Shown here: one piece after another, positions 1-45,517 of the stretch | Position numbering within the stretch: position 1 is the stretch's first letter | Layout: each line of letters starts with the position of its first letter | DNA from: Desulforegula conservatrix Mb1Pa | Lineage (GTDB): Bacteria; Desulfobacterota; Desulfobacteria; Desulfobacterales; Desulforegulaceae | Direction of reading: 5' to 3' | Assembly (NCBI RefSeq): GCF_000426225.1 | Contig: NZ_AUEY01000028.1 | Span: forward strand, 1 to 45,517 | DNA length: 45,517 nt | Notes under the pieces: model-generated | The model's database searches: none | What the model saw: only the letters and a program-made list of their open reading frames with translations | Told to the model about the DNA's origin: nothing | Position numbers and translations under genes: made by a program

Positions 1-219
1 CTGCTCGCAGATCGATACGAACGTGGATCTGTCATGCTCACAAGTAATCTTCCCTTTTCCAAATGGGAGCAGATTTTCAAGGATCCCATGACTACCGCCG
101 CTGCCATTGACAGACTTGTACATCATAGCATCATTCTTGAACTTAACTTGCCAAGCTACAGGCTGGAAAAGTCAAAACAGAAAATTAACGAGGAAAAAAG
201 TGAGGAAAATGCGCCTTAA
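1..219 (+). CDS. istB: IS21-family helper ATPase IstB, C-terminal fragment (runs off the window edge)
   Basis: The open frame is already in phase at base 1, so the gene begins outside the window. The visible 72 residues open with LADRYERGS and continue with MLTSNLPFSKW, then end in a helical, basic tail. This is the characteristic end of the DnaC/IstB-type AAA+ ATPase of IS21-family elements, where Arg-containing sensor residues precede the TSN(L/K)PFS(E/K)W motif. IstB assists the IstA transposase in target selection. Only the last quarter is visible, so the element could be intact or decayed. Two short related motifs follow the gene within 65 bases, as expected for the multiple terminal repeats of IS21 elements. 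The start at base 34 is only an internal Met. Confidence 0.85.
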   Translation: MLADRYERGSVMLTSNLPFSKWEQIFKDPMTTAAAIDRLVHHSIILELNLPSYRLEKSKQKINEEKSEENAP

Positions 220-246
220 ATTAGGAAACTGGATCGGGAATTATAA

Positions 247-284
247 CTGTCGCTGACACGGAAAAATAATTGTCGTTGATCACT
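247..284. repeat. probable right-end terminal repeats of the IS21-type element
   Basis: TGTCGCTGACAC (247-258) and TGTCGTTGATCAC (272-284) are two imperfect direct copies of one motif, 25 bases apart, shortly after istB. IS21-family ends carry several such repeats as transposase binding sites, and the last copy ends in CA, the usual terminal dinucleotide. The element therefore probably ends near base 283. The left end lies outside the window, so this cannot be confirmed here. Confidence 0.5.
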
Positions 285-580
285 TACAGGGTTATCCCTG
301 CCGCTTTCGGGAAATGCATGTCATACCCGTTGGGATAATATGATTCTGACCTGAATATGGAGAGAAATATGGGACTCAAGAAAAGAATCCCATACAGCCG
401 ACTTTCCCGCCGGCAACAGCGAGACAATTTATATAAGGCTGCGGCAAAAAATACGGAATAGTGCTTCGGTATATGGAGGCCAGTTTATTAGTCCCCATGT
501 CCTTAATGAGCCGGGAAAGCCTGCTCTGTAATGGTTATCTGAGGAGTAAACTTTCCACACATAAGCAAACAGAGCAAATC
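285..580. other. intergenic stretch between IS end and tRNA, no convincing gene
   Basis: About 300 bases with no recognisable gene. A 30-codon basic reading frame at 369-461 has a purine-rich sequence ahead of its ATG, but there is no homology I recognise and no neighbour supporting it. Confidence 0.4.
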
Positions 581-614
581 AAAAAAGGGCTACAGCCATA
601 AGCTGTAACCCTTT
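581..614 (-). terminator. intrinsic terminator of the initiator tRNA gene
   Basis: Read on the minus strand, a stem of GGG, a one-base mismatch and TACAGC with a short loop is followed by six T residues. It begins ten bases after the encoded CCA of the tRNA, so it fits as the tRNA transcript terminator. Confidence 0.85.
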
Positions 615-623
615 ATTTTTTTA

Positions 624-700
<77 letters not shown>

Positions 701-737
701 ACAAGATGCGCAAAACTATGCCTTAACGGAAAATAAG

Positions 738-1046
738 TCAAGCGCTTTTTAAAAACTCGTTCAATTTATTTTTTATCTCTTCAATCTTTGACTTGTCTGC
801 CTTGATACAGACCTGTTTTGTTCTGCTTGTTTCACCTGATTCTATGCTGACAGATGACTTTGATACGCCAAAATATTTGGCAAGGAATTCTGAACAGGCC
901 TTGTTTGCAGCTCCATCAACAGGAGGGGCTGTCAATCTTATTTTGAAAGCACCGTCCCTTGTTCCGACCATCTCATTTTTGGATGACCTTGGCTGAACAA
1001 AAATTCTTATAAGAATTTCATCATCTTTTACTTTAAGTATTGCCAT
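738..1046 (-). CDS. yggU: DUF167 (YggU) family protein
   Basis: A 102-residue protein matching the small DUF167/YggU family: IRIFVQPRSSKNE near residues 13-25, then the diagnostic APPVDGAANKACSEFLAKYFGV around 40-61, and a short basic C-terminal helix. The molecular function of the family is unknown; structures show a compact alpha/beta fold. Its length is normal. It starts five bases after the thrH stop and is the last coding gene of the hom-thrH-yggU series. A tRNA gene follows on the same strand. No signal peptide or membrane segment is visible. Confidence 0.9.
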   Translation of the reverse strand: MAILKVKDDEILIRIFVQPRSSKNEMVGTRDGAFKIRLTAPPVDGAANKACSEFLAKYFGVSKSSVSIESGETSRTKQVCIKADKSKIEEIKNKLNEFLKSA

Positions 1047-1051
1047 AAAAC

Positions 1052-1657
1052 CTAAGCAACGGAGGCAAGTATAAGTTTCTTAAGCTCATCATAATTTCTT
1101 GTGACGGGGAATTCTGGATATTCGGCCACCACATTGTCAGGGGGAGAGAAAAGAATACCCTGATCAGCGGCCTGAAGCATTCCAATATCATTATATGAGT
1201 CCCCGAATGCAACAACCCTGTAATCAAGGGATCTGAGAGCATTTACTGTCTTGCGCTTGGCATCAGCCTGACGCAGCTTGTAACCGGTCACCCTTCCTGT
1301 TTCATCGACTAAAAGAGTGTGACAGAAAATCGTGGGCCATCCCATTTTCTTCATAAGAGGCTGGGCAAACTGATCAAACGTGTCAGAGACTACTATTAAC
1401 TGATAATTTGATCTGAGCCACTCTACAAATTCCACGGCACCCTCAAGGGGATCAACACCTGCAATCACATCCATGATATCTTTAAGTTTCAGGTTATTTG
1501 CATCAAGAATCTGAAGCCTTCTTTTCATAAGGACATCATAATCAGAAATATCCCGGGTCGTAAGTTTAAGCTCTTCAATACCAGTTCTTAGTGCAACATT
1601 AATCCAAATTTCAGGAATAAAAACGCCTTCAAGATCTGAACAGATAAGATTCATCAT
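1052..1657 (-). CDS. thrH: ThrH-type phosphoserine phosphatase / homoserine phosphotransferase
   Basis: A 201-residue HAD-superfamily enzyme resembling Pseudomonas ThrH. HAD motif I is SDLEGVFIPEIW with Asp8 (nucleophile) and Glu10; the DxE form in place of DxD is characteristic of ThrH. Motif II is the SDTFDQFAQP region near residue 93. Motif III/IV is the GDSYNDIGML region around 153-162. ThrH dephosphorylates phosphoserine and can move the phosphate to homoserine, giving an alternative homoserine kinase route to threonine. It lies 26 bases behind homoserine dehydrogenase, the enzyme that makes homoserine, which strongly supports a role in threonine synthesis. No ThrB-type kinase is in the window. 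Either of the two adjacent ATG codons could be the start. Confidence 0.9.
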   Translation of the reverse strand: MMNLICSDLEGVFIPEIWINVALRTGIEELKLTTRDISDYDVLMKRRLQILDANNLKLKDIMDVIAGVDPLEGAVEFVEWLRSNYQLIVVSDTFDQFAQPLMKKMGWPTIFCHTLLVDETGRVTGYKLRQADAKRKTVNALRSLDYRVVAFGDSYNDIGMLQAADQGILFSPPDNVVAEYPEFPVTRNYDELKKLILASVA

Positions 1658-1683
1658 TATAATAAGCCTCGATTCAATTTTAA

Positions 1684-2997
1684 TTATAGAAGTTCGTCGT
1701 CTTCCACTCTTACCAGTAGTGGCGGCTGGCAGATTTCCGGCATTGCTGATATCACTGCAAGGGCTTTCTGGAAATCGGCTTCTTTTGCCACATGGGTAAG
1801 CATTACAATGGGCACAGATTCGGTATGATGACGCCCTCTCTGATGAACCCAGTCAATGCTTATTCCAAAATCACCAAGCGCTCCTGAAATCCTTGACAAA
1901 ACTCCAGGCTTATCAAGGGCTGCAAACCTGACATAATAGCAGGTTTTTATTTCGCCCATCGGGAGCACCTGAATCTTTTTCATGGAATCGCTCTGGAAGG
2001 CAAAAGTTGGGATTCTCCCAATTGAATTAGAAAGAATGTTTCTTGCGACATCAATCACATCACTCAGTATCGCGCTTGCGGTTGGCATCATGCCTGCGCC
2101 GTGTCCATAAAGAAGCATATTGCCCACAGCATCGCCGTCAATACTGACAGCATTCAAGGACCCTTCGACATTTGACAGAATATTGTCCTTAGGGATCATT
2201 GTGGGGTGAACCCTTAGTTCAACAGAGTCACCATGATTCTTGGTGATCGCGAGCAGCTTGATCCTGTAGCCCATCTCGCGGGCAAGCTCTATGTCCATAG
2301 GAGTTATACTGGTTATGCCCTCGACATGAATGTCGGCCAAGTCTATGCCTGTTCCATAAGCAATACCTGCAAGTATTGCAAGTTTATGGGCTGTATCCTT
2401 ACCCTCGATATCAAAAGAAGGGTCGGCTTCTGCAAAACCGGCGTCCTGGGCCTGCCTTAAAGCCATGTCAAATGAAAGCCCCTCGTTTGTTATCATTGAC
2501 AGAATATAATTGCATGTTCCGTTAAGGATTCCGGTTATTTCATTAATTCTGTTTGCCGCAAGCGACTCTCTCAGAGCCTTGATAACAGGCATACATCCGC
2601 CAACGCTGGCTTCATAGGCAAAATCAATCTTCGCTTCCGTAATTTTACCACGAAGAACATCACCATACATGGCGATCAGGGCCTTGTTAGCAGTGACAAT
2701 ATGCTTTCCTGCTTCAATTGCCTTAAGAACAAGCTCTTTGGCTATTCCAACACCGCCAATTAGCTCTACTATTATATCTATATCAGGATCGGCAACAACG
2801 CCCAAACTGTCATTTGTAAGGATTCCATCAGGAATTATAATACCTCTGTCCCGCGTGAGGTCAGGATCGGAAATACTTTTAAGATTAAGTTCTGCTCCGA
2901 GTCTTTTACTTATGATTTCTTTGTTACTGAAAAGCAGTTTTGCCACTCCGGCGCCAACTGTTCCAAATCCGAGCAAACCTATATTAATGACTCTCAT
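1684..2997 (-). CDS. hom: homoserine dehydrogenase
   Basis: This enzyme reduces aspartate semialdehyde to homoserine with NAD(P)H, the branch point to threonine and methionine. The 437-residue protein has the nucleotide-binding GLLGFGTVGAGVAKLL motif at residues 8-23. It then has the catalytic region with GTCNYILSMIT, AEADPSFDIEGKD and the GAGMMPTASAILSDV segment. A C-terminal ACT domain (roughly 350-430: YYVRFAALDKPGVLSRISG) is the usual site of threonine feedback inhibition. The ATG at 2997 follows a GGGGCG element. The gene leads a minus-strand group with thrH and yggU and diverges from purM across a 250-base AT-rich gap. It lacks the aspartokinase fusion found in ThrA. Confidence 0.96.
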   Translation of the reverse strand: MRVINIGLLGFGTVGAGVAKLLFSNKEIISKRLGAELNLKSISDPDLTRDRGIIIPDGILTNDSLGVVADPDIDIIVELIGGVGIAKELVLKAIEAGKHIVTANKALIAMYGDVLRGKITEAKIDFAYEASVGGCMPVIKALRESLAANRINEITGILNGTCNYILSMITNEGLSFDMALRQAQDAGFAEADPSFDIEGKDTAHKLAILAGIAYGTGIDLADIHVEGITSITPMDIELAREMGYRIKLLAITKNHGDSVELRVHPTMIPKDNILSNVEGSLNAVSIDGDAVGNMLLYGHGAGMMPTASAILSDVIDVARNILSNSIGRIPTFAFQSDSMKKIQVLPMGEIKTCYYVRFAALDKPGVLSRISGALGDFGISIDWVHQRGRHHTESVPIVMLTHVAKEADFQKALAVISAMPEICQPPLLVRVEDDELL

Positions 2998-3248
2998 TAG
3001 CGCCCCACTTGAATTCTCAGATTGCTGGTTTATAATAATTTGGTAAACTTAAAGAACCTAAATTAGAAAATAAGCAAAAGTTTAGTTCTAAAGAAGATTG
3101 CAAAAAATAATTCTATAAATTATTATGCCAGCGTTTACAATGCAGAAGTGGTTTGAAAAGCAAGAAACATACATGGAATCAGGCCCTAATCTTCTGAAGA
3201 AATTTGACTTTTTATTTATCCCAAAGATAAGCAGGACAGGAGTATTTG

Positions 3249-4292
3249 ATGACCGAGCCGTTGACGTATGCGGATGCAGGAGTTGACATAGACAAGGCAA
3301 ACAGCCTCGTCGGAGTTATTAAACAGATAGCCAAACAGACTCCAAGAACCGGTGTACTCGGCGATATAGGCGGGTTCGGCGGTCTTTTTTCGCTAAATCT
3401 GAGGGATGTGGAAAGACCTGTGCTTGTAAGTTCCACAGACGGTGTCGGCACTAAACTCAAACTTGCATTCATGATGGACAAGCATGACACAGTCGGAATT
3501 GATCTCGTGGGTATGTGTGTTAATGACATACTCGTACAGGGCGCAAAACCTCTTTTTTTTCTAGATTACCTCGCCATAGGAAAATTATGCAACAAAACCG
3601 CCGCAGATATCATATCAGGTGTTGCGGAAGGATGCAGGCAGGCCAACTGTGCACTTATCGGCGGTGAAACAGCTGAAATGCCAGGAATGTATCAGGATGG
3701 CGAATACGATCTTGCCGGTTTTTCAGTTGGCCTTGTTGATAATGACAAAATCATTGACGGCTCTGAAATAAGAGTTGGTCACAAACTAATAGGAATAGCG
3801 TCCACAGGGCTTCATAGCAATGGATACTCGCTCGCGAGAAAAGTATGCTTTGACAGGCTTAAACTCAAAGTTGAAGATCATGTCGAAGAACTTGGAAAAA
3901 CCATAGGCGAAGCATTGCTTACTCCTACAAAAATTTATGTTCAGACAGTACAGGGCCTCATAAAGGATCTGCCCATACATGGGCTGGCCCATATAACAGG
4001 CGGAGGCATTCCTGATAATATTGTCAGAATAATGCCCGGAGGCTGTAGAGTCAAAATAATGAAAGACTCATGGGAAATACCTCCAATTTTCGGCTTCATC
4101 AAAAAGGCCGGAAACATAGATGAAATGGAAATGATGAGAACTTTCAACAACGGAATTGGAATGATTGCAGTTGTTCCTGACAAGGATGTTTCTGACATAC
4201 TTGACAGAATCACTGCAATGAATGAAAAAGCCTGGCTCATTGGCGAAGTTGCGGAACAGAAGCCTGGCGATGAACCTGTTGAATTTGTTTAA
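3249..4292 (+). CDS. purM: phosphoribosylformylglycinamidine cyclo-ligase (AIR synthetase)
   Basis: PurM closes the imidazole ring of purine biosynthesis, turning FGAM into AIR with ATP. The 347-residue protein has the family signatures: TYADAGVDIDKAN at the N-terminus, STDGVGTKLKLA near 62-73, GGETAEMPGMY, STGLHSNGYSLAR and AHITGGGIPDNI. The length is standard. The ATG at 3249 is preferred over the adjacent upstream TTG because a GGACAGGAG ribosome-binding site sits 6-7 bases before it. No purN or other pur gene is adjacent. Overlapping hairpins follow the stop codon. Confidence 0.97.
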   Translation: MTEPLTYADAGVDIDKANSLVGVIKQIAKQTPRTGVLGDIGGFGGLFSLNLRDVERPVLVSSTDGVGTKLKLAFMMDKHDTVGIDLVGMCVNDILVQGAKPLFFLDYLAIGKLCNKTAADIISGVAEGCRQANCALIGGETAEMPGMYQDGEYDLAGFSVGLVDNDKIIDGSEIRVGHKLIGIASTGLHSNGYSLARKVCFDRLKLKVEDHVEELGKTIGEALLTPTKIYVQTVQGLIKDLPIHGLAHITGGGIPDNIVRIMPGGCRVKIMKDSWEIPPIFGFIKKAGNIDEMEMMRTFNNGIGMIAVVPDKDVSDILDRITAMNEKAWLIGEVAEQKPGDEPVEFV

Positions 4293-4316
4293 AATAATTA
4301 GACTCTGATTATAAAA

Positions 4317-4366
4317 GGCGGTTTTGGTAATGTATGCCAAAACCGCCTGATTATTTCAGGCGTTTT
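4317..4366 (+). terminator. overlapping hairpins between purM and tsaD (terminator or attenuator)
   Basis: Hairpin 1 pairs GGCGGTTTTGG (4317-4327) with CCAAAACCGCC (4337-4347). Hairpin 2 pairs CGCCTGA (4344-4350) with TCAGGCG (4356-4362) and is followed by TTTT. The two share bases 4344-4347, so they cannot form fully together. Hairpin 1 alone could terminate purM; together they look like an antiterminator/terminator pair just ahead of tsaD. Confidence 0.6.
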
Positions 4367-4385
4367 GGAAATATATGGATTACAT

Positions 4386-5381
4386 ATGAAAATCCTCGGA
4401 ATAGAATCCTCCTGCGATGAAACCGCAGCGGCAATCGTTGAAAACGGACGGATCATTTTGTCTTCTGTGGTTGCTTCCCAGATAGAAATTCATGCCAAAT
4501 ACGGCGGAGTTGTTCCGGAACTTGCTTCAAGAAAGCATATCGAATCCATTGTCGCAGTTGTCGATGAATCCATAAAAAATGCTGGCATAACATTTGAGGA
4601 AATAGACGCGGTAGCGGCGACACAAGGTCCAGGGCTTGTGGGAGCGCTTCTTACAGGCTTTTCATTTGCAAAAGCCTTCGCATGGGCAAGAAAACTTCCT
4701 TTTATAGGAGTCGATCATCTTGAAGGCCACATGCTTTCAGTCTTTCTTAATGAAAAAGGGCCTGAATTTCCTTATGTCGCTCTTCTTGCTTCAGGCGGGC
4801 ACACAAGCCTTTATCTTGTAAAATCCTATACTGATTTTGAACCACTTGGACATACCAGGGACGATGCTGCCGGAGAAGCCTATGACAAGGTTTCAAAAAT
4901 GCTCGGACTTGGGTATCCGGGAGGAGCAGTAATAGACAACCTTGCAGCTTCAGGAGATCACAGGAAAATCAAATTCCCTAAACCGTTTCTTGACAAAGAA
5001 TCATTCGACTTCAGTTTCAGCGGACTCAAATCAGCAGCTGCAAGATATATTCAGGAAAATAAAGAGACATACAAGTGCCAGCTCGAAGATATTGCGGCTT
5101 CTTTTCAGGAATCTGTCACAGAAGTTCTGACTTACAAGCTTATAAGAGCCGCAGTTGAAAATGGATGCTCGCATATTGCAATAACAGGCGGAGTTGCCGC
5201 AAACAGAGGCTTGAGGCAAAAAGCCACCAGAGAAGCAGAAAAAAACGGGCTGACCATTCATATACCAGATATTTCCCTTTGCGGTGACAACGCAGCAATG
5301 ATTGCTTCTTCAGGTTATTACAGGCTGCTTAAAAATATCACTTGTCCGCTGGATACAGATGTATATTCAAGAAAACCATAA
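4386..5381 (+). CDS. tsaD: tRNA N6-threonylcarbamoyladenosine transferase TsaD
   Basis: TsaD moves the threonylcarbamoyl group to A37 of ANN-decoding tRNAs, working with TsaB, TsaC and TsaE. The 331-residue protein starts MKILGIESSCDETAAAIVENG and has the metal-binding HLEGH motif (His111, His115). LLASGGHTSLY, the AGEAYDKVSKMLGLGYPGG region and a C-terminal GDNAAMIA element follow. All family landmarks are present and the length is normal. ATG 4386 is chosen over a TTG seven codons upstream because it gives the canonical N-terminus and has a GGA six bases ahead. None of the partner tsa genes are in the window. Confidence 0.96.
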   Translation: MKILGIESSCDETAAAIVENGRIILSSVVASQIEIHAKYGGVVPELASRKHIESIVAVVDESIKNAGITFEEIDAVAATQGPGLVGALLTGFSFAKAFAWARKLPFIGVDHLEGHMLSVFLNEKGPEFPYVALLASGGHTSLYLVKSYTDFEPLGHTRDDAAGEAYDKVSKMLGLGYPGGAVIDNLAASGDHRKIKFPKPFLDKESFDFSFSGLKSAAARYIQENKETYKCQLEDIAASFQESVTEVLTYKLIRAAVENGCSHIAITGGVAANRGLRQKATREAEKNGLTIHIPDISLCGDNAAMIASSGYYRLLKNITCPLDTDVYSRKP

Positions 5382-5512
5382 ACTCGGAATGTTTGTAATT
5401 CCATTGATTTTTTTCAATAATCCTCGCTTTTCAAAATACGTTTACTCCATGCTCATTTCTCTTGACTTTGCCTTGCTCAAAACAGTATGAAATCCGCCAT
5501 TGGCATTAAATC

Positions 5513-5646
5513 TGATGGTCTTGCAAAAAGTCAGAAAAGAACGCCAGCGTCATGTCGGACTTGATCCGGCATCCAATATTTTCAGGTACTTCTGGATTCC
5601 GGCCTGCGCAGGAATGACGGTAATCGGACTTTTTGCGACCTTGTCA
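5513..5646 (+). repeat. MITE-like palindromic repeat, copy A
   Basis: Left end TGATGGTCTTGCAAAAAGTC and right end GACTTTTTGCGACCTTGTCA are imperfect inverted repeats. Inside are two hairpins, one around TCCGGCAT and one around TTCCGG/GGAA, joined by a CTGGATTCC segment. AAATCTGAT occurs at both borders (5508-5516 and 5646-5654), a likely target-site duplication. Confidence 0.85.
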
Positions 5647-5673
5647 AATCTGATACTTGGGAATAATTGCTGG

Positions 5674-5726
5674 TTTTATCTTTGAAACAGATAAAATGTG
5701 TTATGCCCTCATGTTTTCAGGCATAA
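5674..5726 (+). promoter_or_regulatory. two tandem hairpins in the leader of the aminotransferase gene
   Basis: TTTTATCT pairs with AGATAAAA (about 5674-5696, 7-base loop), and TTATGCC (5701-5707) pairs with GGCATAA (5720-5726). Both stems are short and lack a T-tract, so they are not standard terminators. They could be leader structures or chance palindromes in AT-rich DNA. Confidence 0.3.
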
Positions 5727-5755
5727 ATACAATCAATAATCTAAGGGAAACACAC

Positions 5756-7066
5756 ATGAATCCTCTTGCCGTTCAACTCAATGAAATAATTGAAAAAGGC
5801 AATCCTCATGTAATGGATATGCTCTCTGAAATTGGAAAGAAGATTTTTTTTCCAAAGGGCATTCTCAGCCAGTCTGCAGAAGCCAGGGAAAAGGCTTTCA
5901 AATTGAACGCGACCATAGGGATTGCAACTGAAAAAGGCAAAATCATGTGCTTCCCTTCAGTAATGAATCAGCTTGGAGGAGTTAAGCCTGAAGAAGCCCT
6001 GACCTATGCTTCGTCATTCGGGCTTATGGATCTCAGAAAGACATGGAAGGAATACATGTTCAAAAAAAATCCTTCCCTTAATGGCAAAAATATCAGCCTT
6101 CCGATAGTCGCTTCAGGAATAACCCATGCAATAAGCATTATGGGTGATATGTTTATAAATCCTGGTGATGTTGTTATTGTGCCTGACATGATGTGGGGCA
6201 ATTACAATATGATTCTTGCCACAAGAAAAAACGCAAGACTTAGCTCGTACCCTCTTTTCAATGACAATGGCGGATACAATCTTGAGGCATTTGAAGCAAA
6301 AATAAAAGCAGAGGCCTCCCAAAACTCCAAAATAGTAGTAATCCTGAATTTTCCAAATAATCCAACAGGTTATGCCGTTTCAAAAACAGAAGGTGCGAGG
6401 ATTGCTGAAATTCTTACTGAAACCGCTAAAAGCGGCACCAATGTCATTGCAGTATGCGACGACGCATATTTTGGATTATACTACGAAGAAGAAACAATGA
6501 AAGAGTCCATATTCGGACTCATGGCCGGAACCCACGAACGCCTGATTCCTATGAAACTTGATGGGGCTACAAAAGAAAATTATGTATGGGGTCTTAGAGT
6601 CGCTTTCATAACATACGGACTTAAGGCCAAAGGCGATATGGATGATTTCAATGATGCTGTTGAAAGAAAAACAGCTGGTTGCATAAGGGGTAATATATCC
6701 AATGCGCCTCATCTTAGCCAGACAATAGTTCTTAAATCCATGCAGGATAAGGCATTTGAAGAAGAAGCATCTGAAAAATTCGAAATCCTCAAAAAAAGGG
6801 CAAATAGAGTAAAAGAAGTTATAAAAAACCCTAAATATGAAAAAGCATTCACGCCCTACCCTTTCAACTCAGGATATTTCATGTGTGTTCAGCTTAAAGA
6901 GGCCAACGCTGAGAAACTGAGGGTTCATCTGCTTGAAAAATACGGGGTTGGAGTCATCGCGCTTGGCGAGAAAAACATAAGGGTGGCTTTCTCATGCCTT
7001 GAGGAAGAAGATATCCAGACTCTTTTTGACTGCATACTTGATGCCGCGAATGATCTGTGTTCATAA
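5756..7066 (+). CDS. PLP-dependent class I/II aminotransferase
   Basis: A 436-residue fold-type I aminotransferase. Recognisable parts are ASGITHAISIMGDMFINPGD in the cofactor-binding region, the substrate/PLP motif NFPNNPTGY and the PLP-ring aspartate in VCDDAYFG. The segment LDGATKENYVWGLRVAF probably contains the Schiff-base lysine, and a C-terminal IRVAFSC contains the carboxylate-binding Arg. The substrate cannot be assigned; aromatic, aspartate or alanine donors are all possible. ATG 5756 follows AAGGGA by about seven bases and is preferred to in-frame codons further upstream, which would place coding sequence across two leader hairpins. It stands alone, bordered by repeats on both sides, and is probably monocistronic. 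Confidence 0.88.
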   Translation: MNPLAVQLNEIIEKGNPHVMDMLSEIGKKIFFPKGILSQSAEAREKAFKLNATIGIATEKGKIMCFPSVMNQLGGVKPEEALTYASSFGLMDLRKTWKEYMFKKNPSLNGKNISLPIVASGITHAISIMGDMFINPGDVVIVPDMMWGNYNMILATRKNARLSSYPLFNDNGGYNLEAFEAKIKAEASQNSKIVVILNFPNNPTGYAVSKTEGARIAEILTETAKSGTNVIAVCDDAYFGLYYEEETMKESIFGLMAGTHERLIPMKLDGATKENYVWGLRVAFITYGLKAKGDMDDFNDAVERKTAGCIRGNISNAPHLSQTIVLKSMQDKAFEEEASEKFEILKKRANRVKEVIKNPKYEKAFTPYPFNSGYFMCVQLKEANAEKLRVHLLEKYGVGVIALGEKNIRVAFSCLEEEDIQTLFDCILDAANDLCS

Positions 7067-7168
7067 TCATTTTACTCTCGGAGAGCAGAATCAATTATGC
7101 CTACAGGAAGGCTATATGACCCTGTCAGCCAATGTCAGATAGGAGTTATAAACCAATTGGTGCCTTGT

Positions 7169-7293
7169 ATGGTTAAATTGTCGTAAAAGAAGGCCAATTC
7201 GTAGGTCGGATTAGAGCGTCATTTGCTCGTAATCCGACGTTAAACAGGGTGTCTTGCGGGTCGCTTTTTGAAAAAGCTCCGCAAAAACTTTTG
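7169..7293 (-). repeat. composite two-hairpin repeat, copy a
   Basis: One palindrome is built on GTCGGATTA / TAATCCGAC with an inner GAGC/GCTC stem. A second pairs GCGGAGC with a GCGACCCGC-type arm across A and T runs. The same two modules occur in the same relative order at 41998-42134 and 45310-45415, in the opposite orientation. The flank reading ATGGTTAAATTG is shared with the 42-kb copy. Confidence 0.8.
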
Positions 7294-7345
7294 GGTAAAT
7301 TTTAAACGTCAATCCTTCATCCCCCAACATATATTATAGCATTTT

Positions 7346-7465
7346 CAAATCAAAGATGAAATCAAGGCGGCAAGGAGGAAGCGACGCAAACGTACGTTGT
7401 TTGTACGTTGAGGAGCTGACGACGATGCCAACCCGATCCATGCATTGAGATAGCGCTTTGATTTG
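7346..7465. repeat. 120-bp MITE-like element with 10-bp inverted ends
   Basis: CAAATCAAAG (7346-7355) and CTTTGATTTG (7456-7465) are perfect inverted termini. Inside, AACGTAC and GTACGTT pair around a 7-base spacer. No reading frame of note is present. It lies in the gap between the aminotransferase and truA, next to a composite repeat. It occurs once in this window, so mobility is inferred from structure only. Confidence 0.55.
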
Positions 7466-7526
7466 GAATTGGTATTAGGATCAGTTTGCCCACATTATAC
7501 CCGGCATAGCTAAATTGTACCAGCAC

Positions 7527-8282
7527 CTACATAAACTGATCAGGATAATAAACCTCCAGAAGAAAAAGCCCCAGTGGCGGCGCAGTCGGCCCAGCCTTAG
7601 TCCTGTCTTTCGCGGCAATGATGTCCTTGATTTCTTTTGGTCTTGTTCTGCTCATACCTACATCCACAAGCGTGCCGACAATATTTCTGACCATATTCTG
7701 CAGGAATCCGTTTGCAGTTACTTCAAAATGGATCATGCCGCCGTCTGCTTTCTTGAAAACCGCAGAAGAAATATGTCTTACAGTATGGAGCCTTGGGCTT
7801 CCCGCATTCTCAAAGGATTTAAAATCATATTCACCGACAAAGTATTCCGCAGCTTCTTTCATTGCTTCAAGATCAAGTCTTTTCTGAAACTGCCATATAT
7901 ACTTTCTTTTGAACGGATCACGAAGAATTCTGTTCAAAATGCAGTATCTGTATGTTTTTCCAACGGCGTCAAACCTTGCATGGAAGCCATTAGCCACTTC
8001 TTTGCATTCGGTAATGCAGATATCGCCAGGAAGAAGACCATTAAGAGCCCTGAAAAAATCACCCGCACAGAGACCTGTATCAACGCTGAAACTTGCCACC
8101 TGACCCAACGCGTGAACCCCGGAATCTGTTCTGCCTGATCCTTCAATAATAACCTGCTGCCTTGTTATCATGGAAAGGAGCTTTTCAAGTTCGCCCTGAA
8201 TGGTCGCAAGGCCGGGTTGTCTCTGCCAGCCGTGATAATCAGTCCCGTCATACTGTATTGTCAGTTTAAAGGTCTTTTCCAT
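7527..8282 (-). CDS. truA: tRNA pseudouridine(38-40) synthase TruA
   Basis: TruA isomerises uridines 38-40 in the tRNA anticodon arm. The 251-residue protein begins with LTIQYDGTDYHGWQRQPG and carries the catalytic motif GSGRTDSGVHALGQ, with the nucleophilic Asp53. The conserved FHARFDAVGKTYRY segment and the C-terminal FLQNMVRNIVGTL helix follow. The length is typical for bacterial TruA. It lies nine bases behind the stop of a tiny dual-CXXC gene on the same strand, so the two are probably cotranscribed. In many relatives truA lies with asd or leu genes; that linkage is absent here. Confidence 0.97.
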   Translation of the reverse strand: MEKTFKLTIQYDGTDYHGWQRQPGLATIQGELEKLLSMITRQQVIIEGSGRTDSGVHALGQVASFSVDTGLCAGDFFRALNGLLPGDICITECKEVANGFHARFDAVGKTYRYCILNRILRDPFKRKYIWQFQKRLDLEAMKEAAEYFVGEYDFKSFENAGSPRLHTVRHISSAVFKKADGGMIHFEVTANGFLQNMVRNIVGTLVDVGMSRTRPKEIKDIIAAKDRTKAGPTAPPLGLFLLEVYYPDQFM

Positions 8283-8291
8283 CAGATGTCA

Positions 8292-8489
8292 CTAAATCCT
8301 GTCAACAGGGATAAAAGCCAGCAATTCCTCAAGATAGTCGTCCATAAGGTCACCATATTTTTCCCTCGACATTTTTATGCCGCAATCCTTGCAGCAGATT
8401 GTTATTTCCCGTCAGCTGCGCTTTAGTACGAGTCTGCCACCGCACTCCGGACAATTGGCAATTTTTTTCATTCCTGCATTTTTTATCAT
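8292..8489 (-). CDS. small dual-CXXC protein with in-frame TGA, probable selenoprotein
   Basis: A 65-codon frame starts at ATG 8489 with AAGGGG 11 bases upstream. It contains CPECGG (residues 13-18), reaches a TGA at codon 26 (8412-8414), and continues in the same frame with CCKDCG and a helical acidic C-terminus ending VDRI before a TAG. The coding character is the same on both sides of the TGA: a zinc-ribbon-like pair of CXXC motifs is split by it, and the tail MSREKYGDLMDDYLEELL is typical coding sequence. After the TGA, TGCTGC (8396-8391) pairs with GCGGCA (8383-8378) around loop AAGGATT, 21 nt from the TGA, as in bacterial SECIS elements. I recall a family of small dual-CXXC (seleno)proteins annotated in related genomes. 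A simple nonsense mutation is the alternative. Confidence 0.72.
8378..8396 (-). promoter_or_regulatory. SECIS-like hairpin after the in-frame TGA
   Basis: A six-base stem, TGCTGC with GCGGCA (one G:U pair), closes a seven-base loop AAGGATT containing GG. The loop starts 21 nt after the TGA at 8412-8414. Bacterial SECIS elements sit just downstream of the UGA with a G-containing apical loop that SelB recognises. The stem is short, so this is suggestive only. Confidence 0.5.
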
Positions 8490-8671
8490 GGCACATAAAC
8501 CCCTTATGTTTTAAATTGACTCTTATATAAAAAAGATTATTACCTTATGATCTCATAACAACATATAAGAGAGCTGATTTGCGGTGATTTCCCTGACTTT
8601 GTCAAGTCAATAAAAGAACTGGAAAACTAATCATTCAAAAGGCCAAGTCATTTTTTTAAAGGAGTTCTCTA

Positions 8672-9211
8672 ATGCATGTTAATCAGCCGGGCGCCCATTA
8701 TGACCACATGCTGAAACAGACACGTCAGCACCATGTGCATTTAAGCACCATGGCAGACGTCAAGGCAAACATAATGCTCACAATATCATCAGTAATCCTG
8801 ACCATGTCCATGAAATATGTTTCAGATCCCATTTTAAAATGGCCTGCACTATGCATGATGATTTTTTGCCTTGCAACAATATCCCTTGCCGTATATACAG
8901 TTATGCCCAAAATCAACATATGGAGCAAAGAAGAAAAGAAGGCAAACCCCAAAAGCCCATTTTTCAACATACTTTTTTTTGCGGATTTTGTGCGTTTGCC
9001 GTATGATAAATACGCAAAACTGATGGAGGAAATGCTGAATGACCCATCAAAGGCCTATGAAGCCCAGATCAAAGAAATATACAGCCTTGGATGCTTCCTT
9101 GCATCCAAAAAGTTCAGATATGTTCAATTGGCTTACGCGACCTTTATATCCGGTATAATCCTGAGTACATTTACCCTGATTGCATCGCTTATAGTCGCCC
9201 AATATGTATGA
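8672..9211 (+). CDS. PycTM-like (DUF5706, Pycsar effector family) membrane protein
   Basis: A 179-residue membrane protein. The N-terminal segment HHVHLSTMADVKANIMLTISSVIL matches the start of the PycTM/DUF5706 domain, in which a D-x-KA motif precedes the first membrane helix. Predicted helices lie at about 34-50, 58-80 and 151-176, with a charged cytoplasmic stretch (KEEKKANPKSP and the EEMLNDPSKAYEAQIKEIYSL region) between the second and third. PycTM proteins bind cCMP or cUMP made by a PycC cyclase during phage infection and damage the inner membrane. No cyclase lies beside this gene: truA is upstream and argJ downstream. It may therefore be an orphan, act with a distant cyclase, or have another role. 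AAAGGAG precedes the ATG. Its TGA stop is also the first three bases of a repeat. Confidence 0.72.
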   Translation: MHVNQPGAHYDHMLKQTRQHHVHLSTMADVKANIMLTISSVILTMSMKYVSDPILKWPALCMMIFCLATISLAVYTVMPKINIWSKEEKKANPKSPFFNILFFADFVRLPYDKYAKLMEEMLNDPSKAYEAQIKEIYSLGCFLASKKFRYVQLAYATFISGIILSTFTLIASLIVAQYV

Positions 9212-9340
9212 CAAGGTCGCAAAAATCAAAAATAATGTCAGCGTTATACTGGGCTTGATCCGGCATCCAGTTATTCCAGATACTTCTGGATTCCGGCCTG
9301 CGCCGGAATGACGGTAATCCGACTTTTTGCGAGTCCATCA
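9209..9340 (-). repeat. MITE-like palindromic repeat, copy B (inverted)
   Basis: Ends TGACAAGGTCGCAAAAATC and GACTTTTTGCGAGTCCATCA, with the two internal Gly/Pro-like CCGG hairpins. The terminal TGA supplies the stop codon of the preceding membrane protein gene. The right end overlaps the region 25 bases before argJ. Confidence 0.85.
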
Positions 9341-9364
9341 ATTTTTGAAAGGTTCTTAAAGCAT

Positions 9365-10549
9365 ATGAAAAGCAACACCTGTCCAGGTTTCAAATTCTCT
9401 GGAATTGCAAGCGGGATCAAGATAAACGGGAGTCCTGATCTTGGCTTGATTGTCTCTGAAAATGAAGCTGATATTGCAGCTGTTTTCACAAAAAATCTCG
9501 TTTGCGCGGCACCTGTCCTTTTATGCAAAGAAAGAATAATGCAGGGGCGAGCAAACGCAATAATAGCAAACAGCGGAAACGCCAACTGCTGTACAGGCGA
9601 AAATGGCATGAAAAATGCCGTTAAAATGACAAAAGTTATTTCTGATGCACTTAAGATCTCTGATGATAAAGTCTTCTGCGCGTCAACCGGAGTTATTGGC
9701 GAACCAATGCCTGTTGAAAAAATTGAGGCGTCAGCATCAAAGCTGATTGAATCAGCCTCAACAGACGGCATGAATGATTTTGCAACAGCCATAATGACAA
9801 CAGATCTTGTTTCAAAAGTATATACAGCCAAAAGAGAAGTTGCAGGAAAAACCATCACTGTGACAGGCGCGGCCAAAGGATCAGGAATGATTCAGCCTGG
9901 AATGGCTACAATGCTTTGTTTTATCTGCACAGACATGGGCATAGCGTCAAAGGATCTTTACAAAGTTCTTCTTGATGGCACGGAAAAATCTTTCAACAGA
10001 ATCACTGTGGACGGCGACATGAGCACCAATGACACTGTCATGGTAATGGCAAACGGCATGTCTGGCCTTACATCAGATGATCCTGTGGCAATGAAGGCTT
10101 TTGATGAAATGCTCTCAGAAACCCTTCTTGCCCTTGCTAAAATGGTTGTAAAAGATGGAGAAGGTGCGACAAAACTCGTCAAGATAGAAGTAAACGGAGC
10201 GCCCACTAATAATGATGCCCTTCTCGCAGCACGGGAAATTGCCAATTCAAATCTGGTAAAGACAGCCCTTTTTGGAGAGGACGCAAACTGGGGACGCATA
10301 ATAGCGGCAGCAGGAAGATCAGGCGCAAAGCTTGATCAGACAAAAATTGATATATTCTTCAATGATGTGCAGATGGTCAAAGATGGTATGGGACTTGGAA
10401 AAACGGTTGAAGCTGAGGTCTCAAAGATCCTGAAATCCCCTGAATACACAATAAGACTCGAACTCAACATCGGGCAAGGAAAAGACTTCATGTACACATG
10501 CGACTTCTCCTATGACTATGTAAAAATAAACATAAGCTACAGATCCTGA
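9365..10549 (+). CDS. argJ: bifunctional ornithine acetyltransferase / N-acetylglutamate synthase
   Basis: ArgJ moves the acetyl group from N-acetylornithine to glutamate in the cyclic arginine pathway; many also make N-acetylglutamate from acetyl-CoA. The 394-residue precursor has the self-cleavage site in KGSGMIQPGMATMLCF, between Ala181 and Thr182; Thr182 becomes the N-terminal nucleophile of the beta chain. IANSGNANCCTG near 67-77 and EDANWGRIIAAAGRSG near the C-terminus are family hallmarks. Translation from an earlier in-frame codon would run through the right end of a repeat, so ATG 9365 is preferred. The stop overlaps the start of rluB by one base, suggesting translational coupling. 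Confidence 0.96.
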   Translation: MKSNTCPGFKFSGIASGIKINGSPDLGLIVSENEADIAAVFTKNLVCAAPVLLCKERIMQGRANAIIANSGNANCCTGENGMKNAVKMTKVISDALKISDDKVFCASTGVIGEPMPVEKIEASASKLIESASTDGMNDFATAIMTTDLVSKVYTAKREVAGKTITVTGAAKGSGMIQPGMATMLCFICTDMGIASKDLYKVLLDGTEKSFNRITVDGDMSTNDTVMVMANGMSGLTSDDPVAMKAFDEMLSETLLALAKMVVKDGEGATKLVKIEVNGAPTNNDALLAAREIANSNLVKTALFGEDANWGRIIAAAGRSGAKLDQTKIDIFFNDVQMVKDGMGLGKTVEAEVSKILKSPEYTIRLELNIGQGKDFMYTCDFSYDYVKINISYRS

Positions 10550-11313
10550 TGACTGACTCAGAAGAAAAAGGAGTGAGGCTTCAGAAATTCCTTGCCTCGG
10601 CAGGCGTATGTTCAAGAAGGGCCGGAGAAGAAATGATTCTGTCCGGCCTTGTCAAAGTAAATGGCAAGACCATTACCGAACTTGGCACACGAATAGATCC
10701 TGAAAAAGACGTTGTCTTGGTAAAAGGCAAAAATGTAACTATTCAGGATCAATATGTATATATAGCCCTTAACAAGCCTGCTGGATTTGTGACAAGCTGC
10801 AGTCATCCAGGAGAAAAAATTGTTCTTGATCTTGTGAATGCAGGCACCAGAATATTTCCTGTTGGCAGACTTGACAAGGATTCCACCGGCCTTTTGATTC
10901 TCACAAATGACGGAAGGATACACCACAGACTTTCCCATCCTTCCTTTGATCATGAAAAAGAGTATGAGGTAACCGTTAAAAAAGAAGTCACTGACTCGGA
11001 ACTGAAACAAATGGAAACAGGAATCATTTTAGAAGGCAGAATGACAAGGCCTGCAAGGGTAATAAGATTATCGTATAACAGCTTCAATATCACTTTAAAG
11101 GAAGGCAGAAACAGACAGATCAGAAAGATGGCAGAATGTCTTGGTCACAAAGTAACACGCCTTCACAGAATAAGATTTTCAGACATTCGGATTGGAAGCC
11201 TTGAGCCTGGAAATTGGAGATATTTATCTGAATTAGAAAAAAAAGCCCTTCTCCTAAAGCTTGGTTTAAGCATAACCAAAGAAAAGCCTCACAATAAAAA
11301 TATTAAAATATAA
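10549..11313 (+). CDS. rluB: RsuA/RluB-family pseudouridine synthase
   Basis: A 254-residue protein with an N-terminal S4 RNA-binding domain (about 9-55: RLQKFLASAGVCSRR) and a pseudouridine synthase domain. The catalytic motif is PVGRLDKDSTGLLILTNDG with Asp109. KEGRNRQIRKM and LHRIRFSDIRIGSL are typical of the RluB/RsuA branch. RluB modifies 23S rRNA U2605 and RsuA modifies 16S rRNA U516; the length and N-terminus favour RluB but do not exclude RluE/RluF-type relatives. It overlaps the argJ stop codon (ATGA arrangement), so it is probably cotranscribed with argJ despite the unrelated pathway. Confidence 0.9.
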   Translation: MTDSEEKGVRLQKFLASAGVCSRRAGEEMILSGLVKVNGKTITELGTRIDPEKDVVLVKGKNVTIQDQYVYIALNKPAGFVTSCSHPGEKIVLDLVNAGTRIFPVGRLDKDSTGLLILTNDGRIHHRLSHPSFDHEKEYEVTVKKEVTDSELKQMETGIILEGRMTRPARVIRLSYNSFNITLKEGRNRQIRKMAECLGHKVTRLHRIRFSDIRIGSLEPGNWRYLSELEKKALLLKLGLSITKEKPHNKNIKI

Positions 11314-11406
11314 AATCCGGACACCTAAAAAATCCGGTAAAAATCCATGGTATCAAATTCTATTAGCAAACAATTCCTTCAATAATTTAAGAAAAGGAGG
11401 TTCTTC

Positions 11407-12201
11407 ATGCAGTGCCACGAAGTAGATTTCGAAATTATCGGCAACGATATGCAGGTTGTCGAAGTTGAACTTGATCCTGGCGAAACCGTCGTTGCAGAAG
11501 CCGGAGCCATGAACTGGATGGAAGACGGCATCAGTTTCGAAGCAAAAATGGGTGACGGATCTGACTCAGGCGGCGGTTTTTTAGGCAAGCTTATGAATGC
11601 CGGAAAAAGAATGATGACTGGCGAGTCTCTTTTCATGACCCACTTCACAAACAATGCTTCAACAAAAAAAAAGGTGGCTTTTGCAGCCCCTTATCCAGGC
11701 AAGATAATTCCTATTAATTTAGGTGAAACTGGTGGAGAGATGCTCTGTCAGAAAGATTCTTTCCTTTGTGCAGCGCTTGGAACAAAAATCAGCATAGCGT
11801 TCACAAAAAAAATCGGAGCAGGCTTTTTTGGAGGCGAAGGTTTTATCCTCCAGAAATTAAACGGAGACGGGATGGTTTTTGTTCACGCTGGGGGAACTGT
11901 AGTTAAGAAGACCCTTAACAATGAAACACTCAGGGTTGATACAGGATGTATAGTTGGTTTCAGCCCTGAACTGGATTACGACATTGAAAAAGCCGGGAAC
12001 CTGAAATCCATGTTTTTTAGTGGAGAAGGACTATTCCTCGCAACTTTGAAGGGAACAGGAGTGGTTTATCTTCAGAGCCTGCCATTTTCAAGAATGGCTG
12101 ACAGAATAGTACAAAGCGCTCCATCAGCCGGTGGTTCCAGAAAGGGAGAGGGCTCCGTGCTCGGTGCCATCGGAGGCATGCTTGACGGAGATAACAGATA
12201 A
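11407..12201 (+). CDS. TIGR00266/AIM24 family protein
   Basis: A 264-residue protein of the AIM24 / TIGR00266 family, a double-psi or beta-roll like fold of unclear function named after a yeast mitochondrial protein. Visible family features are [21 protein letters not shown] near the N-terminus, a Gly-rich [26 protein letters not shown] segment, the repeat-like PGKIIPINL and [13 protein letters not shown] motifs, and [21 protein letters not shown] glycine/serine-rich C-terminal tail is also usual. AAAAGGAGG precedes the ATG. It heads a plus-strand series with an SH3-like exported protein and an M48 protease spaced 10 and 15 bases apart. That hints at an envelope role for those two, but there is no signal peptide here. 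Confidence 0.88.
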
Positions 12202-12211
12202 AGGAGGAAAA

Positions 12212-12685
12212 ATGAAAAAGACAAAATCATTAATTATTGCTGTATGTCTTGTTTTATTTGTCGCAGCAGTTGCATTTGCGGCCTCTAAAATGAGCGTACA
12301 GATCAAGGAAGCCCAGCTCAGGGCAACGCCTGATTATCTTGGAAAGGTTACAGGCAAAGCATCTTATGGGGATCAGGTTAACATCGAGGGTACCCAGGGA
12401 GCCTGGAAAAAAGTCAAAACAGTAAAAGGAGCCCAGAGTGGCTGGATGCATGACTCTGCACTTTCTGAAAAAGAAATCAGAATGTCAGCGGGCGATAAGG
12501 ATGTCAAGATTGCTGCATCTTCAAGCGAACTCCAGCTTGCTGGAAAAGGCTTCAGCAAAGAAGTTGAAAATGAATACAAAAAGAAAAACAGCGCGGTAAC
12601 TTACAAATGGGTTGATCAGATGGAAAGAATCAAGATCAGTCAGCCCCAGATACAAAAATTCATGAAAGAAGGCGAACTAAAATAA
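12212..12685 (+). CDS. exported SH3-domain protein
   Basis: A 157-residue secreted protein: signal peptide about 1-24 (KKTKSLIIAVCLVLFVAAVAFA), then a bacterial SH3 (SH3b-like) domain at about 30-85. Its pattern is AQLRATPDYLGKVTGKASYGDQV ... GAWKKVK ... SGWMHDSALSE. The C-terminal half is charged and helical with no family I recognise. SH3b domains commonly bind peptidoglycan or proteins in the envelope. ATG 12212 is selected because an AAAGGAGG site lies a few bases ahead and the signal peptide begins there. The start of the next gene, an M48 protease lipoprotein, is 15 bases downstream, so the two are probably coexpressed and act in the periplasm. Confidence 0.85.
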   Translation: MKKTKSLIIAVCLVLFVAAVAFAASKMSVQIKEAQLRATPDYLGKVTGKASYGDQVNIEGTQGAWKKVKTVKGAQSGWMHDSALSEKEIRMSAGDKDVKIAASSSELQLAGKGFSKEVENEYKKKNSAVTYKWVDQMERIKISQPQIQKFMKEGELK

Positions 12686-12700
12686 CCAAGGAGACCAGAG

Positions 12701-13627
12701 ATGAAAACCATGAAAAAAAGCAGACTTTTTATGGCGGTTTCCGTTTTAGCAGTAACCGCCTTTTCAGCAGCAGCATTTTACGGATGTCAGGCAATGGGGC
12801 CCCTTGCCAAGGTTGGAGCAGCCACAGGAATAATTACGAGCGATCAGGCTGATTCCATAGAAAAAGTATCCACGGCAGTATCTAAAGCAAGCGAGACAAT
12901 CACTCCTGAACAGGAGTATTATATCGGACGAACCATAGGAGCTGTCATATCCAGCAAATACAAAGTTTATCAGAACGACATTGTAACAGACTACATAAAT
13001 GTAATGGGACAGTCCTTGTCAAAATTTTCTGATATGCCCGAAACCTTTGGAGGGTATCATTTCCTTGTTCTTGATTCTGATGAAATAAATGCGTTTGCGG
13101 CTCCAGGAGGACTGATATTCGTTACCCGCGGTATTTTGAGATGCTGTAAGGATGAAGATGCAGTCGCAGCGGTTCTTGCACATGAAATTGGACATGTTCA
13201 GCTAAAGCACGGAACTGAAAGCATTGACGATTCGAGAATGACATCTGTTGTTACAACCATACTTGCAGAAGGTGCCAAAAATCTTGGCCCCAAAGAGCTG
13301 GCAAGTCTGACTACAGCTTTTGAAGGCTCCATAAGCGATATTACAAACAAACTGGTAACAAACGGATATTCAAGGGAGTATGAGAACCAGGCGGATAAGG
13401 CGGCAGTAACAATCATGAAAAGAGCCGGTTACAATCCGACAGCCCTTGTTTCCATGCTCGAAATGATGGGGAAAGTGATGAAGCCGGACGGAATGGATTT
13501 TGCCAAGACACATCCTTCACCTCAGTCAAGAATAGAGGTTGTAAAAGAAGTAATCGGCGGATCAGCCAAGGCAGATGTAAATACTGCAAGGCTTGCGAGG
13601 TTCAATAGAAATCTTGCAAATATTTAA
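12701..13627 (+). CDS. M48-family metalloprotease, probable lipoprotein
   Basis: A 308-residue periplasmic zinc protease of the BepA/LoiP type. The N-terminus is a signal sequence ending at Cys29 (AAFYGC), a slightly unusual lipobox with Tyr and Gly before the cysteine. The substrate-cleft motif NAFAAPGGLIFVTRG (130-144) precedes the zinc site HEIGH (161-165); a third ligand lies in the EYENQADKAA motif. The end carries THPSPQSRIEVV, a usual M48 feature. Relatives degrade misassembled outer-membrane proteins or help beta-barrel assembly. AAGGAG precedes the ATG. It is the last gene of the AIM24-SH3-M48 group and is followed by a repeat. Confidence 0.93.
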   Translation: MKTMKKSRLFMAVSVLAVTAFSAAAFYGCQAMGPLAKVGAATGIITSDQADSIEKVSTAVSKASETITPEQEYYIGRTIGAVISSKYKVYQNDIVTDYINVMGQSLSKFSDMPETFGGYHFLVLDSDEINAFAAPGGLIFVTRGILRCCKDEDAVAAVLAHEIGHVQLKHGTESIDDSRMTSVVTTILAEGAKNLGPKELASLTTAFEGSISDITNKLVTNGYSREYENQADKAAVTIMKRAGYNPTALVSMLEMMGKVMKPDGMDFAKTHPSPQSRIEVVKEVIGGSAKADVNTARLARFNRNLANI

Positions 13628-13646
13628 AAACAGGCCTTGGCTTCTA

Positions 13647-13777
13647 TGATGGACTCGCAAAAAGTCAAAATAAGGCGGTGGCGTCATGCCGGACTTGATC
13701 CGGCATCCAGTATTTTCAGATATTTATGGATTCCGGCCTTCACCGGAATGACGTTAATCTGATTTTTTGCGACCGTG
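13647..13777 (+). repeat. MITE-like palindromic repeat, copy C
   Basis: Left end TGATGGACTCGCAAAAAGTC; both CCGG hairpins present; the right end reads TTTTTTGCGACC but lacks the usual TTGTCA. No flanking duplication seen. Confidence 0.8.
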
Positions 13778-13864
13778 CCTTATTTAATATTTCAGATAAA
13801 AGAATGGCCTTAGGTGTGGCCTGTAATTGTCTAATTCCATTTTGAATCAAGAATACATTGTTTT

Positions 13865-13905
13865 GCATGGCAGGCGGGTCACTTTAAAAAAAGATCCGCA
13901 AAGAC
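13865..13905 (-). repeat. degenerate copy of the GCGGGTC/GATCCGC hairpin repeat
   Basis: GGCGGGTCACTT, a run of A, then GATCCGCAAAGACC: the same palindrome as the second hairpin of the composite repeat with several changes. The rest of the gap up to 14045 shows no gene. Confidence 0.55.
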
Positions 13906-14045
13906 CTACATGATATGGCTCTGCCAATAAGCAAAAAGGCGGGTATACAGCTGGTTAAAGCCATGAAGCGCTGGAAAAGTCTGAAATCCAACTTGATAAG
14001 GTACTAAACAAGGCCTTTTCTGAGAGTCCTGCAAACAAAATAATT

Positions 14046-14076
14046 AAAGCCGGTGAAGCTAAGCTTCACCGGCTTT
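14046..14076. terminator. bidirectional intrinsic terminator
   Basis: AAAGCCGGTGAAG and CTTCACCGGCTTT form a near-perfect palindrome with a five-base loop and T residues on both strands. It closes actP on the minus strand and could stop plus-strand readthrough from the M48 gene. Confidence 0.85.
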
Positions 14077-14102
14077 TATCTTAAATCAGATTAAGAAGTT
14101 AC

Positions 14103-16001
14103 TTATTTTGCAGCATTCTTTTCAGGGAGGATCAGTGAAACTACGATCAATGTAAGAAAAGAAAGCGGTATTGAAACAATACCAGGGTTATCAAGCGGGA
14201 ATGGAGCTGCTGAGGCTACATAGCCATAACGTTCCCACATACTTGGAGAAAGAAGAATCAGGCCAATAGCTGAAGTCATACCCACAAATATTGAACATGA
14301 AATTCCCATTGCAGAAGTACGTTTCCAAAAAAGCATCATCATGATTGATGGCAGGTTTGCTGAAGATGCGATAGCAAATGCCAGACCAACAAGGAAGGAA
14401 ACGTTCATGCCTTTGAAAATAATACCAAGAATGATTGCGATAACACCAACAATTGCAGCTGCTATTTTACCAGCTTTTACCTGACCGCTGTCAGTCATTT
14501 TAAGTCCCAGGTAGTTGGTCATGACGTCATGAGCAACCGCACCTGATGCCGCAACAATGAGACCTGCAACTGTTCCAAGAACAGTTGAAAACGCGATGGC
14601 AGAGATCGCAGCAAAAAGAAACACACCGAAGTACTTGGCAAGAAGAGGAGCCGACATGTTGCTACTCTCCATATCAAGAACACCATGGGTCATAGCGCCA
14701 AGGCCCATGTAAAGTGTAAGGATATAGAAGAAACCGATTGATACGATGGCAACGATTGTTGACTTACGTGCATCTTTCGGACTTGGAACAGTGTAGTAAC
14801 GAATAAGGATATGCGGAAGAGCCGCAGTACCAAAGAAAAGAGCAAGCATAAGAGAAACAAAGTTAAGCTTTGATGCGATAGTCGAGCCTTCATCAACTTT
14901 GATGTAAGCGCCGGTACGCATGAGCTTGCTGCCAGGAGTAGGATTCTGGACAAACACGTTAACTTTGTCTTCGCCATCGCTAATCTTTACAGATTTAAAG
15001 CGAAGGATTTCACTCTTGCCCATAGTTTCGAGGAACTCAAAAGGACCGACTGCGCCAGTCTTTTCAACTTCTTTCCCGTCAACCACGATCTTGGTCATAC
15101 CGCCGACCGGGAAGAATTTCTTCTTATCCTTTGTCTCACCATTGTAAAGCTTAACACCTGATTTAGTATCTGTAATTGAAAGAGTTTCTTTTAGAACAGT
15201 CTTTCCATCAACAGTTTTAACTTCCCACCAGTTGTTCACTCCGTCTTTTTCAAGTTTCACAAGATGCTTTTCTGCATTCTGGGCAGTAATCTTGTAAGCA
15301 GGATCTTCAACTGCTGTAACAGCTGTACCTTCAACAGTAGCATTGAGGGTCAGGAACTTATGATAGTCTTCACTTGGCTTGAGATTAAAGCCGTTTTTAA
15401 GAAGAGCTACAGTAAGGATTGTTGAGAATATTATAAGCAAAGCACCCTTAAGGAACTGAACATAAGTAGTGGATGCCATGCCTGCGGTTGCAACGATAAA
15501 AGTAACGATGCATCCGACAATAACAACGCCAACCCAGTGAGGCAGACCAAGAAGAGGGGTGATAAGGTCACCCGCACCAACCATCTGGGGAATCAGATAG
15601 CATACGGAAACAACCAGAGTACTGATTGCAGCCATAAGCTGGATTGCCTTGGAATTGAACTTGCTGTCAAGAGCATCTGTAAATGTATATTTACCAGCGC
15701 GTTTCATAGGTTCGGCAACGACAAACATTGCAACAACCCATCCACCAAGGTAGCCGATGGAGTAAAGAAAACCATCGTAACCTGAAAACGCGATCATGCC
15801 GCAGATACCGAGGAAAGACGCTGCTGAAAGATAGTCACCTGCAAAAGCAATACCGTTAACACCCCAGTGAACGGTTCCGCCTGCTGCGAAATAACCTTCG
15901 GCAGAAGTGGTTTTGGCGCCAAGATACTTGGAAACACCGACAACTACGATAACAAATGCCAAAAAGACGCCAACTGCAATCGGCGACGGATCATAAATCA
16001 T
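14103..16001 (-). CDS. actP: ActP-like sodium:solute symporter (acetate permease family)
   Basis: A 632-residue integral membrane transporter of the SSS family. Around twelve or more helices are evident, with FAGDYLSAASFLGICGMIAFSGYDG near residues 52-77, the sodium-site GLPHWVGVVIVG region, and FGTAALPHILIRYYTVPSPKDAR. A soluble insertion of about 120 residues (roughly 215-340), rich in charged residues, separates two helices; E. coli ActP has a much shorter loop there. The ATG at 16001 is chosen because GGAGGG sits eight bases ahead. It lies four bases after yjcH (DUF485) on the same strand, the conserved pair for acetate/glycolate uptake. Acetate is the likely substrate but other short monocarboxylates are possible. 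Confidence 0.88.
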   Translation of the reverse strand: MIYDPSPIAVGVFLAFVIVVVGVSKYLGAKTTSAEGYFAAGGTVHWGVNGIAFAGDYLSAASFLGICGMIAFSGYDGFLYSIGYLGGWVVAMFVVAEPMKRAGKYTFTDALDSKFNSKAIQLMAAISTLVVSVCYLIPQMVGAGDLITPLLGLPHWVGVVIVGCIVTFIVATAGMASTTYVQFLKGALLIIFSTILTVALLKNGFNLKPSEDYHKFLTLNATVEGTAVTAVEDPAYKITAQNAEKHLVKLEKDGVNNWWEVKTVDGKTVLKETLSITDTKSGVKLYNGETKDKKKFFPVGGMTKIVVDGKEVEKTGAVGPFEFLETMGKSEILRFKSVKISDGEDKVNVFVQNPTPGSKLMRTGAYIKVDEGSTIASKLNFVSLMLALFFGTAALPHILIRYYTVPSPKDARKSTIVAIVSIGFFYILTLYMGLGAMTHGVLDMESSNMSAPLLAKYFGVFLFAAISAIAFSTVLGTVAGLIVAASGAVAHDVMTNYLGLKMTDSGQVKAGKIAAAIVGVIAIILGIIFKGMNVSFLVGLAFAIASSANLPSIMMMLFWKRTSAMGISCSIFVGMTSAIGLILLSPSMWERYGYVASAAPFPLDNPGIVSIPLSFLTLIVVSLILPEKNAAK

Positions 16002-16005
16002 CTGA

Positions 16006-16293
16006 CTATCCCTCCTCTGTCGGTGCATTCAATGTATCTTCGGCTGATGTGCACATTGAATTGTAAATAATACCCATAATTGCCGCCAGGATAATGAGGC
16101 CGAATCCGTATACAACGGCCAGATTTAGGCCAGCAAATACTTCAACGCCCATTGTCTTGGGACTGAAAACATTGATAATCACGTAAACAACGTAAAAAAA
16201 ACAATAAAAAACAAACATTTTGATTCCAAGGCTTGATTTGTAATCAGATGCCTTGTCGTCGCCCCAATCCGATGCCGGTCCATGACCACCCAT
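16006..16293 (-). CDS. yjcH: DUF485 small membrane protein (YjcH-like), partner of ActP
   Basis: A 95-residue protein with two membrane helices (about 25-45, MFVFYCFFYVVYVIINVF, and 55-80, LNLAVVYGFGLIILAAIMGIIY) joined by a short loop, matching DUF485. Such proteins are encoded just before actP in many proteobacteria; their biochemical role is unclear but they probably support transporter assembly or energy coupling. The ATG at 16293 has AGGAGG five bases before it, better placed than a GTG one codon upstream. The 5' leader carries a hairpin at 16331-16356. Confidence 0.87.
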   Translation of the reverse strand: MGGHGPASDWGDDKASDYKSSLGIKMFVFYCFFYVVYVIINVFSPKTMGVEVFAGLNLAVVYGFGLIILAAIMGIIYNSMCTSAEDTLNAPTEEG

Positions 16294-16296
16294 CAC

Positions 16297-16662
16297 TTCC
16301 TCCTGCTTTTTTCAATTAAATCAATTATTTACGCTGTTCAACTATAGAAACAGCGTTACCTTTGATTTTTTCGGGTCCTATGTGAAATCAAAGTCCACAA
16401 AACTCGAAAAAAAAACATTTTGCCCGGAATCAGACCGTGAAAAAGTTTTTGGCGCATGGGGGAACGCACCGACAAACTTTGTCGAGATCCGGTTACCGGA
16501 TTGATAAACTTATTTCTAATTTAATTTGGATTGAGCACGTATACAAAATGTAAATAAGCGTGTCAACATGAAAATAACCAAAGTTTAAATTGTATGTGAA
16601 AATAAATTGGGAGGTGTAAATTGTAATAATGTTTTTGCAGAACTAACAATAAGAAAACACAA
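16297..16662. other. leader and promoter region upstream of yjcH-actP
   Basis: No gene. A stem pairs ACGCTGTT (16331-16338) with AACAGCGT (16349-16356), and TTTGATTT near 16361 pairs with AAATCAAA near 16385-16392. These may be leader structures or binding sites. I could not find a convincing sigma-54 promoter (TGGCAC-N5-TTGC) here on the minus strand. Confidence 0.35.
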
Positions 16663-16725
16663 AATAAAAAACCTGCTGTCTGTCGATCGACTGGTTACAG
16701 TTTTCGATCATGACAGAAGCAGGTT
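16663..16725 (-). terminator. long intrinsic terminator behind satP
   Basis: Three stem blocks pair in order: ACCTGC/GCAGGT, TCTGTC/GACAGA and ATCGA/TCGAT, separated by small internal loops. Read on the minus strand it is followed by TTTTTTATTTT. It lies between satP and yjcH, so those are probably separate transcripts unless readthrough occurs. Confidence 0.8.
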
Positions 16726-16794
16726 ATATCGTGAAAGTGGCTTCACAAAGATTGCCGCCCTGATATAATCAGGGAGCAAGCAGTACTTGCTTAT

Positions 16795-17367
16795 TTAGTT
16801 ATGAGCACCAACAGGAACAACTTCCTTGCCGAATTTCTCGTTAAGTACTTCGGCCATTGCAAGATAAATAGCACTCGCACCGCATACTATGCCTTCCCAT
16901 CCTGCAATAGTGCCAATAAGAACAGAACCGGTCCAGTCTCTTACAGCAAGAAGGAAGAAAAGCACTGTCAGTGAAAGAAATACAAACTGAAGCGCCTTGT
17001 TACTGTTAAGGGTTGCAATGAACATGTAGAATGTGAAAACACCCCAGATAAACAGATACCATCCCATAAAGGACTCTGCAGGGCCATCAGCCTTCGGACC
17101 CCATCCAAGTGTTGGCAAAACCCAGATTCCAACAAGGGTAATCCAAAAAAATCCATAAGAAATAAAGGCGGTTACACCAAAAGTATTGCCTTTTCTGAAT
17201 TCCAGAATACCTGCAATAATCTGGGCAAAGCCTCCGTAAAGAATTCCCATTGCCAAAATAACTGAATTTACCGGAAAAAAACCTGCATTGTGGATGTTCA
17301 GAAGCACGGTTGTCATTCCGAATCCCATCAAACCAAGTGGCCCAGGATTTGCGTAGTTGTCCTGCAT
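16795..17367 (-). CDS. satP: GPR1/FUN34/YaaH-family acetate transporter SatP
   Basis: A 190-residue protein with six membrane helices. The N-terminal signature NPGPLGLMGFGMTTVLLNIHNAGF is diagnostic of the GPR1/FUN34/SatP family, which transports acetate (and succinate) as a hexameric channel-like carrier. GILYGGFAQIIAGILEFRKGNTFG follows, as in E. coli SatP. The ATG at 17367 is preferred over one five codons upstream because GGGGGAAA sits about eight bases ahead of it. It lies upstream of yjcH-actP on the same strand and downstream of a sigma-54 activator. The combination suggests a locus devoted to acetate uptake. Confidence 0.94.
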   Translation of the reverse strand: MQDNYANPGPLGLMGFGMTTVLLNIHNAGFFPVNSVILAMGILYGGFAQIIAGILEFRKGNTFGVTAFISYGFFWITLVGIWVLPTLGWGPKADGPAESFMGWYLFIWGVFTFYMFIATLNSNKALQFVFLSLTVLFFLLAVRDWTGSVLIGTIAGWEGIVCGASAIYLAMAEVLNEKFGKEVVPVGAHN

Positions 17368-17578
17368 AAATGTTTCCCCCATTTATTTTTGTTGTTTATC
17401 AATTATGGCGTTGCCCGCCAGCAATACATGATTTTGAAAACCAAATTGCCAGAGTGTTTTATTATGACAGGCTAACCATGTCAAAGCATAAATTCATGTT
17501 AAGGGCCAAAAATATGTAAAAAATTCAAGCACACAGCTATTCCAGACATCAAACCCATATCAATATTTAAAACAACGT

Positions 17579-18976
17579 TTACCGTTCATCATCAAATACA
17601 CAAAACTTCACCATTTTCCTGTATAGGGTCCTTCGTGAAATCCCTAATTCCAAGGCGGCTTTGGAGCGCTTAAAACCATTTCTTTCCAGCGCTTCAATAA
17701 TCAGTTTCTTTTCTAGTTCATCAACTGATTCAGGAATTTTTTTGCGATTTTCATCAATTCTTTCACCTTCACCCTCGTCAAATAGAAAATCACCTGTAAA
17801 ATCAATACTTTTTAAAACAAGATACCTCTGAATCACATTCTGCAGCTCTCTTATGTTTCCAGGCCATGTGTAACCATTTATTGCGTCGGTCATTTTTTTA
17901 GGCAGAGTCCTGCTCCCTGACCCAAATTTTTTCATAAAAAAGCTTACTAATAATTGAATATCTTCCTTTCTTTCTTTTAATGAAGGAACCCTTATCGGGA
18001 TTACGTGAATTCTGTAAAAAAAATCAGGCCGCATTCTTCCTGATTTCATTTCATTGGCAAGGTCAAGATTTGTTGCTGCAATTATTCTGAAATTAGAATG
18101 CTTCAACTGTCTGCTGCCGACCGGAGAAAAACCTCCGCCTTCTATGGCCCTGAGCAGCTTCACCTGAAGATTGATATTAAGCTCGCCTATTTCATCAAGA
18201 AACAGAGTTCCGTTATCCGCAAGATCGAGAAAACCTGGCTTGTCTGCGTGGGCGCCGGTAAAAGCGCCTTTGGCATAACCAAAAAATTCTGATTCAAGTA
18301 GATTTTCAGGAATGGCTCCGCAATTGACAGGAACAAATGGCTGATCCCGTCTGCCGCTTATCTGATGTATTCCTTTGGCAGTAAGCTCTTTTCCTGAACC
18401 AGACTCGCCGTAAATGATCACACCAGCATCGGTTCCGGCAGCTTTTTCCATGAGTCCGTAGACTTCAATCATTGGTTTGCTTAAACCGATTATTCCGTAT
18501 CTGCCATTTTCTGATGCAGACATATTTTTATTGCTGTCTTCTGCAATGGCCAACGAAGGATCTTCAGGCTCAATCTCCTGAACTGTTGATACTGCTCCTA
18601 TCAAAACACCTTCTGCATTCAACACCCTCGCAGCTGTAAAATGAAGAAATCTTGTTTTTCCGCCAACATTTTCAAACAACCATGACGCTTCCCATGCACC
18701 TGGCATGACCGTGGATTTTCTGAGATTCTTGCCGGAATAGTATGCAATCATTGACCCTGTGTCATTTTCGAGAACGAGATCCGCGAGAACCGGTTTTCTA
18801 TGACCATAAAATGCAATAGAGTGCTTATCAGAACCTATAATATCCGACTCAGGTATTCCGGTAATCCGTTCGCATGCCTTATTCCAGAAAATAATTCTGT
18901 GCTCAGTATCAATGGCAAACACTGCAACAGGTACAGAATCAATTATTTTTAAAAGATTATTTTCTTTCAATGCCAT
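17579..18976 (-). CDS. PAS-containing sigma-54-dependent transcriptional activator
   Basis: A 465-residue bacterial enhancer-binding protein. An N-terminal PAS domain (about 8-135, SVPVAVFAIDTEHRIIFWNKACERITG) is the probable sensor and replaces a receiver domain. The AAA+ core has Walker A GESGSGKE (190-197), the sigma-54 contact GAFTGA (237-242) and Walker B GTLFLDEIGEL; it ends with an Arg finger region and WPGNIRELQNV. A Fis-type helix-turn-helix (RSKAALELGISRRTLYRKM) closes the protein. It lies about 210 bases upstream of satP on the same strand, so it probably controls satP and yjcH-actP in response to a small ligand. No kinase is beside it, so regulation is unlikely to be by phosphotransfer. 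Confidence 0.93.
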   Translation of the reverse strand: MALKENNLLKIIDSVPVAVFAIDTEHRIIFWNKACERITGIPESDIIGSDKHSIAFYGHRKPVLADLVLENDTGSMIAYYSGKNLRKSTVMPGAWEASWLFENVGGKTRFLHFTAARVLNAEGVLIGAVSTVQEIEPEDPSLAIAEDSNKNMSASENGRYGIIGLSKPMIEVYGLMEKAAGTDAGVIIYGESGSGKELTAKGIHQISGRRDQPFVPVNCGAIPENLLESEFFGYAKGAFTGAHADKPGFLDLADNGTLFLDEIGELNINLQVKLLRAIEGGGFSPVGSRQLKHSNFRIIAATNLDLANEMKSGRMRPDFFYRIHVIPIRVPSLKERKEDIQLLVSFFMKKFGSGSRTLPKKMTDAINGYTWPGNIRELQNVIQRYLVLKSIDFTGDFLFDEGEGERIDENRKKIPESVDELEKKLIIEALERNGFKRSKAALELGISRRTLYRKMVKFCVFDDER

Positions 18977-18999
18977 TTCAAGCCACCATATTGATCAAT

Positions 19000-19027
19000 A
19001 TTTATAATAACCCATTTATAATAATCC
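19000..19027. repeat. tandem 14-bp repeat upstream of the sigma-54 activator
   Basis: ATTTATAATAACCC (19000-19013) is followed directly by ATTTATAATAATCC (19014-19027), one mismatch. It lies 24-51 bases before the start of the activator gene, where a promoter or operator would be. Confidence 0.5.
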
Positions 19028-19123
19028 ATATTCTTTAAAAATACAGCTAAAGACTTCCACAACGATATCATGATATGAGCTTGTTTTAATGATCAAATTC
19101 AGAATTGTGGTATTCCCTAAAAA

Positions 19124-19258
19124 TGATGGAGTCGCAAAAAAGTCTAAAAATGGCTTAAGCGTCATGCCAGACTTGATCCGGCTCTTTGTATTTTCAGTTA
19201 CTTCTGGACTCCAGCCTACGCCGGAATGACAGAAATTCGATTTTTTCTAACCTTGTCA
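19124..19258 (+). repeat. MITE-like palindromic repeat, copy D
   Basis: Left end TGATGGAGTCGCAAAAAAGTC, degraded interior hairpins, right end ACCTTGTCA. AAAAATGAT at 19119-19127 and AAAAATAAT at 19258-19266 flank it (8 of 9 bases match). Confidence 0.8.
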
Positions 19259-19288
19259 AAAATAATCGGCATATCTTTCCCAAACGAC

Positions 19289-19317
19289 TTGATTGCTTTT
19301 CTCTGAGCATATATCAT
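19289..19317 (+). promoter_or_regulatory. candidate sigma-70 promoter for parE
   Basis: TTGATT (19289-19294), a 17-base spacer, then TATCAT (19312-19317), about 90 bases before the parE start. Four of six bases match each consensus hexamer. AT-rich DNA gives chance matches. Confidence 0.4.
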
Positions 19318-19413
19318 ACCCAGTCTGACTATTTGAGTCCTAAACAAAAAATATTATGATAAGAGCCTGACCGCCAGAGCTTAAGGTTCTATATTATTAC
19401 CCAAGAAAGATTT

Positions 19414-21318
19414 ATGAAAAAAAATACTTATACCGCAAAATCAATTGAAGTGCTTAAAGGGCTTGATCCGGTAAGACAAAGACCGGGAATGTATACAGAC
19501 ACTTCAAGGCCCAATCATCTTGCCCAGGAAGTAATAGACAACAGCGTGGATGAAGCCATAGCGGGTCATGCAGATCGTCTCGACATAATACTTTTTGAGG
19601 ACGGAAGCCTCGAAGTTACTGATAATGGCAGAGGGATGCCTGTTGATATACACCCGGAAGAAGGAATCCCCGGAATCGAGCTTATACTTACGCGGCTTCA
19701 TGCAGGCGCCAAATTTTCAGGAAAGGATTACAGATTCTCAGGCGGGCTCCATGGAGTTGGAGTTTCTGTTGTAAATGCCTTGTCAACAAGGCTTGAAGCC
19801 AGGGTCAGAAGAGACGGCAATGAATACATGATGGTATTCAACGACGGGTTCAAGACTTCTGATCTTGAAATAACTGGGAAAACATCTTTAAAAGAATCAG
19901 GAACATCCATAAGATTCTGGTCTGATCCAAAATACTTTGATTCCCCTACAATTTCTGTCCCGAGGCTTTGTCACAGCCTTAAAGCAAAAGCTGTTCTGTG
20001 TCCCGGGCTTACCATAAGCTTCAAAGATGATAATACAGGTCAAACCGAAATCTGGTGCTTCAGGGAAGGGATAAGCGATTATCTCATGGAAAACCTTAAA
20101 GGTCATGCAATAATCCCTGACACTCCATTTGAAGGCAATATGGAAGGAGAGCATGAAACCATCACATGGGCCTCAATATGGCTCCCTGAAGGTGGAGAAC
20201 CAATAACGGAAAGCTATGTTAATCTTATTCCTACTGCCCAGGGCGGAACCCATGTCAACGGATTCAGGTCAGGACTTCTGTCAGCGATAAGAGATTTCTG
20301 CGAATACAGAAAAATATTACCCAAAGGACTTAAACTTGCCCCTGAAGATATTTGGGAAACCTGCGCATATATTATTTCCGTTAAGATGAAGGACCCGCAG
20401 TTTTCAGGCCAGACAAAAGAGAGGCTTACATCAAGGGAAACCGCTGCGTTTGTTGCAGGTGTTGCAAAAGATTCCTTCAGCATATGGCTTAATCAGTACC
20501 CGAGTCTGGGTGAAAAACTTGCAGAGCATTTCATCTCTGTCGCCCAGAAAAGGATGAGGAGCAATAAATCCACAGAAAGAAAAAAAGCCGCGTCCGGACC
20601 TGCCCTTCCAGGCAAGCTTTCTGATTGCAGCAGCCAGGATGTTTCTCTTACCGAGCTTTTTCTTGTCGAAGGAGATTCCGCAGGAGGCTCTGCAAAACAG
20701 GCAAGGGACAGACAGTTCCAGGCAGTAATGCCGCTGAGAGGCAAAATCAAGAACACCTGGGAGGATGATGTTACCCAGATCGTTGACTCTGCTGAAATCA
20801 AAAATATATCGATCGCAATCGGAGTTGATCCTGGTTCAGCCGATCTTTCTGAACTAAGATACGGTAAAATATGCATTCTGGCAGATGCAGATTCAGACGG
20901 TCTGCATATTGCCACCCTGCTCTGCGGACTTTTCATGCGCCACTTTCCCAAGCTTGTTGAAAACGGGAACATATACGTGGCCATGCCCCCACTTTACAGA
21001 ATAGACGTAGGCAAAACAGTTTACTATGCCCTTGATGATGACGAAAAAAATGGTGTTATTGACAGAATTACTGCTGAAAAAATCAAAGGGAAGGTTAACA
21101 TCCAGCGATTCAAAGGGCTTGGAGAGATGAACCCTATCCAGCTCAGAGAGACAACCATGGCAACAGAAACAAGAAAACTGCTCCGTCTTGAAATGGGTGA
21201 CATATCTGAAACCAATGACATCATGGACATGATGCTTTCAAAAAAGAGGGCAAAGGACAGAAGGCTGTGGATAGAAACCAAAGGCGGGCTTGTAAAGGAG
21301 CTTCTTGAAGGGGTCTGA
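19414..21318 (+). CDS. parE: DNA topoisomerase IV subunit B
   Basis: ParE is the ATPase subunit of topoisomerase IV, which decatenates chromosomes. The 634-residue protein has the GHKL ATPase start (IEVLKGLDPVRQRPGMYTDT), ATP-binding DNGRGMPVDIHPEEG and GGLHGVGVSVVNALS, the QTKERLTS Lys region, and TOPRIM motifs EGDSAGGSAKQARDR and DADSDG. The C-terminus holds QRFKGLGEMNP. TDTSRPNHLAQEV and the length match ParE of gamma-proteobacteria, not the longer GyrB. AAGAAAG precedes the ATG. parC follows 173 bases later with a hairpin repeat between them. Confidence 0.95.
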   Translation: MKKNTYTAKSIEVLKGLDPVRQRPGMYTDTSRPNHLAQEVIDNSVDEAIAGHADRLDIILFEDGSLEVTDNGRGMPVDIHPEEGIPGIELILTRLHAGAKFSGKDYRFSGGLHGVGVSVVNALSTRLEARVRRDGNEYMMVFNDGFKTSDLEITGKTSLKESGTSIRFWSDPKYFDSPTISVPRLCHSLKAKAVLCPGLTISFKDDNTGQTEIWCFREGISDYLMENLKGHAIIPDTPFEGNMEGEHETITWASIWLPEGGEPITESYVNLIPTAQGGTHVNGFRSGLLSAIRDFCEYRKILPKGLKLAPEDIWETCAYIISVKMKDPQFSGQTKERLTSRETAAFVAGVAKDSFSIWLNQYPSLGEKLAEHFISVAQKRMRSNKSTERKKAASGPALPGKLSDCSSQDVSLTELFLVEGDSAGGSAKQARDRQFQAVMPLRGKIKNTWEDDVTQIVDSAEIKNISIAIGVDPGSADLSELRYGKICILADADSDGLHIATLLCGLFMRHFPKLVENGNIYVAMPPLYRIDVGKTVYYALDDDEKNGVIDRITAEKIKGKVNIQRFKGLGEMNPIQLRETTMATETRKLLRLEMGDISETNDIMDMMLSKKRAKDRRLWIETKGGLVKELLEGV

Positions 21319-21423
21319 AAAATCATTATTAAGGATGGATATACCTATTCTCAGAATGCTTGACATAGACAGGAATTTGCTTTTCCAATAAGGCCTTTTT
21401 TTTGTAGCATTCGTCGTAATCAA

Positions 21424-21470
21424 AAAGTCTTTGCGGAGCTTTTAAAAAAAAGCGACCCGCCCAAGGCAAA
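21424..21470 (+). repeat. GCGGAGC/GCGACCCGC hairpin repeat between parE and parC
   Basis: TTTGCGGAGCTTTT, A run, then AAGCGACCCGCC: the second hairpin of the composite repeat without the GGATTA hairpin. It sits in the untranslated gap of a gene pair that is probably cotranscribed. Confidence 0.75.
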
Positions 21471-21491
21471 TCTTAGCCCGGAGTTAAAATA

Positions 21492-23783
21492 TTGAAGACA
21501 CCCGTTAAATCGATGGATTACATAGAATCAAAGCCGCTTCATGAGTTTACAGAGCAGGCTTATCTTGAATATGCCATGTACGTAATTCTGGACAGGGCTT
21601 TGCCGAACGTGGCTGATGGTCTGAAACCTGTTCAAAGACGAATAATCTATGCCATGAATGAGCTAAGCCTGAATGCTTCGGCAAAGCATAAAAAATCAGC
21701 AAGAACGGTCGGAGACGTGCTCGGCAAATTTCACCCCCACGGCGATACTGCATGTTATGAAGCGATGGTACACATGGCCCAGCCATTTTCATACAGATAT
21801 CCGCTTATTGACGGCCAGGGCAACTGGGGTTCGCCTGATGACCCTAAATCATTTGCCGCAATGAGATATACCGAGGCAAAGCTCACTCCTTATGCCGAAG
21901 TTCTGCTTGGTGAAATAGATTCTGGCACGGTCGATTTTGTGGCAAATTTCGACGGAACACTTAAAGAGCCGAGGTTGTTGCCGGCGAGACTCCCAAATCT
22001 TATTCTTAACGGTTCATCTGGAATTGCCGTTGGCATGGCAACGGATATCCCTCCGCACAATTTAAGGGAAGTGGCTGATGGTCTCATTCATCTGATTGAC
22101 AATCCTGATTCGACCGCATCAGATCTCATGGAATTCATTAAAGGCCCGGATTTTCCAACCGAAGCAGAAATAATAACGCCTTCGTCTGAAATTCTGAAGA
22201 TATATGAAACAGGACAGGGCATGGTGAGGATGAGGGCAACTTTTCAGAAGGAAAACGGAGACATAATAATTAACTCCCTGCCCTATCAGGTTTCAGGTGC
22301 CAGGGTCATAGAACAGATAGCAGCCCAGATGCAGGCTAAAAAACTGCCCATGATTACCGACCTGAGAGATGAATCAAATCATGAAGATCCTACCCGCATC
22401 CTTATTTCTGTAAAATCAGGGAAACAGGATTCGGAAAGACTCATGGATCATCTTTTTGCAACCACAGATCTTGAGAGATCATACAGGGTAAATATCAATA
22501 TAATAGGAACAAACGGCAGCCCCGGAGTGTCAGGAATGCCTGCACTTCTCAATGAATGGCTCAGTTTCAGGACAGAAACTGTAAGACGCCGGCTCCTTAC
22601 AAGACTTGAAAAGGTCAAGGACAGACTGCATGTTTTAGATGGTCTTCTGATAGCTTTTCTAAATATTGACGAAGTAATCAGTATTATAAGAAAAAATGAC
22701 GAACCCAAGCCGATTCTCATGGAAAGGTTCGGGCTTTCAGACAGACAGGCTGAATCGATTCTTGAACTTAAACTCAGGCATCTTGCAAAGCTTGAGGAAT
22801 TCAAGATCAGGTCAGAAAAAAACGAGCTGGAAAAAGAAAGGGATTATCTTGAAAAAACCCTGGAATCTCCCAGAAAGCTCAAAAATCTCATCAAAAAAGA
22901 AATAAGGACAGATGAGAATAAATACGGCGACGCAAGGAAATCCCCAATAATAGAACGCAGACAGGCCCAGGCAATCACTGCCCAGGACGCTAGCCAGTCA
23001 TCTGATCCCGTCACTGTTGTACTCAGCGAAAAAGGATGGGTAAGAATGGCAAAGGGCCATGATATTGATCCTAAAAATCTGAGCTATAAAACAGGTGACA
23101 GTTTCAGGGAGGCCGCCCTTGGAAAGCTTTCCCAGCCAGCTCTTTTTATGGATACCATGGGCAGATTTTACGCTATTTCTCCAAACACGCTTCCATCAGC
23201 CAGGGGACAGGGCGAACCCCTCAGCGTCAAAATAAGCATTCCCGAAGGAGCTGAAATCAAGCACCTGATAATGGGAGAGCCTTCAAAATCTATCATTCTT
23301 GCCAGTGACGAAGGCTACGGTTTTGTAACAACCCTTGAAGAGCTTGAAACAAGAAACAAGGCAGGAAAGGCGGTTTTAACACTTGATGAAAACTCTTTGC
23401 CTGTTCCGCCTGTTTTCATTGAAAACCCTGAAAAAGACAGGATAGCTGCGGTCACATCCGAAGGAAGAATGCTCATTTTCAGCGCCAGCGATCTTCCTGT
23501 TCTTCAAAAAGGCAAGGGCAATAAAATAATACATATACCCAATGACCGATTCCTTGCAGGTGAACGATTAACATCAATACTGATTCTGCCGCAAGGCTGC
23601 CATATGATGCTTCACTCAAGCAAAAAACCTCCTGTTATACTAAAGGAAGCAAATCTTGAACCTTATTTTGGAACAAGGGGAAGAAGGGGCAAACATCTCC
23701 CATTCGGCTATGAGAAAGCTGAAATGATGGAAATTATATGTCCTGCTTCAGCACCTGAAATTATCAATTCCACGCAAGGATAA
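21492..23783 (+). CDS. parC: DNA topoisomerase IV subunit A
   Basis: ParC is the DNA breakage-reunion subunit of topoisomerase IV. The 763-residue protein has [19 protein letters not shown], the QRDR region [22 protein letters not shown] and the catalytic Tyr126 in FAAMRYTEA. Residue 86 is Thr, where E. coli ParC has Ser80, and residue 90 is Glu, as at position 84. The coiled-coil 'tower' and LGLSDRQAE... [11 protein letters not shown] segments follow, with a C-terminal beta-pinwheel-like region. The TTG start at 21492 has GGAG eight bases ahead; ATG 21513 is an alternative seven codons later. Strong likeness to gamma-proteobacterial ParC, as for parE. Confidence 0.95.
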
Positions 23784-23785
23784 AT

Positions 23786-25093
23786 ATGAACATGGATGAT
23801 TTTGCATTAGATTTTATGGCTTTTCTTGAAAAATCACCAACTCCTTTCCATGCTGTAAAAAACATCTGCTCTATTCTGGAAAAATCAGGCTTTGTTAAGC
23901 TTGATGAGTCAGAAGCATGGAATCTGAAACCCAAAGGTAAATACATTGTTACTCGTAATGGCTCGGCCTTAATTGCTTTTATAACAGGAAAAGAAAGCCC
24001 GGCAATAAATGGGATAAGACTCACAGGCGCCCACACAGACAGCCCGTGCCTGAAAGTGAAGCCCGTTCCTGAGCTGAAATCCTCGGGCTATATTGAGCTT
24101 GATGTGGAAATATACGGAGGCGTTTTACTAAACACCTGGTTTGACAGGGATTTATCCATAGCAGGCAGAACAACATGCCTGACATCAGATGGGATAATCA
24201 TGTCCTGTCTTGTTGATTTTATAGATACGGTAGCTTTTATTCCAAGCCTTGCCATACATTTGAACAGAGACGTAAACAGCTCCAAAAGCGTTAATCCCCA
24301 AAAAGAGATGCTGCCGATTGTTATGCATCATAATGCAAACTCCAGAACAAACGATTTTATGGATATGCTTCTTGATCAAGTTCGTGGTGCAATTCCTGAA
24401 GCGTCTGAGATTCTGGAGCACGAACTTTTTCTTTATGACGCTCAAAGGCCTTCTTTTGTGGGTTTAAAAAAAGAATTTATGACAGGCGCAAGGATAGACA
24501 ATCTTCTTAGCTGCTACGCCGGAGCAAGGGCAATTGCTGACACGGCAACTGATTTTTGCTCTGTGCTTGTGCTTAATGATAATGAAGAAGTTGGAAGCAG
24601 CAGCATTTCCGGCGCTGATGGCCAATTCCTCAAGAGCATTCTCGAAAGAATCTGCGGAAGTGCAGAGTCCTTTTCAAGGGCCATGGCAAAATCAGTCATG
24701 ATATCAACAGATAATGCCCATGGCGTTCATCCAAATTATTCTGAAAAACATGATACCAACCATAGACCAATCATGAACAACGGGCCAGCCATAAAAATAA
24801 ATGCTAACCAGAGATACGCCACAAACAGTGAAACTTCAGCCATAATCAAAATGGTCGCAAAAAGAAACAGCATACAGCTTCAGACTTTCACAATGCGAAG
24901 CGATATGGCCTGCGGAAGCACAATAGGGCCTATCACAGCCTCCTTGCTTGGAATAAAAACAGTTGATATTGGGGTTCCAACCCTTGGAATGCATTCAATA
25001 AGGGAAATGGCTGGAAAACTTGACATCCATGGCCTGTACAAACTCATAAAAGGCTTTAATTCCGATGACATACAAATGCTTGTCCCGTATTGA
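23786..25093 (+). CDS. apeB: M18-family aminopeptidase
   Basis: A 435-residue dinuclear metallo-aminopeptidase that removes N-terminal residues, often acidic ones, from peptides in the cytoplasm. Metal ligands and catalytic motifs are visible: TGAHTDSPCLKVKP, the ARIDNLLSC aspartate, VLNDNEEVGSSS with the catalytic/ligand Glu pair, SVMISTDNAHGVHPNY, and near the end GVPTLGMHSIREM with the last His ligand. TPFHAVKN at the N-terminus is typical. The length is normal for the M18 family. It begins three bases after the parC stop and is probably translated from a shared message, though the functions are unrelated. Confidence 0.94.
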   Translation: MNMDDFALDFMAFLEKSPTPFHAVKNICSILEKSGFVKLDESEAWNLKPKGKYIVTRNGSALIAFITGKESPAINGIRLTGAHTDSPCLKVKPVPELKSSGYIELDVEIYGGVLLNTWFDRDLSIAGRTTCLTSDGIIMSCLVDFIDTVAFIPSLAIHLNRDVNSSKSVNPQKEMLPIVMHHNANSRTNDFMDMLLDQVRGAIPEASEILEHELFLYDAQRPSFVGLKKEFMTGARIDNLLSCYAGARAIADTATDFCSVLVLNDNEEVGSSSISGADGQFLKSILERICGSAESFSRAMAKSVMISTDNAHGVHPNYSEKHDTNHRPIMNNGPAIKINANQRYATNSETSAIIKMVAKRNSIQLQTFTMRSDMACGSTIGPITASLLGIKTVDIGVPTLGMHSIREMAGKLDIHGLYKLIKGFNSDDIQMLVPY

Positions 25094-25336
25094 TATTTTT
25101 TTACAGTCAATAACCCAAACCATCAAATCCTTAAGTACCCATGATAATAACCTATAAGGAAATTGGCTTTGAAAATAAACATGGCATATCAATAAAAAGC
25201 CAAATAGCTTTGATTTTAAATTGTAATAATACTTTATTTAATGAAGCTGAAAGTATATAAATATTAATGTTTGACTAAGTCCTTAAGAAGCATCAAATCT
25301 TTAATCAATCCCAATAATTCAATCAGGAGATAAACA

Positions 25337-25609
25337 ATGGGGAAAGTATCTCTTTTCGGAATATTATCATTATTTGCCAGTATGGTTCTATTTGCCTTTG
25401 AGCTTATTGGCAATGTGATGGATAATGATTCATGGCAGGACATTTCTCTTCTCAGTCTTATAGGTCAGGACAAAGGCGACTGGATAGCAAATGTAGATTT
25501 TGCCCTTGCCCAGAAAGTTTTAAACCTGATTTTCAAAGACTCGCTTTATATGCCCCTTTTTGTTATTGGTGTAATCCTGCTTATAATAAGCGGATTTGCC
25601 AAAAAATAA
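25337..25609 (+). CDS. small membrane protein with two predicted helices
   Basis: A 90-residue protein with a hydrophobic helix at about 6-26 (LFGILSLFASMVLFAFELIG) and another at 70-87 (MPLFVIGVILLIISGFA), with a loop containing the acidic SWQDISLLSLIGQDKGDW segment. I do not recognise a family. Its ATG follows AGGAG, and the stop codon overlaps the start of a YkgJ-type gene by one base. The tight coupling and sensible codon use support a real gene. No cysteine motifs or enzymatic signature is visible. Confidence 0.7.
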   Translation: MGKVSLFGILSLFASMVLFAFELIGNVMDNDSWQDISLLSLIGQDKGDWIANVDFALAQKVLNLIFKDSLYMPLFVIGVILLIISGFAKK

Positions 25610-26040
25610 TGTTCTCAGATAAAGAAACTCGCATCAATGAACATGTTTTTAAAGAAGGATTTGCCTACATGTTCGACAATTGCGCTTGTCACGCATGTGA
25701 TGGCAATTGCTGCAGAATGGAAAGCGGGTATGTTTGGGTGAAAAAAGCGGACATATCGCGTATAGCCAATTATTCGGGGATTGATGCGGACATTATTGTA
25801 AAAGATTATATGATTAAAATTGGAAGACGTTTCAGCCTTAAAGAAACCAAACAAGGCGATGAATATCCGTGCATATTTTTTGACATGAGTTCCAAAAGAT
25901 GCCTAATATACCCGGTAAGACCTTCCCAGTGCAGAACATTTCCTTTCTGGGAAGAATTTATGGGCGATGAGGAATCATTATTACCACAAGGCTGCCCTGG
26001 AATAGTGAAACGCAATGATTGCATAAAGGTGAAAAAATGA
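25609..26040 (+). CDS. YkgJ-type cysteine cluster protein
   Basis: A 143-residue protein of the YkgJ/CxxCxxCC family thought to bind a zinc ion or Fe-S cluster. Cysteines at 25, 27, 30, 34 and 35 (NCACHACDGNCC) start the cluster. A second group follows in CIFFDMSSKRCLIYPVRPSQCRTFPFW, the family signature, and a last Cys lies in GCPGIV. The function is unknown. The ATG shares an A with the stop of the small membrane gene upstream, and the TGA overlaps the ATG of the HDOD gene downstream. That makes three coupled genes. The upstream in-frame region has no ribosome-binding site of its own, so 25609 is the best start. Confidence 0.88.
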   Translation: MFSDKETRINEHVFKEGFAYMFDNCACHACDGNCCRMESGYVWVKKADISRIANYSGIDADIIVKDYMIKIGRRFSLKETKQGDEYPCIFFDMSSKRCLIYPVRPSQCRTFPFWEEFMGDEESLLPQGCPGIVKRNDCIKVKK

Positions 26041-27062
26041 TCATACAGTGTCCTGCATGTCAAAAAAAATATCAGCTACCTGCAGGCGCAGCGCCAGAAA
26101 ACAGAAAGTTTTCAATAACCTGCCCTGGATGCAAACACAGTTTTATTGTGGATCCTACAACCCCTGAAAATAAAAAACAGATTGCTGGAGAAGAAGGAAA
26201 CATTGCATCAAGAGGCAATGAGCTAAAAAAGCACATTCTTGAAACAGTAAAGTCTCTGCCACCGGTTCCTGAAATACTTGCCAAGGCCCAGAAGGTAATA
26301 AAAGATCCGGATTCATCAGCGGATGACATCGCAAATGTTATAGAGACAGATCCTGCAATGGCAACAAGGGTTTTAAAACTTTCAAACTCTGCATATTACA
26401 ACCTGATAAGACCAGTCTCATCAATAAGACATGCCTGTATGATACTTGGTCAGGGAAATCTTCTAAGCCTTATTACTGTTATCAGCACATCAAAAATGCT
26501 GGGAAAAAACCTTGATGGCTATGGAATAAATTCAGGGGCTCTTCTTAAACATTCTTTAGCTGTTGCTACATGTTCACAGATAATTGCCAAAAGAAAAGCT
26601 CCTGATCTTGAAAACGATGCCTTTACTGCCGGACTTCTCCACGATTCAGGAAAAATCATTCTTGATGAGTATTTAAAAAGTATAAAGGAAGAATTTCATT
26701 CAAAAATGAATTCAGAGAATATGACTTTTCTAATGGCAGAGCAGTCAATTCTTGGTTTTGATCACAGCGGAATTGCATATGACTTCTGTAAAATATGGAA
26801 TATCCCTGAAATCCAGGCCCATGCAATAAAATTTCATCATTACCCTTCTCTTTCAGGCCAGAATGAACTGGCTTACATTCTTCATCTATCTGATTATATA
26901 GCTAAAAAAATCGGTTTCGCCACGACGGCAACAGATAGAGAGACTTATCCAATAGAAAAAGAAACCCTTGAAGTGCTTGATCTTACCCAGGATGATATTG
27001 CGGAGCTTGAAGAAAGAACAATTGAGTCGGCAACGGCAATTATCCAGGGACTATCTGGATAA
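26037..27062 (+). CDS. zinc-ribbon HDOD-domain signalling protein
   Basis: A 341-residue protein. The N-terminus is a short zinc ribbon with CPAC (Cys5, Cys8) and CPGC (Cys29, Cys32), as in the MJ0042/zinc_ribbon_5 type. An HDOD domain covers about 70-290: LPPVPEILAKAQKVIKDPDSSADDIANVIETDPAMATRVLKLSNSAYYN, then a retained HD pair in GLLHDSGKIILDEY. HDOD proteins act in signalling, often linked to cyclic-di-GMP and motility; many have lost HD catalytic residues. The ATG overlaps the YkgJ stop (ATGA), with AAAGGTG ahead. The pairing of ribbon and HDOD is common in delta-proteobacteria. Its target is unknown. Confidence 0.9.
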   Translation: MIIQCPACQKKYQLPAGAAPENRKFSITCPGCKHSFIVDPTTPENKKQIAGEEGNIASRGNELKKHILETVKSLPPVPEILAKAQKVIKDPDSSADDIANVIETDPAMATRVLKLSNSAYYNLIRPVSSIRHACMILGQGNLLSLITVISTSKMLGKNLDGYGINSGALLKHSLAVATCSQIIAKRKAPDLENDAFTAGLLHDSGKIILDEYLKSIKEEFHSKMNSENMTFLMAEQSILGFDHSGIAYDFCKIWNIPEIQAHAIKFHHYPSLSGQNELAYILHLSDYIAKKIGFATTATDRETYPIEKETLEVLDLTQDDIAELEERTIESATAIIQGLSG

Positions 27063-27157
27063 TACATTTATTCGTTTTTCAGACCCCATGGCCTTAGTGA
27101 AAATAATACAGACAATTACAGTTCTATTTCAAAGGATCATTATTTATATTTCAGATT

Positions 27158-27206
27158 TGATGGACTCACAAAAAGCCAGAAAAATGACTTCTGCGTCATG
27201 CCGGAC
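27158..27206 (+). repeat. MITE-like repeat, truncated copy E
   Basis: Left 49 bases only: TGATGGACTCACAAAAAGCC through GTCATGCCGGAC. The second half is missing. Confidence 0.7.
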
Positions 27207-27266
27207 ATAAAAATCAATGTTCTCTTGATTTAAAATCGGAATAATATATTAGATTGTTACAGTTAT

Positions 27267-27306
27267 AAGGATGCCATCACTAATAACGATGGCATCCTTT
27301 TTTATT
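27267..27306 (+). terminator. intrinsic terminator upstream of thiD
   Basis: AAGGATGCCATC (27267-27278) pairs with GATGGCATCCTT (27288-27299), 9-base loop, followed by six more T residues. It lies 205 bases after the HDOD gene and about 180 before thiD, so it probably ends the upstream operon. Confidence 0.85.
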
Positions 27307-27481
27307 TTATCTTACAATGAATTTAATTCATTTTTTAGAATTGAATACAGATAATCTTGAATTTTTCTGAAAAATTGATAACTAAATTCGTCATGATTGC
27401 CAGGCTTTTTCTTTAAAATACAAGTTCTGTAACTCGGTTACACCTGTCAGGACTTCACAATACAGGGGGAAATACAAAAAT

Positions 27482-28288
27482 ATGAAAATTGCGCTCAGCA
27501 TTGCCGGCTCAGATCCTTCGGGCGGAGCAGGCATACAGGCAGATATCAAAACATTCCATTCCATAGGAGTCTTTGGAATGGGAGTAACAACTGCTGTAAC
27601 TGTACAAAATACCCAGAAAGTATTTGCTGTTCAAGGCATTCTCCCTGAAATAGTTTTTGATCAGATACTTTGCCTTTTCGAAGATGCTGATATTGATGCT
27701 ATAAAAATTGGAATGGTTCACAGTGCTGAAATAGTAAAATCTATCTCGAGCGCCTTAAACAGACTGACCAGAAAACCGCCTGTCATACTTGATCCGGTTA
27801 TGATTTCAAAAAGCGGTTATTCCCTTCTTGCAGATGATGCAAAAGAAGCTCTTATAACTATCCTCATGCCTCTTGCCGACATAATAACACCTAATATTTT
27901 TGAGGCTGAGGCCCTTACAGGCATACCAATAACCACGATTGAAGATATGAAATCTGCGGCATATACCATCTCTGAGCTAACTGGCGCAAAGGTGATTGTG
28001 AAAGGTGGGCATCTTAATTCCGAGTTCGCATATGATCTTGTTTATGACGGAATGGGGTTCAGTGTCCTTGAGGCAGAAAAAATAGGCACAAAAAGCCCGC
28101 ACGGGACTGGTTGCGCTTTTTCTTCGGCAATAGCCGCTTATATGGCATCAGGCGAAGATTTTAAAACAGCGTGTAAAAGCGCCAAAAGCTATATCACCTC
28201 CGCCATTGAACATGGGCTTGATACTGGTCGGGGTGCCGCAACTCCGAATCATTTTTTTCATCTTTACAGAAAAGCAGAAATTTCTTAG
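27482..28288 (+). CDS. thiD: hydroxymethylpyrimidine / HMP-phosphate kinase
   Basis: ThiD phosphorylates HMP and HMP-P in thiamine biosynthesis and salvage. The 268-residue protein begins with IALSIAGSDPSGGAGIQADIKTF, the family signature. It also has VTVQNT, a KIGMVHSAEIV strand, LDPVMISKSGYSLL, and the catalytic PHGTGCAFSSAIAA with the Cys/anion-hole loop. The length is normal. GGGGGAAA precedes the ATG. No TPP riboswitch sequence is evident in the 180-base leader. The 3' end overlaps the last 95 bases of a convergent histidine kinase gene. Confidence 0.95.
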   Translation: MKIALSIAGSDPSGGAGIQADIKTFHSIGVFGMGVTTAVTVQNTQKVFAVQGILPEIVFDQILCLFEDADIDAIKIGMVHSAEIVKSISSALNRLTRKPPVILDPVMISKSGYSLLADDAKEALITILMPLADIITPNIFEAEALTGIPITTIEDMKSAAYTISELTGAKVIVKGGHLNSEFAYDLVYDGMGFSVLEAEKIGTKSPHGTGCAFSSAIAAYMASGEDFKTACKSAKSYITSAIEHGLDTGRGAATPNHFFHLYRKAEIS

Positions 28289-29699
28289 CGGCACAGGTTT
28301 TATATGGCCTGGCTTCCGTTACACTATTAAGAGCATCATCCTTTAAACTTCCGGAATTCAGAGCTTGTGATTCTGTATTACAGGCCATAGAAAAATCTCC
28401 ATGAATTTCAAAGGAAATAAGTATCCCCATATTGTTTCCTGAATTTATTCTTAACCCTTCGCCACGGAGAAGCCTTATCCTCTCCCTGACATTATGAAGT
28501 TCTAGCTCTTCTTCTGCGAGCTTGTATCCTGAAGACGTATTCACCTCGTATCCTTTTCCATCAGATTCAAATTTAACAATTATCCTTGTAGCCGAAAAAA
28601 CAACACTTACCCTGATATGGGCAGGGCTGGTTTTTGACGCTAAATTTGCCACAGTATTCTGGATAATTCTATATATATTGATGGATAGTTCGCAGCCAGA
28701 GCTGATGTTGTGTATTCCTGAACAAATGCAGCTTATTCTGACACCACTCTTTTCAGAGAATTCACTACAATACTGATGCAGGGCCTTTTCTATACCAAAA
28801 TCGTCTAAGGATGACGGTGTCAATCCATATGCAATCTCCCTTAAATGAGATATTGCATCCTGAAGAACTATGGACATATTCCTGGTTCTTTCGGTCAGTT
28901 TTTCAGGTATATCATCAATTCCATAATATACTGTATCAAGCGCGATCCTTAAACTGGCAAGATCTTGGGCCACATGATCATGTAAATTTGTCGATATAAT
29001 CTTAAGCTCAGTTTCACGGTCTCTAAGGATTCCGCGAGTGAAATCCCGTAGTTCTGATTCTCGTTTTTTCAGGGAATTTATATCGTAGACAGTTTGAAAG
29101 GCTGCTATCCGGCCATCAAACCACTGCATTTTTGATACTCGCACCGAATACCATCTTTTATTCAAGGCACTTATGCCATCCCACGCGCAAGTTCCTTCCG
29201 GCAATAATTCACCTTTTTTTTCAGGCGATGCTAAATTCAAAAACTGGGGAGGCTTTTTAATGTCACCGTTCCATCCAATTTTTTCGGCATCAGGGCAAAG
29301 ATCAAACAGATCTTTCATTTTTCTGTTGATAAATAACGGTTTACCAGTTTTTAAATCTGAAACAAATATTCCGATATTTATATTTCCCATCATTTCTGTG
29401 ATAAAATAATTTGATCCTGATGCATCAAATATAAAGGGTAGCCTTCCCCCTTTAAAAGCTGCTGAAGTACTGAACCTCAAAAATAAAAAAAGCAGGGAAA
29501 CCAGTACAAGGACGATAAAAAGTCCGGCAATTATAACTATTATCTCCTGCCTCTCCAATGATATAATGGGCAATATATAATCATTTCTGCATAAAAAAGC
29601 TCCGGCAAGAAAACAGATCAGACCGGCAGAAACAAAGCCGCATAAATTCAAAAAAAGTCTGAAGCCCATTGAAAAAGATGACATTTTGATACTTTTCAT
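28194..29699 (-). CDS. membrane PAS histidine-kinase-like protein with degenerate ATPase motifs
   Basis: A 501-residue NarX/DegS-type sensor kinase relative. Two N-terminal helices (about 12-38 and 50-75) anchor it, a PAS-like domain lies around 95-215, and a HisKA_3 helix carries NLHDHVAQDLASLR with the phospho-acceptor His. In the ATPase half, N-box Glu is replaced (QNTVANLASK), the G1 aspartate is Ser (ESDGKGY), and the G2 glycines and the GT pair are absent (HNVRERIRLL, NMGILISF). Those changes suggest weak or no kinase activity. A 75-residue tail after the core has no domain I recognise; its last 31 codons are antisense to thiD. No response regulator is adjacent. Confidence 0.75.
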   Translation of the reverse strand: MKSIKMSSFSMGFRLFLNLCGFVSAGLICFLAGAFLCRNDYILPIISLERQEIIVIIAGLFIVLVLVSLLFLFLRFSTSAAFKGGRLPFIFDASGSNYFITEMMGNINIGIFVSDLKTGKPLFINRKMKDLFDLCPDAEKIGWNGDIKKPPQFLNLASPEKKGELLPEGTCAWDGISALNKRWYSVRVSKMQWFDGRIAAFQTVYDINSLKKRESELRDFTRGILRDRETELKIISTNLHDHVAQDLASLRIALDTVYYGIDDIPEKLTERTRNMSIVLQDAISHLREIAYGLTPSSLDDFGIEKALHQYCSEFSEKSGVRISCICSGIHNISSGCELSINIYRIIQNTVANLASKTSPAHIRVSVVFSATRIIVKFESDGKGYEVNTSSGYKLAEEELELHNVRERIRLLRGEGLRINSGNNMGILISFEIHGDFSMACNTESQALNSGSLKDDALNSVTEARPYKTCAAKKFLLFCKDEKNDSELRHPDQYQAHVQWRR

Positions 29700-30341
29700 T
29701 TTGTACCTGCAAACATTTTCAAATCACAGTTTATCCTTAGAATAAACAAGTGGAAAATACCTTTAAGCTTTTAAAAAATGGGTTTAGGTTTTCTATTAAG
29801 ACGGTCTAAAAACTCTGGCGAACTTACTATTTCATAATAACAATTCAAAGTAGCCGTCAGGATAGTTGGCTAAGGATTTAATTGGAACCAGCAGCTTTTT
29901 TATGAGATCCTAATAGATTTTATGAAGTAATTAATTGTCCCACTTAAGGATGACTTGTTAAAGTGATCGGAATATTCGGGTAGGTTTTTGAGGATTGACC
30001 ACTTTTCTGCTCAGCAATATTTTTTTAAGGATAACAGAATATCTGAAAAGTTCAAATTAAAAAACAATACTATTACAATGTATTAACATCAAAAAGCCCA
30101 TCCAATCAGGCAAACATTGTTTTTTGCTATGCAACATTACCAAGCCAAAGAAAGACATGATCGGATTAAATTTGGATCTTTGGATTAATAGTCAAACGAC
30201 CTGGGCTTACTGCCCCGTTGCCTGGCCTGTTCAGCACGTTGCTCCTCATGACGGGCTTCACAGGAATGGCTTTGATCAGACCTCACGCAGACCGGAATGA
30301 ATGTTTTTCAGAAATCAAAAAACATGGTCAGGCTGATTAAT
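29700..30341. other. 640-base gene-free region between kinase and second PaaK-like gene
   Basis: AT-rich sequence with many stops in all frames. It holds neither of the repeat families and no clear palindrome. The part at about 30190-30300 is more GC-rich and may be a decayed gene remnant, but I cannot identify it. Confidence 0.4.
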
Positions 30342-31577
30342 TCAAATGTAAAAAACTTTCTCCCTTAAAGAAAAAGACGTTCTCACACCAACAGATTCCT
30401 GGATCTTTGTTTCAAGCTGAAGAACTGTTTTTTCAAGAAGCTTTATTTCATCCGAGAACATCCTCTCTGAAACAGTCATGGATACGGACAGCAGTGACTC
30501 ATCTGTCTCGGATCTGCTTATCTCGCAAAACTCGGGCTCAAATCCAAGCATCTCCTCAAGATATGTACGAACAAGGGAAGTGCTGACCTTTACTCCGTCA
30601 ATATTGAGAAGGTCATCAGTTCTATCGCCCTTCCACTCTATTTTTGTATCAACAGATCCACAATCGCACGGCTCTGTAATAAGACGGGCCAAATCTCCGG
30701 TTCTGAAGCGTATCAGAGGAAATGCCCTTGCAGTAAGAGTTGTCAGGACAAGTTCACCCCACTCCCCATGGGGAGATTCGGTCATGGTTTTAGGATCAAT
30801 AATCTCGGCAATAAAATGCTCATCCTGAATATGTAAGCCATTTTTTTCAGCGCACTCGCAAGCTATACAGGCTCCAGGCATTTCTGAAAGGCCATAATGC
30901 TGCCATGTTTTGACATGCAGATGTTTCTCAAGAAATGATCTTTCATCGATTGATGCGGCTTCACCTGCGAGAATTAATGTTTTGAGGGAAAGCCCTGTTG
31001 GGTTAAATCCTGACGAATACATATATTCTGTAAGCACTTTTGCATATGCCGGAGTAGTGACAAGTACGGTTGTCCTATAATCCCGCAAGACCATCATATT
31101 TTTTGCCAGGGAAAGAACATCATGCGGTATTACGCCGACGCCAAGAGCTTCTGCTCCGGCCTGATAATCCCGGCCCCAGTTTGACAGACCTGAATTCAGA
31201 TGTATCTGTAAAATATCCGAATCCTTTATGCCTGAAACAGCAAGGGCGCCTGCCACAATACTCCTCCAGATATCCACATCATGACGTGTATAGCCGCTTA
31301 TCGAAGGATTTTTTGTAGTACCCGGAGCCGTGTGTATTCTTACAATATCCCTTAACGGAACTGCAAAAAGTCCATAAGGATAATTCCTGCCCATGTCTTC
31401 ACGGGTCATGAACGGAATTTTTGGCATATCATTGAGAGATTCAACAGATGAAGGATCAAGGTCAATTTCCCTGAATTTCGACTGATGATAGGGAACATTT
31501 CTGTATGCCCTGTTGAGGGAACTCTGGAGCCTTTCAAGCTGAAGCTGTTTTCTTTCATTTATAGAAGTCTCTGTCAT
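30342..31577 (-). CDS. PaaK-like acyl-CoA ligase homolog with altered ATP loop
   Basis: A 411-residue member of the phenylacetate-CoA ligase (ANL) family by its overall layout: NVPYHQSKF, KIPFMTREDMGRNYPYGLFAVP, QHYGLSEMPG, and PLIRFRTGDLARL. The phosphate-binding loop, SSGTTGQP in the paaK copy here, is TAPGTTKNP (83-91). The C-terminal EGKAxRV motif with the catalytic lysine is also absent; this protein ends SLREKVFYI. So the adenylation chemistry may be impaired or changed. It ends the liv operon, three bases behind livF, with GGGAGGGAAT before the ATG. Roles as an inactive paralog, a regulator, or an enzyme with another substrate are all open. Confidence 0.8.
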   Translation of the reverse strand: MTETSINERKQLQLERLQSSLNRAYRNVPYHQSKFREIDLDPSSVESLNDMPKIPFMTREDMGRNYPYGLFAVPLRDIVRIHTAPGTTKNPSISGYTRHDVDIWRSIVAGALAVSGIKDSDILQIHLNSGLSNWGRDYQAGAEALGVGVIPHDVLSLAKNMMVLRDYRTTVLVTTPAYAKVLTEYMYSSGFNPTGLSLKTLILAGEAASIDERSFLEKHLHVKTWQHYGLSEMPGACIACECAEKNGLHIQDEHFIAEIIDPKTMTESPHGEWGELVLTTLTARAFPLIRFRTGDLARLITEPCDCGSVDTKIEWKGDRTDDLLNIDGVKVSTSLVRTYLEEMLGFEPEFCEISRSETDESLLSVSMTVSERMFSDEIKLLEKTVLQLETKIQESVGVRTSFSLREKVFYI

Positions 31578-31580
31578 TTT

Positions 31581-32324
31581 TTATTCCCTCCCGTCGCAGA
31601 AATCCGAATAATCCTGTCCAAGATATGCTCTTTTAACGTCCTCGTCTGAAAGGAGATCTTCGGCGTCTCCATCAAGAACTATTTTACCTGTTTCCATAAC
31701 ATACCCTCTGTCTGCAAGTTTTAAGGCAGCCCTGGCGTTCTGCTCAACAAGAAGTATTGTAAGACCCTGGGAATGCAAAGAACGAAGAATATCAAATATT
31801 TTTTCAACAATAATAGGGGCAAGTCCCATTGAAGGCTCATCAAGTACAAGAAGACGGGGTTTTGCCATGAGCGCCCTTGCGATCGCAAGCATTTGCTGTT
31901 CTCCGCCGGAAAGACCTCCGGCAGGCTTTTTTGACCTTTCCTTAAGCACTGGAAAAAGGGTGAACATTCTTTCAATGTCTTCTCTTATTGAATCGCCTTC
32001 ATTCTTTTTATACCGTATATATGCGCCAAGCCTCAAATTATCCATAACACTGAGAGGAGGAAATATCAGACGGCCTTCCGGCACCATACTGATACCAAGC
32101 TTTACAATCTCAGGAGGGTCGAGGCGTTTGATTGGATTGCCATCAAAAACAATATCTCCTTCCCAGGATTCAAGAAGACCGCACACGGCCTCAAGAAGCG
32201 TACTCTTACCAGCACCATTGGCGCCAATCAGGGTGACAAACTCACCCTCGGCAACTGAAAGACTGACGCCCTTCACAGCCATTATTTTTCCGTAATAGCA
32301 TTTTAAGTTTCTTATGGTCAGCAT
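31581..32324 (-). CDS. livF: branched-chain amino acid ABC transporter ATPase LivF
   Basis: A 247-residue ATP-binding subunit of the HAAT/Liv importer. Walker A GANGAGKST (34-42), the LSGGEQQMLAIARALM signature and LLVLDEPSMGLAPIIVEKIF with Walker B and the D-loop are present, and the His switch is retained as VEQNARAAL. It resembles LivF rather than LivG by its shorter length and the SMGLAP motif. It is followed within four bases by a PaaK-like gene. A GCGGAGC-type hairpin repeat lies between it and livG upstream. The substrate cannot be read from this subunit. Confidence 0.93.
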   Translation of the reverse strand: MLTIRNLKCYYGKIMAVKGVSLSVAEGEFVTLIGANGAGKSTLLEAVCGLLESWEGDIVFDGNPIKRLDPPEIVKLGISMVPEGRLIFPPLSVMDNLRLGAYIRYKKNEGDSIREDIERMFTLFPVLKERSKKPAGGLSGGEQQMLAIARALMAKPRLLVLDEPSMGLAPIIVEKIFDILRSLHSQGLTILLVEQNARAALKLADRGYVMETGKIVLDGDAEDLLSDEDVKRAYLGQDYSDFCDGRE

Positions 32325-32364
32325 TTATAAGCCAAAATAATTGTAAAGAAGAATGAGCAATGTT

Positions 32365-32412
32365 TTTCGCCTTCGGCGAGTCGTTTTTTGAAAAAAGCTC
32401 CGCAAAAACTTC
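32365..32412 (-). repeat. hairpin repeat between livG and livF
   Basis: GGCGAGTCGTTTTTT followed by GAAAAAAGCTCCGC: the second hairpin of the composite repeat. It lies in the 135-base gap between two subunit genes of one transporter. Confidence 0.7.
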
Positions 32413-32459
32413 TGGATTTAAGGTGTAATAAATTTTTATTCATACCAGCGCTATTCAGG

Positions 32460-33254
32460 CTAATCGCCTGTTCCAAGATAAGCCGCCATAACCTCAGGGT
32501 TCCTCTGAATCTCACGGGGAGTGTCTTCGGCCAGCTTTCTTCCCTGTTCAAGAACAACAATTTTATCAGAAATGTTCATAGTAAGGCTCATATCATGCTC
32601 AACAAGAAGAACAGTAATACCTTGATCCTTGATCCTAAGAATAATCTCGCCGAGCTTTGACGTTTCAACTGCATTGAGGCCCGCAGCAGGTTCATCGAGA
32701 AGTATGAGCGATGGTGATGACGCAAGGGATCTAGCTATCTCCAGAAGACGCTGCCAGCCGAGGGGAAAATCCCCTGCCCTGTCCATGGCTTTATCCTTCA
32801 AACCAACAAAATCGAGCATGTCATATGCAAGAGCCCTGGTTCTTTCTTCTTCTTTTCTGAAACCCGATGCTCGAATCACAGATGAAAGAAAACCGCTTGA
32901 AGTCCTTATATGTGCTCCAACCATTACATTTTCGAGCGCAGTCATACTCTCAAATAGAGCGACGTTCTGAAAAGTACGGGAAATACCCATTTTAACAAGA
33001 TTGGCAGGAGACTCGCCTGTTATTTCATTGCCTTCAAAGAAAATAGAACCTGTATCAGGCGTATAGACTCCGGTGACAAGATTGAAAAGTGTGGTTTTAC
33101 CTGCACCATTTGGACCTATCAAGCCAGCAACTGTCCCCTTGTCAATATCAAACGATATATCCTTCTGGGCCTTTATGCCTCCAAAAGATTTGGATACAGA
33201 TCTAACCTCGAGGATTTTAGTCTGTGTATTATTTTTTTGATTTAGCTTGTTCAT
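32460..33254 (-). CDS. livG: branched-chain amino acid ABC transporter ATPase LivG
   Basis: A 264-residue ATPase subunit. Walker A is GPNGAGKTT (47-55), the LPLGWQRLLEIARSLA segment is the LivG-type signature, and LILLDEPAAGLN contains Walker B. VLLVEHDMSLTM holds the H-loop. GMGISRTFQNVALF between Walker A and the signature is the Q-loop region typical of LivG. The N-terminal dozen residues are extra and hydrophilic. The start overlaps livM by 26 bases, so the two are probably coupled. The true start may be slightly further in, since the ribosome-binding site is weak. Confidence 0.93.
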   Translation of the reverse strand: MNKLNQKNNTQTKILEVRSVSKSFGGIKAQKDISFDIDKGTVAGLIGPNGAGKTTLFNLVTGVYTPDTGSIFFEGNEITGESPANLVKMGISRTFQNVALFESMTALENVMVGAHIRTSSGFLSSVIRASGFRKEEERTRALAYDMLDFVGLKDKAMDRAGDFPLGWQRLLEIARSLASSPSLILLDEPAAGLNAVETSKLGEIILRIKDQGITVLLVEHDMSLTMNISDKIVVLEQGRKLAEDTPREIQRNPEVMAAYLGTGD

Positions 33255-34182
33255 AAATATCTATCAAACCGCGTGTGAGCCCCTGGGGCATAAAAATCAT
33301 TACGACCATGAGAATCAGACCGTATATCATCATTTCAAAATCAGCAAATGAATGAAGCCATTCTGGTAAAAGCGTCAGCAGAGACGCTCCGAAAAGTGCC
33401 CCCCATATGCTTGCCATTCCACCGATGACAACCATGGTGACTATTCTTATGGATGCTAAAAAATCAAAGGTTCCAGGACTTATAAAAGTAATCATGTGGG
33501 CATATAAAAAACCTGAAACAGCGGCCATGACAGCACTCAAGACAAATATCTTGAGCTTCAGATCCTTTGTATCAACTCCAAGAATTAGAGAGGCGGCCTC
33601 ATTGTCATGAATTGCCCTTAATGCCCTTCCAACCCTTGAATCCATAATTCTCTGGCTTGCAATAAAAAATAAAATGAGTACTGCCCAGACAAGAAAAAAG
33701 AAATTTCTTGGATTCTCAAATGAAACAAATGGTGAGGAAAGTCCTGGGATGCCCACAAGACCTGAAGCTCCGCCGGTATACGAATCCCATTCTCTTATGC
33801 ATATATTTACTATCATCCCGAACCCGAGTGTCCCCATTCCAAGATAATAACCGGAAAGCCTCAGAGTTGGTATTCCAACCACATATGCAACCGCCGCCGC
33901 AAGAACGAGGGCTGCTGGCAGGGCCAACCAGGGTGACATCATGAATTTGGTGGTTAAAATAGCCGTGGTATAGGAACCGATTGCAAAAAATGCGGCGTGC
34001 CCCAAAGAAATCTGACCAGCATAACCCATCAAAAGATTGAGCCCCAAAGCAAGCAGAGTATTTATGCCTATCAGAGTCAGTGTTTGAATATAATATGAAT
34101 TATCAATAAAGAATCCTGCTGCTGCAACAAGCGTTATAAGCACGGCAAAACAGGCTCTGTTAAATACAATTTCATTTTTCAT
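33229..34182 (-). CDS. livM: branched-chain amino acid ABC transporter permease LivM
   Basis: A 317-residue permease with about eight to ten membrane helices. Typical LivM signatures are LNLLMGYAGQISLGHAAFFAIGSYTTAIL near 50-80, GIPTLRLSGYYLGMGTLGFG, and GGMASIWGALFGASLLTLLPEWL in the C-terminal third with the permease EAA-like loop. The last residues form a basic tail. It pairs with LivH in the membrane and the gene order H-M-G-F is standard for the family. The substrate is probably a branched-chain or aromatic amino acid, in view of the paaK and ACT genes in the operon. Confidence 0.93.
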   Translation of the reverse strand: MKNEIVFNRACFAVLITLVAAAGFFIDNSYYIQTLTLIGINTLLALGLNLLMGYAGQISLGHAAFFAIGSYTTAILTTKFMMSPWLALPAALVLAAAVAYVVGIPTLRLSGYYLGMGTLGFGMIVNICIREWDSYTGGASGLVGIPGLSSPFVSFENPRNFFFLVWAVLILFFIASQRIMDSRVGRALRAIHDNEAASLILGVDTKDLKLKIFVLSAVMAAVSGFLYAHMITFISPGTFDFLASIRIVTMVVIGGMASIWGALFGASLLTLLPEWLHSFADFEMMIYGLILMVVMIFMPQGLTRGLIDIYEQAKSKK

Positions 34183-34221
34183 ATGATCAGAATTAATAAT
34201 AAATGCCTTAAAGTTTAAAAA

Positions 34222-35100
34222 TCAGAACCTTTTGATATCTTTTTTCCCGAAAAGACCGCCTGGCCTGAAATAAAGAATCATTAAAAGAGCAAGAAACGCG
34301 GTTGCATCCTTAACGCCCGAAGAGATATATCCTGCGCCAAGGGATTCAAGGATTCCAAGAATAATACCGCCCGCTAAACTTCCCCAGAGGCTTCCGAGTC
34401 CGCCGAGCATTGCCGCACAAAACCCCTTTAATCCAAGCACAGTTCCCATATCATAACTGCACATTGTAATGGGCCCGATCATGGAGCCTGCTACGGCACC
34501 GGTTGAAGAGCTTATGACGAATGCAAGAAGCACCATGAACCCTGCCGGAATCCCTGTCAGCCTGGCTGCCCGCATGTTTATGGCACAAGCTGTCATTGCT
34601 TTTCCTGTGAGACTTCTTCTGTAAAAGAAATCAAGCGCAACAGCAATAATCAAAGCTCCGATTATAATCCATAAACTTTGAAAAACAATAACAGCTCCTC
34701 CGATGTTTATAGGAGGAAAAGATGTAAACTGGGCGACGGAATGCGGCTCTTTGCCCCAAAGAATCATTGCGGCTCCCCTCAGAAAAATTGAGGCCCCGAC
34801 TGTAATAATTATAAGAACAACATGATTGTCCTTTTTTGCGGTTCTGATGGCCAGGCGCTCAAAAATCAAACCGCATAGAGCAGTTACCGCGACAGCAAGC
34901 AGAATGGAAAAAGGAAGCGGAATTTTCAATACTCCCCAGAAAGTCATGAGGCTCATCCCGCCTATCATGACAAACTCACCCTGGGCAAAATTGATCAACT
35001 CCGTGGAATTGTAAAGCATTGAATATCCAACAGCGATTATTGCATAGATAGCCCCGCTGGTTATTCCTGTGAATAGATATTGAAGTAATTCCTGCATCAT
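34222..35100 (-). CDS. livH: branched-chain amino acid ABC transporter permease LivH
   Basis: A 292-residue permease with about eight helices. GITSGAIYAIIAVGYSMLYNSTELINFAQGEFVMIGGM (N-terminus) is the LivH family signature. GLKGFCAAMLGGLGSLWGSLAGGIILGILESLGAG is the cytoplasmic loop that contacts the ATPases. YFRPGGLFGKKDIKRF ends the protein, as usual. It is separated from livM by 39 bases and from livK by about 290 bases containing a MITE-like repeat, an unusually large gap inside a liv operon. Two adjacent Met codons start the frame. Confidence 0.94.
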   Translation of the reverse strand: MMQELLQYLFTGITSGAIYAIIAVGYSMLYNSTELINFAQGEFVMIGGMSLMTFWGVLKIPLPFSILLAVAVTALCGLIFERLAIRTAKKDNHVVLIIITVGASIFLRGAAMILWGKEPHSVAQFTSFPPINIGGAVIVFQSLWIIIGALIIAVALDFFYRRSLTGKAMTACAINMRAARLTGIPAGFMVLLAFVISSSTGAVAGSMIGPITMCSYDMGTVLGLKGFCAAMLGGLGSLWGSLAGGIILGILESLGAGYISSGVKDATAFLALLMILYFRPGGLFGKKDIKRF

Positions 35101-35177
35101 AATATCCGAAAATCAATTCTGCTGATTTGGGTAAAGCTTATATTTTCAGCCAGCTTTAAGTCCATTAATATATTTCT

Positions 35178-35309
35178 TGATGGTCTCGCAAAAAGTCAAA
35201 AAAGGCGACGGCGTAATGCCGGACTTGATCGGCATCCAGTTATTTCAGATATTTCTGGATTCCGGCCTTCTCCGGAATGACCGAAAGCGGACTTTTTGCG
35301 ACCTTGTCA
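35178..35309 (+). repeat. MITE-like palindromic repeat, copy F
   Basis: Ends TGATGGTCTCGCAAAAAGTC and GACTTTTTGCGACCTTGTCA, with both CCGG hairpins. ATTTCTTGA occurs at 35172-35180 and again at 35309-35317, a direct duplication. It sits between livK and livH. Confidence 0.9.
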
Positions 35310-35394
35310 TTTCTTGAATCAATAGAAAAACCGACCGTGGAAAATTTAAATGAATTTTCCACGGCCTGTCAAAAACCCGAACAAAATTTAACAA

Positions 35395-36543
35395 TTATTT
35401 GGAAATAAGTTCCCACTTCCCATTGACTATTTTAACCATCACAAATGCATCTGAGCCGAGTCCGTTATGGTCTGCCGGAGAAAGATTAAAGGTTCCGCTG
35501 ACGCCGGTGTATCCCTGTATCTTTTCAAGATTATCCCTTATTTTAGCCTGATCAAAACCTGTGCCCTTCATAGCCAGGGTAATCATTTTGAAAGCGTCAT
35601 ATGCATATCCGCCAAAGCTTGAAGTAGGTGACTGATATTTTGCAGCAAAAGCCTTGAGATATGACTGAACAACTTTTTTATGGGCATCACTATCTGCGAG
35701 TGAATCCGCAACAAGAATTTTCCCTGCAGGAAGAATAATGCCATCAGCATTTGCTCCTGCAAGTTCCAGAAATTTTGGAGAGGCTACGCCGTGACTCTGG
35801 AATAAAGGGATCGTAATTCCAAGATCCTTGACATTCTTTGCAACAATAGCAGGCCCAGGGTTAGTACCCCAACAAACGATCGCCTGGGGATTTGCTGATT
35901 TTATTCTTGTCAGCTGGGCAGTCATATCAGTGTCTTTTGCACCAAAACTCTCTGCTGCAACTATCTTGATTCCAGCCTTAGGCGCAAGAACTTCAATCTG
36001 CTTCTTTCCGCTTTCACCAAACGCGTCGGCAACTGACAGCACGCCAATGGAGTTTATGCCATTTTTTTTCATATAGTCGAAAATTGTCGTAGCCGCGAGA
36101 GCGTCGGTCTGGGCTGTCTTGAAAACCCATTTTTTAATCGGATCTGTTATGGCTACGCCTGCTGCACAGCTGACAAGAGGAATCCCTGCTTTTTCAGCTG
36201 CAGGAACAATGGCGAGGGTATCTTGTGTGATTGAAGGCCCGATAACAGCAACGGCCTTATCCTTGCTTACGAGTTTGCCCATGGCCTGGACAGCCTTGGT
36301 CGGATCGCCTTCAGAATCATAGATAACGGCTTCAAGCTTTTTGCCGTCAATGCCACCTGCTGCGTTTACTTCTTCAACAAGCATTTCAATGGTCTTTTTC
36401 TGCGGATCTCCCAGAAAAGACGCGGGGCCTGTTACCGCAAAAATGGCTCCGATCTTGACGGTTTCCTCGGAAAAGGCAATACCCGGAATACCCGAAAGCA
36501 TTGCGACCGCAAGAATAAACTTCAACAATCCCGATTTCTTCAT
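35395..36543 (-). CDS. livK: periplasmic amino-acid-binding protein LivK (ABC transporter)
   Basis: A 382-residue exported ligand-binding protein. Residues 1-26 are a signal peptide (FILAVAMLSGIPGIAFSEE). The mature part starts VKIGAIFAVTGPASFLG, typical of the type I periplasmic-binding/LivK family. Further landmarks are VEEVNAAGGIDGKKLEAVIYDSEGDPTKAV, VIGPSITQDTLAIVPAAEKAGIPLVSC and GGYAYDAFKMI. A ribosome-binding GGGAGAG precedes the start. It feeds the LivHM permease. The ligand cannot be read from sequence alone; branched-chain or aromatic amino acids or aryl acids are all plausible here. Confidence 0.93.
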   Translation of the reverse strand: MKKSGLLKFILAVAMLSGIPGIAFSEETVKIGAIFAVTGPASFLGDPQKKTIEMLVEEVNAAGGIDGKKLEAVIYDSEGDPTKAVQAMGKLVSKDKAVAVIGPSITQDTLAIVPAAEKAGIPLVSCAAGVAITDPIKKWVFKTAQTDALAATTIFDYMKKNGINSIGVLSVADAFGESGKKQIEVLAPKAGIKIVAAESFGAKDTDMTAQLTRIKSANPQAIVCWGTNPGPAIVAKNVKDLGITIPLFQSHGVASPKFLELAGANADGIILPAGKILVADSLADSDAHKKVVQSYLKAFAAKYQSPTSSFGGYAYDAFKMITLAMKGTGFDQAKIRDNLEKIQGYTGVSGTFNLSPADHNGLGSDAFVMVKIVNGKWELISK

Positions 36544-36685
36544 GTATCAATCTCTCCCTTAGTAATTCTATTCTAATCAATGATAAAAACCCTATGGCTA
36601 AAAGCCATGACGCATAATTGCGCCTCCACGAATGAATTTCCCAATAAAGGAAAACTTTAACTATCAACTAAAGCCTGCAAATGTT

Positions 36686-36733
36686 TTTGCCTCCGGCGAG
36701 TAGCTTTTTTGAAAAAAGCTCCGCAAAAAACTA
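36686..36733 (-). repeat. hairpin repeat between ACT gene and livK
   Basis: CCTCCGGCGAGTAGC, T run, GAAAAAAGCTCCGC, same type as the copy between livG and livF. It lies about 145 bases upstream of the livK start. Confidence 0.7.
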
Positions 36734-36903
36734 TTGGGTTATTGCCCGTCTATTCACAATCTTTAATTCTTGGTATTGTTTCCAGACTATTCTAAAATTC
36801 GACGAACAACACCAACGGAGGCGGGGAATTTTTTCAGAAATTTCCCTTTTTAACTCTACCAGTGTTTTAACAAAAACCATCCATTATTATGAACAGCTGC
36901 AAA

Positions 36904-37338
36904 TCACATTGAATAAAGATCCTTGCCAGGAATTATCCCTATGCCCTTTCCTTCAAGAACAGATACTGCTGACTCAATGTCGTCAAAACGGAAAATCATG
37001 ACGGCCTTGTTGCCGCTCTGTCTCACAAATGCGTACATGTATTCCACGTTTATTTTTGCATCATGGAGTATCTGAAGAATATCATTGAGGCCTCCTGGCT
37101 TATCTTCGACCTCGACAGCCACAACATGGGTTTTCCCCACTGTAAAACCTTTTTCCTTGAGCACTTCTTCGGCCTTCTCAGTATTATCAACTATCAGGCG
37201 AAGTACTCCAAAATCGGCTGTGTCTGCAAGTGAAAGAGCGCGTATATTTACTTCAGAGCCGCTTAATATGGATGTAACCTGCGCAACCCTGCCTTCCTTA
37301 TTTTCAAGAAACACGGAAATCTGCTCAACTCGCATCAT
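36904..37338 (-). CDS. tandem ACT-domain protein
   Basis: A 144-residue protein made of two ACT domains: roughly 3-67 ([23 protein letters not shown]...) and 70-140 ([35 protein letters not shown]). ACT domains bind amino acids and allosterically control enzymes or regulators. Free-standing two-ACT proteins are regularly encoded beside phenylacetate-CoA ligase and Liv transporters in delta-proteobacteria. Here it lies between paaK and livK. It could sense the amino acid being imported and adjust the ligase or transporter, but this is inference. No DNA-binding part is present. Confidence 0.9.
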
Positions 37339-37470
37339 ATGCTTTTTCTCCTGTTTAGAGTTTCCACGGATACAGTCGTATCATTGGATTATATGAGGAC
37401 TTAGCGACTGCTTCGCCATCATTATTTCTGTTTTTACAAAAGCATTATCCAAGAAAAAAATATCAATACT

Positions 37471-37606
37471 AAATGGACTAACAAAAAGTCAAAAAAATGG
37501 CTTTAGCGTCATGCCGGACTTGATCCGGCATCTTTGTATTTTCAGGTACTTCTGGATTCCGACCTGCGCCGGAATGACGAGAATCGGACTTTTTGCGACT
37601 TTGTCA
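37471..37606 (+). repeat. MITE-like palindromic repeat, copy G
   Basis: Left end AAATGGACTAACAAAAAGTC and right end GACTTTTTGCGACTTTGTCA, with both CCGG hairpins. CAATACTAA at 37464-37472 and CAATACTGA at 37605-37613 flank it (8 of 9 bases). It lies between paaK and the ACT gene. Confidence 0.85.
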
Positions 37607-37625
37607 ATACTGACTGCTTTGATCA

Positions 37626-38927
37626 TCAGATCGTTCTGTTGTCGATGACCCTTACAGCCTTACCTTCGCTTCTCTGGATGGTTTTTGGCTCAACAAGTTT
37701 TATTGTGGCCGAAACACCAAGAGTTTCCTTGATATCATGGGCGATTTTCTTCTCAAGGCCCTGCAGAGACTTAACTTCGTCAGAAAAAAGTCTTTCACTT
37801 ATTTCAACCCTGACAGTCAGATTATCAAGGGTACCCACTCTGTCCACAAGAAGCTGATAATGAGGCTCAACTTCATCAATTTTTACAAGCACACTCTCAA
37901 TCTGGGAAGGGAATACGTTAACGCCTCTTATAATAAGCATATCGTCTGTTCTTCCTGATACTCTGTTCATGCGGATATGTGTCCTTCCGCATATGCAGGG
38001 CTCAAGATTGAGGGAGGTAATGTCTCTTGTTCTGTATCTTATCACAGGGAAAGCTTCTTTTGTAATTGACGTAAAAACAAGTTCCCCCACCTCACCATAG
38101 GGAAGAACCTCGCCTGTTTCAGGATTTATTATCTCAGGAATGAAATGATCTTCAAATATATGAAGACCTTTCTGGGCCTCACGGCACTCGATTGCTACGC
38201 CAGGCCCCATTACTTCGCTAAGTCCGTATATATCCAGGGCTTTAAGGCCAAGCTTGGATTCAATTTCAGAACGCATGCTTTCAGACCACGGTTCTGCACC
38301 GAGTATGCCGCATTTAAAGCTTAAATCCTTGAAAGAAACGCCCATCTCCTCAGCAACTTCAGCAAGATGAAGAAGATATGAGGGTGTGGCTGTAATGATT
38401 GTGGGCTTAAAATCCTTCATTATGGTTATCTGGCGTTTTGTGTTTCCGCCGGAAACCGGGATTACTGAAGCTCCTAACTTCTCAGCGCCGTAATGAACAC
38501 CGAGACCGCCAGTAAAAAGACCGTATCCATATGCATTATGGATGATGTCACCCCGTGTTCCGCCACCAGCTGCCAAAGCTCTGGCCATAAGATTAGCCCA
38601 TGTGTCGATATCTCTTTTTGTGTATCCTACGACAGTTGGCTGACCTGTGGTACCTGATGAAGCATGAATTCTGACAACATTATCCATTGGCACGGCAAAA
38701 AGCCCGAAAGGATAATTATCCCGTAAATCATGTTTAGTGAGAAAAGGTATTTTTGCCATATCCTTAATGGTTTTGATATCAGCAGGAGTGATACCCGCTT
38801 CTTCAAAACGTTTTTTATAAAAAGGAACTGTGGCATACACCCTTTCAATGGTATCTTTCAGGCGTCTTAGCTGGATAGCTTCAAGCGCTTCTCTTGGCAA
38901 AGTTTCAAACTCGATATCAAAAATCAT
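37626..38927 (-). CDS. paaK: phenylacetate-CoA ligase
   Basis: PaaK activates phenylacetate or a related aryl acid to its CoA thioester using ATP. The 433-residue protein has the phosphate loop SSGTTGQP (90-97), the AMP-binding [24 protein letters not shown] with the ribose-binding Asp, and the C-terminal RSEGKAVRV with Lys423 at the catalytic position. A cysteine pair in EPCICGRTH may bind zinc. It is the first gene of the paaK-ACT-liv operon. GAGGAG precedes the ATG, and an intrinsic terminator ends about 17 bases before the start, after a 170-base leader. Indole- or hydroxyphenylacetate are possible alternative substrates. Confidence 0.93.
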
Positions 38928-38950
38928 CAGGTTCTCCTCATGACAAAAAA

Positions 38951-38976
38951 AAACCGCGGGCTAAAGCCCACGGTTT
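38951..38976 (-). terminator. intrinsic terminator just upstream of paaK (candidate attenuator)
   Basis: AAACCGcGGGC (38951-38961) pairs with GCCCaCGGTTT (38966-38976) around a 4-base loop. On the minus strand it is followed by nine T residues ending about 17 bases before the paaK ATG. A sigma-70 promoter lies upstream at 39102-39130, so transcripts of paaK must pass this terminator. Confidence 0.85.
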
Positions 38977-39034
38977 ATTTATGTAACATAATCACCGCAC
39001 TGTAATCAAAAAAACGCCTAAATCTGCTTTCCAT
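38975..39034 (-). CDS. candidate 19-residue leader peptide for the paaK operon
   Basis: The frame reads MESRFRRFFDYSAVIMLHK. Three Phe and one Tyr codon are clustered at residues 5-11, and the TAA stop overlaps the first two bases of the terminator stem. It lies inside the untranslated leader between the promoter and paaK. A ribosome ending at this stop would cover the 5' arm of the terminator. The ribosome-binding site is weak (GGA about 12 bases ahead). A second short frame (MPSWKADLGVFLITVR, 38992-39042) overlaps in another phase with GGAAAAG just before its ATG. Either could be a regulatory leader peptide; neither is proven. Confidence 0.4.
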   Translation of the reverse strand: MESRFRRFFDYSAVIMLHK

Positions 39035-39101
39035 GAGGGCATCTTTTCCAACAGGCTTTTGGGCTATTTAAAATACCAAAATACAATCTGGAATTACAAT
39101 C

Positions 39102-39130
39102 TATGTATGAGCGCCCAAAGCAGGTGTCAA
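39102..39130 (-). promoter_or_regulatory. sigma-70 promoter for the paaK-liv operon
   Basis: TTGACA (39130-39125), 17-base spacer, TACATA (39107-39102) on the minus strand. The -35 is a perfect match; the -10 has four of six matches. The start site would be near 39095, giving a leader of about 170 nt. Confidence 0.65.
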
Positions 39131-39173
39131 GTTTTTTATCCCGCCCCATACAAGCTTTTTGTCAGACCAAGTA

Positions 39174-39965
39174 TTATCCTACGAGTTTTCCTGTGAAAGC
39201 GGCTTTGCGTTTTTCAACAAAAGCGCTTGTTCCTTCACGGGCATCCGAACTTGCCATACAAAGCCCAAAAGCATCTATCTCAATAGCACAGCCATTTGCG
39301 AGGTCAACGTCCATACCACGGTTAACAGCTTCCTTGGCCGCTCTTAAAGACACTTTGCCCTTAGCTGCCATGGACTTTGCAGTCTTCATGACTTCTTCCA
39401 TGAGAGATTCTGCAGGAACAACCTTATTTACCATGCCGAGGTCCTTGGCTTCCTGGGCAGAAATCATTTTTCCTGTAAAAATCATTTCTTTGGCCATATT
39501 CTTGCCAATGAGTCTTGGCAGACGCTGTGTTCCGCCAAAACCAGGAATTATACCCAAAGTAATTTCAGGAAGACCAAACTGGGCAGCTTCTGAAGCATAG
39601 ATAAAATCACTCGCGAGAGCTATTTCGCTGCCGCCGCCAAGTGCAAATCCATTAACTGCAGCAACAACTGGAATTGAAAGAGACTGAAGTTTGCCTATGG
39701 CATCATGGCCAACTTTACAGAAAAGCTTTGCCTGGAGAGAATTCAGTGTGGCGAGCTCTGTAATATCAGCGCCTGCCACGAATGCTTTCGAACCGCTTCC
39801 GGTCAGCACAAGTACTCTGATGTCTTCATCTGCTGCGATTACATCAAGAGCCTGGGAAAACTCCTTAAGAAGAGCCGCGTTCAGGGCATTGAGAGCCTTT
39901 GGCCTGTTAAAGGTTATTGTAGCTATGCCGCCTGCTACTTCAAAAGTAATGTTCTCGTAATTCAT
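39174..39965 (-). CDS. crt: enoyl-CoA hydratase / crotonase family protein
   Basis: A 263-residue crotonase-fold enzyme. The oxyanion-hole strand AFVAGADITEL and the second oxyanion helix NGFALGGGSEIALASDF are visible, with Glu114 and Glu134 matching the two catalytic glutamates of short-chain enoyl-CoA hydratases. GIIPGFGGTQRLPRLIG follows, as usual. The substrate is probably crotonyl-CoA or a similar short acyl-CoA. It lies upstream of paaK on the same strand but has its own promoter (40049-40077), and the paaK promoter lies downstream of its stop, so it is probably a separate unit. GGAGGT precedes the ATG. Confidence 0.93.
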   Translation of the reverse strand: MNYENITFEVAGGIATITFNRPKALNALNAALLKEFSQALDVIAADEDIRVLVLTGSGSKAFVAGADITELATLNSLQAKLFCKVGHDAIGKLQSLSIPVVAAVNGFALGGGSEIALASDFIYASEAAQFGLPEITLGIIPGFGGTQRLPRLIGKNMAKEMIFTGKMISAQEAKDLGMVNKVVPAESLMEEVMKTAKSMAAKGKVSLRAAKEAVNRGMDVDLANGCAIEIDAFGLCMASSDAREGTSAFVEKRKAAFTGKLVG

Positions 39966-40048
39966 TTCAAAGTACCTCCGATAAAAAAGTTAACAGGGTA
40001 AATTCATGCCCACGAACATTTACACTTAAAACCCGCATTTATTGCTTT

Positions 40049-40077
40049 TTGATATTTCATAAGGAGCACTTTGTCAA
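40049..40077 (-). promoter_or_regulatory. sigma-70 promoter for the crotonase gene
   Basis: TTGACA (40077-40072), 17-base spacer, TATCAA (40054-40049) on the minus strand, about 85 bases before the start codon. A perfect -35 and a four-of-six -10 make it convincing. Confidence 0.65.
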
Positions 40078-40272
40078 ATACTACAAAGTTTATATTGCGT
40101 TAAGCATTGAAAATAGATAATTTATAACTAAACCATGTCCATTTTTCAGTTTTTTTTATAGCTAAGCAGCCCCCACTTCGCAATGCACAAAACAAATGTA
40201 CGCCTCGATTTTCCAGATATTTATAAACAGGATCTTTTTTATATGAAACAGCAATTGCCTTAAGGAGTAATC

Positions 40273-41832
40273 ATGAAAAACAGCATTCAAGTAAAAATAA
40301 TATTCTACACTATAATATGCGCTGTATTGATACTTTTGGGATCAAACATAATTGACTATATCGATTCAAAAAAAGAGCTGATGACAGCACTTACAATAGA
40401 TTCAGAATACATAGCCAAAAGGCTCGCCCAGAATCTGGCATCTCCGTTATGGGACATGGACGAAAACCAGGTAGACAACACAATGCGGTCAGAAATGGCT
40501 GAAAAAAGGCTGTATGCAATTATTGTTACAAACGCCGAAGATAAAAAAATCACATTCGGGAAAAAGCGTAATGACAAATGGGAACCAATACCTGCCAATG
40601 AACCAATTGCTGGCTACAAATTCAATTCAAAAACCGAAATAATAAAAGAAAACAATAAAATGGGCTATGTACAGGTTTTCATGACTTCTAAATTCATGGA
40701 ATCTGCAATGAATAGAAAAATCATAAACATAATAATTACTGTAATCACAATGACGGCAATGCTTGGAGGCATGATTTTCGCCATTACGAAAAAGGTGATT
40801 ATTAATCCTGTGATGGAAGTAAGTGAAGGTTTGAAACAAATCGCTGAAGGAGATGCTGATCTAACAAGAAGGCTCCGCATCAATACAAAAGATGAGATTG
40901 GTGCGCTTGCGGATTTTTTCAACCAGTTCATGGGAAAACTTCAGGTGCTTATCTCAAGCACAAAAAAAAATGCGGCTTCCATAAACATGTCTTCAAACTC
41001 GCTTACCGGACTCTCGGCCAGAATGTCAAAGGGCGCACAGAGCATGTCCAGCACCTCTTCTACCGTCGCAGCAGGTGCTGAGGAAATGAACACAAATGTC
41101 GATTCCATTGTTAGCGCAATGAATACAGCCTCGGATAATGTCGGCCTGGTCGCTGCCGCTGCCGAGGAAATGACCGCAACAATAAATGAAATTGCAAGAA
41201 ACAGTGAAAGGGCAAGATCAATAACAGGAAATGCCGTAGCAGAAGCAAGGCAGGCCTCTTCACAGATGAAAAACCTAGGTCTTGCAGCCCAGGATATTGG
41301 TCAGGTGACAGATGTTATAAACGATATTTCAGATCAGACAAATCTTCTTGCGCTCAATGCCACAATAGAGGCTGCAAGGGCTGGAGAAGCAGGGAAAGGC
41401 TTTGCTGTGGTTGCAAACGAGATAAAAGAACTGGCTAAACAAACAGCAGAGGCCACAAATGAAATAAGAAGTAAAATCCATGGGATTCAATCAACCACAG
41501 AAACAGCCGTAACAAGCATAATAAAGGTTGCCGAAGTAATAAGCGATGTGAATGACATAGTCTCATCAATAGCTGCGGCAGTGGAAGAACAGTCAGCCAC
41601 AACAAAGGATATTGCCAAAAACGTTACGCAACTATCATCAGGAGTTTCTGAAGTAAACGAAAGGCTTCATCAGGGTTCCATTGTAATAAACGAAATAACG
41701 AGGGAAATCTCAGAAGTGAGCCACGTTGCGAGTGATTTCAGTTCAAGCAGCTCTGAGGTAAGTTCAAGCGCCGAGACCCTCACTGACCTTGCAAAAAAAC
41801 TTGAGGAAATTGTCGGAAAATTCAGGGTGTAA
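40273..41832 (+). CDS. methyl-accepting chemotaxis protein
   Basis: A 519-residue transmembrane receptor. Helix 1 spans about 8-27, a periplasmic sensor of about 115 residues follows, and helix 2 spans about 145-168. A HAMP domain (about 170-225, [30 protein letters not shown]) leads to the long coiled-coil signalling domain. Its highly conserved tip is [40 protein letters not shown]. The AAEEMT and AAVEEQSA segments are methylation-type heptads. The sensor half has no domain I recognise, so the ligand is unknown. No C-terminal CheR-tether pentapeptide is seen. TAAGGAG precedes the ATG. No che genes are adjacent. Confidence 0.95.
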
Positions 41833-41997
41833 AAAAGATAGTTTCCTTTTTGACGCGCAAATCGAAATAATAATTTTTTCAATATTTCTTGATATTGGGG
41901 AACTTTTTGTAAAAAATCCATTAAGTCCCCTAAAAAACTTAATGTGTTTTTGATAACAATACGGATTTGATTCTTTTTCGTATCTCTATTTTTTACA

Positions 41998-42134
41998 CAT
42001 AGAAATTTTTGCGGAGCTTTTTTCAAAAAGCGACCCGCCGGAGTTATTCGAATCATTTCAGATCAGTGTCGGATTACGAGCAAAGGACGCTCTAATCCGA
42101 CTTACGAATCGGCCTTTTTTACGTCAATTTAACC
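41998..42134 (+). repeat. composite two-hairpin repeat, copy e
   Basis: TTTTGCGGAGC ... AAGCGACCCGCCGGAG, then the perfect stem GTCGGATTA (42068-42076) / TAATCCGAC (42093-42101) with inner GAGC/GCTC, then a CTTACGAATCGGCC flank shared with copy a. A MITE-like repeat begins two bases later. Confidence 0.85.
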
Positions 42135-42135
42135 A

Positions 42136-42260
42136 TGATGCACTCGCAAAAAGCCGTCGGCGTCATGCCGGACTTGATCCGGCATCTTTGTAATTTCTGT
42201 CACTTCTGGATTCCGGCCTGCGCCGGAATGACTGAAATCGGACTTTTTGCGACCTTGTCA
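42136..42260 (+). repeat. MITE-like palindromic repeat, copy H
   Basis: Left end TGATGCACTCGCAAAAAGCC, right end GACTTTTTGCGACCTTGTCA, both internal CCGG hairpins intact. It directly abuts the composite repeat. Confidence 0.85.
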
Positions 42261-42286
42261 CCCATACAAGGCGCATCCTCTGAAAG

Positions 42287-42727
42287 TCATTTTCTTCCTA
42301 CAGATGACAGCCATTTCTGGAAACTTTTGTCTATCAGAATTTTAATTTTATCAAAATTTTCCCAGGAATCCCTGACCTCGTAAAAACTTGCCAGTTTTTT
42401 ACAGAATGTCTTGTCGTATATGGCTATGTATTCTTTATAGCCTTCATCATCACAATAAAAATCATAGGCAAAACTTTGACCTGTTTCGGAAAGATCTTCC
42501 TCTGAAAGTTGAGAATTGCAGTTTTTCAGAAGATACTCACGCCCGGTCATGTTTCTCTGAAGGACAGAATTGATATCTTCATTAAATTTTTCTGTGTGGA
42601 GATCAGATAGTAACTCGTTAGAAATCGCCCAGGCCAGAAACATACCGATATGGGTTGCTCCGGCTTCTGGAGGCAGTTCCTTGGGGAAATGGCCATTATA
42701 GTGCCATGCGGCAGAGTCGTATTTCAT
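42287..42727 (-). CDS. DUF7832-like protein of unknown function
   Basis: A 146-residue acidic protein starting MKYDSAAWHYNGHFPKELP, followed by EAGATHIGMFLAWAISN. I associate this N-terminal pattern with an uncharacterised family (DUF7832-type), whose members often stand alone or near toxin-immunity genes. The rest is helical with no catalytic motif. GGAG sits eight bases ahead of the ATG. Repeats flank both sides and no toxin gene is beside it. Family name is from memory and the function is unknown. Confidence 0.65.
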   Translation of the reverse strand: MKYDSAAWHYNGHFPKELPPEAGATHIGMFLAWAISNELLSDLHTEKFNEDINSVLQRNMTGREYLLKNCNSQLSEEDLSETGQSFAYDFYCDDEGYKEYIAIYDKTFCKKLASFYEVRDSWENFDKIKILIDKSFQKWLSSVGRK

Positions 42728-42811
42728 GCTTTTACTCCATTTTCAGGTCTGTAATAGTGTTCTGCAAAATAATCATTACATATAATGCTCTTTAGTTTGC
42801 AAATATAAAAT

Positions 42812-42944
42812 TGATTGAGTCGCAAAAAGTCTAAAAATGGCCTTGTCGCCATGCCGGAGTTGATCCGCATCAATTAATTTCAGCCTCTTCTGGATTTCGG
42901 CCTGCGCCGGAATGACTGTAATAGGACTTTTTATGACCTTGTCA
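42812..42944 (+). repeat. MITE-like palindromic repeat, copy I
   Basis: Left end TGATTGAGTCGCAAAAAGTC, right end GACTTTTTATGACCTTGTCA, degraded hairpins. AAAATTGAT (42807-42815) and AAAGTTGAT (42944-42952) flank it, eight of nine bases identical. Confidence 0.8.
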
Positions 42945-43130
42945 AAGTTGATGGTATAGCCAAAAACCGTAGAATAACCAGATAGCTTTGATAGGATAAC
43001 TTCAATAAGCCAGCCTGAATTTGACATTCCCGGACAATAGGTGTTAACATTTTTTAAGTTTTTATCTTAAATAAAGACAGGTGTATCGCGTTGCATGCCA
43101 GGCAGAATTCCTGAAAAAGAGAGGTAATGA

Positions 43131-43949
43131 ATGCAGATTTTTGAGTTCAAATCCTTTGCCATATCAAATGAGATAAACCTCAACATCATGGCCGAGCATT
43201 TCGGGATCACAAAAAAATACAGATGGGAAGATCATCTTGTGCTTGATGAGAATCTTCTCAAGGGAATCATAGCCCATCCTGAAGGTAAAACTTTTCATAT
43301 TTTTCATTTTGGCAGCATAGTCGGTACTAATCTGACTCTCCACGAAATCAAGGACATTCTTGATTACCTTAAAAAATTCGACAAAAACCTGAATGGCAAA
43401 CTTGAATTCAGTTATAATGATGAATTCAGGCTTGAAATAAAAAAAGGCGAGAGCACAGAGCTGTCAAATGACCGCATAATCTCGGATGAATTAATGGATT
43501 ATCATCCTCCGATTATTGCAACAATATTGGCCAAATCAGTGGCCCTTGAGAAAATAGAGTCAGATACGGATCTGCTCCTCGATGAAATTGAAAAAGTCAT
43601 AGAATTTCTTGACAAGGGCCATCTGAACCTCAGTGACGAAAAACTCGCCAAGATCTCCAGCAAGGTTCTGAGATTCAAATTCAACACAATTTCCCACATT
43701 ATGCTTCTGGATAAGCCGGATATTGCCTGGAACGACGAACAGGCCGAGCAGTTTTATATTCAGATGGCTGATCTTTTTGAACTCTATGACAGATATGAAA
43801 CAATAAAAAGCAAGGCTGAAATCCTCATGGATGTGACCGAGGTTTTTTCAGGTCTTGCCCATGCCAAAAGAGGAACAAGGCTTGAGTGGATGATAATCAT
43901 CCTCATATCCGTAGAAATTGTAATGTCACTTCTATATAAAATTTTCTGA
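43131..43949 (+). CDS. RMD1/DUF155 family protein
   Basis: A 272-residue protein of the RMD1 (DUF155) family, known from yeast mitochondrial and sporulation proteins and from bacteria. The hallmark is the end: FSGLAHAKRGTRLEWMIIILISVEIVMSLLYKIF, with a single C-terminal membrane helix preceded by a basic turn. Earlier segments such as VALEKIESDTDLLLDEIEKVIEFLDKG are long amphipathic helices. Its molecular role is unknown. GAGAGG precedes the ATG. The stop is two bases before the start of a hydrolase gene, so it probably heads a three-gene operon. Confidence 0.88.
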   Translation: MQIFEFKSFAISNEINLNIMAEHFGITKKYRWEDHLVLDENLLKGIIAHPEGKTFHIFHFGSIVGTNLTLHEIKDILDYLKKFDKNLNGKLEFSYNDEFRLEIKKGESTELSNDRIISDELMDYHPPIIATILAKSVALEKIESDTDLLLDEIEKVIEFLDKGHLNLSDEKLAKISSKVLRFKFNTISHIMLLDKPDIAWNDEQAEQFYIQMADLFELYDRYETIKSKAEILMDVTEVFSGLAHAKRGTRLEWMIIILISVEIVMSLLYKIF

Positions 43950-43951
43950 TC

Positions 43952-44719
43952 ATGATTGAAAAAATTGAAATAAACGGCTGCTTGCTTGCCATTCAAAAAA
44001 GCTTTTCAAAAAAACCGGATTCAACAGTCATGGTTTTTCTGCATGAAGGCCTTGGCTCAATAGGATTCTGGAAGGATTTCCCGGAATACGTGGGCAATAT
44101 AACAGGTCTGCCGTATCTTGTTTATGACCGTCCTGGATACGGCCATTCCGATGAATTGCCATATGAAAGAAAAATCGATTATCACAGAATAGAAGCCCTG
44201 GATTATCTTGCGCCCATGCTTGAAAAGCTTGAAATCACAAAACCAGTTCTGATAGGTCATAGCGACGGAGGCACGATTGCTCTTCTGTATGCAGCCTCTA
44301 ATCCTGACAATGTCACCTCTGTTGTCACTATCGGCTCCCATGTATTCAATGACGATGTTACCAGAAGTGGAATCAGTAACGCAGTTCAGGGATATGAGAA
44401 AGGCGGGTTCAAGGCTTCTCTTGAAAAATTCCACGGTGAAAAGACAGACTCTGTTTTTTACTCATGGGCGCATACCTGGCTGTCTGATGAAGCAAAAAAC
44501 TGGGATATCAGGCCTTGCCTGAAAAGAATCACATGCTCTGTACTTGCCATTGAAGGTGAAAATGATCCGTACAGCGCAGGAAACCAGGCCACTGAGACTG
44601 CAAAATACTGCGACTGCCAGGCAGTTTTAATTCCTGGGCTTGAACATACGCCCCACATTGAAGACCCGGTACTGACAGGTTCATTGATTGTAGAGTTTCT
44701 AAAAAATTTAAATTTATGA
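43952..44719 (+). CDS. alpha/beta hydrolase
   Basis: A 255-residue alpha/beta-hydrolase. The nucleophile elbow is GHSDGG with Ser104. VYDRPGYGHSDELP supplies the oxyanion region, EGENDPYSAG the likely acid Asp, and LEHTPHIED the catalytic His. The substrate is not clear; relatives are esterases, carboxyl-ester or C-C bond hydrolases. It starts two bases after the RMD1-type gene and is followed 16 bases later by a small alpha/beta-barrel gene. The coupled arrangement suggests a shared pathway, perhaps aromatic acid breakdown, but that is inference. Confidence 0.88.
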   Translation: MIEKIEINGCLLAIQKSFSKKPDSTVMVFLHEGLGSIGFWKDFPEYVGNITGLPYLVYDRPGYGHSDELPYERKIDYHRIEALDYLAPMLEKLEITKPVLIGHSDGGTIALLYAASNPDNVTSVVTIGSHVFNDDVTRSGISNAVQGYEKGGFKASLEKFHGEKTDSVFYSWAHTWLSDEAKNWDIRPCLKRITCSVLAIEGENDPYSAGNQATETAKYCDCQAVLIPGLEHTPHIEDPVLTGSLIVEFLKNLNL

Positions 44720-44735
44720 ATAACGGGAATCTAAT

Positions 44736-44996
44736 ATGCCAAAGAAATATATGGTTTTCTGGAAGCCGAAACAAAAGCCTGACGATAAATATATCTCTCT
44801 TATTCCTGAAGAAATAAAGGCAGCACAAGCTCTTAAAGACAAAGGCAAAATACTGGAAGACTGGATTGCCCTGGACAGATCAAAGGGCTGGATTCTTATG
44901 AGAGCCGAATCTGAAAACGAAGTCACAGAGGATCTTAAAACCCTTCCACTTTATAGTTTTCTTGTTCTTGAGATAACAGAGCTCTTCGCGCCTTAG
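44736..44996 (+). CDS. small dimeric alpha/beta-barrel protein (muconolactone-isomerase-like)
   Basis: An 86-residue protein with the dimeric alpha/beta-barrel pattern. A first strand (KKYMVFWKP) is followed by a helix (PEEIKAAQALKDKGKI), a beta-hairpin (ILEDWIALDRSKGWILMRAES) and a final LPLYSFLVLEITEL. The spacing resembles muconolactone delta-isomerases and similar small proteins. No active-site residue can be assigned. GGGAAT precedes the ATG. It closes the RMD1/hydrolase operon. Confidence 0.7.
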   Translation: MPKKYMVFWKPKQKPDDKYISLIPEEIKAAQALKDKGKILEDWIALDRSKGWILMRAESENEVTEDLKTLPLYSFLVLEITELFAP

Positions 44997-45027
44997 AAAC
45001 AGCCCTGATCAGGTTTTTAATTATACT

Positions 45028-45182
45028 TGATGGACTCGCAAAAAGTCAGATTTTCGTTATTCCGGTGCAGCCTGCCCCGGTGAAAACAGGGAGCCTTAAT
45101 CCATAAGATACTGTAATTACTGAATACTGAATCAAGTCCGGCATGACACCAATGCCTTTTTGGGCTTTTTGCAAGACCATCA
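45028..45182 (-). repeat. MITE-like palindromic repeat, copy J (divergent, inverted interior)
   Basis: Both termini read TGATGG(A/T)CT inward (45028 and complement of 45182). The interior has AAGTCCGGCATGAC in inverted orientation and an expanded middle. No clean duplication at the flanks. Confidence 0.7.
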
Positions 45183-45309
45183 AAACTTCCAAACAGAAAC
45201 TGGTATTCTCTTATGTGCTTATGCTCAATTCTCAGTAACATTTGAAAGTTCATGGGCTTAACATTTTTAAAACTCTAAAATTATCAGTTTTTTGCCTACT
45301 AACAAAACC

Positions 45310-45415
45310 ATAAAGTTTTTGCGGAGCTTTTTACAAAAAGCGACCCGCCGGAGGCACTCGGCTTAACGTCGGATTACGGACAAAGGGCGTCCTAATCCGA
45401 CCTGATATGGTTGTC
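45310..45415 (+). repeat. composite two-hairpin repeat, copy f
   Basis: TTTTGCGGAGC ... AAAGCGACCCGCCGGAGG, then GTCGGATTA (45368-45376) / TAATCCGAC (45393-45401). The inner stem is GGAC/GTCC where copies a and e have GAGC/GCTC, a paired change that keeps base pairing. Confidence 0.85.
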
Positions 45416-45517
45416 ACCAGTCAAGAGAATAATAATCTCCCATCCACTTTTTTAGTGGCGGCAATGGACATTATGCCCAGAGCATAGGCAGAGGCGAAAC
45501 AGGTTAAGCGACGATTG
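45416..45517. other. window end, no feature recognised
   Basis: Last 100 bases: no start codon with a ribosome-binding site and no convincing palindrome. A gene or element could begin just outside. Confidence 0.3.

Follow-up and report, generated by a model that had tools for sequence, protein, structure and literature searches.

The stretch of DNA analysed here (the window) is a 45,517-nucleotide contig of Desulforegula conservatrix Mb1Pa (NZ_AUEY01000028.1), and its minus strand carries a small gene (8292..8489) with 65 codons counted from the first ATG (8489-8487), an in-frame TGA (8414-8412) and a TAG stop codon (8294-8292). Translated with the TGA as selenocysteine (Sec, U), the frame yields 65 residues in which U26 lies between CPEC (residues 13-16, 8442..8453) and CKDC (residues 33-36, 8382..8393), the order of motifs being CPEC, RSU, CCKDC and an acidic tail. 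Both cysteines of each CXXC motif are invariant in an alignment of 40 family sequences (A1), and the two motifs probably provide zinc ligands. The initial annotation had proposed a tiny gene with an in-frame TGA between two CXXC motifs at this position and strand, and its frame and coordinates were borne out: this is a real gene of a sort that ordinary gene calling would miss or truncate. Upstream, the sequence AAGGGG (8500..8505, minus strand), by its appearance a probable ribosome-binding site, lies 10 nt ahead of the first ATG. The homologues are nevertheless matched better by a start at a second in-frame ATG (8471); exactly seven residues precede the first Cys in 31 of 65 matches from the same order, and six do so in the window protein when counted from ATG 8471. 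The homologue starts were assigned by a nearest-upstream-ATG rule, and because this rule is biased towards short forms the choice between 8489 and 8471 is kept tentative. Nine nucleotides past the stop codon starts truA (7527..8282, minus strand), which encodes tRNA pseudouridine(38-40) synthase (TIGR00071, 208 bits against a cut-off of 142.85).

The protein read with Sec matches the NCBIfam family NF041197, 'dual CXXC motif small (seleno)protein', at 67.9 bits (cut-off 40) over profile positions 1-53 of 53, and it has the feature of that family, a Sec or Cys residue flanked by two CXXC motifs. In a six-frame genome search the match of the gene scores 59.1 bits, and profile and protein searches of its own genome found this single copy. 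Two other assignments fell below their cut-offs, namely the Lar restriction alleviation protein (PF14354, 23.5 versus 28.6 bits; TIGR03655, 17.2 versus 39.6 bits) and the YfgJ-type double zinc ribbon (PF07191, 15.9 versus 25 bits). Matches of the window protein in PHROGs were weak only, and none of the 15 viral stretches that fit the single pattern used is a relative; the corresponding pattern search of contigs gave at least 14 relatives among the 593 stretches listed.

Within the window's order NF041197 is present (E <= 0.001) in 68 of 96 genomes, own genome included, and in 60 of 83 genera, and within the phylum in 112 of 395 genomes (E <= 0.001). No match was obtained in 28 order genomes; these include 12 from the group of 70 with a completeness of at least 90% and a contamination of no more than 5%. 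In 64 of the 65 order matches, conservation downstream of the UGA extends as far as a C-terminal [C/V][D/N]R[L/I/F/V]; the Cys of this tail is present in 59 (58 by this pattern, and L080 with the tail CDHF) and is replaced by Val in the window protein and five relatives. An additional variant of the family seems to be represented by two weak matches from two phylum genomes (L138 and L139, 25.5 and 22.6 bits), in which U lies within CUQG and SUQG.

The initial annotation had pointed to a family of small dual-CXXC (seleno)proteins in Desulfobacterota, and it does exist: it is NF041197, published as OS_HP3, and the gene described here is a new member of this already published predicted family. 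In the accessible part of PMC13188914, the sole paper retrieved by a literature search for NF041197, the family is listed twice in Table 1, under 'Predicted with high confidence' and not under 'Experimentally verified'. The first entry is OS_HP3, which has the motif RxU and stems from the Olavius symbiont study of 2007 (Zhang and Gladyshev 2007, ref. 60 of PMC13188914), and the second is 'Hypothetical protein DW', with the motif GxU, from PMC12013277. As far as the accessible texts go, OS_HP3 of Desulfosarcina widdelii is the one known selenoprotein that the program of PMC12013277 missed in the genomes examined there, OS_HP3 in PMC9312934 bears the accession that PMC13188914 assigns to DW, and PMC2398784 lists OS_HP1 and OS_HP2 but not OS_HP3. 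The accessible literature on the family gives no function for it, and a search for a zinc-ribbon selenoprotein in Desulfobacter returned no paper.

The window gene, with its RSU, fits the RxU subfamily: it shares with OS_HP3 the two CXXC motifs and Sec at RxU, and the sole difference noted is that OS_HP3-type relatives in the order mostly have the C-terminal Cys where the window protein has Val. The relatives with GxU, which from their motif we infer to be DW, match the same profile and, in those read, carry Sec at the same place between two CXXC motifs, but have GRU or a similar motif rather than RxU and lack the CDR[LI] tail. Unlike the GxU-type DW, the single match in the window's genome is of the RxU type.

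For the column of the in-frame TGA, 114 matches were read, comprising the window, all 72 further matches from its order and 41 phylum matches, the last picked mainly as weak second copies or matches without a stop and hence not a random draw. The initial annotation had named homologues with Cys or TGA in this column as support, and UGA or Cys is indeed found there in 113 of the 114. The exception (L110), which has neither and scores 22.9 bits, below the NF041197 cut-off, was dropped, leaving 95 matches with UGA and 18 with Cys. When the order count is confined to the window's type (n = 65: the window, L039 to L101 and L103, leaving out the eight matches L102 and L104 to L110), UGA occupies the column in 64 and Cys in one (L040); L051, which has UGA, belongs to the same genus as this Cys copy. 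Sec is almost certainly inserted at the in-frame UGA (8412..8414).

In bacteria, a SECIS element is a hairpin situated just after the UGA with a G in its apical loop. Folding of the window gene reveals a SECIS-like hairpin of this kind (8378..8396, minus strand), with 8 bp and the loop GGA (8388-8386), which spans nucleotides 16-34 after the UGA and is formed by the codons of the second CXXC. The initial annotation had placed a stem-loop, suitably positioned for a SECIS, 21 nt after the TGA; the distance differs slightly, as the stem starts at +16 and the apical G lies at +24. The stem-loop itself is real and is selected across the family, but the window hairpin taken alone is not significant (z-score -1.5, with 17 of 200 shuffles folding equally well), and 31.5% of synonymous recodings of the window gene alone reach 8 bp. 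It is the family-wide comparison, and not the window gene by itself, that places the hairpin beyond chance.

For this comparison, synonymous recoding was applied 200 times to the 16 codons that follow the UGA or Cys codon, weighted by codon usage in the flanking frames. Among the 95 UGA members, 88 have the apical G (37.0 expected), 69 have a stem of at least 6 bp (16.4 expected, recoding maximum 25), and 69 combine such a stem with the apical G (7.0 expected, recoding maximum 14), the other 26 lacking this combination in the pairing frame tested. For the 18 Cys members the corresponding counts are 7 (5.5 expected), 2 (1.5 expected) and 0 (0.2 expected, recoding maximum 3), respectively. The apical G falls on the third position of the codon that follows the first Cys codon in the second CXXC, and is retained whatever this codon encodes (Arg, Lys, Thr or other). 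A cruder energy test was weaker and pointed in the same direction, with a mean z of -1.11 and 21 of 95 below p 0.05 for UGA members against -0.41 and 2 of 18 for Cys members (Mann-Whitney p 0.025). Since kinship makes the sequences dependent on one another, neither set of values amounts to exact probabilities. As far as sequence comparison can tell, selection at the RNA level maintains the hairpin in the majority of UGA members, and in no Cys member that was read. At gathering scores, Rfam matched only a tRNA in the window.

The genes of the Sec machinery, selA, selB, selC and selD, for which a check of the genome had been recommended, were all found in the form of SelA (604.6 bits, cut-off 267.9), SelB (381.4 bits, cut-off 242.25), SelD (366.3 bits, cut-off 125) and tRNA-Sec (77.6 bits, cut-off 47). 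The SelD gene (L174, C8:28714-29640) is itself a Sec gene, with one in-frame TGA (ASG-U-AAK by eye). Of the 96 order genomes, 93 have SelA, as do all 53 genomes searched for it on account of their family matches, 27 via matches without a stop (Cys was read in 17 of these) and 26 via UGA matches, which rules out that the Cys forms arose through loss of the Sec machinery.

For the protein, an AlphaFold2 model with Cys in place of Sec (15 sequences, numbered from the second ATG) has strands at residues 13-18 and 23-27 and a helix at 36-52, with a mean pLDDT of 75.5, no residue reaching pLDDT 90 and a pTM of 0.48. Sec is residue 20, at the turn between the two strands, while C7 and C10 precede the first strand and C27 and C30 lie at or past the end of the second. 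At the level of secondary structure, this arrangement is suggestive of a zinc ribbon whose hairpin carries Sec at its tip, apart from four likely zinc cysteines. The best match of a profile search against the PDB is a putative cytoplasmic protein (2jrp_A, 4.5e-05), and the weak matches include YfgJ (2jne, 20.6 bits) and RNA-polymerase subunits. Foldseek returned no match in the PDB at E <= 0.001; above that value, zinc-finger chains and chains of RNA-polymerase subunits appear in its list alongside various others. YfgJ (2jne; PF07191) resembles the window protein in its four-Cys pattern and weak profile match, although, unlike the latter, it is not known to contain Sec.

Taken as a whole, the gene very probably encodes a genuine selenoprotein that belongs to NF041197 (OS_HP3) and adopts a zinc-ribbon fold. 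SelB would bring Sec-tRNA to the in-frame UGA, and the product, a protein of 59 or 65 residues that is probably cytoplasmic, would hold a structural zinc by the four cysteines of its two CXXC motifs. From the position between the CXXC motifs the initial annotation had suggested redox or metal chemistry for Sec, which we likewise only infer. Our best guess is a reactive selenolate working on a partner: Sec at the tip of the beta-hairpin, flanked by mostly basic residues, could be exposed and carry out redox or nucleophilic chemistry on some partner, although an exposed redox selenolate in particular is a tentative proposal, with the odds somewhat against it. In most relatives the near-C-terminal Cys could resolve the oxidised selenium. 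For the window protein this Cys is ruled out as an obligatory partner of Sec, the position being Val, and another thiol would consequently be needed there for resolving. Finger-like zinc ribbons of transcription factors carry catalytic residues at a comparable place, and by this analogy the hairpin-tip Sec might reach into a large partner, which we consider rather unlikely.

Alternatively, instead of being a separate reactive group, Sec might bind the metal as its fifth ligand or contribute to a metal-transfer site. Its position between two CXXC motifs and the tail Cys of 59 of the 65 order matches would agree with such a role, whereas the order of elements in the predicted model puts Sec at the end of the hairpin, far from both CXXC motifs, and the window protein and five relatives have Val instead of the tail Cys; this role is unlikely.

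The surroundings of the gene recur within the order, where argJ, rluB, a permease (which we take to be AEC-type) and truA are found around it, argJ and rluB often on the other side from truA; the names argJ, truA and pseudouridine synthase derive from family searches of the window's copies only. Where argJ is nearby it is the immediate next gene in 24 of 26 loci. In the window, a Pycsar-effector-like protein (8672-9211, plus strand; PF18967 70.9 bits, PADLOC PycTM) is encoded between the selenoprotein gene and argJ. Among the GxU-type matches, 5 of 20 (L121, L124, L129, L131 and L133) have a dsrP-like gene on the opposite strand at a distance of one or two genes, which for L124 is backed by the scores of its neighbours (DsrP 492.9 bits, DsrJ 169.5 bits) and for the other four by the gene cluster alone; the GxU subfamily could be tied to sulfate respiration. 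Because the neighbours differ in the loci read outside the order, the recurrence is interpreted as shared gene order and the neighbourhood was set aside as a guide to function; no neighbour gene in the neighbourhoods compared indicates a partner.

The close spacing of truA raises the idea that recoding of the UGA serves mainly as a selenium gate, in which a lack of Sec would lead to an early stop and a fall in truA translation. Besides the 9 nt of the window, 16 of the 65 order matches have a predicted truA frame that begins no more than 36 nt from where the family match ends. The truA cluster, however, lies one to four genes downstream in 38 of the 65 and is not among these genes in the remaining 27 (some contigs end there), no member of it occurs near the 41 phylum matches read, and the protein itself is strongly conserved, which together render a gate highly improbable. 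Another highly improbable alternative is that the TGA is a true stop, in which case a 25-residue peptide would be made and the remainder would be a decayed remnant or a chance frame: the standard code does terminate at TGA and the window hairpin alone is not clearly better than shuffles, but the sequence evidence argues strongly against it, given a family in 60 of 83 order genera with almost all matches continuing past the TGA, a second CXXC invariant in 40 aligned sequences, and only TGA or Cys at the column of 113 of 114 matches.

What is added here to the published family is the controlled test of the hairpin and the placement of Sec in a zinc ribbon, neither of which is described in the accessible text of the papers on it. 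The comparison of Sec and Cys members provides quantitative, internally controlled support for UGA recoding in a family, widespread within the order (68 of 96 genomes), that had been listed as a prediction only. If a zinc ribbon with Sec at its tip does reach into a large partner, it would represent a new selenoenzyme architecture that is not thioredoxin-like.
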